A DNA stretch of 64,000 nucleotides from Magnetospirillum sp. SS-4. GTDB lineage: Bacteria > Pseudomonadota > Alphaproteobacteria > Rhodospirillales > Magnetospirillaceae. Positions 1-64,000 of the stretch are shown here, in pieces. A model generated the notes under the pieces. It was given only the letters and a program-made list of their open reading frames with translations, was not told the origin of the DNA and ran no database searches. The position numbers and the translations under genes are program-made. The stretch lies in NCBI RefSeq assembly GCF_902729425.1, contig NZ_CACVCH010000070.1:124001-188000 (forward strand). The letters run 5' to 3'. Numbering within the stretch: position 1 is the first letter of the stretch; every line of letters starts with the position of its first letter.

Positions 1-257
1 ACCGAGTTGATCACCACCGAGGCGCCATCGAAGGCGGCCCGGCGGTCGGCGGTGCTTTCGATGATCATGCCGGCGCCGCCGTCGCGGTTCATGCGCCGCG
101 CCAGTTCGGTCATGCGGGCCAGGGCCTCGGGATTATGGTCCACCAGCACCAGGGTGCTGCCGGCCAGGGCGTCGGAGGAAAACATGTCGCGGAAGGTGCT
201 GAGGCCGAACGACATGCTGCCCGCCCCCAGAAAGGCGATCTTGGTTATGTTGGCCAT
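1..257 (-). CDS. Glycoside hydrolase family 4 protein, N-terminal part (runs off the left edge)
   Basis: Only the first 85 codons are in the window. The protein opens with MANITKIAFLGAGSMSFG, the NAD-binding Rossmann start of GH4 enzymes, followed by an acidic residue ending the second strand (LVLVDHNPE) and the STADRRAAFDGASVVIN segment typical of the family. GH4 enzymes use NAD and a divalent metal to cleave alpha- or beta-glycosides by a redox mechanism. It starts 43 bases after the nagB stop on the same strand, so the two are probably co-transcribed, suggesting an amino-sugar glycoside as substrate (inference). Substrate class cannot be told because the metal-binding and catalytic residues lie outside the window. 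Confidence 0.8.
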   Translation of the reverse strand, partial: MANITKIAFLGAGSMSFGLSTFRDMFSSDALAGSTLVLVDHNPEALARMTELARRMNRDGGAGMIIESTADRRAAFDGASVVINS

Positions 258-300
258 GCTCTTTTCTCCCGTCGCTTTCTTGAACCTGGGGACGCGCGTC

Positions 301-1107
301 CTATTCCGCCAGCCCGAAGTGCCCCGCCATGCCGGGCAGGTCGGCCAGGGCCGCCACCTCGGCATCGTAATCGGCGCGCAGCCGCAGCCCCGCCGCCGCA
401 GCCTCGTCGGCCAGGACCACCGCGTCGGCGTGCATTTGCAGCGCCGAGGCCGGCAGCATGGCGGTGACCGGTCCCTCCACCGCCCTGGCCAGGGCATCGG
501 CCTTGGCCGGGCCGGTCACCAGCAGCAACGCCCGGCGGGCGGCCAGGATGGTTCCCACCCCCATGCTGAGCGCGGCCCTCGGCACCTCCTCGGGTGGCGG
601 AAAGATCGGGGCGTTGGTGGCCCGCGTCGAGGCGCGCAGCCCGACCACATGGCAGGGCCCGCCCAGGCTGCACCCCGGTTCGTTGAAGCCGATATGGCCG
701 TTGACCCCCAGGCCGAGGATCTGAAGGTCGAGGCCTCCCGCCGCCTGGATGGCGTGCTCGTGGGCGGCGCAATACTCGGTCAGGTCGCCGGCATGGGTGC
801 CGTCCAGCAGATGGGCGCGGACCGGCGCGATATCCACCTTCTCGATCAGGTGGCGGCGCAAGGTGAGGTGGCAACTGGCGGGATGGTCGGGCGACAGCCC
901 CAGATATTCGTCGAGCCCGAACACGGTGACGGCGGAAAAATCCAGACCCTCGCCGTGGCGGCGGACCAGGTCGGCATAGGCGGCCAGCGGGGTGGCCCCG
1001 GCGGCGAGGCCCAGCACGGCGCGGGGACGGCGGCGGACCAGCGCCGCCACCATGGCGGCGGCGCGCAGACCGACGGCCTGGGCATCGGACAGAACGACCA
1101 CGCGCAC
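301..1107 (-). CDS. nagB: Glucosamine-6-phosphate deaminase
   Basis: Converts glucosamine 6-phosphate to fructose 6-phosphate and ammonia, feeding amino sugars into glycolysis. The family signatures are visible: GLAAGATPL near the N-terminus, FGLDEYLGL containing the catalytic acid, and LGVNGHIGFNEPG in the middle. The 268-residue length fits the family. A GTG start at 1107 is preferred to an ATG at 1146 because a strong GGGGGAGGAG ribosome site lies just before the GTG and the protein then starts directly with the first strand (VRVVVLSDA). It sits directly upstream of a GH4 hydrolase gene, a plausible two-step amino-sugar utilisation pair. Confidence 0.9.
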   Translation of the reverse strand: MRVVVLSDAQAVGLRAAAMVAALVRRRPRAVLGLAAGATPLAAYADLVRRHGEGLDFSAVTVFGLDEYLGLSPDHPASCHLTLRRHLIEKVDIAPVRAHLLDGTHAGDLTEYCAAHEHAIQAAGGLDLQILGLGVNGHIGFNEPGCSLGGPCHVVGLRASTRATNAPIFPPPEEVPRAALSMGVGTILAARRALLLVTGPAKADALARAVEGPVTAMLPASALQMHADAVVLADEAAAAGLRLRADYDAEVAALADLPGMAGHFGLAE

Positions 1108-1232
1108 GGACTGGCTCCTCCCCCAAGGATCACGTTCCGACAGCATACGATCATTTCGGCGCGTCCCATAGGCGTCTTGTCAGACTTTCCGCCTTCCGCC
1201 ATGCTTGAGGCCAACAGGGGGGGGGAGACTCG

Positions 1233-1925
1233 ATGGATACCAACGCGGCATGGCTGGACTATTGGGACGGCGACGTCTCGCTTTACGTCAGCCGGCGCCA
1301 TCTCGAAGCCCATTACCAGGGCCTGCTGGCCGCCATCGAGCCACTGCTGCCGCCAGCGCCGTTCACCCTGCTGGATTTCGGCTGCGGCGAGGCGCTGATG
1401 GCGCCCGCCATCGCCGCCAAAGGCGGCCGGGTAATCCTGTTCGACGAGGCGGCGGCCCGGCGGGGAACCCTGCGGCAGCGCTTCGCCTCTATCCCCGGCA
1501 TCGAGATTCCCGACGAGACCGACTCGCTGGCTGGAACCTGCGACATGGTGCTGATGATCTCGGTGATCCAGTACGTGCCCAAGGACCAGCTTGCGGGCTT
1601 GCTGGCCCGCATCCGCCGCCTGCTGAAGCCCGGCGGCCGGCTGGTGCTGGGCGATATCCTGGCGCCGGACAATTCCATCGCCGATGACGCCCTGGCGCTG
1701 CTGGGCTTCGGACTGAAGGAGGGATTCCTGATGGACGCGGTGATCGGCCTGTTCAAGACCCTGCGGTCCGACTACCGGCAGGCGCGGCAAAAGCTGGGGC
1801 TGTCCACCTATTCGATCGACGGGATTCTGGCGGCGCTGAAGGCGGCGGGATTCGAGGCCGCGCCGCTGGGCTGGAATATCGGCCACGCCCGCCACCGCCG
1901 CTCGGTCACGGCGACGGCGGCGTAA
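1233..1925 (+). CDS. Class I SAM-dependent methyltransferase
   Basis: A 230-residue protein with a Rossmann methyltransferase fold. Motif I is LLDFGCGEALMAPAIA (about residues 46-61), the acidic end of strand 2 is in VILFDEA, and the post-motif segment is LLKPGGRLVLGDIL (about 132-145). Substrate is unknown; the architecture matches the broad Methyltransf_11/25 type that modifies small molecules or lipids. A G-rich ribosome site lies right before the ATG. The gene is convergent with the aminopeptidase P gene, and the two coding regions overlap by 20 bases at their 3' ends. It has no obvious operon partner. Confidence 0.8.
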   Translation: MDTNAAWLDYWDGDVSLYVSRRHLEAHYQGLLAAIEPLLPPAPFTLLDFGCGEALMAPAIAAKGGRVILFDEAAARRGTLRQRFASIPGIEIPDETDSLAGTCDMVLMISVIQYVPKDQLAGLLARIRRLLKPGGRLVLGDILAPDNSIADDALALLGFGLKEGFLMDAVIGLFKTLRSDYRQARQKLGLSTYSIDGILAALKAAGFEAAPLGWNIGHARHRRSVTATAA

Positions 1926-3735
1926 CCGTTCGCGTCGCGCCATCCAGCCAGTCCCTGACCCCATCTTCCACCAGCGGGCCGATCTCGGCCCGGACGCGGG
2001 CGTGATAGGCGTTCAGCCACCCGGCCTCGTCGGCGCTCAGCAGGGCCGGCTCGACCAGGGCAAGGTCGATGGGGGCCAGGGTCAGGGTCTCGAATCCCAG
2101 CAGGCTCCGCTCGGCCCCGGCCGGCGCCGGCCGCTCGACCACGCAGACCAGATTCTCGATGCGGATGCCGTAGGCGCCGGCCTTGTAGTAGCCGGGCTCG
2201 TTGGACACGATCATGCCCGGCCGCAACGCCACCGGATTGCCGACCTTGGAGATGCGCTGCGGTCCCTCGTGCACCGACAGATAGCATCCGACGCCATGGC
2301 CGGTGCCGTGGTCGTAGTCCAGCCCCTCGGCCCACAGGGCGTGACGGGCCAGCATGTCGAGCTGGCCGCCGGTGGTGCCGATGGGAAACACCGCCCGCGC
2401 CAGGGCGATATGGCCCTTCAGCACCAGAGTGAAGCGGCGGCGCTGCTCCTCGCCCGGCCGGCCGATGGCGACGGTGCGGGTGATGTCGGTGGTTCCGTCC
2501 AGGTATTGGGCGCCGGAATCCACCAGATAAAGCTCGCCGGTCGTCAGCCGCCGATTGGATTCCGGCGTCGAGCGGTAATGGACGATGGCGCCATTGGGAC
2601 CTGCCCCGGAAATGGTGGGAAACGACAGTCCCCGGAAGCGTTCTCCCCGGCGGCGGAAATCTTCCAGGACCTCGGCGGCCCCCAGTTCGTCGACGGTGCC
2701 GCCCGGGGCCTCGCGGGCCAGCCACGCCAGGAAGCGGGCCATGGCGATTCCGTCGCGGCGGTGGGCGGCCCGGCAGCCGTCCAGTTCCACCTGATTCTTG
2801 CAGGCCTTGGGCAACTGACAGGGATCGGCCCCCTTGTCGATGCGGGCGCCGGAACGCTTCAGCCGGTCGGCCACATGGGCCGGGGCGGTCGCCATGTCCA
2901 GCCGCACCCGCAGTTCCCCGGCCCCCAGCCGATCCAGCGCCGCGTCCAGCGCCGCCGGCGGATGGCGGCGGATATCGGGGCCAAGATGGGCCTCGACCCC
3001 GGCCGGCAGCTTGGCCGGATCGATGAACAGGTCAGCGGAGGCGTCGGCACGCAGGATGGCGAACGACAGCGGCAACGGCGTATAGGCGACGTCGCCGCCC
3101 CGGATGTTCAGCAGCCAGGCGATGGAATCTGGCGCGGTCAGGACGGCGGCGTCGACCCGGTCGGCGGCAAGGGCGACGGCCATGTCGGCGCGCTTGGCCC
3201 TGGAATCCCGTCCGGTCAGGGCGTCGTCCAGCGGTTCCACCGGCGCCAGCGGCGGCGGCGGCCGGTCGGTCCACACCGCGTCCACCGGATTGTCGGAGCA
3301 GGCTTCCAGCCGGGCGCCGCACCGTTCGCAGGCGATGGCCAGCGCCTCGACCTGGTCGGCGGTGTGCAGCCAGGGGTCGTAGCCGAGACGGTCGCCGACG
3401 GCCAGCATCTCGCCGACCCAGCGGGACGGCGGCAGGTCCACCAGATGCAGCGGCTGGAAGCGAAGCGTGTCGACCTCGGCCCGCACCTGGAGGGTATAGC
3501 GGCCATCGACGAAGATGGCGGCCCGCTCGGCCAGCACCACCGCCATACCGGCCGAGCCGGTGAAGCCGGTCAGCCACGCCAGCCGCTGGGCCGAGGGCGG
3601 CACGTATTCGCCCTGGTGCTCGTCGCTCCTGGGCACCACGAAGCCGGCGAGGCCGCGTCGCCGCAACTCGGCGCGCAGGGCATCCAGGCGCTCGGGACCG
3701 GCGGAGCCGGCAATGGGATCGGCATCGTTCATCAT
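1906..3735 (-). CDS. pepP: Aminopeptidase P family (M24) metallopeptidase
   Basis: Removes an N-terminal residue preceding proline. The 609-residue protein has two creatinase-type N-terminal domains (RLDALRAELRRRGLAGFVV onward) and a C-terminal M24 pita-bread domain. Metal ligands can be read in LVDSGAQYLDGTTDITRT (about D406, D417), HGTGHGVGCYLSVHEG (about H480), VSNEPGYYKAG (about E513) and IRIENLV (about E527). The size matches the long, three-domain, eukaryote-like form rather than the roughly 440-residue E. coli PepP. The ATG at 3735 is chosen because residues upstream of it lack family similarity; an ATG one codon later is equally possible. Confidence 0.88.
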   Translation of the reverse strand: MMNDADPIAGSAGPERLDALRAELRRRGLAGFVVPRSDEHQGEYVPPSAQRLAWLTGFTGSAGMAVVLAERAAIFVDGRYTLQVRAEVDTLRFQPLHLVDLPPSRWVGEMLAVGDRLGYDPWLHTADQVEALAIACERCGARLEACSDNPVDAVWTDRPPPPLAPVEPLDDALTGRDSRAKRADMAVALAADRVDAAVLTAPDSIAWLLNIRGGDVAYTPLPLSFAILRADASADLFIDPAKLPAGVEAHLGPDIRRHPPAALDAALDRLGAGELRVRLDMATAPAHVADRLKRSGARIDKGADPCQLPKACKNQVELDGCRAAHRRDGIAMARFLAWLAREAPGGTVDELGAAEVLEDFRRRGERFRGLSFPTISGAGPNGAIVHYRSTPESNRRLTTGELYLVDSGAQYLDGTTDITRTVAIGRPGEEQRRRFTLVLKGHIALARAVFPIGTTGGQLDMLARHALWAEGLDYDHGTGHGVGCYLSVHEGPQRISKVGNPVALRPGMIVSNEPGYYKAGAYGIRIENLVCVVERPAPAGAERSLLGFETLTLAPIDLALVEPALLSADEAGWLNAYHARVRAEIGPLVEDGVRDWLDGATRTVTPPSP

Positions 3736-3893
3736 GACACTCGCTTCGCTGCGCCGCGCCGGCATGGCCTTCGGTATAGATAGTTGATCGGAGCGGACGG
3801 GAATAGAGGCCGATTGCATGCCCCGTCATCCTTGACACCGGATGGCTTTGGCCCCACTTGGGGATGGCCGCGCCATATCCGAAGGGCCATCAC

Positions 3894-4166
3894 ATGCAGG
3901 TCTCGCCACTTATCCGCAAGAAGCTCGAAGACGGGCTGAACCCCGTCCGGCTTGCCATCACCGACGATTCCCATCGCCATGCCGGCCATGCCGGCCACAA
4001 TCCCCTGGGCGAAAGCCACCTCAGCATCGTGGTGGTATCCGACGCCTTCGCCGGCAAGAGCCGGGTCGAGCGCCATCGCATGGTCAATTCCCTGCTGGCC
4101 GAAGAACTGGCCGGACGGGTCCACGCCCTGGCGCTGAGCACCCTTACTCCGGCGGAGGATCGCTGA
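3894..4166 (+). CDS. bolA: BolA family protein
   Basis: A 90-residue BolA-type protein with the family core: SHRHAGHAGH followed by AFAGKSRVERHRMV, the class II KH-like helix-turn motif. BolA proteins act with monothiol glutaredoxins in iron-sulfur handling, and some act as transcription factors. The ATG at 3894 is chosen because the protein then begins with the usual first helix; a weak AAGGG site lies upstream. An in-frame ATG at 3864 would add ten residues without family similarity. Its last 23 bases overlap the convergent zinc-ribbon gene. Confidence 0.88.
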   Translation: MQVSPLIRKKLEDGLNPVRLAITDDSHRHAGHAGHNPLGESHLSIVVVSDAFAGKSRVERHRMVNSLLAEELAGRVHALALSTLTPAEDR

Positions 4167-4593
4167 CCCAGCCGACCGGATCGACCATCGCGGACGGGGC
4201 GCCTTCGTCCACATCGCGCTGGAAGTTCCGGCGGTCCGGGATGGTGCGGCGATCGCAGAAGGCGGTATGGCCGCAAGCGTTGCAGATCACCAGGACGCCG
4301 CTCTCGGCCGGATGGCGCTCCACCATCGAGCCGCATTTCTCGCAGGTGTCGAGCGAGCATTGCGTGCCGAAGGCCTGATCGATCCGTCCGGTGACGTCGC
4401 CCAGTTCGGATTCGATGGCGGCCTCGGTACGCTCGATGCGATGGAGTTCGTCGACCATCTCGCGGATGCCGGCCAGGGCGGCCCGCGTTTCCCGGTGCAG
4501 CGCCTGAATCTCGGCCCGCATCGACCGCATTTCATCGAGGATGAGACGAACGTCGTCCTCGGGATGTGAGGTCATGTCCATGGCGGCAATCAT
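4144..4593 (-). CDS. Hypothetical coiled-coil protein with a C-terminal zinc ribbon
   Basis: I do not recognise this 149-residue protein. Residues 10-75 form an acidic, heptad-rich helix (DEMRSMRAEIQALHRETRAA) predicted to be a coiled coil. A CxxC...CxxCGH pair (CEKCGS at about 84, CNACGH at about 105) looks like a zinc ribbon. The tail is polar, with no signal peptide or membrane segment. It lies 38 bases upstream of the smc stop codon, on the same strand and downstream of smc, so it could be the last gene of a dsbA-smc transcript. There is no clear ribosome site; ATG codons at 4581 and 4575 are alternative starts. Confidence 0.65.
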   Translation of the reverse strand: MIAAMDMTSHPEDDVRLILDEMRSMRAEIQALHRETRAALAGIREMVDELHRIERTEAAIESELGDVTGRIDQAFGTQCSLDTCEKCGSMVERHPAESGVLVICNACGHTAFCDRRTIPDRRNFQRDVDEGAPSAMVDPVGWVSDPPPE

Positions 4594-4631
4594 AGCATGA
4601 AATCATCGACCAGCGACACGCCCATGCGCCG

Positions 4632-7600
4632 TCACGCCACCACCTTGTCGCGCAGCGCCTCCGCCTGGGCCAGATCGACCGAGACCAGTTGCGACACGCC
4701 GCGCTCGGCCATGGTGACGCCGTAGAGGCGGTCCATGCGGGCCATGCTCATGCGGTGGTGGGTGACGATGAGGAAGCGGGTGCGGGTCGCCCGGGCGATG
4801 CCTTCCACCAGCGAGCAGAAACGGTCGACATTGGCGTCGTCCAGCGGCGCGTCGACCTCGTCCAGGACGCAGATCGGCGCCGGATTGGTCATGAACACCG
4901 CGAACAGCAGCGCCAGGGCGGTCAGCGCCTGCTCGCCGCCCGACAGCAGGGACAATTGCTGCAAGCGCTTGCCCGGCGGGCTGGCCATGATCTCCAGCCC
5001 GGCCTCCAGCGGATCGGCGGATTCGGTCAGCGCCAGATGGGCGCGGCCGCCGCCGAACAGCTTGACGAACAGGTCGCGGAAATGCTGGTCCACCGCCTGG
5101 AACGAGGCCAGCAGCTTCTCGCGGCCTTCGCGGTTCAGTTCACCGATGGCGTGGCGCAGCTTGGCGATGGCGGCCACCAGATCGTCCTTTTCCGCCACCA
5201 TGCCGGCGATGCGGGCCTGCAATTCCTCCACCTCCTGCTCGGCGCGCAGGTTAACCGGCCCCATGCCGTCGCGCTCGCGCAGCAGACGGTCGAGCTTACG
5301 GCCCAGTTCCTCGGGGTCGGGGCGCTCGCTTTCGACCAGGCCGGCGGTCTCGCGCAATTGCTCCGGCGTCATGTCGAGACGCTCGTTGATGCGCGCAGCC
5401 ACGGCGCGGCAGGACTGGTCGGCGGCGGCGACGGCGGCCTCGCGGCGGATGCGGTCCTCGCGGGCGGCGGCCAGTTGGCCCTCGGCGGCGCGGGATTGGC
5501 GGTCGGCCTCGGCCAGCCCCTGTTCGGCGCCCACCAGGGCATCGGCGCTGGCCTTGCGGGCGGCCTCGGCCGCCTCCATGCGGTCCAGCAACTCGTCGCG
5601 GCGCCGGGCGATGGTGTCGGGCAGGCTCGCCAGCCGTTCGATCTCGGCCAGCACCGCTTCCCGCCGCTCCTCCAGTTCCTCCACATGCTGGCGGGCGGAA
5701 TCGGCGCGCCGCCGCCACGACTGGACGTCGGCGGCCAGGGCGTCGAGCCGCCGCGCCCGTTCCCCCGTCTCGCGGATCAGACGATCCAGCTCGGAGCGCG
5801 CCTCCACCAGGGCCGAACGCCGTTCCGCCAGGGTGGCGCGGAGCGCGGCGACGCGGTCGCGGCCGTCGTGGGATTGGGGAAAGGCCGCCACCGCCGCCCG
5901 CGCCTCGGCCAGGTCGGCCTCGGCCAGGGCAAGGTCGGCCGCCACCGTCTCGCCTTGCTGGGCGGCGGCGGCCAGTCTCGATTCATAGGCGGCGAAGCGT
6001 TGCGACAGCCGGGCATGGGCGTCGCGGGCCTTGGCGGTCTCGGCCTCGGACTGACGGACGGCCTCCTTGGCGCGGCGTTCGGCCTCGGTGGCGCACTCGA
6101 CCGCCCGGGTGGCGGCCTCCACCGCCTCTTCCGCCTCCTCCACTCCCATGGCGGCATCGTCGAGCCGGGCATCCAGTTCGCGCAAACGGTTGCGCTGGGC
6201 GAGACGCAGCGCCATCGGGCTGGGAGCGCCGGCACGGGCGACATAGCCGTCCCAGCGCCACAGGTCGCCATCGCGGCTGACCAGACGCTGCCCCACCGCC
6301 AAAGCGGGGCGCAGGGCCTCGCCGGCGGCGGCATCGGCGACGACGCCGACCTGAGACAGCCGCCGCGCCAGTTGGGGCGGCGCGGTGACGAAGCGGGCCA
6401 GCGGCTCGGCGCCGGCGGGCAGGGCGGGGGGATGGCCGAGCGGCTCCAGCAGGTCCCAGCGCAAGGGAGCCGCCCTATCGGCCGAAGCGCCGAGATCGTC
6501 GCCCAGGGCGGCGGCCAGGGCCGGCTCGAACCCGGACATGGCGGAGGTGTCCTCCAGCACCGGGCGATGATCGCCCGGGCGGGCCTGGGCCAGAACCTGC
6601 TTCAGGGCGTCGGCCTCGGCCTGAAGGCGCGAACGGGCGGCGACCTTGGCCTGAAAGGCGTCGCGGGCGGAATCGCGGGCGGCCTGGGCGCGGACCCGGT
6701 CGCGGTCGGTGGCCTCGGCCGCCTCGCGGGATTCCTCCAGGTATTCCAGCGCCCCTTCCAGGTCCATTTCCACCGCGGTCAGCTCGGCCCGGTCGATGCT
6801 TTCGGCCTCGATGGCGGCGCGCTGGGCGTTCAGCTGATCGTGACGTTCGGTCAGGCGGTCGCGGCGGGTCTCGGTCTCGGTCAGGCGCCGCAGCGCGGCG
6901 GCGCGCCCGGCGTCGTGGCTGGCGACCTCCTCCATCAACGCCGACAGGTCCTGCTCCACCTCGGCCACGGCCCCGGCGGCCAGATCGACGGCATCCTCGG
7001 CGGCGGCGCGGGATTCTGCCTCTCCCGACGCGGCGGCGACCAGGGCGCGGCTTTCGTCGTCCAGCCGGGCGACGGCCTGTTCGGCGTCGGCGGCGCGGGC
7101 ATGTTCGCGCTGAAGATCGGTGCCGGCCTGGGCGAGGCGGGCCTCCAGATCGCGGCGGGTCTCGGCCAGACGGCCGGCTTCGGCCTCCAACTGCTCGCGC
7201 TCGGCCATCGCCTTTTGCAGGGCGGCGTTGGCCTCGGCATCGGCGCGGCGCAGTTCGGGCAGGCCGGCGGCCAGTTCCGCCTGACGGGTCGCGGCCACCG
7301 CCGCCAGTTCGGCCGCCTCCTCCACCCGCATTTCGGAGTCGCGGAAGGCGGACCGGGCGGCATCGACCACCGCCAGCGCCTCCAGCCAGCCGAGATAGAG
7401 CACCTGCGCCTCGATGCGGCGAATCTGCTCGGACAAGGTGCGATAGCGGTTGGCCTGACGGGCCTGCTTTTGCAGCGAGCGCAACTGCTCGTCCAGGGTC
7501 AGCAGCACGTCGTCGAGGCGGTCCAGATTGGTCTCGGCGTTCTTGAGGCGCAATTCCGCCTCGTGCCGGCGGGAATAAAGGCCGGAGATGCCGGCCGCCT

Positions 7601-8096
7601 CCTCCAGCAGCAGCCGCCGGTCCGCCGGGCGGGCATTGATCAGGGCCCCGACCCGCCCCTGGCTGACCAGGCCGGACGAGCGCGCCCCGGTGGCGGCATC
7701 GGCGAACAGCAGCTGAACGTCGCGGGCGCGGACCTCGCGGCCGTTCAGACGGTAGAGCGAACCGCTGCCGCGCTCGATGCGCCGCATGATCTCGATCTCG
7801 TCATGGTCGTACTGGGGGGGCGCGGTGCGGTCGCCGTTGTCCAGCACCAGGCCGACCTCGGCGATATTGCGGGCCGGGCGCGACGACGTGCCGCCGAAGA
7901 TGACGTCGTCCATCTCGCCGCCGCGCATCTGCCGCGCCGAGGTCTCGCCCATCACCCAGCGCAGCGCCTCGATCAGGTTGGACTTGCCGCAGCCATTGGG
8001 ACCGACCACGCCGGTCATGCCGGGCTCGATCAGCAGTTCGGTCTGATCGACGAACGACTTGAAACCCGACAGACGCAGCTTGGTGAACTGGATCAA
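4632..8096 (-). CDS. smc: Chromosome segregation protein SMC
   Basis: A condensin-type ATPase of 1154 residues that organises and segregates the chromosome with ScpA/ScpB. The N-terminal Walker A (GPNGCGKSN, about residues 30-38) follows FTKLRLSGFKSFVDQTELLI; two long coiled-coil arms flank a glycine-rich hinge around residue 540; the C-terminus carries the ABC signature LLSGGEQALTALAL and Walker B PICVLDEVDAPLDD. A TTG start at 8096 is inferred because the protein must begin just before FTKLRLSGFKSF, and no in-frame ATG or GTG gives that N-terminus; a GGGGGGA ribosome site lies about 11 bases upstream. The dsbA-like gene ends 23 bases before, so the two are likely co-transcribed. Confidence 0.93.
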   Translation of the reverse strand: MIQFTKLRLSGFKSFVDQTELLIEPGMTGVVGPNGCGKSNLIEALRWVMGETSARQMRGGEMDDVIFGGTSSRPARNIAEVGLVLDNGDRTAPPQYDHDEIEIMRRIERGSGSLYRLNGREVRARDVQLLFADAATGARSSGLVSQGRVGALINARPADRRLLLEEAAGISGLYSRRHEAELRLKNAETNLDRLDDVLLTLDEQLRSLQKQARQANRYRTLSEQIRRIEAQVLYLGWLEALAVVDAARSAFRDSEMRVEEAAELAAVAATRQAELAAGLPELRRADAEANAALQKAMAEREQLEAEAGRLAETRRDLEARLAQAGTDLQREHARAADAEQAVARLDDESRALVAAASGEAESRAAAEDAVDLAAGAVAEVEQDLSALMEEVASHDAGRAAALRRLTETETRRDRLTERHDQLNAQRAAIEAESIDRAELTAVEMDLEGALEYLEESREAAEATDRDRVRAQAARDSARDAFQAKVAARSRLQAEADALKQVLAQARPGDHRPVLEDTSAMSGFEPALAAALGDDLGASADRAAPLRWDLLEPLGHPPALPAGAEPLARFVTAPPQLARRLSQVGVVADAAAGEALRPALAVGQRLVSRDGDLWRWDGYVARAGAPSPMALRLAQRNRLRELDARLDDAAMGVEEAEEAVEAATRAVECATEAERRAKEAVRQSEAETAKARDAHARLSQRFAAYESRLAAAAQQGETVAADLALAEADLAEARAAVAAFPQSHDGRDRVAALRATLAERRSALVEARSELDRLIRETGERARRLDALAADVQSWRRRADSARQHVEELEERREAVLAEIERLASLPDTIARRRDELLDRMEAAEAARKASADALVGAEQGLAEADRQSRAAEGQLAAAREDRIRREAAVAAADQSCRAVAARINERLDMTPEQLRETAGLVESERPDPEELGRKLDRLLRERDGMGPVNLRAEQEVEELQARIAGMVAEKDDLVAAIAKLRHAIGELNREGREKLLASFQAVDQHFRDLFVKLFGGGRAHLALTESADPLEAGLEIMASPPGKRLQQLSLLSGGEQALTALALLFAVFMTNPAPICVLDEVDAPLDDANVDRFCSLVEGIARATRTRFLIVTHHRMSMARMDRLYGVTMAERGVSQLVSVDLAQAEALRDKVVA

Positions 8097-8119
8097 GCCC
8101 GGAGAGTCCCCCCTGGTCG

Positions 8120-8719
8120 CTATTTCTTGGCGGCCTTCAGCGCCTTGTCCAGGCTCTCGAACGACTGGGCGCCCACCAGGACCTTGCCGTCGATGACAAA
8201 CGAGGGCGTGCTGTCGATGCCCAGCTTTTCGTGGGCTTCCTTGGCGCGGAATTCGATGGCGTCGGACAGGTCCTGGCGCTTGAGGCAGGCATCGACCTTG
8301 TCCTCGGTCAGTCCGGCCAGCTTGGCCAGCTTCTTCAGCTCCGCCAGCTTGTCGGCGGCCCCCATCCATTTCTCCTGCTGCTCCATCACGAGACCCAGCA
8401 GCCCGAAATAGCGCTCCGGGCCGGCGCAGTGAACGATCATGGAGGTGCCCACCGACAGCCCCTTGGGGCCGGTGGGGAAATCGCGGTAGATCAGCTTGGC
8501 CTTGCCGGTGTCGATCCACTCGCTCTTCAGCTTGGGCAGGGTGGTCTTGTGGAAGGTGGCGCAATGGCCGCAGGTGGTGGAGGCGTATTCGATGATGGTG
8601 AGGGGGGCGTCGGCCTTGCCCAGCACCTGATCGATCTTGTGCCCGTCCTCGGCCGCCTGGGCGGCATGACCAAGGAACAGCGCGGCGGCAACGGCTAGCA
8701 GACGGCGGAACGGCTTCAC
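8120..8719 (-). CDS. DsbA family periplasmic thiol:disulfide oxidoreductase
   Basis: A 199-residue secreted thioredoxin-fold protein. The N-terminus is a Sec signal peptide (cleavage expected near AAQAA, residues 19-23). The active site is CGHC at residues 50-53, in the context YASTTCGHCATFHK, with the cis-proline loop STPSFVI near residue 165. This resembles the DsbA/BdbD-like group (thioredoxin_4), often encoded near smc in alphaproteobacteria. Role: forming or isomerising disulfides in exported proteins. It is the first gene of the apparent dsbA-smc unit. Confidence 0.88.
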   Translation of the reverse strand: MKPFRRLLAVAAALFLGHAAQAAEDGHKIDQVLGKADAPLTIIEYASTTCGHCATFHKTTLPKLKSEWIDTGKAKLIYRDFPTGPKGLSVGTSMIVHCAGPERYFGLLGLVMEQQEKWMGAADKLAELKKLAKLAGLTEDKVDACLKRQDLSDAIEFRAKEAHEKLGIDSTPSFVIDGKVLVGAQSFESLDKALKAAKK

Positions 8720-8870
8720 CCTCGTATCCTCCCAGGCGGAAAATCCAGGCGGATATTAGGGGCTGGAAGCCCCCGGCACAAGACGGGTGAGTCCGGTGAA
8801 GCGGACCTGGGCGGAATTCGCCGCGACCAGCGCTCCGGGACGGAGGACCATCAAGCGTGACGTGAAGGCA

Positions 8871-8946
8871 TGGTGGGCGGTGACGGGTTCGAACCGCCGA
8901 CATCCTGCGTGTAAAGCAGGCGCTCTACCGGCTGAGCTAACCGCCC
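8871..8946 (-). tRNA. tRNA-Val (anticodon TAC)
   Basis: A complete 76-base cloverleaf is readable on the minus strand. The 7-bp acceptor stem is GGGCGGT/ACCGCCC, the D-arm contains AGCTCAGCCGGTAGAGC, the anticodon stem CCTGC/GCAGG closes the loop TTTACAC with anticodon TAC, and the T-arm has GGTTCGAACCC. The CCA end is encoded. It decodes GUA and probably other valine codons by wobble. Confidence 0.97.
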
Positions 8947-8989
8947 GTGGCGCCGGTTCTATGGCTTTTCCGGCGATGGGGCAAGCGAA

Positions 8990-9613
8990 TCAGCGCACCG
9001 GCGCGAAGGTCCCCAGGGTCCGCATCCAGGCCGAGGTCGCCGGTTCCGGCGGATCGCGGAAGCCGGCGCCGGCCAGACGGGCCAGGGTCGGAGAGTTCAG
9101 CAGATCCTCCACCGGCTTGACCAGGCACTGGCCGAAGGCCGGTTCCAGGTCGCTGCGGTAATCGGAATCCTTGGCGTCGAAGCGGGCGACGAAGCTGCCC
9201 AGCGGCACCCCGTCGGCGGTCCAGGCATCGACGCCACAGCCCAGCTTCATCTTGGCGTCCTGTCGCGACCATGCCGCCTTGCCGATCAGCTTGACCACGA
9301 TCTGCGGGCGGATGGAGGGGTCGTTGATCTCCACCTGCTCGAACCCCTTGGCCAGCACCGCCCGCGTCGCCCGCGCCAGGGCGAGGCCTTCCTTCACCTT
9401 GGTTTCCTCGGACTGGAAGCGCGAAATCTGGATGGTGAGGTTGCGCGCCAGATCGGCCTCGCCGGCGAACACCATGACGCGGGCCTTGAACGGCAGCGCC
9501 ACGCCGGGCACCGGCGCCAGTTGCACGCTGTCGGCCGGCGGCAATTGGGCGATGCAGCCGGAGAGCAGAACCGTGATCGTCGCCGCCACCGCGGCCTTGC
9601 CCATACCCGTCAT
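8990..9613 (-). CDS. Hypothetical lipoprotein
   Basis: A 207-residue protein whose signal peptide ends in a lipobox (LLSGC, Cys20), so it should be anchored to a membrane facing the periplasm. The mature part is mixed alpha/beta (ALPFKARVMVFAGEADLARN; IRPQIVVKLIGKAAW) with a cysteine pair, C134 and C161 by rough count. I do not recognise the family. The ATG at 9613 is chosen for its GGGAGAG ribosome site and because it directly precedes the signal peptide. It begins 25 bases after the stop of the large repeat protein, so it may be the last gene of the fliL operon. Confidence 0.72.
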   Translation of the reverse strand: MTGMGKAAVAATITVLLSGCIAQLPPADSVQLAPVPGVALPFKARVMVFAGEADLARNLTIQISRFQSEETKVKEGLALARATRAVLAKGFEQVEINDPSIRPQIVVKLIGKAAWSRQDAKMKLGCGVDAWTADGVPLGSFVARFDAKDSDYRSDLEPAFGQCLVKPVEDLLNSPTLARLAGAGFRDPPEPATSAWMRTLGTFAPVR

Positions 9614-9638
9614 GCGTCTCTCCCGCTCTGGAACCAAT

Positions 9639-12600
9639 TCACCGTATGGATGACAGCCCATCGGTCTTCACCCGCTTGCGCCACTCGCCCATGAAGCTCT
9701 GGAAGTCCTCCACCTGCTTGATCTTGTCGGCGACCCGGCGGTAATCGATGATGCCGCGTTCGGGTTCGCTGGTCAGCAGGTCGAACGCCTCCTTCCACTC
9801 GGTGGCGGCCATCAGCGGGGCGTAGGAACGGCGCAGGCGGGCAAGGCCGCGTTCGTCGCGCCCCAGGGTCATGGCGATGGCGGTGTCGAGCACGCGCCGG
9901 GCCATGATGGGGTCCAGCGGCCGGTTGCCGATGGGCTTCTCGATGGTGCTTTCCAAGGTGGCGGCCGCCTCGGGCCATTTCTTCAGGCGCCAGTAGATAT
10001 CGGCGCGCAGCTTGCGGGCCTGGTCGCCCTGGTCGTTGATGATCAGCGCCAGCGCCTCGGCCGAACGGCCGAGATCGTCCAGCGCCTGCACCCGCAGATA
10101 ACGCCGCTGCGCCGCCAGATCGGCGGGAATGTCGGGAACCTCGCTGGCTTCCAGCGCCTCCAGCCCCAGGCCGGGCTTGCGGTCCGAGATGTTGAGGAAG
10201 GCCAGCCGGGTTCCCACCCGCACCTTGTCGAGGCCCGACAGGCGGAATTCCACCTGATGGCGCAGCAATTCGCTGGCGCGGTCCAGCAGGTCGACCGAGG
10301 CCAGCCGGTCGGCCAGCCGGCGGATCATCTCGTCGCCCCGGGCGCCCGACGGCGTCAGTTCCTGAAATTCGTCGTAGAGGCCGATGGCCACCACCGGCTG
10401 GAGCTTCTCGGCCTCGCCGCCCAGGAACAGGCGGTTGAAGGCGTCGTGCATCTCGTCCGTCACCTTGGGGATATCGGGATTGTCCGGGTAATTGACGGCC
10501 AGGCTCTGCATGCTGCGCAACCCCTCGCCATAGCGTCCGGCGGCGATCTGCAACTGGCCCAGCCGCTTCATCAGGCGGTATTCGAAATCCTCGCCGCGCC
10601 AGGCGAAGCGCAGCTTTTCCAGTTCGTGAATCGCCTCGACCGGCGTCATCTTGCCCAGGCGCAGCATCAGCTCGACGCGGTCGCGGGCGGCATGGGCGCG
10701 ATCGGGGCGGCTGTCGCTGGCCTCGGCGTCGCGAAAGCGCGAGATGGCCTGATCGTATTGCCGGCCCACCATGGCGGCGAGGCCGGACAGATAGGCCAGC
10801 TTGCCGACGTCGCGCCGCGACAGCCCCGGCCCCATCATGGAATCGACGATGCGGGCGGCGCCCTTGGAATCGCCGGCATTGGCCACCGTCCTGGCCGCCA
10901 CCTCGCCGATTTCCATGCGGAGCGTGCGCGGCCAGCCCTTGATGTCCTCGTGAGCGAGACGCAGCACCAGCGCCTGCTTGTTGGGGTCGGGCTGCGAGCG
11001 GGCCATGGCCGCCGCCAGGAACAGTTGGACGGTAGGATCGTCCTTGAGCGCCGGCAGCGACAGGTCGGCGATGGCGTCGGCGTCGCGGCGCATCAGGAAA
11101 TTGGCGGCGCCGCGCAGGGCCTTGAACGCCGGGGTCTCGACGATGGCGGGATCGACCGCGGCCATGATCTTGGCGACGCCCAGCGCCTCGGCGGCGAAGC
11201 CGTTGGCCAGATAGTGCCGGGCGATTTCCATGCGCTGGGCGTTTTTCTCGTCGGGACGGACAAAGGCGATACGGCTTTGCAGCTTGCGGTGCTCATCGAC
11301 GAATTTGTCGTTGCCGCCGCGCAGCCACTTGCCGATTTCCAGCGGCCCGGTCGCCATCATCTCGGCCGCCACCGGAGCCGCCGCCTGGCCGGCCTCGCCG
11401 CCACCCGGCAGCGGCGACAGGTACAGCCCCCCCGGCATGGTGGCCTCGACGCCGGCCTTGCCGACATCCAGGCGGGCGACGTCGCTGTGCATGACGGCGG
11501 CGATTCCCTGGGCGGTGGGCAGCAGTTCGATGCCGGGGTAATCGCGCCCGCCCCTGACGCCGACGCCGATATTGGGAACCGTCACCACCTGGATGGTGTC
11601 GCCCACCTCCGGATCCTTCAGCACCATGGCGGGGGCGCCGTCGGTCATGGAGATGATCACCCGGCCGCGATCCTGGAAATCCAGCTGGGTCCTGACATCG
11701 ACGGCGGTCTTGGGGGCCATCGGGTGCTCGGAAATGTCCAGAACCCACAACTGGCCTTCCTTGCGCACGGTCGGATTGAAGCCCGGCCGGGTGATCATGC
11801 GCACCGCCGTGCCCTTGAAGCCCTGGATCTGTTCCACATGCAGCACCACGTCGCCGCCGGTGCGGCGGATCAGCTTGGTGTCCATCTCGACCTTCAGGTC
11901 GAATACCGCCCACAGCCACCCGGCCCGGCGGAACACCGCCGCCCCGGCGGGCTTGTCGAAGGCGAAGCCCAGACTGACCGACTTGCCGGCGGGAACGGCC
12001 TCCTCGCCGGCCTTGGCCGGTTCGGACGCGGTGGCCGGCCGGCCGCTGGTCTTGCCGTCGGCGGGCGGCGGCGAGGACGGTGCCGGAGCCTGGGTCAGCG
12101 GTTGCAGCGCCTGCGGCTGTTCGGCGGTTCCCGGCGCCGGAGCCAGCGGCGGCGCGGCGGCGCCGCTGGCGCGCGGCGGCGGCGGCGCGCCGGCCGGCCG
12201 CACCAGATCGAGGGCGATGCGCGGACCGGCGGTGAAGTGACGGACCCGCATGCCCGGCGGCAGCGACAGCGCCACCATGGTCCCCGAGCCGGCCGGCCTG
12301 GTCTCGAGGAAGCCGACGTCGGGCGGCAGCGCCGCCCGCAGCGAGGTCGCGTTGACATTGGCCGGACGGTCGAAGGTGATGGTGACGCGCCCCCCGGACT
12401 CGTCCACCGCATAGCCGACCGGCTTGGGCCAATCGAACACCAGACGGTTGAAACCGGTATGCTCGCCGCCGCGCACCATCAGGTCGACCGGCGGGCCGGC
12501 CGGCGTTTCGGGCGGCGGCGCGGCGGCGGCGGCCGGCGGCGGCTTGCCGGACGCCGGCTTGTCGGACGCCGGCTTGTCGGGGGGCTGCCTGTCGGGCGGC

Positions 12601-13028
12601 GGAGTCGCGGTGGCGGGGGCCGGCGGCGGCGCCGACGACGAGGTTGGGGTCTTGCTTTCCACCAGATCGACAACCACCGAATTGCCGGTCAGGAAGCTTT
12701 TGACCTGGACCGGCACCGCCAGGGGGAAGGTGGCCATCTTGCGGTCGGGACTGACGGTGACGCCCTTGACGTAGCGGGCCAGCGGCCGCAGCACCACCTT
12801 GGCGTCGCCGGCGATGGGCTTGTCGAAACGGACGATCAACTGACTGTTGACCACCTCGGCCGAGAACTTCACCGGCCCGTCCCAATCGAACACCATGCGG
12901 CCGAAGCCGGAATGCTCGGCGGCCCGGGGCGTCGACTGGGCCAGGGCCGACGGGGCGAGGACGGCCGGAACCGGCCCCAGCAGGGCAACGATCAGAAGGA
13001 TGGTCCGCAGGAAGCCAGATACCGCCAT
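9639..13028 (-). CDS. Large exported protein with N-terminal beta repeats and C-terminal TPR-like helices
   Basis: A 1129-residue protein with a Sec signal peptide (residues 1-30, ending SALA). Two AMIN-like beta units are visible, each opening with H(S/T)GF(G/N)R(M/L)VFDW at about residues 39 and 190, and a third more diverged unit (VSLGFAFDKPAGAAVFRRAG) lies near 350. Pro/Ala-rich linkers join them, one containing the repeat DKPASDKPASGKP. From about residue 590 onward the protein is helical with TPR-like pairs (AFKALRGAANFLMRRDADA, YDQAISRFRDAEASD). AMIN-type domains often bind cell-wall material. It is the seventh gene of a unit beginning at fliL, 37 bases after cheZ, so a periplasmic role in motor or flagellar function is inferred, not shown. 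Confidence 0.75.
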   Translation of the reverse strand: MAVSGFLRTILLIVALLGPVPAVLAPSALAQSTPRAAEHSGFGRMVFDWDGPVKFSAEVVNSQLIVRFDKPIAGDAKVVLRPLARYVKGVTVSPDRKMATFPLAVPVQVKSFLTGNSVVVDLVESKTPTSSSAPPPAPATATPPPDRQPPDKPASDKPASGKPPPAAAAAPPPETPAGPPVDLMVRGGEHTGFNRLVFDWPKPVGYAVDESGGRVTITFDRPANVNATSLRAALPPDVGFLETRPAGSGTMVALSLPPGMRVRHFTAGPRIALDLVRPAGAPPPPRASGAAAPPLAPAPGTAEQPQALQPLTQAPAPSSPPPADGKTSGRPATASEPAKAGEEAVPAGKSVSLGFAFDKPAGAAVFRRAGWLWAVFDLKVEMDTKLIRRTGGDVVLHVEQIQGFKGTAVRMITRPGFNPTVRKEGQLWVLDISEHPMAPKTAVDVRTQLDFQDRGRVIISMTDGAPAMVLKDPEVGDTIQVVTVPNIGVGVRGGRDYPGIELLPTAQGIAAVMHSDVARLDVGKAGVEATMPGGLYLSPLPGGGEAGQAAAPVAAEMMATGPLEIGKWLRGGNDKFVDEHRKLQSRIAFVRPDEKNAQRMEIARHYLANGFAAEALGVAKIMAAVDPAIVETPAFKALRGAANFLMRRDADAIADLSLPALKDDPTVQLFLAAAMARSQPDPNKQALVLRLAHEDIKGWPRTLRMEIGEVAARTVANAGDSKGAARIVDSMMGPGLSRRDVGKLAYLSGLAAMVGRQYDQAISRFRDAEASDSRPDRAHAARDRVELMLRLGKMTPVEAIHELEKLRFAWRGEDFEYRLMKRLGQLQIAAGRYGEGLRSMQSLAVNYPDNPDIPKVTDEMHDAFNRLFLGGEAEKLQPVVAIGLYDEFQELTPSGARGDEMIRRLADRLASVDLLDRASELLRHQVEFRLSGLDKVRVGTRLAFLNISDRKPGLGLEALEASEVPDIPADLAAQRRYLRVQALDDLGRSAEALALIINDQGDQARKLRADIYWRLKKWPEAAATLESTIEKPIGNRPLDPIMARRVLDTAIAMTLGRDERGLARLRRSYAPLMAATEWKEAFDLLTSEPERGIIDYRRVADKIKQVEDFQSFMGEWRKRVKTDGLSSIR

Positions 13029-13065
13029 TCGTCGTCCGCCGCTGTGTCCAGCCTCCATGGAGGGG

Positions 13066-13707
13066 CTAGTCGAAGCTGGCCAGCAGCGCGTCGATATCGG
13101 CCTGATTGGTGCCGCCACCGGGCAACTGCGGGCCATTGAGAAGGTCCTGGTCGGTGAGCGCCTTGGGCTCGGTGGTCTTCGTCACGTCCTCGTACTCGGC
13201 GCCGAACATCTTGACCAGGCTTTCCACCCTGTCCTCGATTTCCTTCAGCGCCTTCACCACCTTGGTGATGCGCTGGCCGGTGATATCTTGGAAGGTGCAG
13301 GCCTCGAAGATGCGGGTGGTGATTTCGTCCAGCCGGTTGGCGACCTCCTGATCGAGCAGGGGGGACAGGCTTCCCAGGCTTTCGGCCGCGTCCATGATCT
13401 CGTTGGTGGCGGCCTCGGTGGCGCCGACGATGGCGTCAAGCTCGTCCGTCGCCGAGGCGATGAACTCGTTCTTGATCTCGCCGGGGCGCAGGGCGGCGAT
13501 CTCCTCCTTGGCGGCGTGAATGTATTGCGACAGCGATTCCAGCTCGCGGTACAGCCGCAAGTCGCCGGCGCTGATGTCGCCGGTCATGCTGTCGAGCATG
13601 GCCCGCACCACCTCGCCGATTTTGTCGACCTTGACGGTATCGCCATGCTCCTGGCGGATGGCGTCCAATCGCAGTTCCAGATCGCGGTCAACGCCCTTGG
13701 CCGGCAT
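13066..13707 (-). CDS. cheZ: CheZ-type protein phosphatase
   Basis: Dephosphorylates CheY-P to end the motor signal. The 213-residue protein is almost all helical. The catalytic signature FEACTFQDITGQRI is at residues 134-147, with D141 and Q145 matching the acidic and glutamine catalytic residues of E. coli CheZ. The C-terminal NQADIDALLASFD matches the CheY-binding tail. A strong GGGAGAGGAG site precedes the ATG at 13707; a longer reading frame to 13773 lacks family similarity. It follows cheY by 134 bases on the same strand. Confidence 0.88.
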   Translation of the reverse strand: MPAKGVDRDLELRLDAIRQEHGDTVKVDKIGEVVRAMLDSMTGDISAGDLRLYRELESLSQYIHAAKEEIAALRPGEIKNEFIASATDELDAIVGATEAATNEIMDAAESLGSLSPLLDQEVANRLDEITTRIFEACTFQDITGQRITKVVKALKEIEDRVESLVKMFGAEYEDVTKTTEPKALTDQDLLNGPQLPGGGTNQADIDALLASFD

Positions 13708-13841
13708 GGCCTCGACTCCTCTCCCCCAAACCCCGGCAAGCCCGCAACCGCGACCCACCCGGCAAATCCCCACCTCCCGGGGCGCGAGCCGTCACCGGCC
13801 GCCATTCCGTCGAGACGGGATGGCGGCGATCCGGTCCGGCG

Positions 13842-14228
13842 TCAGAAATCGCCCAGAACGCTGGTCATCTTGGTCTTCAGCGTCTCGGCGTTGAACGGCT
13901 TGACGATATAGTTGGAGACCCCCGCCTCCTTGGCGGCGATGACGTTTTCCGACTTGGATTCGGCGGTCACCATGATGAAGGGAACCGGCTTCAGCTTGGG
14001 GTCGGCGCGAACCTCGCGCAGCAACTGCAATCCGGTCATGGGTTCCATGTTCCAGTCGGAAATAACCAGACCGTAAGTCCCCACCCGGAGCATTTGCAGC
14101 GCCATGGCGCCGTCGGTAGCCTCATCGACATTGTTGAAGCCCAACTGCTTCAGCAGGTTCCGGATGATACGCAACATCGTCTTGTAGTCATCCACGATAA
14201 GGACGTTCATATTCTTATCGACAGCCAT
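13842..14228 (-). CDS. cheY: Chemotaxis response regulator CheY
   Basis: A stand-alone 128-residue receiver domain. The acidic pocket is D13-D14, the phospho-acceptor D58 lies in VISDWNMEP, T88 in MVTAES and K110 in VKPFNAE are the other switch residues. It would bind FliM (encoded four genes upstream in this unit) and be reset by CheZ, encoded directly downstream. No CheA, CheW or receptor genes are in the window, so the kinase is elsewhere. Confidence 0.95.
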   Translation of the reverse strand: MAVDKNMNVLIVDDYKTMLRIIRNLLKQLGFNNVDEATDGAMALQMLRVGTYGLVISDWNMEPMTGLQLLREVRADPKLKPVPFIMVTAESKSENVIAAKEAGVSNYIVKPFNAETLKTKMTSVLGDF

Positions 14229-14347
14229 TCATCCGCTCCTTCGAGACACTACCCGCAGAAAACCGACAAACCCGGTATCCTACGAATTTTCTTAGTTAAG
14301 ATAGGGGATGGCACTTGCGCAAGTCATTTTTATGCATTCCCCGCTGA

Positions 14348-15202
14348 TTAACCGCCAGGTCCACCCTTGGGCATCGGCAATTGGCGTCTTTGCGCCAATT
14401 CGGCCGTAACCCCCTTGGCCTTGGACGGATCCATTTCCGCAAGGATCGGCGCCACCCGCTGTTCCTTCATGCGCTCCAGGACTTCCAGCAGGATGCTCAT
14501 ATCCAGTTGCTCGAATATCTTGGCGGCTTCCTTGGGCTTCATGTTTTCGTAAATCTTGACCAGGGACCGCATTTTATTGTCTTCCTGGTCGTTGTACTGG
14601 CGCAGCAATCCCTCGATGGTGTGCTGCAACGTCTTCATCTCGGCGACCTTGCGCTCGATCTGATCCTCGGCGGCCTTCAGCAGTGCCTCTCGCCGCTCGA
14701 TGTCGCGTTCGCGCACGTCCAGCGAACCACGCCGTTCCTGTAGCTTTTGCAGAACGTCCAGTTCGGTCTGGCTCAAGGTGCCGTCCGAATTGCCTCCGAC
14801 CGGGGCATTGGCCGGAGTGGCGGCGGCGGGCGGAGGGGACGGCGGAGCGCCGGCCGCCCCGGCGGCGGGAGTGGCGGCCGCCGGAGTGGGCGGCGGAGCG
14901 GCGGCTGGCGCGGCGGCGGGAGTCGCGGCGGCCGGCGCCGGCGCGGCCGCCGGCTTGGGGGGCTGCTGCGCCTGCAATTCGGCGACGGAGAGCGAATCCA
15001 GCCCGAACATGCCCTTGAAGATGTCGGTGACCCGCACCGACAGCATCAGCACCCCCACGAAGATCAGGACCGGCAGGATGCGGACGATGGGCGGCCGAGG
15101 TCCGGCGGCGGCGGCGGAGGGCGCGGCGGAAACCGGGGCCGCCGGCTTCTGCTTGCGGTTTCCGGAGGACTGGCGGGAGGGCTTGGAGGATTTCGATGCC
15201 AT
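14348..15202 (-). CDS. motE: MotE-like flagellar motor chaperone
   Basis: A 284-residue protein with one N-terminal membrane helix (about residues 39-57), a long Ala/Pro linker (about 80-140), a coiled coil (about 150-200) and a C-terminal MgtE-N-like helical domain (KIYENMKPKEAAKIFEQLD onward). This order matches MotE of alphaproteobacteria, a periplasmic chaperone for MotC, although the sequence is diverse. It sits 10 bases after the DUF6468 gene. The linker is unusually long and low in complexity. Confidence 0.82.
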   Translation of the reverse strand: MASKSSKPSRQSSGNRKQKPAAPVSAAPSAAAAGPRPPIVRILPVLIFVGVLMLSVRVTDIFKGMFGLDSLSVAELQAQQPPKPAAAPAPAAATPAAAPAAAPPPTPAAATPAAGAAGAPPSPPPAAATPANAPVGGNSDGTLSQTELDVLQKLQERRGSLDVRERDIERREALLKAAEDQIERKVAEMKTLQHTIEGLLRQYNDQEDNKMRSLVKIYENMKPKEAAKIFEQLDMSILLEVLERMKEQRVAPILAEMDPSKAKGVTAELAQRRQLPMPKGGPGG

Positions 15203-15212
15203 GGCGCGGCCC

Positions 15213-15743
15213 TCATCTCATGGATTGCAGGGCGCGCAGCAATTCGCGCTCGGCTTCCGAGCGTTCGTCGTCCTCGGCCTCGGCGCTGGCGGCGGCGGCG
15301 GCGATGGCTGCCTGCTGGGCGGCGCGGGCTCCGGCGCCGCTCCGCGCCGGGGCCGGAGAGGCCGCCGCCAGTCCCGGCGCGCTGGCCGCCGCCCCGGCGC
15401 GGCCGTCGGGACGACCGTCGGGACGGGCGTTGCGCACCGCGTTTTCCAGGCGGTTGGCCATGGTGTCGGCGCGCTCGATCATGAAGGCGAGATCGTCGCG
15501 CAGCGACTGGGCCTTCTCCACCCGTTCCTGCAAGGTCTGGCCGGCTTCCTCCGCCGCCTTGCGCAGCTTGGGGATCGAGGATTCCGCCCGGACCGTGGCC
15601 TCGTTGAAATTGGTGATGGTCCGGGCCAGGTCGTCGCGGTTCTTGCGCAGGGACGACAGCCGCGAGTTCAGCATCACCGCATAGCCGATGGTGGCGATCA
15701 GCAGCAGCGAAACCACGATGTCGAGGGCGACCTTCCAATCCAC
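15213..15743 (-). CDS. DUF6468 membrane-anchored coiled-coil protein
   Basis: A 176-residue protein with one N-terminal membrane helix (LDIVVSLLLIATIGYAVML, about residues 7-25) followed by a long coiled coil (residues 28-105) and a disordered Ala-rich tail. The family DUF6468 is found next to fliM in alphaproteobacterial flagellar operons and has no assigned function that I know of. It begins 3 bases after the fliM stop and ends 10 bases before motE, so it is certainly co-transcribed with motor genes. Confidence 0.82.
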   Translation of the reverse strand: MDWKVALDIVVSLLLIATIGYAVMLNSRLSSLRKNRDDLARTITNFNEATVRAESSIPKLRKAAEEAGQTLQERVEKAQSLRDDLAFMIERADTMANRLENAVRNARPDGRPDGRAGAAASAPGLAAASPAPARSGAGARAAQQAAIAAAAASAEAEDDERSEAERELLRALQSMR

Positions 15744-15746
15744 GGT

Positions 15747-16934
15747 TCAGCTTCCCTTCGTCTTGTCGCGCCGGCTGGTGTCGTCGACCTGGATGGCGAT
15801 GTGCTGGCCCTTGCGTCCCATGCGGCCGCGAAACAGGGCAATGTCGCCGCAGCGCATGTCGATATGGGAATCCGGCGTGGCGTTCAGCGTCAGCTTCGAC
15901 CCCGGCTTCCAGGCCAGGACCTCGCGCAGGTTCATCACCTGCTCGTCCAGCACCGCCTCCAGTTCCACCTCGGTCATCCACAGCTCTTCGGCCAGGTGGG
16001 TTTCCCAGATGGAGTCGCGGCCGAATTTTTCGCCCATGAACATCTGAAGCAGCAACTCGCGCACCGGCTCCAGGGTGGCGTAGGGCAGCAACAGTTCGAG
16101 GCGGCCGCCGCGATCTTCCATGTCGATGCGCAGCTTGGCGACGATGGCGGCGTTGCTGGGGCGGGAAATGGTGGCGAAGCGCGGATTGGTCTCCAGCCGG
16201 TCGAAGCGGAAGGTGACCGGGCTGAGCGGATCGAAGGCGGCCGACAGGTCCGACAGCACCACATGCACCATGCGCTCGACCAGATTGCGTTCGATGGTGG
16301 TGTAGGGACGGCCCTCGATGCGCATGGCCGCGGTGCCGCGCCGGCCGCCCAGCAGCACGTCGACGATGGAATAGATCAGCGAGGAATCGACGGTCAGCAG
16401 CCCGAAATTATCCCATTCCTCGGCCTTGAACACCGCCAGCATGGCCGGCAGCGGAATCGAGTTCAGGTAGTCGCCGAAACGCAGGCTGAGGATGTTGTCC
16501 AGCGACACTTCCACGTTGTCCGACGTGAAATTGCGCATGGAGGTCGACATCATGCGCACCAGACGGTCGAACACCACCTCCAGCATGGGAAGGCGTTCGT
16601 AGGAGACCAGGGCGCTGTTGAGAATGGCCTGGATGCCGGACTTGTCGCCGGAGCCGCCGCCGTCGTCGTCGAACCCCAGCAGCGAATCGATTTCGTCCTG
16701 GTTCAGAACGCGGGTGGCGTCCTTGGCGACGGCGGCCTGGGTTTCCGACGCGCCGGAATCGCCGGCGCCGAGCATGGCCTCCCATTCGGCGGCCATGGCG
16801 CCGCCGTCCTCGTCTCCGCCTCCGCCGCCTCCGCCCCCGCCATCGCCGTCGCCGGCCATGGCAGCCCATTCCTTCATGAGGGCTTCTTCGTCCTCGGCGC
16901 CTCTACCCTGGCCGCCTTCGTCTTCCATCGCCAT
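15747..16934 (-). CDS. fliM: Flagellar motor switch protein FliM
   Basis: C-ring component that binds CheY-P and sets rotation direction. The 395-residue protein has the middle CheC-like domain (LEVVFDRLVRMMSTSMRNFT onward) and a C-terminal SpoA domain (LEAVLDEQVMNLREVLAWKPG). The CheY-binding peptide LNQDEIDSLLG lies at residues 77-87 instead of at the very N-terminus. It is preceded by an acidic, poly-Gly region with two related stretches, EALMKEWAAM and AMAAEWEAML. The gene is 21 bases after fliL. Confidence 0.95.
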   Translation of the reverse strand: MAMEDEGGQGRGAEDEEALMKEWAAMAGDGDGGGGGGGGGDEDGGAMAAEWEAMLGAGDSGASETQAAVAKDATRVLNQDEIDSLLGFDDDGGGSGDKSGIQAILNSALVSYERLPMLEVVFDRLVRMMSTSMRNFTSDNVEVSLDNILSLRFGDYLNSIPLPAMLAVFKAEEWDNFGLLTVDSSLIYSIVDVLLGGRRGTAAMRIEGRPYTTIERNLVERMVHVVLSDLSAAFDPLSPVTFRFDRLETNPRFATISRPSNAAIVAKLRIDMEDRGGRLELLLPYATLEPVRELLLQMFMGEKFGRDSIWETHLAEELWMTEVELEAVLDEQVMNLREVLAWKPGSKLTLNATPDSHIDMRCGDIALFRGRMGRKGQHIAIQVDDTSRRDKTKGS

Positions 16935-16955
16935 TCCAGCGCTAGGGCCGGTCCG

Positions 16956-17498
16956 TCATTGGACCAGCATTTCCTTGAACAACACGTCGCTGACCTTGAC
17001 CGGCTTGACCGCCGCGTTGACGCGGGTCAGCAATTCCTCGCGCAGAAGATGCATGCCCGACGCACCCTGCAAATCCTCGATCCTGAGCTCGCGCAGATAG
17101 ACCTGGAAGTTGTCGACGATGCGCGGCAGCATCTGCTCGACCCGAGGCTGGTCGGTGATCGCCTCCAGTTCCAGCGCCACCCGCAGCTTGAGGAAGGCCT
17201 GCTTGCGGCCGGTGGTCTGAAGATTGACCAGCATCTCGGGCAGATCCATGAAGGCGGCCGCCTGCACCGCCTTGGGCGGCGGCGGCGCGGCGGCCTCCTT
17301 GGGGGCCTCTTCGACCTTGTCGCCCAGGAACTTGTCCAGGATGCCGGAGAAATAGACCCCGGCGCCGCCGCCCGCCAGCAGCAGAATCGGCAGCACGATG
17401 ATCAGGATCTTCTTGATCGGCAGCTTTTTCTTCGGCGACTCCGATGAGTCTTCCGAGCCTTCGCCTTCTTCGAAATCTTCTTCCAGGTCTTCGGCCAT
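16956..17498 (-). CDS. fliL: Flagellar basal body-associated protein FliL
   Basis: Inner-membrane protein that supports stator function. The 180-residue protein has an acidic N-terminus (MAEDLEEDFEEGEGSED), one membrane helix (IKKILIIVLPILLLAGGGAG, about residues 28-47) and a periplasmic FliL domain (MLVNLQTTGRKQAFLKLRVA). The ATG at 17498 is chosen by family length; an ATG three codons upstream at 17507 is also possible, and neither has a clear ribosome site. It is the first gene of the minus-strand motor/chemotaxis unit and faces away from flgF across a 291-base gap. Confidence 0.93.
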   Translation of the reverse strand: MAEDLEEDFEEGEGSEDSSESPKKKLPIKKILIIVLPILLLAGGGAGVYFSGILDKFLGDKVEEAPKEAAAPPPPKAVQAAAFMDLPEMLVNLQTTGRKQAFLKLRVALELEAITDQPRVEQMLPRIVDNFQVYLRELRIEDLQGASGMHLLREELLTRVNAAVKPVKVSDVLFKEMLVQ

Positions 17499-17652
17499 GG
17501 CCCTCATCCGAACGGTCGGCGCGCCGGCCCGACCGGACCTGCGCCTGTTCACCCTAGAAACTAGCCCCCGGCGGTTAACATAAGGTTGCCACCCCATAAA
17601 AGAGTGGACCCCGGCCAGCCCGCCGGACGCCACGATAGCAATCCTCCGCCCC

Positions 17653-17670
17653 GCCCGGCAATAACTGCCC
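17653..17670. promoter_or_regulatory. FlbD-type (ftr-like) enhancer motif, candidate
   Basis: GCCCGGCAATAACTGCCC lies between fliL and flgF, about 68 bases upstream of the -24 element of the flgF promoter. It matches a motif upstream of flgI (39231-39248) at 16 of 18 positions. In Caulobacter, FlbD activates sigma-54 flagellar promoters from similar CGGCA-containing sites. The role here is inference from position, similarity and the presence of fliX. Confidence 0.5.
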
Positions 17671-17736
17671 GGCAAGGACGCCCGCCTCGCCGCCCGGCGG
17701 GCCCCCCATTCCAGCATTTCCGCCATATCCAGCAAT

Positions 17737-17753
17737 TGGCACGCCCCATGCAT
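17737..17753 (+). promoter_or_regulatory. Sigma-54 (-24/-12) promoter of flgFGAH
   Basis: TTGGCACGCCCCATGCAT has the invariant GG and GC exactly ten bases apart (GG at 17738-17739, GC at 17750-17751), with a perfect TGGCACG -24 element and a near-consensus -12. Transcription would begin near 17763, about 27 bases before the flgF ATG. The rest of the 291-base gap between fliL and flgF holds the enhancer-like motif and nothing else I can name. Confidence 0.75.
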
Positions 17754-17789
17754 TGAGGATGGCGAACCGTTTTGCCAGCGAGCAGACCC

Positions 17790-18530
17790 ATGCAGAACAC
17801 CTCGTACATCGCCCTTTCCCGCCAGGCCGCCTTGCAGCGCCAGCTGGACGTGGTCGCCAACAACATGGCGAACGCCAACACCACCGGCTTCAAGAGCGAG
17901 CAGATGATGTTCCGGGAATTCCTGGTCCCGACCCGCTCCAGCCAGCGCGCCATCGGCGGCAAGCTCTCGTTCGTCCAGGACGTCGGCGTGCTGCGCGACA
18001 CCCGCGAGGGGCCGCTGACCAAGACCGACAATCCCCTGGATTTCGCCATCCACGGCGACGGCTATTTCCAGATCGAGACCGAGGCCGGCATGCGCTATTC
18101 CCGCAGCGGCCATTTCCGCATGGACCAGACCGGCATGCTGGTCAATTCCCAGGGGTTTGCGGTGATGGACGACCGCGACCAGCCCATCATCTTCGCCCCC
18201 AACGAAACCCGCATCGAGGTTTCCGAGGACGGCACCGTCTCCACCGAGAACGGCCGCGTCGCGCGCCTCAAGGTGGTCAAGTTCAGCAACGATCAGGAAT
18301 TGCGCAACGCCGGCGACACCCTGTTCGAGACCACCTTGGAGCCGGAGGTGGTGGCCCGCCCCGCCATCGTCCAGGGGATGATCGAGGAATCCAACGTCCA
18401 GCCGGTGGTCGAGATGACCCGGATGACGCAGATCCTGAGGGAATACCAGGGTGTCCAGAAGATGCTGGACACCGAGCACGAACGCACCATGAAGGCCATG
18501 CAGGCCCTGTCGGGCGCCCGGCCCGCCTGA
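17790..18530 (+). CDS. flgF: Flagellar proximal rod protein FlgF
   Basis: A 246-residue rod protein. The N-terminus carries the rod/hook signature LQRQLDVVANNMANANTTGFK and the C-terminus has SNVQPVVEMTRMTQILREYQ. Both ends form the coiled coil of the axial family. An internal DNPLDFAIHGDGYFQIET segment is typical of FlgF/FlgG. The ATG at 17790 is just before the conserved start; a longer frame from 17772 is not needed. First gene of flgF-flgG-flgA-flgH. Confidence 0.94.
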   Translation: MQNTSYIALSRQAALQRQLDVVANNMANANTTGFKSEQMMFREFLVPTRSSQRAIGGKLSFVQDVGVLRDTREGPLTKTDNPLDFAIHGDGYFQIETEAGMRYSRSGHFRMDQTGMLVNSQGFAVMDDRDQPIIFAPNETRIEVSEDGTVSTENGRVARLKVVKFSNDQELRNAGDTLFETTLEPEVVARPAIVQGMIEESNVQPVVEMTRMTQILREYQGVQKMLDTEHERTMKAMQALSGARPA

Positions 18531-18559
18531 CCGGAATCATAGGGGAAGAGGAACACGCC

Positions 18560-19345
18560 ATGCGCTCGCTCAATATCGCCGCCACCGGCATGCTGGCCCA
18601 GCAGACCAACGTCGAGGTCATTTCCAACAACATCGCCAACATGAACACCACGGCGTTCACCAGGCGGCGTCCGGAATTCGCCGACCTTCTGTACCAGAAC
18701 CTGCGCCGCGTCGGCTCGCAATCGTCCGATACCGGCACCATCGTGCCGACCGGCGTGCAGCTTGGCCTCGGCGTCAAGACCACCGCCGTCTACCGCATCA
18801 CCGAGCAGGGCAGCGTCCAAAGCACCGACAACTCGCTGGACATGGCGATCCAGGGCAAGGGCTACTTCCGGGTCCTGCTGCCGTCGGGCGAAACCGCCTA
18901 TACCCGCGACGGCTCGTTCCAGCTGTCGCCCGAAGGCAACATCGTCACCCACGAAGGCTATCTGGTGCAGCCGCAGATCACCATTCCGCCGGACGCGGTC
19001 GGCATCACCGTCGACGCCACCGGCCAGGTCATCGTCAAGCAGGACGGCCAGGTGCAAAGCCAGGTCAAGGGCCAGCTGACGCTGGCCACCTTCGCCAACG
19101 ACGCCGGCCTGGAAGCGCGCGGCAACAACCTGTTCATGGAAACCCCGGCCTCGGGCCAGCCTTCGACCCAGCCCCCCGGCAAGCCCGGCTTCGGCACCTT
19201 GTTGCAGGGCTTCCTGGAGACCTCCAACGTCAACGTGGTGGCCGAGGTCACCAACCTGATCGGCGCCCAGCGCGCCTACGAAATGAATTCGAAGGTCATC
19301 CAGGCCTCCGACGAAATGCTCTCCACCATCAACCAGATGAAGTAA
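18560..19345 (+). CDS. flgG: Flagellar distal rod protein FlgG
   Basis: A 261-residue distal rod protein, the normal length. The N-terminal motif QTNVEVISNNIANMNTTAF and the C-terminal SNVNVVAEVTNLIGAQRAYE with QASDEMLSTINQMK are textbook FlgG. An AGAGGA ribosome site lies before the ATG, 29 bases after flgF. Confidence 0.96.
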   Translation: MRSLNIAATGMLAQQTNVEVISNNIANMNTTAFTRRRPEFADLLYQNLRRVGSQSSDTGTIVPTGVQLGLGVKTTAVYRITEQGSVQSTDNSLDMAIQGKGYFRVLLPSGETAYTRDGSFQLSPEGNIVTHEGYLVQPQITIPPDAVGITVDATGQVIVKQDGQVQSQVKGQLTLATFANDAGLEARGNNLFMETPASGQPSTQPPGKPGFGTLLQGFLETSNVNVVAEVTNLIGAQRAYEMNSKVIQASDEMLSTINQMK

Positions 19346-19355
19346 GGAGACCGCC

Positions 19356-20372
19356 ATGACCCGCCGCCTCGCCGCCTCCGTTCGCATCGCCGGCATCGCC
19401 CTCGCCGCCGCCCTGTCGCTCGGTGCCGCCGCCGCCGCCGCCGCCCTGTCGCTCGGTGCCGCCGCCGCCGCCGCCGCCGAGTTGCCCCCCCAGTTGAAGG
19501 CCAGCGTCGTCATCGACGCCGACATCATCCGCCTGGGCGACCTGTGGGAGAATATCGGCGACAAGGCCGAGGTGCCGCTGGCCAACGCGCCGCAGCCGGG
19601 CAAGCGCGTCACCCTGGAAACCCGCTGGCTGGCCGTGGTCGCCCAGTCCCATGGGCTCGACTGGCGCCCGGCCACCCCGTTCGAGCGTTCGGTGGTCGAA
19701 CGTTCCGGCCAGACCGTTGACTTCCGCTCGGTCGAGACCGAACTGCGCGAGGCGCTGCGCCTGGAAGGCGCGCCCAACAACAGCACGGTCGAAATCACCA
19801 ACCGCGCCGCCATGCACATCGTCATCCCCAGCAATGTCACTCCGACCGTCGGAATCCGCGACGTGTTCTACGACCGCCGCATGAACCGCTTCTCGGCCAT
19901 GGTCGAGGTTCCGGCCGGCGCTCCCAACGCCACCCGGGTCAAGGTCGCCGGCAACGTCTTCGCCTCGGTCAGCATTCCGGTCCTGGCGCGCCCCATGGGA
20001 CGCGGCGACACCATCACCGAAGCCGATATCCAGTGGGTGGACGTGCGCGACGAGGTCATCCGCCGCGACATCATCACCACCGCCCGCCAGCTGATCGGCC
20101 AGGAGCCGCGCTACCAGCTGCGCTCCGGCGCCCCGGTCCGCACGGTCGAGGTGCAAAAGCCGGTGGCGGTCGCCAAGAACAGCTCGGTCACCATGATGGT
20201 GCGCAGCAAGTTCATGACCCTGACCGCCCAGGGCCGCGCCATCGAGGACGGCAGCATCGGCGACGTCATCCGCGTCACCAACGTCCAGAGCAAGCAGACC
20301 GTCGACGCCAAGGTCGAGGGACCGGGACAGGTGTCGGTGCTGCCGGGCGGCATGCGCGCCCTTGCGAACTGA
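19356..20372 (+). CDS. flgA: P-ring assembly chaperone FlgA
   Basis: Periplasmic chaperone needed for assembly of the FlgI P-ring. The 338-residue protein has a signal peptide, an N-terminal domain (LKASVVIDADIIRLGDLWENI) and a C-terminal SAF/ChapFlgA domain (VLARPMGRGDTITEADIQWVDV, then LTAQGRAIEDGSIGDVIRVTN). The hydrophobic part of the signal peptide is duplicated: LSLG plus seven alanines occurs twice in tandem, encoded by a perfect 33-base repeat. The gene starts 10 bases after flgG. Confidence 0.94.
   Translation: MTRRLAASVRIAGIALAAALSLGAAAAAAALSLGAAAAAAAELPPQLKASVVIDADIIRLGDLWENIGDKAEVPLANAPQPGKRVTLETRWLAVVAQSHGLDWRPATPFERSVVERSGQTVDFRSVETELREALRLEGAPNNSTVEITNRAAMHIVIPSNVTPTVGIRDVFYDRRMNRFSAMVEVPAGAPNATRVKVAGNVFASVSIPVLARPMGRGDTITEADIQWVDVRDEVIRRDIITTARQLIGQEPRYQLRSGAPVRTVEVQKPVAVAKNSSVTMMVRSKFMTLTAQGRAIEDGSIGDVIRVTNVQSKQTVDAKVEGPGQVSVLPGGMRALAN
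19413..19478 (+). repeat. Perfect 33-base tandem duplication in the flgA signal sequence
   Basis: Two identical 33-base units (19413-19445 and 19446-19478), each CTGTCGCTCGGT followed by seven GCC codons, encode the 11-residue unit LSLGAAAAAAA twice. The frame is kept, so the effect is a longer hydrophobic core of the signal peptide. The GCC tract is a likely slippage site. Confidence 0.95.
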
Positions 20373-20394
20373 CGAGTAGATGGGAGTAACGATC

Positions 20395-21177
20395 ATGTTC
20401 CGCCGCGAAGCCCTTCCCAAGACCCTGCGCGCCATCGCCGTCATCGCCGCCGTCTCCGAGCTTGCCGCCTGCAACATCCTGACCCGCATGTCGGAAGTCG
20501 GCTCCGGCCCCCAGATTTCCGATATTCAGAACCCGACCCAGCGGGCCGGCTACCAGCCCATCACCATGCCGATGCCGCAGCCGGTGGCGCCGCCGGCCAA
20601 CGCCAACTCGCTGTGGCGGCCGGGCGCGAGGGCCTTCTTCAAGGACCAGCGCGCCAAGGACGTGGGCGACATCCTGACCGTTTCGGTGGCCATCAACGAC
20701 AACGCCACCCTGACCAGCACCCTGACCAACACCCGCGCCGGCTCGGAATCGGCCGGCAGCGGCACCACCGGCAGCCCGGTGTCGCTGCTGGGCTTCGAGC
20801 AGAGCCTGAACAAGATCCTGCCCGAAAGCCTGAATCTGGCCAGCCTGGCCGACATCAAGTCCGCCTCCAGCGTGTCCAACACCGGCAAGACCGCCCGGAC
20901 CGAGGCCATCAACGTCACCATGGCGGCCGTCATCACCCAGGTTCTGCCCAACGGCAACCTGGTGATCTCGGGCCGCCAGGAATTCCGGGTTCACTACGAG
21001 ATGCGGGAATTGTCCATCCAGGGCATCATCCGGCCCGAGGACATCAGTTCGTCCAACAGCGTCGCCTCGGAAAAAATTGCCGAGGCCCGGGTCTATTACG
21101 GCGGACGCGGCATGGTCAGCGACGTCACCCAGCCGCGCTACGGCCAGCAGATCTTCGACATCATCTTCCCGTTCTGA
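20395..21177 (+). CDS. flgH: Flagellar L-ring lipoprotein FlgH
   Basis: Outer-membrane L-ring subunit, 260 residues. The signal peptide ends in a lipobox (SELAAC, Cys26). The body has the family segments LWRPGARAFFKDQRAKDVGDI, VTMAAVITQVLPNGNLVISG and the C-terminal YGQQIFDIIFPF. A GGGAGT site supports the ATG at 20395 over one at 20380. It is the last gene before a strong terminator. Confidence 0.95.
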   Translation: MFRREALPKTLRAIAVIAAVSELAACNILTRMSEVGSGPQISDIQNPTQRAGYQPITMPMPQPVAPPANANSLWRPGARAFFKDQRAKDVGDILTVSVAINDNATLTSTLTNTRAGSESAGSGTTGSPVSLLGFEQSLNKILPESLNLASLADIKSASSVSNTGKTARTEAINVTMAAVITQVLPNGNLVISGRQEFRVHYEMRELSIQGIIRPEDISSSNSVASEKIAEARVYYGGRGMVSDVTQPRYGQQIFDIIFPF

Positions 21178-21195
21178 TACATCCCGCCCCTCTAC

Positions 21196-21235
21196 AACGG
21201 AAAAGGCGCTTCCCGAGGGAAGCGCCTTTTCCGTT
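21196..21235. terminator. Bidirectional Rho-independent-type hairpin between flgH and leuB
   Basis: A perfect 18-bp stem (21196-21213 with 21218-21235, arm AACGGAAAAGGCGCTTCC) with a 4-base CGAG loop. Each strand carries a run of four T within the 3' arm (CCTTTTCC), though there is no long T tail beyond the stem. It separates convergent flgH and leuB and can serve both. Confidence 0.85.
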
Positions 21236-21252
21236 GGGCGGGGCCTGATGGC

Positions 21253-22359
21253 TCAGGCCGCCTTGTCCAGTTCGCGGACCACGGCCTCGCCCATGACGGT
21301 GGTCGAGACCTTGGCCTTGCCCGGCTGCATGATGTCGGCGGTGCGCAGGCCGCCCTTCAGCACCGCCTTGACCGCCGCCTCGATCAGGTCGGCCTCGGCC
21401 ACCATGTCGAAGGAATAGCGCAGGCACATGGCGAAGCTCATGATGGTGGCCAGCGGATTGGCCATGTCCTTGCCGGCGATGTCGGGGGCCGAGCCGTGCA
21501 CCGGCTCGTACAGCGCCTTGCGGCGCCCCTGGGCATCGGCGGCACCCAGCGAGGCGGACGGCAGCATGCCCAGCGAGCCGGTCAGCATGGCGGCGCAATC
21601 GGACAGGATGTCGCCGAACATGTTCTCGGTGACCATGACGTCGAACTGCTTGGGATTGCGCACCAGCTGCATGGCGGCGTTGTCCACGTACATGTGGCTG
21701 AGCTCCACGTCGGGGAACTCCTCCTTTTGCAGCTTGATCATCTCTTCCCGCCACAAGACGGTGCATTCCAGCACGTTGGCCTTGTCCACCGAACAGACGC
21801 GCTTGTTGCGCTTCCTGGCCAGCTCGAAGGCGACGCGGCCGATGCGGACGATTTCCGGCGTGGTGTAGACCAGGGTGTTGAAGCCCTTGCGGCTGCCGTC
21901 GGGCAGGGTCTCGATGCCGCGCGGCTCGCCGAAATAAAGGCCGCCGGTCAGCTCGCGCAGGATCATGATGTCCAGGCCGGCGACCACGTCGTGCTTCAGG
22001 GTCGAGGCGTCGGCCAGGGCGTCCAGCACGGTGGCGGGACGCAGATTGGCGAACAGGCCCATCTCCTTGCGGATCTTCAGCAAACCGCGTTCCGGCTTCT
22101 TGTCGAAGGGCAGGTCGTCCCACTTCGGGCCGCCCACCGCGCCCAGCAGCACGGCGTCGGATTCCATGGCCGCGGCCAGGGTGGCGTCGGAGAGCGGCGT
22201 GCCGTGAACGTCGTAGGACGAACCGCCGATCAGCCCCTCGGAGAGGTCGAACTCGATCTTCCGCTTCTTCGCCATCCAGTCGATGATCCGGCGCACCTGC
22301 GCCATGACCTCGACGCCGATGCCGTCACCGGGCAGAATCAGGAGCTTCCTGGCGGCCAT
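21253..22359 (-). CDS. leuB: 3-isopropylmalate dehydrogenase
   Basis: Oxidative decarboxylation of 3-isopropylmalate to 2-oxoisocaproate with NAD in leucine synthesis. 368 residues. N-terminal [17 protein letters not shown], the substrate-binding [14 protein letters not shown], and the NAD-binding [18 protein letters not shown] are all present. A GGGAGAG site supports the ATG at 22359. A 92-base gap separates it from leuD. Confidence 0.97.
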
Positions 22360-22451
22360 GGTACTCTCCCACATTATCTATATCGGACGATCTAATGCCT
22401 AGCGCCGACCAGAGCCGGCGTCAACCCGCGTTCGGTAATGGACGCCATGCG

Positions 22452-23057
22452 TCACAACCAGGGCGTCGAGGTCCTGCGCTGGTCCTCGAACGCGGAGATC
22501 TTTTCCTCGCGCTGCAACGTCAGACCGATGTCGTCCAGGCCATTCAGCAGGCAATGCTTGCGGAACGGATCGACCTCGAAGCGGATCAGGCCGCCGTCGG
22601 GACCGGTGATGGTCTGCTTCTCCAGGTCGACGGTGACCACGGCGTTGGCGCCGCGCTCGGCGTCGTCGAGCAGCTTGTCCACCTGCTCTTGCGGCAGCAC
22701 GATCGGCAGGATGCCGTTCTTGAAGCAGTTGTTGAAGAAGATATCGGCAAAGCTGGGGGCAATGATGCACCGGATGCCGAAATCGTTGATGGCCCAGGGC
22801 GCATGCTCACGCGACGAGCCGCAGCCGAAATTGGCGCCGGCCACCAGGATCCTGGCGGCGCGGTAGGCCGGCCGGTTCAGCACGAACTCGGCGACTTCCT
22901 TGCCGTCCGGGGTATAGCGCATCTCGTCGAACAGATTCTTGCCAAGACCGGTGCGCTTGATGGTCTTCAGGAACTGCTTGGGAATGATCATGTCGGTATC
23001 GACGTTGATCATGGACAGCGGCGCCGCGACGCCGGTGAGAACGGTGAACTTTTCCAT
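22452..23057 (-). CDS. leuD: 3-isopropylmalate dehydratase small subunit
   Basis: Small subunit of isopropylmalate isomerase; pairs with LeuC. 201 residues with the hallmark [34 protein letters not shown] and [17 protein letters not shown]. Its ATG lies only 2 bases after the stop of the DUF4276 gene, so its translation is probably coupled to that gene and its transcription depends on passage through the ATPase/DUF4276 pair unless an internal promoter exists. Confidence 0.97.
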
Positions 23058-23059
23058 GG

Positions 23060-23632
23060 TCAGGCGGTTCCCATTTGCTCGGCGACCCGTCGGACGCCGG
23101 AGATAAAGACGTTAAAGCTGGTCGAGGTGTTGTTGTCGAGAGACAAATGCGGCGCGATGGCCTGCGAGCCATTGCGCGGCTGATAGGTCGGCGCCAGATC
23201 GATCAGCTTATTCTTGGACTTCTCAATGTGATCGGGGTTGCGGAATAGCTTCTTTGCCTGAAGCTTGGCGCAATCCTTCGCCAGACCAGCGTGTTCGACG
23301 GCCCGAAGATCCCCCAGGAACCACGCCTCCAATTCCTGGCAGACAATCCGGACAAGGGATTGCGGTCGCCCGCTGGCCGTGCATGTTTCCACAAGCCGGC
23401 TTTTTAATGCAACGCAATCACCACCGTCATTGTCCCGAACGATGACAAAGCGGGCTCGTGGGTTCTTCCAGGCTCGCAACTTTCTGGGAAAAGATCTTTC
23501 AAGATCGCCCTTGCCCGAATGAGGAATAATCTTGAAAGCCAGACCGTCCGGCAGAAGGCGGGGCAGGATGGCTTTCAGAGTGTTCTCCATCGAGGCTTCT
23601 TCCACCATGAAGACCAGTTCGGGTCCCATCAT
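23060..23632 (-). CDS. DUF4276 family protein (TOPRIM-like)
   Basis: A 190-residue protein of the DUF4276 type. TOPRIM-like features are visible: an acidic pair in [17 protein letters not shown] (E11, E12), and [11 protein letters not shown] with D67 and D69 spaced as a DxD. The conserved [11 protein letters not shown] follows at residues 98-108. TOPRIM proteins paired with OLD/RecF-type ATPases act as nucleases in several defence systems; this is knowledge of related systems, not shown here. The start overlaps the ATPase stop by 4 bases (ATGA). It then runs to within 2 bases of leuD. Base composition looks lower in GC than the flanking leu genes. Confidence 0.8.
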
Positions 23633-24816
23633 GGATCAACCTTCCCGAACAGTTTCTGTGCCCACAGACGGCCGGGTAGATCCCCCTCGCGGACCAGTGC
23701 CTCAAGCTGCGGGTCATCGGAGGCACGGGCGATGGCGCTAAAGCCATCCCTCTTCTCCAGCCAGAAGATAGAGTCCAGGGAAACGGCATCCAGGAAGTCG
23801 GGAGAGTGGGTTGAAACGACAACCTGCCCACCACGCCGCGCATAATCCTGAAATTCCTCAGCCAGTTCGCCCAGCAGCGAGTAATAGAGTTGGTTCTCCG
23901 GTTCCTCGACGCACAGCAGCGGATGGGGTGTGGGGTCGTGCAGCAGGACCAGATAGGCAAACATCTTGATGGTACCGTCTGAAACAAAGCGCGAGACGAA
24001 CGGATCCTTGAAGGTTCCGTCCTGGAAACGCAGGACGATGCGGCCATCCGCCGTTGGAACAGCCTCGACCTTGGCGACACCGGGAACCCGCCGGGTCATT
24101 TTGTCCAGAACCTGCTGGAACAGTTTCGGATGACTTTCATAGAGGTACTGGGTCACCAGCGGCAGATTGTCACCGTCGGCGGACAGATGCTCGGCATAGC
24201 CGGCATCTTTGGCTCCCCGAGCCGCGTTGATGTGAAAGTCCGATAGGTGCCAGTTCTCGATCAGGGAACGCACCGCACGAGCCGCCTTGAAACGCTGGAA
24301 CTGCCCCAGCCCTTTGAGTGCCAGAATGTCAGGCGAGTCCAGGGTCTGATCCTCGCGAGTCAGATCCTCGTCAGGCTTATTGAAATTCTCTTCGTTGGAG
24401 ATGGCGTAGCCCTGCCCGGAAGAGAACTGTAGGAAGTGAAACGGCTTGCCCTGGGGGCCGCGCTTATAGCGGAGAATCTCCTTCACCACCACCGGTTGGC
24501 TGTTGGGGGCTTTGCCGATCTCCACCAGATAGGTCACCAGCCGCTCTCGGTCGAGCAACTGCATACGAAACTTCAACTCGATCAGGATGGTCTGGTCGGC
24601 ACAGCCGCGCGACACCACCTCGTTGAAGCCGCCCCTCTTTTGCAGGGCTTGCCGGACATTGTTGCGCAGGGCATCGCCCAGAAAACCGAAAAGCTGAAAA
24701 AAAGTGCTTTTGCCAGCTCCATTGGCGCCGACCAAAACCATGAACTGCGGGACGTTGTCGATGGACACGTCCCGCAGCACCTTGAAGTTCTTGACCTTGA
24801 TGGACACAAGGCGCAT
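23629..24816 (-). CDS. AAA/ABC-type ATPase (OLD/RecF-like), partner of the DUF4276 gene
   Basis: A 395-residue stand-alone ATPase. It opens with MRLVSIKVKNFKVLRDVSI and Walker A GANGAGKST (residues 30-38), has the ABC-like signature FVSDGTIKMF (residues 277-286), Walker B PLLCVEEPENQL (299-310) and the H-loop VVVSTHSPDF (332-341). This order is that of AAA_21/OLD-type ATPases. It starts 12 bases after leuC and its stop overlaps the start of the TOPRIM-like gene. Codon use is looser and less GC-rich than in leuC and leuD, pointing to acquisition by transfer (inference). Possible roles are phage defence or DNA repair; no substrate can be assigned. Confidence 0.85.
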   Translation of the reverse strand: MRLVSIKVKNFKVLRDVSIDNVPQFMVLVGANGAGKSTFFQLFGFLGDALRNNVRQALQKRGGFNEVVSRGCADQTILIELKFRMQLLDRERLVTYLVEIGKAPNSQPVVVKEILRYKRGPQGKPFHFLQFSSGQGYAISNEENFNKPDEDLTREDQTLDSPDILALKGLGQFQRFKAARAVRSLIENWHLSDFHINAARGAKDAGYAEHLSADGDNLPLVTQYLYESHPKLFQQVLDKMTRRVPGVAKVEAVPTADGRIVLRFQDGTFKDPFVSRFVSDGTIKMFAYLVLLHDPTPHPLLCVEEPENQLYYSLLGELAEEFQDYARRGGQVVVSTHSPDFLDAVSLDSIFWLEKRDGFSAIARASDDPQLEALVREGDLPGRLWAQKLFGKVDP

Positions 24817-24828
24817 CGGAACGGCTCC

Positions 24829-26232
24829 TCAGAGGCTCCGAACGTCGGTGAGCCTGCCGGTGACCGCCGCCGCCGCCGCCATGGCGGGGCTGACCAGGTG
24901 GGTGCGGCCGCCGCGTCCCTGGCGTCCCTCGAAATTGCGGTTCGAGGTCGAGGCCGAGCGCTGGCCGGGCTTCAACTGGTCGGCGTTCATGGCCAGGCAC
25001 ATGGAACAGCCGGGCTCGCGCCATTCGGCGCCGGCCTCGATGAACACCTTGTCCAGTCCCTCGGCCTCGGCCTGCTCCTTGACCAGGCCGGAGCCGGGCA
25101 CGATCAGCGCCTGGACGCCGGCGGCGACCTTGCGGCCCTTGAACACTTCGGCGGCGGCGCGGAAATCCTCGATGCGGCCGTTGGTGCACGACCCGATGAA
25201 CACCACGTCGATGGCGATGTCGGTGGCCTTCTGGCCGGCGACGAGTCCCATGTAGTCCAGCGAGCGCTGCACCGCCTTCTTCTTGGCCTCGTCCTTGATG
25301 TCGGCCGGGTCAGGCACGGCGCCGGTGATCGGAATCACGTCCTCGGGGCTGGTGCCCCAGGTGATCTGCGGCACCAGGGCGCCAGCGTCCAGCTCGATCT
25401 CGACGTCGAAATGGGCGCCGTCGTCGGTGTGCAGCGTCTTCCAGTAATTGACGGCAGCCTCGAAGGCTGCCCCCTTGGGAGCGCGCGGCTTGCCGGCGAT
25501 ATAGGCGAAGGTCTTGTCGTCAGGCGCGATCAGGCCGGCGCGGGCGCCGGCCTCGATGGTCATGTTGCAGACCGTCATGCGGCCTTCCATGGACAGATCG
25601 CGGATGGCCTCGCCGGCGTATTCCACCACGTAGCCGGTGCCGCCGGCGGTGCCGATCCTGCCGATGATGGCCAGCACGATGTCCTTGGCGGTGATGCCGG
25701 CCGGGGCCTTGCCCTTGACCGTGATGCGCATGTTCTTGGCCGGCTTCTGCACCAGGGTCTGGGTGGCCAGCACATGCTCGACCTCCGAGGTGCCGATGCC
25801 GAAGGCCAGCGAGCCGAAGGCGCCGTGGGTCGAGGTATGGGAATCGCCGCAGACGATGGTGGTTCCGGGCAGGGTGAAGCCCTGTTCCGGACCGATGATG
25901 TGGACCACGCCCTGGCGGATGTCGTCCATGCCGAAATACTCGACGCCGAACTTCCGCGCGTTGGCCTCCAGGGTCTCGACCTGCACCCGGCTTTCCAGGT
26001 TCTCGATCCCCTTGGACCGGTCGGTGGTCGGCACGTTGTGGTCGGCCACCGCCAGGGTCATCTCGGGGTGGCGCACCTTGCGGCCGGCCATCTCCAGCCC
26101 CTCGAAGGCCTGCGGACTGGTCACTTCGTGAACCAGATGGCGGTCGATATAGATCAGGCAGGTGCCGTCATCCTGGACGTCAACCAGATGAGCGTCCCAG
26201 ATCTTGTCGAACAACGTGCGGGGCTTGGCCAT
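24829..26232 (-). CDS. leuC: 3-isopropylmalate dehydratase large subunit
   Basis: Large, [4Fe-4S]-carrying subunit of isopropylmalate isomerase. 467 residues, starting [17 protein letters not shown]. Cluster cysteines are recognisable in [14 protein letters not shown] and [10 protein letters not shown], and the aconitase motifs [14 protein letters not shown] and EYAGEAI are present. It leads the unit leuC-ATPase-DUF4276-leuD, with leuB further downstream. Confidence 0.97.
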
Positions 26233-26325
26233 GTCGAATCCCTAAATGCGGCGTGTTCAGCCTCGAATCTTGGGATGTATCCATCCCTTGGCAAGAGGCC
26301 TTCAACAACCCGTCGATTCCCCGGA

Positions 26326-26353
26326 ACCGGCTCCGCCCAAAGGCGGAACCGGT
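26326..26353. terminator. Imperfect hairpin between rplS and leuC, possible terminator
   Basis: ACCGGCTCCGCC (26326-26337) can pair with GGCGGAACCGGT (26342-26353) with one mismatch and a CAAA loop. It lies just after the rplS stop. No run of T follows on the minus strand, so termination is uncertain. The remaining leuC leader shows no obvious leader peptide with leucine codons. Confidence 0.4.
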
Positions 26354-26381
26354 GCGAGGGGCAGTCCGAGGCGAAGGAGGA

Positions 26382-26813
26382 TTATTCCTTGGCCTTCGCC
26401 TTGGCGGCGGCGGCATCGGCGCGCTCGGCGGCGGTGACCTTGCCGGAATGGCCGGTGGTCTGCTCGGCGATGCGGGCCGACTTGCCGCGACGGTCGCGCA
26501 GATAGTACAGCTTGGCGCGACGCACATCGCCGCGGCGGACCACGTCGATGGAGGCGATGTTGGGGGAGTACAGCGGGAAGATGCGCTCGACACCCTCGCC
26601 ATACGAAATCTTGCGCACCACGAAGGACGAATTCAGTCCGTCGTTCTTGCGGGCGATGCAGACGCCCTCATAGGCCTGGACGCGCTCGCGATTCCCTTCG
26701 ATGACCTTCACGTTCACCCGAACGGTATCGCCCGGAGCGAAGCTGGGAACGCCGCGAACGGCGGTCAGCTTGTCGATCTGCTCCTTTTCGAGCTGCTCAA
26801 TGATATTCACCAT
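26382..26813 (-). CDS. rplS: 50S ribosomal protein L19
   Basis: 143 residues. Conserved segments [40 protein letters not shown] and [13 protein letters not shown] identify L19. The C-terminal roughly 25 residues are an Ala/Lys-rich extension beyond the usual end. It lies 3 bases downstream of trmD in the ffh-rpsP-rimM-trmD-rplS order common in bacteria. Confidence 0.97.
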
Positions 26814-26816
26814 GGC

Positions 26817-27539
26817 TCAACCCTCGCTTACTTTAGAGGCTGCGACATACCGATCCCACAGATCGGGCCGGCGCAGCCGGGTTATCTCCTCCGCCTGACG
26901 CTTGCGCCAGGCCCTGATCTTCTCGTGGTGACCGGACAGCAGAACCTCCGGCACCGACCGCCCTTCCCATGTCTGGGGGCGGGTATAATGGGGATATTCA
27001 AGCAATCCCCATTCGAAGCTCTCTTCCGCCAGCGATTCCTGCTTGCCGACCACGCCGGGAAGCAATCGCACGATGGCGTCCAACATCAGAAGCGCCGCCG
27101 GTTCCCCGCCCGACAGGACGAAATCGCCGGCACTGACCTCCAGGGCTCCGTGGGCCTCCAGCACCCGCTGGTCGACTCCCTCGAAGCGCCCGCACAACAC
27201 CCTGACGCCCGGCCCTTCGGCCAGATCGCGGACCAGAGCCTGATCCAGCCTGCGCCCGCGCGGCGTCATGTACACCAGCGGCCCGATCGCCCCGGCGCCG
27301 CGAATGGCGGCGTCCAGAACGTCCGGGCGCATCACCATGCCGGCCCCGCCGCCGAAGGGCGAATCGTCCACGTTGCGGTGCCTGTCCGTGGCGAAGCCCC
27401 GGATGTCCACCGCCTCGATGGACCATATCCCGTCCTCCAGCGCCCGGCCCGCCAGCGACAACCCCAGCGGCCCGGGAAACATCTCGGGGAAGAGGGTCAG
27501 CATCAAGGCCCGCCAGGGCTGCCTAACCGTCTCGTCCAC
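26817..27539 (-). CDS. trmD: tRNA (guanine37-N1)-methyltransferase
   Basis: Methylates G37 next to the anticodon using SAM, preventing frameshifts. 240 residues from a GTG at 27539, chosen for its GAGG ribosome site and its position just before the conserved [13 protein letters not shown]. The SPOUT knot motifs [22 protein letters not shown] and [12 protein letters not shown] are present. It overlaps the rimM end by 17 bases. Confidence 0.95.
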
Positions 27540-28068
27540 CCGGGACCTCGCTTCCCTCGTCTTGCTCGTCCGCGACGTAGAGCGGCGGAACGACCACCAG
27601 CCTGCGCCCCGGCACATCCACCTCCGGCACCGCCGCCTTGGTGAAGGGGACCATCAGGTTCCCCCTCTCGGCCAGCGCGATGTCCAGCACGTCGCCGGCA
27701 CCGAAATCGTGCACCATCGCCACGGTGCCGAGCCTCCGGCCGTCGGTTCCCTCCACCGCCATCCCGATCAGATCGGAGTAGAGGAACTCGTCCTCCCCGG
27801 TCCTCGGCAGACGCTCGCGGGAGACCCAGAGCTTGGTCCCCCTCAGCGCCTCGGCGGCATCGCGATCCCCGATCCCGTCCAGGGCGGCGATGACGACGCC
27901 CTTGGCCTCGCCCGTCACCTTGAGCCGGATCTTGCGGCTACCGGTCTCGTCCTCCACCGGGGAATAGTAGCCGATATCGGTCGGCACCTCGGTGAAGCTC
28001 TTGACCTTGACCGCGCCGCGAACCCCGTGCACGCCGACCACGACACCGACGCACACCCGGTCCGACAT
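27523..28068 (-). CDS. rimM: Ribosome maturation factor RimM
   Basis: Assists 30S head maturation together with S19. 181 residues with the RimM N-domain start [20 protein letters not shown] and a C-terminal PRC-barrel ([20 protein letters not shown], then [19 protein letters not shown]). A short acidic tail follows. It starts 6 bases after rpsP. Confidence 0.95.
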
Positions 28069-28074
28069 GGGAGA

Positions 28075-28446
28075 CTATTCCGCGCTGGCGGCGGCAGCGG
28101 CAGCGGCGGCGGCGCGATCAGCCTCGTCCTTGGCGCGCTGCTGGGCCTTGGCCTTGGGCTGCGGCTTCTTGGTCTGCTCGGGCTGGGCGACCTTGGCCAC
28201 CAGGCCGCGATCGGCGAAGAAGCGGACCAGACGGTCGGTGGGCTGGGCGCCGACCGACAGCCAATGCTTCACGCGCTCGTCGTCCAGGGTCCAGCGCTGG
28301 CCGGACTCGACGGCGACCATCGGGTTGTAGGTCCCCACCTTCTCGATGAAGCGGCCGTCACGCGGGCTGCGCGCATCGGCGACGACGATCTTGTAGAAGG
28401 GGCGCTTCTTGGCGCCACCGCGGGAGAGACGAATCTTCAGAGCCAT
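28075..28446 (-). CDS. rpsP: 30S ribosomal protein S16
   Basis: 123 residues. The core [22 protein letters not shown] and [14 protein letters not shown] is textbook S16. As in many alphaproteobacteria there is a C-terminal Ala/Lys/Gln-rich extension of about 40 residues. Confidence 0.97.
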
Positions 28447-28481
28447 TCTTCGGTCTTCCTCTGTGCGAAATTACCCTCGGG

Positions 28482-29846
28482 CTAGCGCCCGAACCTCATG
28501 TTGGGGGGCAGCAATCCGCCAATGCCGTGACGCATCAGCCCCTTCTGCCCCATCTTGCCGACCTTCTTCATCATGTCGGCCATCTGCTGGTACTGCTTGA
28601 GCAGCTTGTTGACGTCCTGCACGCTCATGCCCGAACCGGCGGCGATGCGCTTCTTGCGCGACGCCTTGATCAGGTCGGGATTCCTGCGCTCGGCGGGAGT
28701 CATGGAGGAGATGATGGCCTCCTGGCGGGCCACCATCTTGTTGTCGATGTTGGCGTCCTTGAGCTGGCCGGCCATCTTGCCCATGCCGGGCAGCATGCCG
28801 AGGATGCCCTTCAGGTCGCCCATCTTGCGGACCTGGGCGAATTGCTTGCGCATGTCGTCCAGGTCGAACTTGCCCTTCTCGATGCGCTTGGCGAGCCGCT
28901 CCGCCTCTTCCTGGTCGAGGGTCTCCATGGCCTTCTCGACCAGGCCGACCACGTCGCCCATGCCGAGAATGCGCCCGGCGATCCGGTCCGGGTGGAAGAC
29001 TTCCAGCGCGTCCAGTTTTTCGCCGGCGCCGAGAAACTTGATGGGCCGGCCGGTGACCGAGCGCATGGACAGCGCGGCGCCGCCCCTGGCGTCGCCGTCG
29101 ATGCGGGTCAGCACGATACCGGTGACGCCGACCTTCTCGTTGAATTCGCGGGCCAGGGTGACGGCGTCCTGGCCGGTCATGGCATCGGTGACCAGCAGGG
29201 TCTCGGTCGGCTTGACCGCGTCCCTGACGTTGGCGACCTCGGCCATCAGTTCCTGGTCGATGTGCAGGCGGCCGGCGGTGTCGAGGATGACGACGTCGTA
29301 GCCTTCCTTGCGGCCGACGCCCAGCGCCCGCTTCGAGATCGCCACCGGCATCTCGCCCATGACGATGGGAAGCGAGCCCACCTCGGCCTGGCCGGCGAGA
29401 ATCTGCAATTGCTGCTGGGCGGCGGGACGGTAGACGTCCAGCGAGGCCAGCAGGACCTTCTTCTTCTCGCGCTTCAGCTTGAAGGCGATCTTGGCCGAGG
29501 TGGTGGTCTTGCCCGAGCCCTGAAGGCCGACCATCAGGATGACCACCGGCGGCACGGCGCTGAGGTTGAGTTCGGTGCCCTTGGCGCCCAGGGTGGCGAT
29601 CAGTTCGTCATGGACGATCTTGACCACCATCTGTCCGGGGGTGACCGACTTGATCACCTCCTGGCCGATTGCGCGGGACCTGACCCGGCCGATGAAATCC
29701 TTGACCACCGGCAAGGCGACGTCGGCCTCCAACAGCGCGACGCGGACTTCGCGCAGGGCCTCGGTGACGTCGGCCTCGGTCAGCGCGCCGCGCCCCGTCA
29801 GACGTTCGAACACCTTGCCGAGCTTGGAACTCAAACCCTCGAACAT
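28482..29846 (-). CDS. ffh: Signal recognition particle protein Ffh
   Basis: SRP GTPase that targets membrane proteins co-translationally. 454 residues: N domain, G domain with GLQGSGKTTTSAK, DTAGRLHIDQELM and TRIDGDARGGAAL, then a methionine-rich M domain that binds 4.5S RNA (GILGMLPGMGKMAG, RKKRIAAGSGMSVQDVNKLL). First gene of the rpsP operon. The 260 bases upstream, up to flbT, show no further gene; they must hold divergent promoters for ffh and flbT, but no clear element was found. Confidence 0.97.
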   Translation of the reverse strand: MFEGLSSKLGKVFERLTGRGALTEADVTEALREVRVALLEADVALPVVKDFIGRVRSRAIGQEVIKSVTPGQMVVKIVHDELIATLGAKGTELNLSAVPPVVILMVGLQGSGKTTTSAKIAFKLKREKKKVLLASLDVYRPAAQQQLQILAGQAEVGSLPIVMGEMPVAISKRALGVGRKEGYDVVILDTAGRLHIDQELMAEVANVRDAVKPTETLLVTDAMTGQDAVTLAREFNEKVGVTGIVLTRIDGDARGGAALSMRSVTGRPIKFLGAGEKLDALEVFHPDRIAGRILGMGDVVGLVEKAMETLDQEEAERLAKRIEKGKFDLDDMRKQFAQVRKMGDLKGILGMLPGMGKMAGQLKDANIDNKMVARQEAIISSMTPAERRNPDLIKASRKKRIAAGSGMSVQDVNKLLKQYQQMADMMKKVGKMGQKGLMRHGIGGLLPPNMRFGR

Positions 29847-30106
29847 GCGAAACCGTCACCCATAAGCATCATCACGCCGGTGCGCGTAAGGTCGCGGACC
29901 GGCGGGCCTCCGTGGAGGCGGTGGTCTCCAGATCACTGAAGAGGCTGGGGTTGTATCCCTCTCCACCGCCGGAGTCAACGAAATTGAAGGCTGGAGCCGG
30001 CGCGGACAGGCGGGACGGCCGGGACAAACCCAAGGAATGATTGCCAGCGGCCGGCCCAGCCCTTACAAATCATGACCCCCCCCGCCTTAGCTCTGGGAGA
30101 ACCGAC

Positions 30107-30553
30107 GTGCCCCTGCTGATTGACCTGAAGCCCGGCGAGAAAGTAATCATCAACGGCGCGGTCGTCGAAAATGCCGGCCATTCGACGAAGCTTCGGGTTC
30201 TTAACGATTCGAACATCCTGCGCGAGAAAGACATCGTCGCGGATGGAGACAACATCACCCCGGCAGGGCGGGTGTATTTCTTTATTCAGAACGCCTACAT
30301 ATTCCCAGGAAGCCGCGACAAATATGTAGAGCTTTTCATGCGCTGCCTGGATGATTATGTAACATCCTGCGCCAGCGCCGCCCCGCTGGGCGAGGAATTG
30401 CGCGCGGCCGTCATCAGCGAGGAGTACTACAAGGCGTTGAAGCTGGCCCGCAAGCTGCTGAAGCACGAATCGCAGGTCCTGGACCTCTACAACCGTGCCG
30501 CCGCGGCAGCCCCCGCCGAAGCCGAATCCGAAGCCGAAACCGGTCAGGACTGA
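30107..30553 (+). CDS. flbT: Flagellar biosynthesis repressor FlbT
   Basis: 148 residues, starting PLLIDLKPGEKVIINGAVV, the family opening. FlbT acts post-transcriptionally on flagellin mRNA in Caulobacter. The GTG at 30107 is supported by a GGGAGA site eight bases upstream. The partner FlaF is not next to it. Its 3' end overlaps the convergent TPR/glycosyltransferase gene by 10 bases. The Ala/Glu-rich tail is extra to the core. Confidence 0.93.
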   Translation: MPLLIDLKPGEKVIINGAVVENAGHSTKLRVLNDSNILREKDIVADGDNITPAGRVYFFIQNAYIFPGSRDKYVELFMRCLDDYVTSCASAAPLGEELRAAVISEEYYKALKLARKLLKHESQVLDLYNRAAAAAPAEAESEAETGQD

Positions 30554-32295
30554 ACGAAGCGGTCGGCGAAGGCCTGGCGCAGCCCGGCCAGCGCCCCGGC
30601 CCAGTCCCCGGGAGCCGGCTGGCGAAACAGGCGAAGACTGGGATACCAGGGGCTGTCGTCGCGGCCCAGCATCCACAGGAAGGCGCCGCAGGGATCGGGC
30701 AGCGGCACCCAGACCGGCTTGCCCAGCGCCCCGGCCAGATGGGCCACGGCGGTATCGGCGGAAATCACCAGATCCATGGCCATGATGGCGGCGGCGGTGT
30801 CGGCGAAGTCGGCGAGACGCGGCCCCAGGTCGGTCATCCGTCCGAAATCGAACAGATCCGAGGCGGTGGCGGCGGCGTCGCCCTTTTGCAGGGAGAACAG
30901 CCGTGCTCCCGGCAGGCCGGTCAGATCGTGGGGGGCGAAGCTGCGCCCGCCATTGTCGCGTCTGGTGTTGCTGCCGCTCCACGCCAGCCCCACCCTTATT
31001 CCCGGCGCGGCGGCGACATCGGCGAAATCGCCGGCGCCGGCGGGAACGCCCAGATAGGGAACCCGGGCGGGAATGGTGTCCAGCGTCAGCCCCAGCCGCA
31101 GCGGCAGCGACATCAGCGCCACATGGAGGTCGCAGGCGGGCGGCGGCGCGGCCTGCCCCTCGACCACCGCGATGCGCGAATCAAGGGTGGAGAACAGCCG
31201 CCCCAGGCCGGTCCGGCATTCCAGCGTCACCTCGCCCCCCAGGTCGGCCAGCATCGGCACCAGCCGGCACATTTGCAGGGCGTCGCCGAATCCCTGCTCG
31301 GAATGAACCAGGATGGAACGGCCGGCCAGGGACTCGCCCCGCCAGGGAGCCGAGGCGAAGCGGCGGACGAACGGCTTGAAATGGGGGGTGCGCCAGCGCC
31401 ATTCGTATTCCCGCCAGCCCTCGGCGAAATCGCCGCCGGTCAGTTTGACCAGGGCGAGGTTCCAGTGCAGGTCGGCCTCGTCGGGAGCGATTTCCAGGGC
31501 GGCGCGCAAGGTGGCCTCGGCCTCGGCCAGCCGCCCCCTCTCCCGCTGCACCGCCGCCAGGTTGATGAAGGCGTCCAGGTAGCGGGGATCATGATGGAGG
31601 GCGCGCAGATAGGCCGCCTCCGCCTCGTCCAGCCGCAGCAGGGCGCGAAGCGCATTGCCCAGGCTGAACTGCTTGACGGCGCCGTCGGCGATGGCGATGG
31701 CGCGGCGATAGCGCTCGGCGGCGTCGGCGTGATCGCCCATGGCGGCGAAGGCGTTGCCCATGTTGAACCAGGCCAGGGCGTTGTCCGGCTCCAGCAGGGT
31801 GGCCTTGACATAGGCCTCCACCGCCTCGCCCGGCGAATCGAGCCCCAGCAGGGCGTTGCCGAAATTGACGTGGGCATCGGCCATGTGCGGCGCGATCATG
31901 ATGGCCTTGACCGCCATGTCGGCCGCCTCGGCATGACGGCCGGCCAGTTCCAGGGCGCCGGACAGGTTGATGTGGGCCTCGGCCGACCCGGGATGCAAGG
32001 TGATGGCCTTCTGGAACGAATCGATGGCCTCGCCGACCCGGTCGAGCGATTGCAGGGCGTTGCCCAGGTTGAGGTAGGACATGAACCAGTCGGGCTGCCG
32101 CTCGACGGCCGATGCCGCCAGCGCGGCGGCGGTGGCGCCGTCGCCGGCGGTCAGCGCCAGCACGCTCATCAGGTTGAGGGCGTCCAGGTTGGCGGGATCG
32201 TGCGCCAGCACCTGACGATAGTGGCGCACGGCGTCGCCCAGCCGGCCGGCCCGCTGGCACTCGATCCCCAGCCGCAATTCCTCGTCGATATCCAT
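30544..32295 (-). CDS. TPR-repeat protein with C-terminal glycosyltransferase-like domain
   Basis: 583 residues. About eight TPR units fill residues 1-275 (for example YLNLGNALQSLDRVGEAIDSF; AWFNMGNAFAAMGDHADAAE). The C-terminal part (about 300-583) resembles glycosyltransferase family 9/heptosyltransferase-like folds, with HSEQGFGDALQMCRLVP and the late MAMDLVISADTAVAHLAGALG. Such TPR-GT proteins often modify flagellin or are found beside flagellar genes. It starts 8 bases after the flgL stop, so it is the sixth gene of the flgI operon. Acceptor and sugar are unknown. Confidence 0.82.
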   Translation of the reverse strand: MDIDEELRLGIECQRAGRLGDAVRHYRQVLAHDPANLDALNLMSVLALTAGDGATAAALAASAVERQPDWFMSYLNLGNALQSLDRVGEAIDSFQKAITLHPGSAEAHINLSGALELAGRHAEAADMAVKAIMIAPHMADAHVNFGNALLGLDSPGEAVEAYVKATLLEPDNALAWFNMGNAFAAMGDHADAAERYRRAIAIADGAVKQFSLGNALRALLRLDEAEAAYLRALHHDPRYLDAFINLAAVQRERGRLAEAEATLRAALEIAPDEADLHWNLALVKLTGGDFAEGWREYEWRWRTPHFKPFVRRFASAPWRGESLAGRSILVHSEQGFGDALQMCRLVPMLADLGGEVTLECRTGLGRLFSTLDSRIAVVEGQAAPPPACDLHVALMSLPLRLGLTLDTIPARVPYLGVPAGAGDFADVAAAPGIRVGLAWSGSNTRRDNGGRSFAPHDLTGLPGARLFSLQKGDAAATASDLFDFGRMTDLGPRLADFADTAAAIMAMDLVISADTAVAHLAGALGKPVWVPLPDPCGAFLWMLGRDDSPWYPSLRLFRQPAPGDWAGALAGLRQAFADRFVQS

Positions 32296-32303
32296 CCGAT
32301 CCG

Positions 32304-34448
32304 TTACCTCAGGAAGTTCAGCAGGCTCAGACTCTGGACCTTGGCCAGGACCTGATAACTGGCTTGAAGGGCGTTGTATTCGCTGTTGAACAGAACCGCC
32401 GCCTCCAGCGGATCGCTGCCTTCAAGCTCCTGTATCCGGGTGCTGAGGAATCCCTTGAAGGCGAGGTGCTTGGTGTTCTTGCTGTTGATGACTTCCTGGA
32501 CGAAGCCGACGTCTTGCTGAATCGCCATGACGTCGCCCCGGATTTCCTCGCCATAGGGCGGCGTTCCCGATTGCGGCGATTCGAGGGCGTCGCGCAGCAG
32601 ATACATGGCCTCGTCGATGCGGTTCTGATTCTGGTCCAGGCCGCCGGCGGTCCCGAACGCCCCCTGGGCGATGATGCCCAGCGCGCGGATCGCCTTCTCG
32701 ATGCCGGGCGACGAGGCGTAGATGCCCACGTTCACCGCCCGCTCGCGATCGATGTAGTGCTGGACCTGCTGGGTGTCGCCCTTGTACCACGACGACGCCG
32801 ACACCTCGGCGGTGGTCACGGTCTCGGTGGTCAGCTGGACACTTTCGACCTCCAGATAGTCGCCGTTGTTGGCGGTGACCTTGTAGACGCCGTCATTGAC
32901 GCCGCTGGTGCTGGACAGGGTGAATATCTGCCCCACCGGCGGATGCGGATTGCCCGAACCGTCAAGGAACGAATTGGCGCCGTTGCTGGCGGTGATGCGC
33001 TCGCCGGTGGTGCCGCTGGGGCTGAAGGTCAGGGTGCCGTAGCCGGTGGCGGCGCTGCCGGCGGTGGCGGTGATCGAGGTGTTCAGAACCGCGTCGCTGC
33101 TGTCGGTGTCGTAGGTGAGGGTGACGTCGGAACGCCCGGTCTGCGGCAGGAACTTGCTGATGCGCAGCGCGTCGGCGTTGATCACGAACGAAACCGTGCT
33201 GGCGGTGGGGGCGGGAGCGGCGGCGACGGTGAAGGTGCCGTTATGGGCGTCCGACCCGCCGATGGAGATGGTGTCGCCGGCGACGAAGGCCAGATCGTTG
33301 CCGGCGGTGGTGATGGTCACCGTGGTCAGGCCGGTGGCCGCCGAGGCGCTGGTGGTCATGGTGATGGCGCCGCTGGTCAGGGGAATGGCGGCGCCGCCGT
33401 TCTGCGTCAGGGTCAGCGGCGTGCTGGCGGCGGTCTGGGTGATGGTCTCGGATTTGGCCTGGTCGGTGTCGACGGCGATCTCGACCACGCCGTCGGTATT
33501 GCTGACCACCTTGAAGGCGCCGTCCCAACTGGTGGAGCCGTTGATGGTGAACGTGGTGCCGGCGGTCATGTTGGCCAGGGAATTGGCGGTGGCCGGCGTG
33601 ATGGTCATGTTGCCGTTGGGGGCGAAGGCGAAGGTCAGCGCGCCGGTGTCGGCGCCGCTGGTCAGGTCGGTGGGGGTGGAACCGTAGCTGATGGTGGTGG
33701 CGGTGGCGGTGGTGCCCTCGGCCAGCGGGGTTCCGGCCACGTTGGTGGCGGCGTGGCTGCGGACCTGATAGGTGGCGTTGTTGGAGATGCTGCCGGTGAT
33801 GGTGACGGCGGTGCCGCTGGCGAAGGGCGTCAGGCTGTCGGCGTCGGCGGCCCGGATGGTCCCCGTGGTGGCGTTGAGGATCAGGCTGGTGGACGCCTCC
33901 TTGGTCAGGGTGGTCTCCAGCAACTGGGCCGAACGGGTGGTGGCCCAGGTGCGGTTGCTGCCGTCGTAGATGGCCTGGAACCCGTCCTTGGTGGTGGCGG
34001 GAAGCTCCATGGGCTCCCGGCTCAGCTTGCCGCCGGAAAACAGGTACTGGCCGTTGACGCTTTCCGACAGGTAGGAATGCAGGTCCAGCATGGTCTCCCA
34101 GGCGAAGGTCTGAATCTGCTCGACGCTGCTCCGGGTGGTGGTGTCCCCCTGGTTGAACGAGGTCAGGGCGTTCTTGAAGTTCTTGATGGAGCTCTCGATG
34201 CCGGTCATCGACGCCATCACCGCGCTCAGCTTGGTCTCGACCACCTTGTTGCTGTCGATATAGGTGTTCGACGCCGCCACCTGGGCCTCGAAGGTCAGCA
34301 AGATGTTGGTTTCGCGGTGGATGCCGGCGTAGGAGGGCGACTTCAGGCCGCTGACGCTTTGGGCCTGGGCATCGTTCATCCTGGTCTGGATGTCGAACAT
34401 CCGGGTGATGAACGAGGTGTTGGCGCCGAGTGTGCCGATGCGTGTCAT
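32304..34448 (-). CDS. flgL: Flagellar hook-associated protein FlgL with a large repeat-containing insertion
   Basis: Junction protein between hook and filament. The N-terminal coil (MTRIGTLGANTSFITRMFDI, residues 1-180) and C-terminal coil (about 550-714, ending QASYQVLAKVQSLSLLNFLR) fit FlgL. The length of 714 is more than twice the usual roughly 300-400. Residues about 195-545 hold four related beta-rich units, marked by GTAVTITGSISNNATYQV (212), GTTFTINGSTSWDGAFKV (297), GDTISIGGSDAHNGTFTV (391) and GQIFTLSSTSGVNDGVYKV (506). These would form an outward-facing domain. It starts 12 bases after flgK. Confidence 0.88.
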   Translation of the reverse strand: MTRIGTLGANTSFITRMFDIQTRMNDAQAQSVSGLKSPSYAGIHRETNILLTFEAQVAASNTYIDSNKVVETKLSAVMASMTGIESSIKNFKNALTSFNQGDTTTRSSVEQIQTFAWETMLDLHSYLSESVNGQYLFSGGKLSREPMELPATTKDGFQAIYDGSNRTWATTRSAQLLETTLTKEASTSLILNATTGTIRAADADSLTPFASGTAVTITGSISNNATYQVRSHAATNVAGTPLAEGTTATATTISYGSTPTDLTSGADTGALTFAFAPNGNMTITPATANSLANMTAGTTFTINGSTSWDGAFKVVSNTDGVVEIAVDTDQAKSETITQTAASTPLTLTQNGGAAIPLTSGAITMTTSASAATGLTTVTITTAGNDLAFVAGDTISIGGSDAHNGTFTVAAAPAPTASTVSFVINADALRISKFLPQTGRSDVTLTYDTDSSDAVLNTSITATAGSAATGYGTLTFSPSGTTGERITASNGANSFLDGSGNPHPPVGQIFTLSSTSGVNDGVYKVTANNGDYLEVESVQLTTETVTTAEVSASSWYKGDTQQVQHYIDRERAVNVGIYASSPGIEKAIRALGIIAQGAFGTAGGLDQNQNRIDEAMYLLRDALESPQSGTPPYGEEIRGDVMAIQQDVGFVQEVINSKNTKHLAFKGFLSTRIQELEGSDPLEAAVLFNSEYNALQASYQVLAKVQSLSLLNFLR

Positions 34449-34460
34449 GACCGGCCCTCC

Positions 34461-37070
34461 CTACTGAATGATGTTGACCAGGGTGTCCAGCATCTGCTGA
34501 AGGGTCGAGATCACCTTCGCCGAGGCCGAATAGGCCTGCTGGAAATTTATCATGTTGGCGACCTCTTCGTCGAGGTTCACCCCGCTGAACGAGGTATGCT
34601 GGTTGTTCAGCGCGGTGCTGAGGGTCTTCTGGTAGGCCAGTTGATCCTTGGCGTGCGAGGCGTTGGTGGAAACCACCGAGATGCTGGCGGCGGCGTATTC
34701 GACGAAATTGTAGCTGCCGGCATAGATGTTGCCGGCCGACGCCATCTGCGACTTGGCCGCCATGGCGTTGGCGATGGCCATGGTGGTGGTGTTGTCGCCC
34801 TCGGACAGTGCGTATTGCTGAAGATCGGCGTTGTACTTCATGGCGCCGCGACTGATCAGCGACGGCGATCCCTGGATGTCGGTGCGGACGGAAAGGTTGC
34901 CGGCGGAGCGGCTGGACGAGGCCCGCAACCCCATCTCGGTGATGAAGCTGGTGGGTGGGGTGGCGTTGTCCTGGTCGGCGGCGACAAACAGTTCCTGGTC
35001 GTCGGTCTGGCGGATACGCAACCGATAGCCCGAGCCGTCGGGAACCACCGTCGCCTGGATCAGGTTGGCCTGCTGCATGCCGAGATAGGTCCCCAGATTG
35101 CTGGACCCGATGGCGCCGGCCTCCACCGACATGGTCAGCGGCGTGCCGCGGCTGTCCCACACCCGCAGCTTGAAGGCGTTGGGACCGGTCTGCACCACCT
35201 TGGCCTGGACCGAACCGCCGACATTGTTGATCTCGGCGGCGATGTCGTTGAGGTTGTCGGTGGTGGCCGAATCGATGGTGATGGGAAAGCCGGTGATGGT
35301 GCCGTAGGAATCGTAGATGGTGATGGTCGCGTCCGACGTCATGGTGACGGCGGCGGTGGACAGCGTCGACGATTCGTTGGTCTGGGTCTGCTTGTTGATG
35401 GCGGCGGCCATGGCCGCCAGGTTGGAGCCGGTGGGAATGCTGATGGCGTTGCCGATCTGCCCCGACGGGTCCAGCAGACGGATGGTCCGGGTCGTCGACA
35501 GGGTGAAGTCCTGGTGCAGGATGTTCGAATCGCTGATGGAATTCGGCACCGTCTTGGTGAACAGGTCGTTCAGGCCGAAGAAGTTGCTGAATCCGTCCAC
35601 CGACTGGTCGGCGGTGCCGTCGCCATCGGCGTCGAAATTGATGGTGGCGTCCTCGGCGTTGCTGCCCTTGACCGACGAGACCTGATCGCGGAAGGCCAGG
35701 GACAGCGAGGAATGGCCGGTGTTGAGCTCGAACTTGCCGGTGGCGAAGGACGCGCTGGCCGAACTCAGGGTGCTGTTCTGGTAGGTCTGCGCCTGCATCC
35801 AGTTCTGGATCTTGGCGGCGACGTCGGTCAGCTTGACGCCCGGCGTCGCCGGAGTGTCCGAGATGTCCAGCGCGGTGGCGTTGCCGGCGGCGTCGTTGTA
35901 GGCGTTGCTCGCCATGATGGTCTTCAGCGTGGTGCTGGCCACCTCGGTACCGTTGGGATCGAAGATGGCGATGGTGACGTCGTCGTCGCCGCTCAGCCAT
36001 ATGGTCTGCGGATCGGCCACCAGGGCGGCGGGAATGCCGGCGTTGATGTCCGGGTTGTTGGGGTCCATGAACTGGCGGGTTCCGCTCATGGTGGAACGGG
36101 TGGTGGGATAGGTGGTGCCGCGATTGTGCACCTGATTGACCACGTCCTTCATCTTGGCGGCCAGTTCGTCGATCTGGGCCTGAAGGTTGGGCACGATCTT
36201 GTCGCGCAGGTCGATCAGGGCGCGCATCTCGCCACTGGTGAAGTCGCCGGTGATGTCCCTTAGCAGATCGTCGGTGGATACGGTGATGGAATTGAAGTTG
36301 CCGCCGGCCTTGGTCATCCAGGCGTCGGTGATGGTGGTGGCCACATGGGTCAGCTCGGCGGCGCCCTTGTCGACCAGGGTCTTGCCGCTCTTGGTGTAGA
36401 CGCCGACGGAATTGTCGCCGCGCGGGAAGTACTGGATGTCCATGTACTTGGCCAACTCGGTCAGGGCGTTGTCGCGCTTGTCTTCCAGGTCGCCGACCTC
36501 GGAACCGATCGCCGAGGCGCGAACGATCTTCTGGTTGAGATCGAAGATATTGGCGATCTGCTCGTTGGCCAGCCCGATCACGGTCTGAAGGCCGCGATCG
36601 GCCTCGAGACGCAGGCTCTGGAGGCTTTCTGACATCTGGTCGAGCTGGTTGGCGGTATCCAGGCAGGTCTGCATGACCGCGGTCTGCATGGCCGGCGTGT
36701 TGATCTGGGCAGCCAGCGACTGGAACGACGATTGCAGCGTCTGCATCTGATGCGAGATCGAGTTGTTGTCGCCCACCTGGCCGAACAGGTCCATGACGCG
36801 GGGATAGTATTGGTTCAGCGTGTCCAGCATGCCCTGGGTCGAGGTCTGGCGGCGGATGTCCTGCAACAGACCCTCGTCCACCGAACGGATGATCTTGCCG
36901 GTCTGGACGCCGGCCCCCATGCCGTTGACGGTCACCGATTCCGGCGTCATCACCTTGCGGACATAGCCCTTGGTGTTGACGTTGACGACGTTCTGGGAAA
37001 TGACGTCCAGCCCCTTCTGGCTGGTCAGGAGCCCCGAGAGCGCCGTGCTGAGACCGAGTGTGAGGCCCAT
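34461..37070 (-). CDS. flgK: Flagellar hook-associated protein FlgK
   Basis: First hook-filament junction protein. 869 residues, long for the family. The N-terminus LSTALSGLLTSQKGLDVISQNVVNVNTKGY and C-terminus INFQQAYSASAKVISTLQQML are conserved. The middle (about 350-750) is Thr/Ser/Asp-rich and beta-like, with DADGDGTADQSVDGFSNFFG resembling a calcium-binding loop. It lies 24 bases after the FlgN-like gene. Confidence 0.93.
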   Translation of the reverse strand: MGLTLGLSTALSGLLTSQKGLDVISQNVVNVNTKGYVRKVMTPESVTVNGMGAGVQTGKIIRSVDEGLLQDIRRQTSTQGMLDTLNQYYPRVMDLFGQVGDNNSISHQMQTLQSSFQSLAAQINTPAMQTAVMQTCLDTANQLDQMSESLQSLRLEADRGLQTVIGLANEQIANIFDLNQKIVRASAIGSEVGDLEDKRDNALTELAKYMDIQYFPRGDNSVGVYTKSGKTLVDKGAAELTHVATTITDAWMTKAGGNFNSITVSTDDLLRDITGDFTSGEMRALIDLRDKIVPNLQAQIDELAAKMKDVVNQVHNRGTTYPTTRSTMSGTRQFMDPNNPDINAGIPAALVADPQTIWLSGDDDVTIAIFDPNGTEVASTTLKTIMASNAYNDAAGNATALDISDTPATPGVKLTDVAAKIQNWMQAQTYQNSTLSSASASFATGKFELNTGHSSLSLAFRDQVSSVKGSNAEDATINFDADGDGTADQSVDGFSNFFGLNDLFTKTVPNSISDSNILHQDFTLSTTRTIRLLDPSGQIGNAISIPTGSNLAAMAAAINKQTQTNESSTLSTAAVTMTSDATITIYDSYGTITGFPITIDSATTDNLNDIAAEINNVGGSVQAKVVQTGPNAFKLRVWDSRGTPLTMSVEAGAIGSSNLGTYLGMQQANLIQATVVPDGSGYRLRIRQTDDQELFVAADQDNATPPTSFITEMGLRASSSRSAGNLSVRTDIQGSPSLISRGAMKYNADLQQYALSEGDNTTTMAIANAMAAKSQMASAGNIYAGSYNFVEYAAASISVVSTNASHAKDQLAYQKTLSTALNNQHTSFSGVNLDEEVANMINFQQAYSASAKVISTLQQMLDTLVNIIQ

Positions 37071-37094
37071 GATATTCTCCCCGCCGTTCCGGCG

Positions 37095-37568
37095 TCAGAG
37101 CGACTTGTTGAACGAAATGGAAGACCCGGTCGCCGGCGGCGAATCGAAGGTGCCGGCGCGGCCATAGGTGCTGGTGGTGGTCGATTGCGCCTTGGACGTG
37201 GTGGCCAGGATGTCCATGACGCGCTGATAGGATTCGATCTCGGCCATCAGCCGCATGGCGTTGATCTCGACCTGTTCCTTGAGGCGCAGGCCGACGGCCA
37301 GCAATTCCTCGCGCTGCTCCGGCTCCAGGGTCTCGGCCAGTTCCGGACTGGTGATCATCGGCTGCATCGACTGCTCGTACAGCCGGGCCAGCGCCGATTT
37401 GTTCTCCAGCACCGCCTTGACGGTCTCCGGATCGTGGCTGGCCAGCGCCTCGTTCTCGATCTCCAGCAGCTCGCACAGATTGGTGCAGGCGAAGATGAGA
37501 TCGTCGAAGGGAATGATGGGGCTGCGATCAACGGGGTTGTCGTGATCGCTGTCGTTCATCTGGGTCAT
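37095..37568 (-). CDS. flgN: FlgN-like flagellar export chaperone
   Basis: A 157-residue, mostly helical protein (residues 20-125 in two long helices, FDDLIFACTNLCELLEIENE and LEPEQREELLAVGLRLKEQV) of the size and position of FlgN, the chaperone for FlgK and FlgL. Similarity is by architecture and location, directly upstream of flgK. An AGGAGGTG site lies six bases before the ATG. It starts 1 base after the flgJ stop. Confidence 0.65.
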   Translation of the reverse strand: MTQMNDSDHDNPVDRSPIIPFDDLIFACTNLCELLEIENEALASHDPETVKAVLENKSALARLYEQSMQPMITSPELAETLEPEQREELLAVGLRLKEQVEINAMRLMAEIESYQRVMDILATTSKAQSTTTSTYGRAGTFDSPPATGSSISFNKSL

Positions 37569-37569
37569 G

Positions 37570-37911
37570 TCACTGCACCTCCTGGTGCTTCAGCAGCATT
37601 TTCTGGACGGCGGCGCCGATGCCGAAGCCGCCGCCCTTGGCGCTGGCGTCGATACTGCCGCGATTGGCGACCATCTTGCCGTACTCGTCGATCAGCAGGG
37701 ACCGGAACATTCCCTCGGCGCTGCCGCCGCCGAACACGCCGTCGGTCTTGATGCCCTCGAACATGTGCTGGAACATCTGCGACACGAACTGGGCCTCGAA
37801 CTGACGCCCGACCTTGGCGGCGGTGGCGGGGTTGACGGTCCCCGTCATGGGCGGCGGCTTGACGCTCATCTGCGCGGCGTCGAAGGACGGGATGGCGGAG
37901 ATGCTCATCAC
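37570..37911 (-). CDS. flgJ: Rod-binding protein FlgJ (short form)
   Basis: 113 residues: only the N-terminal rod-cap domain (VGRQFEAQFVSQMFQHMFEGI, then MFRSLLIDEYGKMVANRG). The muramidase domain of enterobacterial FlgJ is absent, as is usual in alphaproteobacteria. The ATG overlaps the flgI stop by 4 bases. The function is to cap the growing rod. Confidence 0.9.
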   Translation of the reverse strand: MMSISAIPSFDAAQMSVKPPPMTGTVNPATAAKVGRQFEAQFVSQMFQHMFEGIKTDGVFGGGSAEGMFRSLLIDEYGKMVANRGSIDASAKGGGFGIGAAVQKMLLKHQEVQ

Positions 37912-39083
37912 ATGACCTCCAGCTCGGCTTGCAGGGCGCCGGCGGCCTTGATGGCCTGCAAGATGGTGATCAGGTCGCGCGGACCAATGCCCAGGCTGTT
38001 CAGGCCTTCCACCAGTTCCTGCAACGTCACCTTCTGAGGCACCACCGCCAGCTTGTTGCCGGCGCCCTCGTCGACCTCGATGTCGGTGCGCTCGACGGTG
38101 GTGGTGGTGCCGGCGTCGGAGAACGGCGACGGCTGCGACACCTGCGGCGTCTCGGAGATGCGGATGGTGAGCTGGCCCTGGGCGATGGCGACGGTGCTGA
38201 TGCGGACGTTCTCGCCCATGACGATGGTGCCCGACACCTCGTCGATGACGACCCGGGCCATCTGGTCGGGCTCGACGCGAAGCTGCTCCACGTCGGTCAG
38301 CAGGCCGACCACGTTGCCGCGATAGGAGGGCGGAACCACCACCTGGACGGTGCCGGGATCGACCGGACGGGCCATGTCGCCGCCAAGATAGGAATTGATG
38401 GCCTGGGCGATGCGGCGCGAGGTGGTGAAGTCGGGATTGCGAAGCGACACCTTGACCGCTTCCAGATGCGCCATCTCGAACGGCAGTTCGCGCTCGACGA
38501 TGGCCCCGTTGGCGATGCGCCCCGCGGTGGGAACGCCCTTGACCACCGAAGTGCCGGACGCGCCGGTCGCGCTGAAACCGCCGGTGGCGACCTGCCCCTG
38601 GCCCACGGCGTAGACCTCGCCGTCGGCGCCGATCAGCGGCGTGACCAGAAGGGTGCCGCCGCGCAGGTCCTTGGCGTCGCCCATGGCGGAAATCTGGATG
38701 TCGATGCGCGATCCCTGGCGGGAGAACGGCGGCAGCACCGAGGTCACCATGACGGCAGCGACGTTCTTGGGGCTGACCGAGGTGATGGCGCCGGTCTTGT
38801 CGCGGATGTTGACGCCGAGGCGTTCCAGCATGCCGACCAGGCTTTCCTTGGTGAACGGAGCGTTGGTGAGCGAATCGCCGGTGCCGTTGAGGCCGACCAC
38901 CAGGCCGTATCCCACCAGCATGTTCTCGCGGACTCCCTCGAAGTCGGCGATATCCTTGATGCGCGACGCGCCCAGCGCCTGGGCGGGCATCAGTCCGACC
39001 GTCACCGCCATCAGCGAGGCAGCCAGCAAGAGGGCGCGCAGCGGAGCGGTGAAGGTGGCGGCGGTTACGTCGATGCGGGTCAT
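37908..39083 (-). CDS. flgI: Flagellar P-ring protein FlgI
   Basis: P-ring subunit in the periplasm, 391 residues. The signal peptide (ALLLAASLMAVTVGLMPAQALGA) is followed by SRIKDIADFEGVRENMLVGYGLVVGLNGTGD, and the C-terminus has LVEGLNSLGIGPRDLITILQAIKAAGALQAELEVM. The ATG at 39083 is favoured by a GGTGAG site; 39089 is possible. It is the first gene of the flgI-flgJ-flgN-flgK-flgL-TPR unit and is transcribed from a -24/-12 promoter about 50 bases upstream. Confidence 0.95.
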   Translation of the reverse strand: MTRIDVTAATFTAPLRALLLAASLMAVTVGLMPAQALGASRIKDIADFEGVRENMLVGYGLVVGLNGTGDSLTNAPFTKESLVGMLERLGVNIRDKTGAITSVSPKNVAAVMVTSVLPPFSRQGSRIDIQISAMGDAKDLRGGTLLVTPLIGADGEVYAVGQGQVATGGFSATGASGTSVVKGVPTAGRIANGAIVERELPFEMAHLEAVKVSLRNPDFTTSRRIAQAINSYLGGDMARPVDPGTVQVVVPPSYRGNVVGLLTDVEQLRVEPDQMARVVIDEVSGTIVMGENVRISTVAIAQGQLTIRISETPQVSQPSPFSDAGTTTTVERTDIEVDEGAGNKLAVVPQKVTLQELVEGLNSLGIGPRDLITILQAIKAAGALQAELEVM

Positions 39084-39131
39084 GATCATCTCACCCCAGA
39101 CAAGCGGGTCACGGTCGTTCGCCATACCCGA

Positions 39132-39148
39132 TGCGAAAGCCGTGCCAA
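39132..39148 (-). promoter_or_regulatory. Sigma-54 (-24/-12) promoter of the flgI operon
   Basis: Reading the minus strand from 39148, TTGGCACGGCTTTCGCA has GG and GC ten bases apart, a perfect TTGGCACG -24 element and TCGC instead of TTGC at -12. Transcription would start near 39122, about 40 bases before the flgI ATG. Confidence 0.7.
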
Positions 39149-39230
39149 CCGCCGCGCCCCCGTGTTTCCGCCCTTCACGCCACATCGGCCTCGCCTCCGT
39201 CATGGTTTCGGGGGAACTTCCGTCCCCCCT

Positions 39231-39248
39231 TGCCCGGCAATTCCTGCC
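39231..39248. promoter_or_regulatory. FlbD-type (ftr-like) enhancer motif, candidate
   Basis: GCCCGGCAATTCCTGCCC lies in the 260-base gap between flgI and fliX, about 85 bases upstream of the flgI -24 element. It matches the motif upstream of flgF (17653-17670) at 16 of 18 positions. It could also act on fliX, which starts 96 bases to its right. Function is inferred. Confidence 0.5.
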
Positions 39249-39343
39249 CAGTTGACCCGAAGCCGCCGGTCTGGCGAAATAGCGCCTATCGCCGTCGGGT
39301 CCGAACGGCTAGAATCAAGCGAACCCATCATCGCGCGAGACAC

Positions 39344-39775
39344 ATGAAGATTTCCGGAATCGGTTCCAAGGGCCCGGCCACCGGCGCCCGCAAGACCGAC
39401 AAGACCGACAGGAAGGGCGAGTTCAAGCAGGCCCTCGTCGAATCCATGGATTCGATGGAGGAGGCGCATGCCGTGGAAACGCCGGTCGGCATTACCGCCG
39501 TCGACGCCCTGCTGGTGATCCAGCAGGTCGACGGCTCCGCCGAGCGCGACGCCCGCCGCCGGCTGGTGCGCCACGGCGAACTGCTGCTGGACGGCCTGGA
39601 GGACCTGCGTCACGGCCTGCTGATGGGCGAGATTCCCAGCGCCAGGATGGCCGCCCTGGCCCAGTCGGTGCGCTCGCGGCGCGAGGCCTGTTCCGACCCC
39701 CGCCTCGCCGCCCTGCTCGACGAGATCGAGCTTCGGGTCGAGGTCGAACTGGCAAAGCTGTCCCGCGATTTCTGA
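39344..39775 (+). CDS. fliX: Flagellar assembly regulator FliX
   Basis: 143 residues. Starts MKISGIGSKGPATGARKTDK and has the conserved helical part VDALLVIQQVDGSAERDARRRLVRHG. In Caulobacter, FliX links assembly of the early flagellum to FlbD activity at sigma-54 promoters. Divergent from flgI, as in other alphaproteobacteria. Ribosome site is weak. Confidence 0.92.
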   Translation: MKISGIGSKGPATGARKTDKTDRKGEFKQALVESMDSMEEAHAVETPVGITAVDALLVIQQVDGSAERDARRRLVRHGELLLDGLEDLRHGLLMGEIPSARMAALAQSVRSRREACSDPRLAALLDEIELRVEVELAKLSRDF

Positions 39776-39894
39776 AGCGGACTGATATCCCAGCCCCTCG
39801 CTGTGCCCACGAAACGCAATTGCGCTTGCGAGGGGGCATCCCTGTCCATATATTGCGCAGCGACCAGACCCGACCGTGACATCGAGGGATGTTG

Positions 39895-40311
39895 ATGACC
39901 GTCACGCTGCCGCCGGATTACCGTCCCACCGAGGACGAGGCCTTCATGAACGAGACCATGAAGGAATACTTCCGTCAGAAGCTTCTGCGGTGGCGCTCCG
40001 AACTGCTGCGCGAGTCGGACGAGACCCTGCAACACCTCCAGGAAGGCGGAATGCAGGAACCCGACATCGCCGACCGCGCCTCGGCCGAGGCCGACCGCGC
40101 CCTGGAACTGCGCACCCGCGACCGCGAACGCAAGCTGATCGCCAAGATCGATTCCGCCATGCAGCGCATCGAGGACGATTCCTACGGCTATTGCGAGGAA
40201 ACGGGCGAACCCATCGGAGTCCGCCGGCTGGAGGCGCGTCCCATCGCCACCCTGTCCATCGAGGCGCAGGAACGTCACGAGCGGCTGGAACGCACCCACC
40301 GCGAAGACTGA
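39895..40311 (+). CDS. dksA: RNA polymerase-binding transcription factor DksA, one-cysteine form
   Basis: 138 residues. The coiled-coil tip region DIADRASAEADRALELRTRDRERK carries the two acidic residues needed by DksA at the secondary channel. Where E. coli DksA has a four-cysteine zinc site, this protein keeps only C100 (GYCEETGE); the others are Thr, Ser and Ala. Such zinc-free DksA proteins are known in alphaproteobacteria. A GAGGG site supports the ATG at 39895. It follows fliX by 119 bases. Confidence 0.92.
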   Translation: MTVTLPPDYRPTEDEAFMNETMKEYFRQKLLRWRSELLRESDETLQHLQEGGMQEPDIADRASAEADRALELRTRDRERKLIAKIDSAMQRIEDDSYGYCEETGEPIGVRRLEARPIATLSIEAQERHERLERTHRED

Positions 40312-40329
40312 GTCCGGGCCGGCGAAGTC

Positions 40330-41379
40330 CTACCGCCCCACCATGTCCCACGACAGCGGCGTGCCGCGCGCCAGCGCCCGTGTCGCCGGCCTGCCGGCGA
40401 CCTCCGGCAGGTGGCGGGGCGCTAGGCCGTGGCCGGGACGGATGGAACGCAGATTGGCCTCGGTGAAGATTTCACCCGCCGCCATGTCCGCCACCACGTA
40501 CAGCGAGCGGCGGAATTGCAGGTTGCCGCGTTCCGACGGTTTCAGGTCGTAGGACACCCGCCCCAACGCCGCCCAGGCGGTGCGGGCGCCGTCCACCAGC
40601 GCCTTCAGTTCGTCGGGCTCCAGCGAGAACGCCGCGTCCGGACCGCCGTCGGCGCGGGCCAGGGTGAAATGCTTTTCGATGAAGCAGGCCCCCAGCGCCA
40701 CCGCCGCCACCGACACCGCCACGCCCAAGGTATGGTCGGACAGGCCGGCCGCCACCCCGAAGGCCTCGGCCAGATGGGGGATGGTGCGCAGATTGGCGTC
40801 CTCCGGCGCGGTCGGATAGCCCGACACGCAATGCAGCAGGATCAGGTCGCGGCAGCCGGCATCGCGGGCCGCCGTCACCGCATCCTGAATCTCGCCCAGA
40901 TGGGCCAGGCCGGTGGACATGACCAGCGGCTTGCCGGTGGCGGCGATTCGACGCACCAGCGGCAGATCCACCAGTTCGAACGAGGCGACCTTGTAGGCCG
41001 GTGCCCCCAGATCCTCCAGCAGGTCGACCGCGGTGGCGTCGAACGGCGACGAGAAGATGGTCAGCCCCAGGGCGTGGGCGTGCTCGAACAGCGGTCGGTG
41101 CCACTCCCACGGCGTATGGGCCTCGCGATACAGGTCATGCAGGCTGCGCCCGCTCCACGGTCCGCCCTCGATCACGAAGCCGGGGCCGTCATGGTCGATG
41201 GTGATGGTGTCGGCGGTGTAGGTCTGAAGCTTGACCGCGTCGGCGCCCGCCGCCCTGGCCGCGTCCAGCAGCCGGAAGGCGCGGCCGATATCGCCGTTGT
41301 GGTTGCCCGACATCTCGGCGACCACATAGGGGGGAACGTCCGGGCCGATGGCGCGGCCGTCGATGGAGATGGTGTTCAT
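40330..41379 (-). CDS. pseI: Pseudaminic/sialic acid synthase (NeuB/PseI family)
   Basis: Condenses a 6-deoxy-hexosamine derivative with phosphoenolpyruvate to make a nonulosonic acid. 349 residues: a TIM-barrel NeuB domain (VAEMSGNHNGDIGRAFRLLDAA; LTIFSSPFDATAVDLLEDL; GLSDHTLGVAVSVAAVALGA; FIEKHFTLAR) and a C-terminal SAF domain (RRSLYVVADMAAGEIFTEAN). NHNGD and the overall length favour PseI over NeuB. In motile proteobacteria pseudaminic acid decorates flagellin. It follows the phosphoribosyltransferase gene by 47 bases. Confidence 0.88.
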   Translation of the reverse strand: MNTISIDGRAIGPDVPPYVVAEMSGNHNGDIGRAFRLLDAARAAGADAVKLQTYTADTITIDHDGPGFVIEGGPWSGRSLHDLYREAHTPWEWHRPLFEHAHALGLTIFSSPFDATAVDLLEDLGAPAYKVASFELVDLPLVRRIAATGKPLVMSTGLAHLGEIQDAVTAARDAGCRDLILLHCVSGYPTAPEDANLRTIPHLAEAFGVAAGLSDHTLGVAVSVAAVALGACFIEKHFTLARADGGPDAAFSLEPDELKALVDGARTAWAALGRVSYDLKPSERGNLQFRRSLYVVADMAAGEIFTEANLRSIRPGHGLAPRHLPEVAGRPATRALARGTPLSWDMVGR

Positions 41380-41426
41380 GGCGGCAAGTGTAGCCCATCG
41401 GACCCAAGGCTTGAAGCCCGGTCGGA

Positions 41427-41882
41427 TCAGACCCGTTCGGGCGCGTCCCAGGGAAACACCAGCCAGGCGTCCTGGGCCATTTCGGCGACGAAGGCATCCA
41501 CCAGCGGCCTTCCGGCCGGCTTGGCGTAAAGCGTGGCGTAATGGGCGGCCGGCAGCATGGAGCGCACCATGCGCGCCGTGCCGCCGGTATCCACCAGATC
41601 GTCAACCACCAGCCAGCCGATGCCGCTGCCCTCGATGCGCTTGATCACCGCCATGTTCTCGCGGGTGCCGTCGCCGTAACTGGCGATGCAGATGGTGTCC
41701 ACATGGCGAAGGCCAAGCTCGCGCGCCAGGATCGCCGCCGGCACCAATCCGCCCCGCGCCACCGCCACGATGCCCATGAACGGCCCCCTGGCCTTCAGCA
41801 GGCGGGCCAGGGCGCGGGAATCGCGGTGAATGTCCTCCCACGACAGGGACAAGGTGGTGGTGAAGGCGGGATCGAGTTCCAT
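41427..41882 (-). CDS. Phosphoribosyltransferase (xanthine/guanine type)
   Basis: 151 residues. The PRPP-binding signature VVDDLVDTGGTARMV (residues 107-121 roughly) and the early segment GIVAVARGGLVPAAILARELG are those of type I PRTases, closest in style to xanthine-guanine phosphoribosyltransferase (Gpt). Purine salvage is likely. Its ATG overlaps the stop of the upstream transporter gene by one base (TGATG), so the two are co-translated. Confidence 0.85.
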   Translation of the reverse strand: MELDPAFTTTLSLSWEDIHRDSRALARLLKARGPFMGIVAVARGGLVPAAILARELGLRHVDTICIASYGDGTRENMAVIKRIEGSGIGWLVVDDLVDTGGTARMVRSMLPAAHYATLYAKPAGRPLVDAFVAEMAQDAWLVFPWDAPERV

Positions 41883-42775
41883 CAGGCCTTCTTCCGGTTG
41901 ACCAGCCAGATTCCCGCCGCCACCAGCACCATGGCGAGGCCGAGCGTCGGCGTGATGCGCTCGTCCAGCAGCCACGCCCCGAACACCATTCCGAACAGCG
42001 GCGTCAGGAACGAGAACGCCGACAGCTTGGTGGCGGGATAGCGGGTGATCAGCCAGAACCACGCCAGATACGAGGCGAAGGCCACTCCCACCGCCTGCCA
42101 CGCCAGCAACGCCCAGACCAGCGGCGTCGGATCGGTGAACCCCTTCTCGCCCAGGGCCAGCGAGGCCAGCGGCAGCAGCGCCGCCGACACCGCCAGCTGA
42201 TAGAACAGCGTCTTCTCGGCGCTGGCCTTGCCAAGCCGGGTGACCCGCACCAACACCGTGGTGGCGCCCCACATCACCGCCGAGACCAGCAGCATGGAAT
42301 CGCCCAGCCATTGTTGGCCGCTGGGCAGCGCCAGGGTCTCGGCGAAGGCGGCGACCACGCCGAGGAACGCCAGGACGAGGCCGATGGTCTGCCAACGGTT
42401 CAGCCGTTCGGCCGGCACCAGAACGTGCATGCCCACCGCCACCACGAACGGCGCGGTGTAAAGGAACACCACGCCCCGCGACGCGGTGGTATATTCCAGC
42501 CCCCAGAAGATCAGGGCGAATTCGCCGGCGAACAGCAGCCCGGCCGCCAGTCCCGCCATCAAGGTTCCGTCGCGGCCGAACAGCGGAATGCCGCGCCACG
42601 CCGACCACGCCCACAGCAGCGGCGCGGCGCCGGCGGAGCGCAAGCCCGCCTGCATCACCGGCGAGATGCCGGCATTGGCAAGCTTGGCCGCCACCTGATT
42701 GAGCCCCCACAGAATGCACAGCCCCACCATCACGGTCATGGCCAGGGCGTCGAGATGGGCGCGGCGACCGGTCAT
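41882..42775 (-). CDS. EamA/DMT family transporter
   Basis: 297 residues with ten hydrophobic segments in two five-helix EamA halves (start MTVMVGLCILWGLNQVAAKLA; second half GDSMLLVSAVMWGATTVLVRV). DMT proteins export amino acids or nucleotide precursors. The tight link to a purine PRTase gene is suggestive, but the substrate is unknown. It starts 37 bases after the yejF stop on the same strand. Confidence 0.85.
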   Translation of the reverse strand: MTGRRAHLDALAMTVMVGLCILWGLNQVAAKLANAGISPVMQAGLRSAGAAPLLWAWSAWRGIPLFGRDGTLMAGLAAGLLFAGEFALIFWGLEYTTASRGVVFLYTAPFVVAVGMHVLVPAERLNRWQTIGLVLAFLGVVAAFAETLALPSGQQWLGDSMLLVSAVMWGATTVLVRVTRLGKASAEKTLFYQLAVSAALLPLASLALGEKGFTDPTPLVWALLAWQAVGVAFASYLAWFWLITRYPATKLSAFSFLTPLFGMVFGAWLLDERITPTLGLAMVLVAAGIWLVNRKKA

Positions 42776-42812
42776 GGAGCACCCCGCCCGGCGATTGAGA
42801 GCGTTTGCAAGA

Positions 42813-44410
<1,598 letters not shown>

Positions 44411-44414
<4 letters not shown>

Positions 44415-45436
44415 CCGTTGGTCTTTCGGGGATCGAAGGCGTCGCGCACCGCTTCGCCGACGAAGACCAGCAGCGACAGCAAGGTGGCGACGACGATGAA
44501 GCCGGTCAGGCCCAGCCACGGGGCCTGAAGGTTGTCCTTGCCCTGGCGCAGCAGGTCGCCCAGCGACGCCGAGCCCGGCGGCAGCCCCAGGCCGAGGAAA
44601 TCCAGCGCCGTCAGCGACACGATCGAGGAATTGAGGATGAAGGGCATGAAGGTCAGGGTCGCCACCATGGCGTTGGGCAGGACATGGCGGATCATGATCC
44701 GCGAATCCGCCATGCCCAGCGAACGGGCGGCGCGGACATAGTCGAAATTGCGGGCGCGCAGGAATTCGGCGCGGACCACGCCAACCAGATTGGTCCACGA
44801 GAACGCCACCAGCACCAGCAGCAGGCTCCAGAAACCCGGCGTGATGATGGAGGCGACGATGATCAGGATCAGCAGTTCCGGCAGCCCGCCCCAGATTTCC
44901 AGGAACCGCTGGAACACCAGGTCGACCCGGCCGCCGAAATAGCCCTGCACCGCCCCGGCGGCCACTCCGATCACCGTGCTGACCAGGGTGAGCGCCAGCC
45001 CGAAGGCGATGGACAGGCGCAGGCCGTAGATCAGCCGCGCCAGGACGTCGCGGCCATGATCGTCGGTGCCCAGCGGATTGGCGGCGCTGGGAGGCGCCGG
45101 ATGCGGCCGGCCGGCATCGTAATTGATGGTCTTGTAGTCGAACCGGACCGGCGGCCACAGCGCCCATCCCTTCTCGTCGATCTTGGCGACGATATAGGGA
45201 TCGCGATAATCGGCATAGGTCAGGAAGTCGCCGCCGAAGGTGACTTCCGGGTAGTCCTTCGCCACCGGAAAATAAAGCGCGCCGTCATAGCCGACCACGA
45301 TGGGCCGGTCGTTGGCGATCAGCTCGGCGGCCAGGGTGAGGCCGAACACCGCCAGGAATATCCACAGCGACCAGAAGCCGCGCCGGTTGCGGCGGAAGGC
45401 ATCGAGCCGGCGGCGATCCAGCGGAGTGAGAGTCAT
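44411..45436 (-). CDS. yejE: Oligopeptide ABC transporter permease YejE
   Basis: 341 residues with an N-terminal membrane helix (RRGFWSLWIFLAVFGLTLA), a periplasmic insert and a five-helix permease core containing the EAA loop (EFLRARNFDYVRAARSLGMADSRIMI). A GGGAGGG site supports the ATG at 45436. The DUF559 cassette lies directly upstream, between this gene and yejB. Confidence 0.93.
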
Positions 45437-45452
45437 GACGCCCTCCCTTGAC

Positions 45453-45513
45453 CCCCTCTCCCGCGATGCGGGAGAGGGAGGGGCCAAAAGCGGAGCTTTG
45501 GGAGGGTGAGGGG
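45453..45513 (+). repeat. Left inverted repeat flanking the DUF559 gene
   Basis: Outer part: CCCCTCTCCCGC, loop GAT, then GCGGGAGAGGG, a perfect hairpin with 11-bp arms. Inner end: GGGAGGGTGAGGGG (45500-45513). The reverse complement of this arrangement occurs at 45857-45919. Such GC-rich palindromes resemble REP-type elements. Confidence 0.85.
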
Positions 45514-45534
45514 TTGTATGATACTCTTTTCTCC

Positions 45535-45906
45535 ATGCCCGGCCGACAAGCACGCCAATTGCGATATGTCATGACCGATGCGGAGCGTCGTTTGTGGTCG
45601 GCTTTGCGCGGTCGGCGCCTTGAGGGCTGCAAATTCTGCCGCCAGCACCCTCTCGGCCCCTTTGTCCTCGACTTCGCCTGTGTGGCCCATCATCTCGTCG
45701 TCGAAGTGGATGGCGGGCAGCACGCAGACAGCGAGGCCGACCGCAGCCGGACGGCGTGGCTGGAAAGCCAGGGGTGGCGCGTAATCCGGTTCTGGAACAA
45801 CGAGGTGCTCTCGAATATCGATGGCGTCGCCGCGACTATTCTGGCAGCCCTTGAAGCCCCTCACCCTCCCGGCCCTGAAGGGCCGGGCCCCTCCCTCTCC
45901 CACTGA
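45535..45906 (+). CDS. DUF559 family protein (Vsr-like endonuclease fold)
   Basis: 123 residues with the DUF559 signature: MTDAERRLWSALRGRRLEG, then FVLDFACVAHHLVVEVDGGQH and GWRVIRFWNNEVLSN. The family is related to very-short-patch repair (Vsr) endonucleases; the acidic residues in VLDFAC and VVEVDGGQH fit a PD-(D/E)xK core. The last 15 or so residues (PHPPGPEGPGPSLSH) are encoded by the right flanking repeat. It is on the strand opposite to the surrounding yej genes. An earlier in-frame start at 45448 would read through the left repeat and is less likely. Confidence 0.82.
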   Translation: MPGRQARQLRYVMTDAERRLWSALRGRRLEGCKFCRQHPLGPFVLDFACVAHHLVVEVDGGQHADSEADRSRTAWLESQGWRVIRFWNNEVLSNIDGVAATILAALEAPHPPGPEGPGPSLSH

Positions 45907-45919
45907 CGCGGGAGAGGGG
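45857..45919 (-). repeat. Right inverted repeat flanking the DUF559 gene
   Basis: Reads CCCCTCACCCTCCC (inner end, 45857-45870) through a GGCCCTGAAGGGCC palindrome to GCGGGAGAGGGG (outer end, 45908-45919). The inner 14 and outer 12 bases are exact reverse complements of the left copy. The DUF559 stop codon lies inside it. Confidence 0.85.
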
Positions 45920-45938
45920 ATATGGCGAGCCGGGGCCG

Positions 45939-47051
45939 TCATCCCCCCCTCCCCGAGAAGTCGATGCGCGGATCGACCCAGTGATAGGTGAGGTCGCTGA
46001 CCAGATTCAGCACGAGGCCCAGCAGGCTGAAGGCGTACAGCGTGCCGAACATCACCGGATAATCGCGGTTGCTGACCGCCTCGAATCCCAGCAGGCCGAT
46101 GCCGTCCAGCGAGAAGATGATCTCGACCAGAACCGAGCCGGTGAACAGGATGCCCACCAGGGCGCGGGGAAAGCCGGCGACGATCAGCAGCATGGCGTTG
46201 CGGAAGACATGGCCGTACAGAACCCGGTTCTCGGCCAGCCCCTTGGCGCGGGCGGTGATGACGTATTGCTTGTTGATCTCCTCCAGGAACGAGTTCTTGG
46301 TCAGCATGGTCAGCGAGGCGAAGCCGCCCACCACCAGGGCGGTGACCGGCAGCGCCAGATGCCAGAGGTAATCGGCGGCCCGGGTCAGGAAGGAGGCGCC
46401 GTCCAGCCCAGGCGTGGTCAGGCCACGCAGCGGGAACCACGCGAAATACTTGCCGCCGGCGAACACCACGATCAGCAGGATGGCGAACAGGAACCCGGGC
46501 ACGGCGTAACCGACGATCACCGCCCAGGACGAGGCGATGTCGAGCCTGGAACCGTCGTGACGCGCCTTGTAGATGCCCAGCGGAATCGAAACCAGATAAA
46601 TGATCAGGGTGCTCCACAGCCCCAGCGACACCGAGACCGGCATCTTCTCGATCACCAGGCCCACCACCGAGACGTCGCGATAGAAACTCTTGCCGAAATC
46701 GAAGCGGGCATACTGCCCCAACATCTGGACGAAGCGCTCGTGCGCCGGCTTGTCGAAGCCGAACTGCCGTTCGATCTCCTTGACGAAGGCGGGGTCGAGT
46801 CCCTGGGCGCCGCGATAGGCCCCCTGGCCGGACTGGCCGGACTGGACCTTGACGGCCCGGGGCGCGGCGCTTTCACCGCCGGCGGCGCCCGAGACGCGGG
46901 CGGTGGCCTCGACATGGGTGCCCTCGACCTTGGCCAGCATCAGTTCCACCGGACCGCCCGGCGCGAACTGCACCACCGCGAAATTGACCAGCATGATGCC
47001 GAACAGGGTCAGCGGAATCAGCATCAGCCGGCGAAGGGTATAGGCGATCAT
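45939..47051 (-). CDS. yejB: Oligopeptide ABC transporter permease YejB
   Basis: 370 residues. Starts MIAYTLRRLMLIPLTLFGIM and has six membrane segments and the EAA loop (EINKQYVITARAKGLAENRVLY). The periplasmic insert after TM1 carries an unusual Ser/Gly/Ala-rich stretch (SGAAGGESAAPRAVKVQSGQ), as seen in many YejB. It is separated from yejE by the DUF559 cassette. Confidence 0.93.
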   Translation of the reverse strand: MIAYTLRRLMLIPLTLFGIMLVNFAVVQFAPGGPVELMLAKVEGTHVEATARVSGAAGGESAAPRAVKVQSGQSGQGAYRGAQGLDPAFVKEIERQFGFDKPAHERFVQMLGQYARFDFGKSFYRDVSVVGLVIEKMPVSVSLGLWSTLIIYLVSIPLGIYKARHDGSRLDIASSWAVIVGYAVPGFLFAILLIVVFAGGKYFAWFPLRGLTTPGLDGASFLTRAADYLWHLALPVTALVVGGFASLTMLTKNSFLEEINKQYVITARAKGLAENRVLYGHVFRNAMLLIVAGFPRALVGILFTGSVLVEIIFSLDGIGLLGFEAVSNRDYPVMFGTLYAFSLLGLVLNLVSDLTYHWVDPRIDFSGRGG

Positions 47052-47219
47052 CGCGGACGGGCCTGCATGGCAAGACAGATCAAGACGAAAAGCCCCCAGG
47101 CGTTGCCGCGAGGGGGTCTGGATACGTGCCCGCCTACGGGCGTCGCGGATATGAACGGACTCTGCGGTATCACCGTCTCAAACGCAATCGCAAATTTGGG
47201 AGGAGACGCCCCCCGGCGA

Positions 47220-48494
47220 TCAGGATTCCCGCCGCCGCCCGCCGCCGGCGATGAAGCCGCCGAACAGGGCGCGGGTGAAGCGGGCGAAATCCTCGGGCGT
47301 ACTGTCGGCTCCCAGGCCGGCGGCCCGCGCCCGCCGGACCAGGGCCAGCACCAAGGCGGCGTCACCGCCGCGGCCGAACATCCGTTCGAACACCGATGCC
47401 GGCACCGCGAGGGAGGCCGCCGCCAGCATCACCACCATCTGCTCGGCCGACAGGTCGAGATCGACCATCAGGCGGCGCACCGTTGCCGCCCCGGTCCGGG
47501 ACAGGCTGTCCGACATCCGCGCCATGGCCGCGGCGTCGGGGTTCGCCAGCGCCGCCCGCAGGCCGGGACTGGCCAGCAGCGGCAGGGCGGCCTCGATCCG
47601 GAGAAAGCGGCCGTCGCGGCTCAGCATCTTCCCCGCCGTGACCTTGCCCGGCTGCCCCAGGGGCGCGGTCGGCAATCCGGCCCCGCCGACCACCGGTGCG
47701 GTCGTGGTCTCCGCCTCCGCCTCGGCCGGGACCGCCTCGGGCGTGGGCGCGGGTGCGGGCGGCGGGCGGAATCCGGCGCCGGCCGCCGCATCCCGGCTCC
47801 ACGCTCCCGACAGCATCGCGGCGCGGACGTCACTGCCGCCGTCGATATAGGCCGCCAGATCGCCGGCGTCGCGGAAATCGAGGATGCGGGCGCCCAGCCC
47901 CCGCACCTCGGAGGGGATCATGCGGGCATATTGCGGGATGATCGGCACCTGCCAGTCGTGCAGCAGGTAGCGCCTGATGGCGTCGTAGAGCTGGTCCGCC
48001 TCGGATCTGGACGCGGCCGGTCCGGCCGTGGCGATCGCCTCGGACCGCCCCATCAGCCAGCGCAGCATGCCGCCGAAGCCGACGGCGGGCGGCGGCGCCA
48101 GCCGCGACCGGGCGGTGGCCGACATCGAGGACGGCCCGCCCCGCCTCAGGCGGAAATAGCGCTTGGCCGCCGAGCGGACGATCATGGCGACGGCCTGGTT
48201 GACGGTGCGGCCGCAGGCCAGCGGCGTGTTGTCGTTGCTGACAGGAAGACCGCGCCCGTCCACCAGGACGGAGCGGAAGCGCGTCCGGTTGGCCCGAAAC
48301 GCCAGGCAGCAGCGGTGCAGCAGCGGCAGATCGTTGAGAACCGCCTCGAGGGCGGTGCGGCGGGGCAGGACGGCGAGTTCCGGCACCATCGCCGTCAGCA
48401 CATCCAGCACCGGACCTGTCAGGGTCTGGCCGACGCGAAGCCGGGCGGCTTCGCCATTGCGGGATGGAAGCGGGTAGGTATGGGCGGCACTCAT
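47220..48494 (-). CDS. Hypothetical protein between yejA and yejB
   Basis: I do not recognise this 424-residue protein. The N-terminal 100 residues (LDVLTAMVPELAVLPRRTAL; NRTRFRSVLVDGRGLPVSND) look globular and mixed alpha/beta. A Pro/Ala-rich linker lies at about 245-275. The C-terminal 140 residues are helical (LDLSAEQMVVMLAAASLAVP; DAALVLALVRRARAAGL). No signal peptide or clear membrane helix. It is on the same strand as the yej genes but has a 273-base gap upstream and 168 bases downstream, so it may be transcribed alone. Confidence 0.7.
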   Translation of the reverse strand: MSAAHTYPLPSRNGEAARLRVGQTLTGPVLDVLTAMVPELAVLPRRTALEAVLNDLPLLHRCCLAFRANRTRFRSVLVDGRGLPVSNDNTPLACGRTVNQAVAMIVRSAAKRYFRLRRGGPSSMSATARSRLAPPPAVGFGGMLRWLMGRSEAIATAGPAASRSEADQLYDAIRRYLLHDWQVPIIPQYARMIPSEVRGLGARILDFRDAGDLAAYIDGGSDVRAAMLSGAWSRDAAAGAGFRPPPAPAPTPEAVPAEAEAETTTAPVVGGAGLPTAPLGQPGKVTAGKMLSRDGRFLRIEAALPLLASPGLRAALANPDAAAMARMSDSLSRTGAATVRRLMVDLDLSAEQMVVMLAAASLAVPASVFERMFGRGGDAALVLALVRRARAAGLGADSTPEDFARFTRALFGGFIAGGGRRRES

Positions 48495-48600
48495 GGCATC
48501 CTCCGGTATCGCTCCCCCTGCTGGACGGTTCTCGGGTTCCCTTTGATTCGCGTGAAGCGATCAGTTCCGATCTCGAATCATAGTTGGATGGTGAGGTATT

Positions 48601-48622
48601 TTCTGTGGCGCCGGACACAGAA
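48601..48622. repeat. Short inverted repeat in the gap between yejA and the hypothetical gene
   Basis: TTCTGTG and CACAGAA, 8 bases apart, lie about 110 bases upstream of the hypothetical gene. It could be an operator. The 273-base gap is less GC-rich than its surroundings, shows no reading frame of note, and otherwise holds nothing I can name. Confidence 0.4.
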
Positions 48623-48767
48623 TAGACAAAGCCATTCCGGCAGCATCTGAATCAGGACAAGGAATATCCCAGACCGGTTGTCATGCGATCTTGATTGTTC
48701 CGACTGTGAAGCGGTTCACACTGTCGCTGTCGATTGCCGCTGGACACTCCGTCTTCTTGACGGCGTG

Positions 48768-50585
48768 TTATTTCTCGCGTCGCCCCGCCCTGGCGGGATC
48801 GACCCACCAGCTGAACAACTGCACCCCGTTGGCCGGCGAGACAGCCGGGCGGCCGAACTTGTCCCACCACGCCAGCCGGTCCTGGCCGAGATGCCAGTGG
48901 GGAATGACGAAATGGTTCCACAGCAGCGCCCGATCCAGCGCCCGGGTGCGGGCCACCAGGGTTTCTCTGTCGGGGGCGGCGATCACCTGTTCGATCAGCG
49001 CGTCGATGGCCGGGTCCTTGATGCCGGCCAGATTCTGCCCGCCCGGCTGGTCGGCGGACTCGCTGCCCCAGAAGCTGGCCTGCTCGTTGCCGGGCGATTG
49101 CGACTGGCCCCAGACCTGCACCACCATGTCGAAATCATAGCTGTCGAGCCGGTTCTTGTACTGGGCGGTATCGACGGTGCGCACGCTGGCGTCGATGCCG
49201 AGGCGGGCGAGGTTGCGGGCGAACGGCAGGGTGATGCGCTCCCAGGTCGGCTGCACCAGCAGGATCTCGAAGGCGAACGGCCGTCCGTCCTTGACCAGCT
49301 TGCCGTCGACGACCCGCCAGCCGGCCTCTTCCAGCAGTTTCATGGCGATGCGCAGGTTGGGCCGGATATTGCCGTCGCCATCGGTGGCCGGCGGATTGTA
49401 GACCCGGGTGAACACCTCGGGCGGCAACTTGTCCCTCAGCGGCTCCAGCACCGTCAGCTCCAGCGGCCCCGGCAGGCCGGAGGCGGCCAGCTCCGAATTG
49501 GCGAAGAAGCTGCCGGTGCGCTTGTACTGACCATAGAACAGGGTCTTGTTGGTCCATTCGTAATCGAAGGCGTGGGCCAGGGCGCGGCGCACGCGGGGGT
49601 CGGCGAACAGGTCGCGGCGCAGGTTGAAGACGAAGGCCTGCATCCCGGCCGGGCGCTGGTTGGCGATCGCCTCCTTACGGCCGCGCCCGTCCCTCAGCCC
49701 TTGCCAGTCCTCGTAGCCGGTGGCCCATTTACGGGCCTCGTTTTCCAGCCGCCAATCGTATTCGCCGGCCTTGAACGCCTCCAGCGCCACGGTGGTGTCG
49801 CGGTAGGTGTCGTAGCGGATGCGGTCGAAGTTGTAGAGGCCGCGCCGAACCGGCAGGTCGGCGCCCCAGTAATCCCTGACCCGCTCGTAGACGATATGAC
49901 GGCCGGTTTCCGAGGCGACGATTCTGTAGGGGCCGCTGCCCAGCGGCGGCTCCAAGGTGGTGGCGGCGAAGTCGCGGCCCTGCCAGTAATGCCGGGGCAG
50001 GATGGGAAGCTGGCCGGCGATCAGCGGCAATTCCCGGTTATCGCCCGGCTTGAAGACGAAGCGGACGCGGCGCTCGCCCAGCTTTTCCACCTTGTCCACC
50101 GCCGCGTAGTAGAAGCGGTAGCGGGGATGGCCCTTGGCCTTCAGGGTCTCCAGCGAGAACACGACGTCGTCGGCGGTGATGGGCTTGCCGTCATGCCAGC
50201 GCGCCCGGGGCCGCAGGTTGAAGATCACCCATGAACGGTCCGCCGGCACCTCGACCGATTCGGCGATCAGGCCGTATTCAGAGAACGCCTCGTCGGCCGA
50301 ATTGGTCAGCAGGGTCTCGAACGGCAGGTCGGCGCCGCCCGGCGGCTCGCCCTTGACGATGAAGGGATTGAGCGAATCCCAGCCGCCGATCTCGGCCAGC
50401 CTCACCTCGCCGCCCTTGGGGGCGTTGGGATCGGCATAGTCGAAATGGCGAAAGCCGGCGGGATATTTCAGATCGCCGTGCATGGCCACGCCGTGGGCCG
50501 GCTTCGCCGATGGGAGCGTCGGCGTCTCGGCGAGGGCGGGACAGATCCACAGCAGGGCGGTAGCGGCGAGAATCGGAAGGCGCAT
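48768..50585 (-). CDS. yejA: Periplasmic oligopeptide-binding protein YejA
   Basis: 605 residues. Sec signal peptide (MRLPILAATALLWICPALA), then an SBP family 5 fold: HFDYADPNAPKGGEVRLAEIG, ARWHDGKPITADDVVFSLE, PRVRRALAHAFDYEWTNKTL. This matches the YejA subgroup that feeds peptides and microcin C to YejBEF. The start at 50585 gives the signal peptide directly; the ribosome site is weak. It is divergent from the DUF2934 gene across 150 bases. Confidence 0.92.
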   Translation of the reverse strand: MRLPILAATALLWICPALAETPTLPSAKPAHGVAMHGDLKYPAGFRHFDYADPNAPKGGEVRLAEIGGWDSLNPFIVKGEPPGGADLPFETLLTNSADEAFSEYGLIAESVEVPADRSWVIFNLRPRARWHDGKPITADDVVFSLETLKAKGHPRYRFYYAAVDKVEKLGERRVRFVFKPGDNRELPLIAGQLPILPRHYWQGRDFAATTLEPPLGSGPYRIVASETGRHIVYERVRDYWGADLPVRRGLYNFDRIRYDTYRDTTVALEAFKAGEYDWRLENEARKWATGYEDWQGLRDGRGRKEAIANQRPAGMQAFVFNLRRDLFADPRVRRALAHAFDYEWTNKTLFYGQYKRTGSFFANSELAASGLPGPLELTVLEPLRDKLPPEVFTRVYNPPATDGDGNIRPNLRIAMKLLEEAGWRVVDGKLVKDGRPFAFEILLVQPTWERITLPFARNLARLGIDASVRTVDTAQYKNRLDSYDFDMVVQVWGQSQSPGNEQASFWGSESADQPGGQNLAGIKDPAIDALIEQVIAAPDRETLVARTRALDRALLWNHFVIPHWHLGQDRLAWWDKFGRPAVSPANGVQLFSWWVDPARAGRREK

Positions 50586-50735
50586 GGCCGCGAGTTTGGC
50601 GACAATGACGGCGAAGGGCAAGGGGGGCCGTGCCGCCCCATGGCCGCCGGATGCCCATGACCGCCGGACGATTGTCCGGACACCGCCGCTGCGGTATGGT
50701 TTGCCATCATCGGACGGGACGTAAAGGACAGCCAG

Positions 50736-50930
50736 ATGAACCGCGATGCTGAGATCAAGGACCTCGCCTACCGCCTGTGGGAGGAAGCCGGCCGCCCCGA
50801 CGGCCGCGACCAGGAGTTCTGGCTGCGGGCCGAGGCCGGCCTGACCGGAACCGCCCCCCCGGCCAAGCCGGTCAAATCCGGCCCGGCGGCGAAAAAGGCG
50901 GCGCCCCCCAGAAAGACCAAGACGAAATAG
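50736..50930 (+). CDS. DUF2934 family small protein
   Basis: 64 residues. The N-terminal IKDLAYRLWEEAGRPDGRDQEFWLRAE is the DUF2934 core, a short helical motif of unknown function. The tail is Lys/Pro/Ala-rich (KKAAPPRKTKTK) and could bind nucleic acid (inference). It ends 13 bases before the thiC stop, convergent. Confidence 0.8.
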   Translation: MNRDAEIKDLAYRLWEEAGRPDGRDQEFWLRAEAGLTGTAPPAKPVKSGPAAKKAAPPRKTKTK

Positions 50931-50943
50931 GCGCGCCCCGGCG

Positions 50944-52940
<1,997 letters not shown>

Positions 52941-52985
52941 CAACAGTGGGGCGGTTGGACCGCGAAAGTCAAGCGTCGCAAGACC

Positions 52986-53738
52986 TTACTTTCCACCGGG
53001 CCAACAGCCGATCCGGCGTTTTTCCGCCTCGCGGCAATAGCGATCCACCGCTTCGGCCTCGCCGGTCAGGATCAGGCGGTACCACAGCTTGCCGTCCCTG
53101 AAACGCACGGGAACGATCTCGAACTCGAAACCGGGACGCCGCAACCGCCGGATATCGGTCTCGGCGTCGTGGCGCGAGAGGTAGGAGCCAACCTGCGCCC
53201 GCACCGTCACCGGCGGATCGACATAGGCGATGGGAGCCTCCGGCCCGGACGGAGGCGGAACGGGCGGGGAGAGAACGGGCGGGGACACGGCGGCGACGGC
53301 CTGCCGTTCCAGTTCATCGCGCGCCGGCTTCAGCCCGGCCTCGGCCGCCCGGGTCAGCCAGACCAGCCCCTGGTCGCGGTCGGCGGGCAGGTCGGGACCG
53401 CCATTCAGGTAAAGCATGCCCAGATTGTACTGGGCCGCCGGCATGTCGGCATCGGCCGCCATCCGATACCAGGCCAGGGCGGCGTGGCTGTCCCGCTCCA
53501 CCCCCAATCCCTGGCGGTAGAGGTGGCCGAGATTGCGGGCGGCGTCCATGTCGCCGAAATGGGCGGCCCGTTCCCAGCGGCTGGCGGCTTCCTTGTGATA
53601 GCCCTCGTGGAAGGCGGCAAGCCCGTCGTAGAACAGGCCGTCGCGGATGGTCTGGCGAGGGTCGGGCGCCGGCCCGCAGGCGGCAAGCCCGGCCAGCAGC
53701 GCCAGCCCAAGCGATCTCCCGATTATGCAGCCGCTCAC
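52986..53738 (-). CDS. Sel1-repeat and SPOR-domain lipoprotein
   Basis: 250 residues. The signal peptide ends in a lipobox (LAGLAAC, Cys21). Three Sel1-like repeats follow (AASRWERAAHFGDMDAARNL; ALAWYRMAADADMPAAQYNL; GLVWLTRAAEAGLKPARDEL), then a Pro-rich linker and a C-terminal SPOR domain (VRAQVGSYLSRHDAETDIRRL; LWYRLILTGEAEAVDRYC) that should bind denuded peptidoglycan at division sites. The GTG at 53738 is chosen for its excellent GGAGGAG site; the ATG at 53774 has none. Confidence 0.82.
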   Translation of the reverse strand: MSGCIIGRSLGLALLAGLAACGPAPDPRQTIRDGLFYDGLAAFHEGYHKEAASRWERAAHFGDMDAARNLGHLYRQGLGVERDSHAALAWYRMAADADMPAAQYNLGMLYLNGGPDLPADRDQGLVWLTRAAEAGLKPARDELERQAVAAVSPPVLSPPVPPPSGPEAPIAYVDPPVTVRAQVGSYLSRHDAETDIRRLRRPGFEFEIVPVRFRDGKLWYRLILTGEAEAVDRYCREAEKRRIGCWPGGK

Positions 53739-53801
53739 AGACGTCTCCTCCGGAATGGCGTAGAACCGTTCCATGGTCAGGACCGACCGAACGGAAAAGC
53801 G

Positions 53802-54011
53802 ATGATGATGTTCGACCTTACAGATTGGGCGGCGCTGCTGGAAGCCCTGGACGGCAAGACGGCCCCGCCGCCGTCGCTGCCGCCTTTGCCGGAGATCGCC
53901 ACGGGACCGGCCGCTCCCTTCGTCCTCGCCACCGACGCGCCGCGGCGGCGGCGGCCGGTCCGTCACCGCCCGCCATGCGCCCCCTGCCCGCCGATGCCCC
54001 GGTCCCAATAG
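53802..54011 (+). CDS. Small hypothetical protein, uncertain
   Basis: 69 residues starting MMMFDLTDWAALLEALDGKT, then Pro-rich and ending basic with a CAPC pair. The first 45 codons favour G or C in the third position, as in real genes here. A GGAAAAG site lies nearby. Its last 49 bases overlap the convergent LysR gene, so either the end or the whole frame may be spurious. No family recognised. Confidence 0.4.
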   Translation: MMMFDLTDWAALLEALDGKTAPPPSLPPLPEIATGPAAPFVLATDAPRRRRPVRHRPPCAPCPPMPRSQ

Positions 54012-54901
54012 GGTTCGGGCCCGAAGGTCTCGGCCAGGTGGTTCACGAAGGCGCGAACCTTGGGCGAGAGGTGCCGGTTGTGGGGATAGACGGCGTGAAG
54101 CGCCACATCCAGCGGCACGAATTCCTCCAGCACCGGCACCAGCCGCCCGGCCCGGATATCGTCGCCGACGAAAAAGGTGGGCAGGAACGTCAGCCCCTGG
54201 CCGGCCAGGGCCATCACCCGCAGCACATCGCCGTTGTCGGCGTGAAAGCGTCCCCGGATCTCCACCGGCGGCAGCGGCCCGTCCGGGGTGGCGAAGCGCC
54301 ATTCCCACGGATTGACGGCGCTGTGGGACAGGCAGTCGTGCCCGGACAGTTCGGTCGGCGTCCGGGGAACGCCGTGCCGTTCCAGGTAGGCCGGAGCGGC
54401 GCACACCACCCGACGGATCGGCGCCAGCCGGCGGGCGATCAGCGACGAATCGGCCAGCCGGCCGATGCGCACCGCCACGTCCCAGCCCTCGTCCACCAGA
54501 TCGACGTAGCGGTCGGTCATGTTCATGTCCAGCTCGATCTCGGGATAGCGTTCGAGAAAGTCCGGCAGGGCGGCGGCCAGATGGCCGGTGCCGAACGACA
54601 GCGGCGCGGTGACCCGCAGACTGCCGCGCGGCACCGCTTGCAGCCGGCTGACCAGCAGGTTGGCCTCGTCCAGGTCGGCCAGAATGCGCTGGCAGCGTTC
54701 AAGATAGGCGCGGCCGGCCTCGGTGGGCGACAGCGACCGGGTGGTGCGGTGCAAGAGCCGGACTCCCAGATCGGCCTCCAGCGCCGAGACCTGTCGGCTG
54801 ACCATGGACTTGGACAGGCCCAGCCGGCGGGCGGCCTCGGAAAAGCTGCCGGATTCCGCCACCCGGACAAAGGCTTGCAGGCCATCGAAGCGCGGCGTCA
54901 T
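53963..54901 (-). CDS. LysR family transcriptional regulator
   Basis: 312 residues: N-terminal winged helix (FVRVAESGSFSEAARRLGLSKSMVSRQVSALEADLGVRLLHR) and a C-terminal inducer-binding domain starting near residue 90. The C-terminal domain resembles the DsdA/CrgA-like PBP2 group (LRVTAPLSFGTGHLAAALPDF). Target genes are unknown; the neighbours on the other side are the hemerythrin and the Sel1/SPOR lipoprotein gene. A GGAG site precedes the ATG. Confidence 0.92.
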   Translation of the reverse strand: MTPRFDGLQAFVRVAESGSFSEAARRLGLSKSMVSRQVSALEADLGVRLLHRTTRSLSPTEAGRAYLERCQRILADLDEANLLVSRLQAVPRGSLRVTAPLSFGTGHLAAALPDFLERYPEIELDMNMTDRYVDLVDEGWDVAVRIGRLADSSLIARRLAPIRRVVCAAPAYLERHGVPRTPTELSGHDCLSHSAVNPWEWRFATPDGPLPPVEIRGRFHADNGDVLRVMALAGQGLTFLPTFFVGDDIRAGRLVPVLEEFVPLDVALHAVYPHNRHLSPKVRAFVNHLAETFGPEPYWDRGIGGQGAHGGR

Positions 54902-55030
54902 CCCGGCATCTCCGCATAACGGTTTCGCGGGCCGCATCATGGCGTGTCGGGAAACGGACTTCCATCCCCCTGTTTCGGCGGCTCCGGCCAACGTGATAGA
55001 CTTCCCCTCCTGGCCAAGGGGAGCGTGCCG

Positions 55031-55438
55031 ATGTCCTACCTGCAATGGACCGAGAATCTCAGCGTCGGCGTGGCGCGGATGGACGAGCATCACAAAAAGC
55101 TGGTCGAACTGATCAACACGCTGTTCGACGCCATGAGCGGCGACGCCACCCGCGCCGTCGACACCGTGCTGGGCGACCTGCTGGACTACACCCGCTATCA
55201 CTTCGCCGAGGAGGAGAAGCTGCTGGCGGCCAGCAACTACCCCGCCCTGGAGGAGCACCAGGCCATCCATCGCGCCATGGTCAAGGAAGTGCTCGACATG
55301 CGCCAGCGCTACCAGGACAACCCCGCCAGCGTGCCGGCCGTCGAGGCGCTGGACTTCCTGTCCAAGTGGCTGATGCGTCACATCATCGGCAAGGACCTGC
55401 GCTACCGTTCCTACGTGGAGGAATCTTCCGGCTCGTAG
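55031..55438 (+). CDS. Bacteriohemerythrin
   Basis: 135 residues, a single-domain di-iron oxygen-binding protein. All seven ligands can be read: H21 (MDEHHK), H57 and E61 (YHFAEEE), H76 and H80 (EEHQAIH), H117 and D122 (MRHIIGKD). Such proteins are abundant in Magnetospirillum-type microaerophiles. A GGGGAG site supports the ATG at 55031. The 3' end overlaps the convergent GT2 gene by 28 bases. Confidence 0.93.
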   Translation: MSYLQWTENLSVGVARMDEHHKKLVELINTLFDAMSGDATRAVDTVLGDLLDYTRYHFAEEEKLLAASNYPALEEHQAIHRAMVKEVLDMRQRYQDNPASVPAVEALDFLSKWLMRHIIGKDLRYRSYVEESSGS

Positions 55439-56370
55439 ATCTGGCGGACGATGAACAGCGGCCGGCCCTTGACCTCGTCGAACACCCGGCCGAGATAGTC
55501 GCCGATGATGCCGAGCGTCAGCAATTGCATGCCGCCCAGGAACAGCACCGACACCATGATGGATTCGTAGCCGGGTACGTCGACGCCCCAGACCAGGGTG
55601 CGGACGACGCGGATCACGATGTAGACGAAAGCCAGGGTGGAAATGACGGCGCCGATGGCGCCCCAGACCCGCAGCGGAAAATTGGAGAACGAGGTCAGGC
55701 CGTCGAAGGCGAAACGCAGCAGTTTCAGCGCGTTGAACTTGGTGGTCCCCGCCGCCCGCTCGCCCTGGCGATAGACGATCTCGGCATGGCGATAGCCGAC
55801 CCAGGCGAAGATGCCCTTCATGAAGCGGGAGCGCTCGGGCATGCGGTTGATGGTATCGACCACCTTGCGGTCCATCAGGCGGAAATCGCCGACCTCGCGC
55901 GGCAGGCTGACATCGGACAGATGATCGAACACCCAGTAGAAGCCCTTGGCGAACAGCCGTTCCGAGGTGGACTGGCCGGTACGGGCGTCGCGCCGGGCGA
56001 ACACCACGTCCCAACCTTCGCGCCACTTGGCCAGCATGTCGGCGATGGCCTCGGGCGGATGCTGCAAGTCGGCGTCCATGGGCACCACCGCCTGCCCGCG
56101 CGAATGGAACAGGCCGGCCGACAAGGCCTTTTCCTTGCCGAAATTGCGCGAAAGATCGATGACCCGCAGTGCCGGCTCGGCCTTGCGCACCTCCAGCAGG
56201 CGCTCCAGCGTATCGTCCCTGGAGCCGTCGTTGACGCAAATCACCTCGAAGCTGACCGCCAGCCCGCGCAGCACCGGCAGCAGGCGAGCGAACAGCAGCG
56301 GGACGTTCTCGCCCTCGTTGTAACAAGGAATGATCACCGACAGGACCGGCACCGCCGCAGTTCCGCTCAT
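55411..56370 (-). CDS. Family 2 glycosyltransferase, membrane-bound
   Basis: 319 residues. GT2 start LSVIIPCYNEGENVPLLFARL, the DxD in PMDADLQHPPEAI, and two C-terminal membrane helices (AIGAVISTLAFVYIVIRVV; VSVLFLGGMQLLTLGIIGDYLG). This matches the DPM1/ArnC/GtrB-like group that loads sugar onto polyprenyl phosphate. Directly upstream, on the same strand, is the Maf gene (27 bases away), so a role in surface or flagellar glycosylation is plausible. Confidence 0.9.
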   Translation of the reverse strand: MSGTAAVPVLSVIIPCYNEGENVPLLFARLLPVLRGLAVSFEVICVNDGSRDDTLERLLEVRKAEPALRVIDLSRNFGKEKALSAGLFHSRGQAVVPMDADLQHPPEAIADMLAKWREGWDVVFARRDARTGQSTSERLFAKGFYWVFDHLSDVSLPREVGDFRLMDRKVVDTINRMPERSRFMKGIFAWVGYRHAEIVYRQGERAAGTTKFNALKLLRFAFDGLTSFSNFPLRVWGAIGAVISTLAFVYIVIRVVRTLVWGVDVPGYESIMVSVLFLGGMQLLTLGIIGDYLGRVFDEVKGRPLFIVRQIYEPEDSST

Positions 56371-56397
56371 CACCACCCCCCCCCAGACCCAGACCGC

Positions 56398-58362
56398 TCA
56401 CAGCATGGCACCGCCGGAGGCAGGCGGCAATCCGGGCGTGATCGAGGCGCATAGCGGCCCCAGCCGCCGGAACGATTCGGCCAAGGTGGCGAGAATGGCC
56501 GCCAGCCCGGCCCCGGCCGCGTCCCCGTCCAGGCGCGAGGCGTGGTAATGGGCCGCCGCCAGGGCGCCCTGGACCTGCCCGACCAGGATGCGGAAGGCCG
56601 CCTTGGCAATGTCGTCGCCGGTCTCCAGCGCCGACAGCAGGGCGATGATCCGCAGGCAGGACGCCGCCATCGCCCGCTGCGCCGTCGCGCCGGCGGGCGG
56701 CGGGGCCGCCAGCGCCTGCTGGCAGCCGTCGAGAAAGCTGGCGATGACCTCCCCCAGCCGGACCAGGTCGGCCGGCCGCGACCGGTCGCCGTCGCAGCGG
56801 GTAAGCGCCGCCAGGGCCCGCTCCAGGTCCTCGCCCTGGCCGACGGGAGCCGGCGCGAGGTCGATGCCCTCCGCCGACAGCGGCGTGGTCTGGGCGATCA
56901 GGGCGCCGTCCGAGCAGTTCATCACCCGTGCCCCGTCGCCCCCCTTGATGGCGTTGGCGACCGAGACCCGCCCCCAGTCCAGCAGCCAGCCGGTCATCAC
57001 CTGGCCGCCGAAATTCCCGGGAACCGGCATGTCGAAGTCGTAGGGGGTATAGGTCGCCATCTCGGCCTCGTCCTTGTAGGTGAAGTAGACCGAGTGCCGC
57101 GAGTGATGGCGGTCGGGGTCCTTGGCCCCGAAGTCCAGTCCGAACAGGTAGATTTCACGAAATCCCAGCGACAGGGCGCAATGAACCGCCGTATTGCCCG
57201 AGGTCGGCTCGGCGAAGGACGAGGTTTCGGCGCCGTCGGCGTAGAACACCGTCGAACTGACATAGGAACGGTAGAAATAGACCGTCCGGCCGAAACAGGG
57301 GGAAATGCGCGGATCGACGGTGGGCGAGGCGTACAAGGTGATGTCCGACAGGCCGAAACGCCGCGACAGGTCCTCGGCCACCGGCCCCAGCCCGGCGCCG
57401 TTCTCCAGTTCGCAGTGGATGTCCGGGCGGATGCCGTGCTCCAGCAGCACCTTCAGCGCGCTGCTGGCGGAAATCAGCACCACGTCGCGGCGGCAGCGGC
57501 GGATATCCTCCATGTCGGCGTCCAGCGACGGCCCGGCCCCGACCACGAAGGCCGGCAACACCCGGCTGCTGGCGACGCGGGCTTCTTGAAGCAGGAAGCC
57601 GGGCCGGGCGAAATTGGCGGAATTGTTGACCATCATGGTCAACTGGTCCTCGATCCAGCCCGACGACATCGACATGGCCCGGCACTGGTTGAGCAATTGC
57701 TCGGCGAGGGCGGTCAGATCCGGCGACTGGTAGTGAAGATAGAAATACGAGCCGTCGAGAAACGGGTAATGGGGACCGCGCAGCAGCTTGATGATCTGGA
57801 CGAAGGGGTTGGCGCCGCGAACGAAGCGTATCTCGCGGCCGTCGCGCGACAGATCCTGAAACAGCCGCTGCCAGTCCATGGCGTGCAGGCTGTGAGCCAG
57901 CAATTCATCGTGGGGCTCGACCACGATCATGGTCCGGAACGCCATGCGTTCGGCCAGCAGCCGCAGGTGATGCCCCAGCCCGACCCCCAGCACCACCAGG
58001 AATCCGCCGAACGGCCCCGGCTCCGCCGCCGCCGGGAAACCGTCCGCCACCCGGCGCAAGGCCCGGGTGACCCGGTTCAGCTCGACGCAGTCCTCGATGA
58101 CGTCGGCGGGGGCGAGGCGGAAACGGGACGGATTGTCCAGATAGCCGGCCACCTGCTGCTCGGCGGCCCGGCGGCCTCCCGCCGGATAGAACAGCCGGCC
58201 GCCGCCGATGTCGATGTTGAGATCGCCGCCGTCATCCATCACCAGGCGGCTGGTGGGGACGATCCTCTCCAGGTCGCGGACCAGGGAGGCATGGCCACGG
58301 GCCAGGGCCTTGATGTTGCCCTTGACGCGGTCACGGTTCTGATAGGCGCTGGAAGGGGCCAT
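56398..58362 (-). CDS. maf: Motility accessory factor Maf (flagellin glycosyltransferase, DUF115)
   Basis: 654 residues. The central DUF115 core is seen from about residue 270: FVVGAGPSLDADMEDIRRCR, then VLISASSALKVLLEHGIRPDI and a YLFGLDFG segment. An N-terminal helical and Rossmann-like part (FLVVLGVGLGHHLRLLAERM) precedes it. Maf proteins transfer nonulosonic acids such as pseudaminic acid to flagellin, which fits the pseI gene in this window. It precedes GT2 by 27 bases. Confidence 0.88.
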   Translation of the reverse strand: MAPSSAYQNRDRVKGNIKALARGHASLVRDLERIVPTSRLVMDDGGDLNIDIGGGRLFYPAGGRRAAEQQVAGYLDNPSRFRLAPADVIEDCVELNRVTRALRRVADGFPAAAEPGPFGGFLVVLGVGLGHHLRLLAERMAFRTMIVVEPHDELLAHSLHAMDWQRLFQDLSRDGREIRFVRGANPFVQIIKLLRGPHYPFLDGSYFYLHYQSPDLTALAEQLLNQCRAMSMSSGWIEDQLTMMVNNSANFARPGFLLQEARVASSRVLPAFVVGAGPSLDADMEDIRRCRRDVVLISASSALKVLLEHGIRPDIHCELENGAGLGPVAEDLSRRFGLSDITLYASPTVDPRISPCFGRTVYFYRSYVSSTVFYADGAETSSFAEPTSGNTAVHCALSLGFREIYLFGLDFGAKDPDRHHSRHSVYFTYKDEAEMATYTPYDFDMPVPGNFGGQVMTGWLLDWGRVSVANAIKGGDGARVMNCSDGALIAQTTPLSAEGIDLAPAPVGQGEDLERALAALTRCDGDRSRPADLVRLGEVIASFLDGCQQALAAPPPAGATAQRAMAASCLRIIALLSALETGDDIAKAAFRILVGQVQGALAAAHYHASRLDGDAAGAGLAAILATLAESFRRLGPLCASITPGLPPASGGAML

Positions 58363-58486
58363 GAGCTGCTTTCGGAAAAATCGTCCAAGATCGCCAGAGT
58401 AGCGATTCGCCGGCTCCGATCAAGGTGAAGCGATCCCGCCGTTTCAGCGTGACATCGGCCCAGATGGCCTTATCATTGGTCCCCTC

Positions 58487-60163
58487 ATGTCCACGTCCAG
58501 CGACACCCCTGCGAACAGGCCCATTCCCAGGACTCCGGCGCCCCCGCGAACGGTGGGGGTGTTTCATGGCCTGTCGTTCAAGCAGGCCGTCGCCACCCTG
58601 GCGATCGCCCTGGGACTGGGGCTGGCGGCGGGGGCCTGGGACCTGTGGTCCGATCTTCACCAGCTGCGCCGCGAGGTGCGGGAGCACACCACCGCCAACA
58701 TGGCGCTGGTGCGCGGTCTGGCGGTGGAATCCGCCTACATGCTGAGCAGTGACCTCGCCGGCGAGGTGGTGGCCGGCCTGATGCAGGACCCGCTGGCGGC
58801 CGAGGCACGGCTGTCCGACAATTTCGGCGACGTGCTGGGCCGGATGGAACGCCCCGCCACTCCGACGTCGTTTCCCGCTCTCAGCCAGCGGCTGTTCGGC
58901 GACATGGTCTCCTATGCGCGGGTCCTGCAAACCCAGCAGCGCGGAACCACCATCGACGTCGGGCGGCTGGAGGTGCGGCTGGACGCCGGGGGTCTGATGC
59001 GGCGCTATCTCGACCACGTTGCCGCCAGCGCCACCGCCGGCGCCGCCCGCACCGTCCTGCTGTGCCTGCTGGTGGTGGCGGTGTTCTACGTCCTGATCAC
59101 CAAGCCGCTGCTGCGCATCACCTCGGCCATCGCCCGCGTCGATCCGGCCCGGCCGGGGGCCTTCCCCATCGAGTTGCCGCGCCGCCACGAGGGCGACGAG
59201 CTGGGATTGCTGGTCAACACCGTCAACGCCCTGCTGGCGGAATCGCAGCGCGGCCTCGGCCAGCGCGACGCCGCCGAGGCGGAGCTGGCGGCGCTGGCCC
59301 GCGACCTGGAACGCCGGGTCGAGGACCGCACCGCCGAACTGTCGCGGGAAAAGGCGGTGGTGGAGCGGGCCAACGCCGAACTGGAAAAGGCCCACCGCCA
59401 CATCTCGGACGGCATTCACTACGCCAGCCGGATTCAGACGGCCCTGCTGCCCGACCCCATGGCGCTGGACGGGGTGGTGGACGACATCGTCATCGGCTGG
59501 CGCCCCTTCGACATCGTCGGCGGCGATTACTACTGGACCGGCACGTTCGGCGACAAGGCGGTGATCGGCGTGATGGACTGCACCGGCCACGGCGTGCCCG
59601 GCGCCTTCATGACGGCGGTGGTTTCGTCGATCCTGGCCCGCGTTCTGCACCACCACGGGCACGACGATCCGGCGGTGATCCTGGCGCAGCTCAACGTGCT
59701 GGTGAAGGCGGCGTTGCGCCAGGACCGCGCCGACGCCCCCGCCGACGACGGCCTCGACGCCGCCATCTGCGTGCTGGACCGTTCGCGCCGCAAGGTGACC
59801 TTCGCCGGTGCCCACCTGCCGCTGATGGTGTGGTCCAACGGCGCCATGCGGGTGATCCGGGGAGACCGCCGCAGCCTGGGCTACCGCGATTCCCCCGCCG
59901 ATGCGGATTTCACCCGCCACGACCTGACGGTCGCCCCCGGCGACACCTTCTACCTTTACACCGACGGGCTGATCGACCAGATGGGAGCCGATACCCGGCG
60001 GCTGTTCGGACGGCGGCGGTTGCAGGACTGCCTTTCCGCCCATGCCCACCTGCCGCTAGACCAGCAGAAGGACCGGCTGTTCGCCACCCTGGATTCCTGG
60101 CGGGGCGATCAGGGCTGGCGCGACGACATGACCTTCATCGCCTTCCGCCCGAATTTTTGCTAG
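58487..60163 (+). CDS. Membrane-bound SpoIIE-type serine phosphatase with HAMP domain
   Basis: 558 residues. Two membrane helices (about 33-51 and 187-205) frame a 135-residue periplasmic sensor; a HAMP domain (206-258) and a coiled coil lead to a PP2C/SpoIIE phosphatase (about 308-555) with FDIVGGDYYW, VMDCTGHGVPGAFM, YTDGLIDQMG and DDMTFIAF, the metal-binding segments. Such proteins usually dephosphorylate an anti-anti-sigma factor; no such partner is in the window. The flagellin-like gene follows within 31 bases. Confidence 0.9.
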   Translation: MSTSSDTPANRPIPRTPAPPRTVGVFHGLSFKQAVATLAIALGLGLAAGAWDLWSDLHQLRREVREHTTANMALVRGLAVESAYMLSSDLAGEVVAGLMQDPLAAEARLSDNFGDVLGRMERPATPTSFPALSQRLFGDMVSYARVLQTQQRGTTIDVGRLEVRLDAGGLMRRYLDHVAASATAGAARTVLLCLLVVAVFYVLITKPLLRITSAIARVDPARPGAFPIELPRRHEGDELGLLVNTVNALLAESQRGLGQRDAAEAELAALARDLERRVEDRTAELSREKAVVERANAELEKAHRHISDGIHYASRIQTALLPDPMALDGVVDDIVIGWRPFDIVGGDYYWTGTFGDKAVIGVMDCTGHGVPGAFMTAVVSSILARVLHHHGHDDPAVILAQLNVLVKAALRQDRADAPADDGLDAAICVLDRSRRKVTFAGAHLPLMVWSNGAMRVIRGDRRSLGYRDSPADADFTRHDLTVAPGDTFYLYTDGLIDQMGADTRRLFGRRRLQDCLSAHAHLPLDQQKDRLFATLDSWRGDQGWRDDMTFIAFRPNFC

Positions 60164-60193
60164 ACTGGGGGCTCGTTCGGAAAAGGATATCCG

Positions 60194-61003
60194 ATGGACC
60201 CCGTCCTGCCCGCCGCCACATCCGGTTCGCTGTTCGCGATTCAGCGGGTCCAGTCGGGCCAGGATCGCTTTCAGCGCCAACTGACCACCGGCCGGACCGC
60301 CGAATCGCCCTCCACCGGCGATGCCCGCGCCTTTGTCCTGGCCCAGGGGCTGCTGGAACGGTCGGGCAACCTGTCCCAGGTCGGCACCGCCGTCGGCCAG
60401 GGCATCGGCGCCCTGCAAGCCGCCGGCAACGGCATCGACGCCATCTCCCGCGTGGTCGACCAGTTGAAGGGCATCGCCCGGCAGGCCCAGGCCGCGTCCG
60501 ATCCGGCCGAGCAGTCGCGGCTGGAGGAACAGTACAACACCCTGCGCGGCCAGATCGACGCCATCGCCGGGGACGCCTCCTACAACGGCGTCAACCTGAT
60601 CAAGTCCGGTCCCGACACCCTGTCCATCGGCGCCGCCGGAATCGATGTCGACGGTATCGCCTCGGACAGCGCCGCGCTGGGCATCACCGCCGCCTCGGGC
60701 TGGTCCGGCAATCCCGCCGGCATCGAGGCCGATCTGGCCGGTCTCGACCAGGCCGGCCTAGCCCTGCGCTCGGTCGCTTCCGAATTGGGCGGCAGCACCA
60801 CCCGATTGCAGATCGCCGCCGAGGTCGTCCAGACCCAGGCGGCCATTGCCCGCCAGGGCGCCGACCGGTTGACCGCCGCCGATATCAACGAGGCCGCCGC
60901 CAGCGTCCAGTCGGCGGAGACCTATCGCCAGCTGGGGCTGGCGGCGCTGCGCAACGCCGGCGAAAGCCAGGACGCGGTGCTGGGGCTGTTCACGCGCCCA
61001 TAG
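60194..61003 (+). CDS. Short flagellin-like protein
   Basis: 269 residues. The N-terminal 120 residues (FQRQLTTGRTAESPSTGDAR; GAVGQGIGALQAAGNGIDAI-type helix) and the C-terminal 60 residues (RLTAADINEAAASVQSAETY) resemble D0/D1 ends of flagellin, joined by a very short middle (SYNGVNLIKSGPDTLSIG). There is no long variable domain. An AAAGGA site precedes the ATG. It could be a minor flagellin or a filament-associated regulator; which one is not known. Confidence 0.8.
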   Translation: MDPVLPAATSGSLFAIQRVQSGQDRFQRQLTTGRTAESPSTGDARAFVLAQGLLERSGNLSQVGTAVGQGIGALQAAGNGIDAISRVVDQLKGIARQAQAASDPAEQSRLEEQYNTLRGQIDAIAGDASYNGVNLIKSGPDTLSIGAAGIDVDGIASDSAALGITAASGWSGNPAGIEADLAGLDQAGLALRSVASELGGSTTRLQIAAEVVQTQAAIARQGADRLTAADINEAAASVQSAETYRQLGLAALRNAGESQDAVLGLFTRP

Positions 61004-61114
61004 GGCCGTCCCCGTCGAGCGGATCGCCGGGACCGGCGCCGGGCGCGTGTTTACCGCTTTTCCTGGCGGTGGAAATCAGGGTAAACCTGGGACCTTCTCT
61101 TCAGGGGGTGCCCC

Positions 61115-61297
61115 ATGGCCTTGCCCAGCGATATTCTCGATTGTCCCCATTGCAACGAGGCCAGCCGCCACCGCATCCATTCCTATGGCGACGGCACGGC
61201 GGTGGTGTGGTGCGGATCGTGCCACAATCCGCGCGAATTGCTGCTGGCCAACCTGCACCGGCGCGAGCGCTCCAGGGCCGACGCCGCCGCCGAGTGA
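61115..61297 (+). CDS. Small zinc-ribbon protein
   Basis: 60 residues: CPHC at 10-13 and CGSC at 33-36 form a typical four-cysteine ribbon (LDCPHCNEASRHRI; VVWCGSCHNPRELL). A GGGGGTG site lies before the ATG. It is followed by a terminator and lies between the flagellin-like gene and the coiled-coil gene. Function unknown. Confidence 0.7.
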   Translation: MALPSDILDCPHCNEASRHRIHSYGDGTAVVWCGSCHNPRELLLANLHRRERSRADAAAE

Positions 61298-61323
61298 TAC
61301 CGCCCCGACGGCGATCCCATTGA

Positions 61324-61353
61324 AAAAGGCGCCGGATCGCTCCGGCGCCTTTT
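61324..61353. terminator. Bidirectional hairpin terminator
   Basis: A perfect 13-bp stem AAAAGGCGCCGGA/TCCGGCGCCTTTT with a TCGC loop; each strand has a T run in the 3' arm. It separates the small zinc-ribbon gene (plus) from the end of the coiled-coil gene (minus). Confidence 0.85.
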
Positions 61354-61381
61354 ACCCGTCCGGCCGAAGCCGCGAGCCCAC

Positions 61382-64000
61382 TTATTCCAGACGTCCCAGC
61401 GAACGGGCCAGAACCAGATAGAGCTTGCCCACCTCCGACGAGGTGAAGGTCCCGGTCAGCACGTCCATGTGGTCGGAGTTGCGGGCCTGCGACAGCAGGG
61501 ATTCGAACTCGGCCAGATAGCGGGTGACGTATTCGCGGAAATCGCCGTCGTCCTCGAACTTGTTCTTGATGGACGCCATCTGGTGCTTGTCGAGATTCTT
61601 GAGAATCTTGCGCACGAAGATGCTCTGGTCGCCGGCATGGAAATCGCGCCATGCCTTCTCGTCGATATTGGCGTTGAAGATGCGGCCGATATCCACCGAC
61701 AGGGATTGCAGCTTCTCGACGATGAAGGCGGCGTTCTGGAGGAAATGCTCCACCGAGGCCTGGGCGCGGCGCTCCTCCATCTGCTGGGCCCTGATCTCGG
61801 CCAGCTTGGAGGCGTTGACGAGTTCGTCCACCTGACGCGAGAAGCTGCCGGCGAAGCTTTCCGCCTGCTGGGAGAGGCGGTCGCCGGTGATGCCGAGGTC
61901 GTTGGACTTGGTCCGCACCATCTCGAAGGCGGCTTCCAGCTTGGCGGTGGTCCGCTCGGTGGAATCCTGCAATTCGGTGGCGTGGCGGCGCAGGCCGTCG
62001 CCGGCGGCGCGCACCTGGGCGGTGATGCGCTCCGACGACGCGGTCAGGTCGCGGATGCCGGCCCGCAGCATGTCGCCGGCGGCGGTGACCTGGGCCGCGG
62101 TCTTGTTGGAGGTTTCCTCGAAATCACGGCTGATGGTGCGCAAGGAATCGCCGGCGGTCTGCGACTGGGCAAACACCTGCTGGGCCGCCTCGCCCAGTTC
62201 GACGGCGTTCTGCTGGATGGCCTGGCCGAACGCCTTCAGCACGTCGGTGGAATCGTCGGCGACACGGGCCAGGGACTGGGCCTGCACCCGCAGGCTTTCG
62301 CCGACGCCGCCCACCGAGGCCTCGGCCTGATCGGCGGAGACCACCACCTGTTCGGTCTGCTTGCGCAGCACCTCGGTGGCGGCGCGCACCCGCGAGCTGA
62401 GCTGTTCGGCCACATGGGTCAACTGTTCCGACCGCTTCTCCAGCACCTCGGAAACACCGCCGGTCTCGGCGATGGCGTGGGTGGCGGCGGTGCCGACGTC
62501 GGTGGCGCGCTGACGCAGGTTCTCGCCCACCGCCTCCAGTTCGACGCCGACCCGGCTCGACATCGCGATAAGATCGTTGGTGCCCTGGCGCAGGGTGTCG
62601 GCGATGGTCTTGACCTTGCCCATCACCTGGTCGGACGTCGCGATAAGATGGCGCGACTGCTGATTGAGCGAGGCTTCCGACAGCTTGGACTGGGTCGAGA
62701 CCACGTTGGCGGCGTCGGCCAGCTCGTCGGCCTGCTTCCGAAGCGACTGGCGGATGGCCTCGGCCTGGGCGGCGGCGCGCTCGGCCCCCTTGCTGAGGTC
62801 CTCGATATGCAGGCGGACGGTCTCGGAGATTTCACGGCCGCGGGCGGTCATCTGGTCGGATGCCGCCGACAGGGCGCGGGTCTGGGCCTGGAAGCCCTCG
62901 CCGGTTTCGCGGATGCGGGCCAGGGCGCGTTCGACGGCGGCATCGACGTCGTCGCGGCGCTGGGCGAACACCTCGCCCACCGCACCCATCTGGGCGGTGG
63001 CGTCGTCGCCGGCGGTCTTGAGATTCTCGGTATGGCGCGCCAGCACGTCCTCGATCTCGCGGAAGCGGCCCATGGCCTGATCCGAGGCCGAGACCAGCTC
63101 GCGCGACTGAACCCCCAGCGCCTCCTCGACGATCTTGACGCGCGACAGCACGCGCTCGGTGATCTGGTCGAGGCCGGTGGCCTGCTGCTGCAACGACGCC
63201 GAGATGCGGCCGGTCTGCTCGGCCAGACGCTCGGCGGCGAGGTCGAGATCGGTGTTCTGGCGGGTGAACAGCGTCTCCAGCGCGTCGACGCGCTCGGCCA
63301 GGGCGGTGGCGACCACCTCGGTCCGGTTGGTGGCCTGCTCGGCGGCGCTGCCCAACTGAGAGGCCTGGCGCTCGAACATGGTGACCACCTGCTCGGCGCG
63401 GGCCACGGCGGCCTGCGAGGTGCGGTCCAGCGCCTCGGCCTGGCCGCGGACCTGCTCGGCCACCACGTCGGCGCGGGAGGCGGCGCGGGCCGACGTGGTG
63501 TCGATGGCCTCGATCTGGCCACGCAGCAGGTCGCCGAAGTCGCGGATGCGATTGGCCGAGGCCTCGGTGACGGTGTTGAGATCCTGGGTCTGAATGCGCA
63601 GCAGGTGCTCGACCTCGCGGGCGCGGGCGGTGGCGGTGTCGGCCGCCTGGGTCAGTTGCACCACCTCCTGGCGCAGGGCCTCGACCGCCGACTGGGCCTC
63701 GCTGTTGACGCGGCCGACCACGCCGGTCATGGCCTCGACCTGGGCGGCCAGCATGTCGCGGATGGCCTCGCCCTTGGCGGCGGCCCCGGCGGAGGCGCGC
63801 GTCAGTTCCTCGGCCTGGAACCGCAGCGACTCGGCGATGGCGGAAACCCGCGCGTCTGCCCCCTCGGCGGGATAGGTGAGGCGGGCCAGATGCCGGTTGA
63901 TGTCGGCGGAAGCCGACCGCAGGTCGCGCCCGCGATCGAGATAGGCCACCACCAGCCACAAAAAGGCCAGCGGCACGAAGGCGGCGCCGGCCAGCCCGCC
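61382..64000 (-). CDS. Very long coiled-coil membrane protein, N-terminus outside the window
   Basis: At least 872 residues are in the window and the reading frame is open to the right edge. Near the edge is a membrane helix (AFVPLAFLWLVVAYLD). The rest is an almost unbroken coiled coil with a repeated pattern of about 45 residues (for example AEEVRGQAEALDRTSQAAVARA-like units), ending in a globular domain of about 150 residues (HFLQNAAFIVEKLQSLSVDI; ASIKNKFEDDGDFREYVTRY). It resembles polar-scaffold or apolipoprotein-like proteins, not methyl-accepting receptors, as it lacks the MCP hairpin tip. Function unknown. Confidence 0.8.
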   Translation of the reverse strand, partial: GGLAGAAFVPLAFLWLVVAYLDRGRDLRSASADINRHLARLTYPAEGADARVSAIAESLRFQAEELTRASAGAAAKGEAIRDMLAAQVEAMTGVVGRVNSEAQSAVEALRQEVVQLTQAADTATARAREVEHLLRIQTQDLNTVTEASANRIRDFGDLLRGQIEAIDTTSARAASRADVVAEQVRGQAEALDRTSQAAVARAEQVVTMFERQASQLGSAAEQATNRTEVVATALAERVDALETLFTRQNTDLDLAAERLAEQTGRISASLQQQATGLDQITERVLSRVKIVEEALGVQSRELVSASDQAMGRFREIEDVLARHTENLKTAGDDATAQMGAVGEVFAQRRDDVDAAVERALARIRETGEGFQAQTRALSAASDQMTARGREISETVRLHIEDLSKGAERAAAQAEAIRQSLRKQADELADAANVVSTQSKLSEASLNQQSRHLIATSDQVMGKVKTIADTLRQGTNDLIAMSSRVGVELEAVGENLRQRATDVGTAATHAIAETGGVSEVLEKRSEQLTHVAEQLSSRVRAATEVLRKQTEQVVVSADQAEASVGGVGESLRVQAQSLARVADDSTDVLKAFGQAIQQNAVELGEAAQQVFAQSQTAGDSLRTISRDFEETSNKTAAQVTAAGDMLRAGIRDLTASSERITAQVRAAGDGLRRHATELQDSTERTTAKLEAAFEMVRTKSNDLGITGDRLSQQAESFAGSFSRQVDELVNASKLAEIRAQQMEERRAQASVEHFLQNAAFIVEKLQSLSVDIGRIFNANIDEKAWRDFHAGDQSIFVRKILKNLDKHQMASIKNKFEDDGDFREYVTRYLAEFESLLSQARNSDHMDVLTGTFTSSEVGKLYLVLARSLGRLE

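Follow-up and report, generated by a model that had tools for sequence, protein, structure and literature searches.

PARIS, AbiL, Gabija GajA and OLD all join an ABC-type ATPase to a TOPRIM nuclease, either fused in one protein or encoded separately, and the TOPRIM motif consists of a conserved glutamate and a DxD pair. AriB of PARIS is a DUF4435-type protein, Gabija is made of GajA with its fused TOPRIM domain and the helicase GajB, and the partner of PtuA is the HNH nuclease PtuB. The PADLOC class HEC is expanded as "Hma embedded candidates" in a table row of PMC10855318, and HEC-01 is named in one sentence of PMC12724379. In the literature searched for HEC-01, HEC-05/06 and DUF4276, no HEC-01 experiments were found among the matches listed, and the word DUF4276 did not occur. 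Here, we analysed a gene pair inside the leucine operon of Magnetospirillum sp. SS-4, in a stretch of 64,000 nucleotides referred to as the window.

The four genes of the operon segment are all encoded on the minus strand. leuC, for the large subunit of 3-isopropylmalate isomerase, lies at 24829..26232 (Pfam Aconitase, 606 bits) and is followed after 12 bases by a gene for an HEC-01-type ABC/OLD-like ATPase of 395 aa (23629..24816), then by a gene for a DUF4276 protein of 190 aa with TOPRIM-like features (23060..23632), and finally by leuD for the small subunit (22452..23057; Pfam Aconitase_C, 135 bits). Reading of the sequence showed that the ATPase stop and the DUF4276 start overlap in ATGA (23629..23632) and that two bases (23058..23059) separate the DUF4276 stop from the leuD start, as TGA-CC-ATG. 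Thus the preliminary description, which placed the pair between leuC and leuD in an operon-embedded layout, agreed with the coordinates, the 12-, 4- and 2-base spacings, the shared strand and the Pfam families. The ATGA junction was also found at L090, L096, L063, L065 and L066. The leader of leuD in the window is only two bases long, and the bases preceding it belong to the end of the DUF4276 gene. A scan of the pair and its junctions for sigma-70-like consensus gave no promoter-like site, and no minus-strand terminator pattern was seen within the pair or at its junctions. Given that no promoter of its own is visible, the pair is probably co-transcribed with leuC, and the ATGA overlap together with the 2-base gap suggests translation coupling through to leuD. 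A search of the host genome returned a single match for leuD and one close match for leuC, the other leuC match (35% identity) being an aconitase-like paralogue; since only one leuD and one close leuC were found, the leu operon of the window probably has to function.

We found that the ATPase carries the motifs described for it in the preliminary description. In an alignment of 17 ATPases, the window's included, the residues G30, N32, G33, G35 and K36 of the Walker A motif GANGAGKS (residues 30-37, 24706..24729, minus strand) were invariant, as were S279, G281 and T282 of the ABC signature-like SDGT (residues 279-282, 23971..23982, minus strand), with D280 nearly so. The acidic pair E304-E305 of Walker B (23902..23907, minus strand) and the H-loop histidine H337 (23806..23808, minus strand) were also invariant. 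The protein scored 101 bits against Pfam AAA_21 (cut-off 27) and 638 bits against the PADLOC HEC-01 model PDLC04144, with residues 1-395 aligned on 1-394 of 395, while lower PADLOC matches were AriA at 93 bits, AbiLi at 82 and GajA at 49. An AlphaFold model built from the alignment (pLDDT 89) was compared with the PDB by Foldseek, which returned PtuA, retron-associated ATPases, the Thermus OLD nuclease, and Rad50 and SMC heads.

The partner protein scored 51 bits against Pfam DUF4276 (cut-off 30) and 217 bits against the PADLOC HEC-01 model PDLC04143, which is labelled HEC-01A (residues 5-186 on 3-186 of 190), and all 12 PADLOC models that it matched were HEC-01. In an alignment of 18 DUF4276 proteins, the window's included, E11, D67, D69, R95 and E102 (full-protein numbering) were invariant. 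E11 (23600..23602, minus strand), at the end of strand 1 and directly after that strand in the model, is the putative TOPRIM glutamate, and D67-x-D69 (23426..23434, minus strand) is the putative DxD metal site, so that the conserved glutamate and DxD of a TOPRIM nuclease are both present. A sequence search of solved structures with the DUF4276 profile found no relative. The AlphaFold model built from the alignment (pLDDT 95) had a sole PDB match at E < 0.001, the C-terminal region of Burkholderia OLD (6nk8; probability 1.00, TM 0.53, rmsd 6.4), and this match is specific but not close, as its geometry is weak. The 6nk8 region corresponds to the TOPRIM nuclease domain of OLD, and the predicted structure looks as expected for a TOPRIM fold of the OLD type. 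By analogy, the DUF4276 protein may be a nuclease. Taken together, the Pfam and PADLOC matches, the invariant residues and the structure-model matches bear out the proposal of a stand-alone ABC-type ATPase with a TOPRIM-like partner.

We then compared the pair with the known systems. Both proteins match HEC-01 nearly end to end, and the two genes are adjacent on the same strand with a 4-base overlap, the adjacency being judged here without PADLOC's own system rule. By its sequences, then, the protein pair is of a known candidate kind, HEC-01, and matches of 638 and 217 bits, far above those to AriA, AbiLi and GajA, do not support the earlier suggestion of an undescribed variant; an undescribed protein family was rejected on these matches. 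The HEC class is named for embedding in Hma, whereas the immediate neighbours of the window pair are leuC and leuD (only these neighbours were compared). The likeness to PARIS, AbiL, Gabija GajA and OLD consists of an ABC-type ATPase with a TOPRIM-type partner; the ATPase scores are far below that for HEC-01. PARIS was rejected because the partner is a DUF4276 protein, not AriB, and AriA matched at only 93 bits. Gabija was rejected given the 49 bits to GajA, the separate ORFs for ATPase and TOPRIM, and the neighbours leuC and leuD. The PtuA ATPases of Septu and retrons gave some of the best structural matches to the ATPase model, but the window partner is TOPRIM-like instead. For MADS, the ATPase reached 121 of the 420 bits of the NCBIfam cut-off for MAD3 and the DUF4276 protein only 15 of 160 for MAD4 (a faint match, E 0.022), and membership was rejected, the immediate neighbours again being leuC and leuD. 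Across the models PDLC04143, PDLC04144, PDLC04182 and PDLC04202, either protein of the pair can bear the label HEC-01A or HEC-01B.

The junction itself proved to be a recurrent insertion-tolerant slot, a feature missing from the preliminary description. Among 55 genomes of the family, leuC and leuD were paired on one contig in 48, with a median gap of 18 bp and a gap > 300 bp in 10. Two neighbouring junctions served as the only controls: rplS-leuC exceeded 300 bp in 1 of 48 genomes (382 bp) and leuD-leuB in 0 of 50, which gave Fisher P values of 0.008 and 0.0005, respectively, with related genomes counted as independent. In this set, leuC was joined from two pieces for G012 and G069 and leuD from two for G068; G019 and G025 entered with a cut leuC, and the junction of G021, where the longer leuD piece was used, was left uncounted. 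Coordinates for the family, order and class gap counts were transcribed by hand from the best ~150 rows of the match lists. Within the genus the junction measured 20 bp or less in 12 of 17 members, so the expectation of a clean site in relatives was borne out. Gaps > 300 bp were found in 10 of 62 genomes of the order outside the family and, in the class sample, in 32 of 109 genomes with same-strand neighbouring leuC and leuD (109 of 190 genomes), both from the best ~150 rows. The class count is without second copies, genomes with leuC and leuD on different contigs, and pairs far apart or on opposite strands of one contig (e.g. G324, G333, G336, G412, G435, G469); in G332 the leuC match ends at residue 428, which inflates the gap of 471 by ~117, though the gap stays > 300. 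Thus the statement that leuC and leuD are normally adjacent holds for most relatives but not for these 32 paired genomes of the class. Nine of the ten family inserts read with leuCD, the exception being G018 (binomial P 0.011, relatedness ignored), and so did all eight leu-linked pairs. A larger island at leuCD was considered for G017, G030 and G025 and rejected, since leuC and leuD are apart there, each among other genes (by eye). Genomes of genus g45 among the gaps listed have a leuC-leuD gap of 210-214 bp, which in G237 (L078), the one read, contains a 62-codon ORF. The leuB match of G031 (G031:C10:36700-37800) holds one in-frame TAA.

The cargo of this slot mostly differs from genome to genome and extends beyond defence genes. 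The ten family inserts were mostly dissimilar to one another: next to the HEC-01 pair of the window (G000), we found a trypsin-like protease (G007), DUF559 proteins (G010, G014, G078), a GDSL hydrolase (G009), an amidase (G019) and an antisense ShlB-family ORF (G018); the inserts of G067 and G069 are membrane proteins that contain a GDFLAG motif, with no Pfam family reaching its cut-off. In the order outside the family, the gaps > 300 bp held three HEC-01 junctions, a DUF1684 protein (G271) and shorter ORFs. In the class, contents were read in 26 of the 32 gaps, and RDD-like membrane proteins were the commonest cargo with nine of them (L132, L133, L134, L135, L140, L143, L146, L155, L156); these look alike, and Pfam confirmed the two that were tested. 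Membrane proteins with the motif NxxGDFLAGxxxPLAxxWL recurred as junction cargo in four genomes of three families, two of them in the class sample (G347, G416); these lie at L148 (70-876, plus strand), L141 (reverse strand), L040 and L041; none scored above a Pfam cut-off, and the two scanned had no PADLOC match. In G349 (L152, 97-1805, plus strand), a protein with HTH and IrrE-like peptidase parts is followed by a DUF4411 protein, and the two resemble a toxin-antitoxin pair. A DUF559 gene is also present elsewhere in the window (45466-45903, plus strand; Pfam, 132 bits). The DUF559 inserts between leuC and leuD are bordered by C-rich and G-rich stretches that by eye resemble inverted repeats, and the gene looks as if it were a small mobile unit. 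Much of the junction cargo is without an evident link to defence, which counts against a defence reading of the pair.

We further surveyed where related pairs occur. The pair was present in only 1 of 17 genus members, and among the 48 family genomes with paired leuC and leuD it occupied the junction in the window genome only. With the DUF4276 profile, 28 places were located in 26 of 317 genomes of the order, and 5 of these places touch leuC: in the window, G136, G266 and G147 the pair lies between leuC and leuD, and in G089 it lies behind leuC, with leuD on another contig. In the class sample, there were 10 DUF4276 places in 8 of 385 genomes, and only that of the window touches leuC. A scan of GTDB genomes gave 13 loci near the query. 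Three of them, in records titled Rhodobacteraceae or Rhodobacter MAGs, are flanked by leuC and leuD; none of the other ten is titled Alphaproteobacteria or touches a leu gene within the DNA examined. As the loci around DUF4276 matches cover ~1.5 kb on either side, with some cut short by contig edges, there may be further leu links. The arrangement is not unique, since related pairs occupy the junction in six more genomes and follow leuC in one further genome. G147 carries three ATPase-DUF4276 pairs of different subtypes (L092, L115, L116), one of them at leuCD.

Unlinked copies were also inspected. The six pairs at L126-L131, from this order, sit singly among ordinary chromosomal genes with no evident islands; nine flanking ORFs were compared with Pfam, and guaA, typA, a HupE gene and a LigT phosphoesterase were among them. 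A defence island around these copies was rejected, as 50 of the 64 neighbouring ORFs were scanned and gave few PADLOC matches (mad3, mad2 and three PycC models, each in one member). Guilt by association is weakened by these solitary locations. DUF4276 relatives were found in no phage record, only 8 plasmid records and 2 weak viral contigs, and carriage by mobile elements was rejected on these counts. On the Synechocystis plasmid pSYSM, one relative has toxin-antitoxin genes and a phosphorothioation-associated gene nearby. Another plasmid-collection record, NZ_AP026896.1 (L118), is titled pKAM479_3 and has 4.9 million bases, a size that suggests a chromosome.

No target-site duplication was seen, the longest word common to both junctions being 8 bases. 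Import of the pair together with leuC and leuD flanks was not borne out, as the identity of the window leuC and leuD to those of ten clean genus members shows no abrupt break at either junction; in this comparison the final 10-13 bases of leuC failed to align. Base usage is unlike that of leuC, as the preliminary description had noted, and GC3 was 0.72 and 0.67 for the ATPase and DUF4276 genes vs 0.91 and 0.89 for leuC and leuD.

How the pairs came to the junction can be read in more than one way, and we weighed a history of repeated landing, or of landing followed by exchange in place, against old residence, in which the pair would have been passed down vertically within the leu operon of Alphaproteobacteria and would have disappeared from most lineages. 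In the DUF4276 tree, six linked pairs from two orders (G000, G136, G089 and the three Rhodobacteraceae) formed one clade with support of 95/86, as an old resident would, but G266 and G147 formed a separate clade, and the starred branches force at least two linkage changes. This contradicts a single origin of all eight linked pairs, whereas the ATPase tree, in which the eight need two linkage changes, rejects neither a single clade of all eight (p-AU 0.129) nor one of six (p-AU 0.083). In both trees the linked rows were clustered, with 0 of 500 label shuffles as low. The leuC and ATPase distances correlate at r 0.82 over 15 non-independent pairs when G266 and G147 are left out, which again suits old residence, but at r 0.33 when they are included. 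These two congeners are 90% identical in LeuC but have ATPases of only 59% identity, whereas among G000, G136 and G089, which belong to different families, ATPase identity is 69-71% and LeuC identity 77-78%; a clock-like vertical history therefore fits poorly. The presence of the pair in so few genus and family members also speaks against it, and so does composition, since pair GC was below leuC GC in all eight leu-linked loci (compared with whole leuC in four and with a 3' part of it in the other four) and exceeded leuD GC by no more than 0.02 in the seven with an adjacent leuD. Judged from these comparisons, repeated landing or exchange in place would fit better, and old residence with many losses appears somewhat unlikely.

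What the pair does is a separate question. A role of the ATPase and its TOPRIM partner in DNA repair or housekeeping, rather than in defence, would explain why Rad50 and SMC heads match the ATPase model almost as closely as PtuA does and why unlinked copies lie beside guaA, typA and other ordinary genes. However, the patchy occurrence across the order and class genomes, the rapid divergence inside a genus, and the defence models HEC-01, MAD3, AriA and AbiLi as nearest profiles make this role unlikely. The varied cargo, such as the RDD-like proteins, GDSL hydrolase, amidase and protease, would also suit a neutral passenger, in which leuCD merely tolerates inserts and the pair is without effect on the operon or on phages. 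Against this, no stop codon interrupts the matched stretches of either gene in any of the eight linked loci, and dN/dS was 0.09-0.29 in the 5 of 10 comparisons where it could be computed (dS > 1 in all five, and saturated in the other five). These sequence comparisons indicate that the pair is under purifying selection, and we regard a neutral passenger as very doubtful.

We propose, with reasonable though not high confidence, that the pair is an HEC-01 cassette in the insertion-tolerant leuC-leuD slot, with a TOPRIM partner gated by the ATPase and probably transcribed with the operon. An HEC-01-type cassette of an ABC/OLD-like ATPase and a TOPRIM-fold DUF4276 protein would have settled between leuC and leuD, where insertion would break neither gene. 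Expressed from the leuC transcript, with ribosomes presumably carried on into leuD, the ATPase would keep the TOPRIM protein inactive and, on sensing infection, would release or activate it; the activated TOPRIM protein would then cut nucleic acid and could thereby serve defence. Control of a TOPRIM nuclease by the ATPase is suggested here by analogy with the described systems.

A closer tie between this HEC-01 lineage and the leu operon can also be imagined, in which the junction would act as a general shelter. In one form, positional addiction, the pair, ending two bases before leuD, would feed it ribosomes, so that prototrophy would need intact translation of the pair and loss-of-function mutations in the defence genes would cost leuD too; in the other, leucine starvation during infection would raise expression of the pair. 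We consider such a functional tie distinctly unlikely.

Systems outside defence islands are the subject of the abstract of PMC13092281, and on leuCD insertions or operon-embedded defence the titles and abstract openings of the literature searched held nothing on topic among the matches listed. What is new here is the recurrence of an HEC-01 lineage at a single junction of a core operon, a junction that itself behaves as an insertion site and differs sharply from the neighbouring junctions. Searches for defence genes mostly target islands and mobile elements; this candidate recurs in a core biosynthetic operon in two orders. If confirmed, operon-internal slots such as leuC-leuD could be searched for systems that have been overlooked, and the coupling to leuD would offer an easy test of how cells retain costly defence genes. 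Should the lineage be tied to the operon, accessory and defence genes of Alphaproteobacteria would have at the leuC-leuD junction a general shelter within an operon, away from defence islands.
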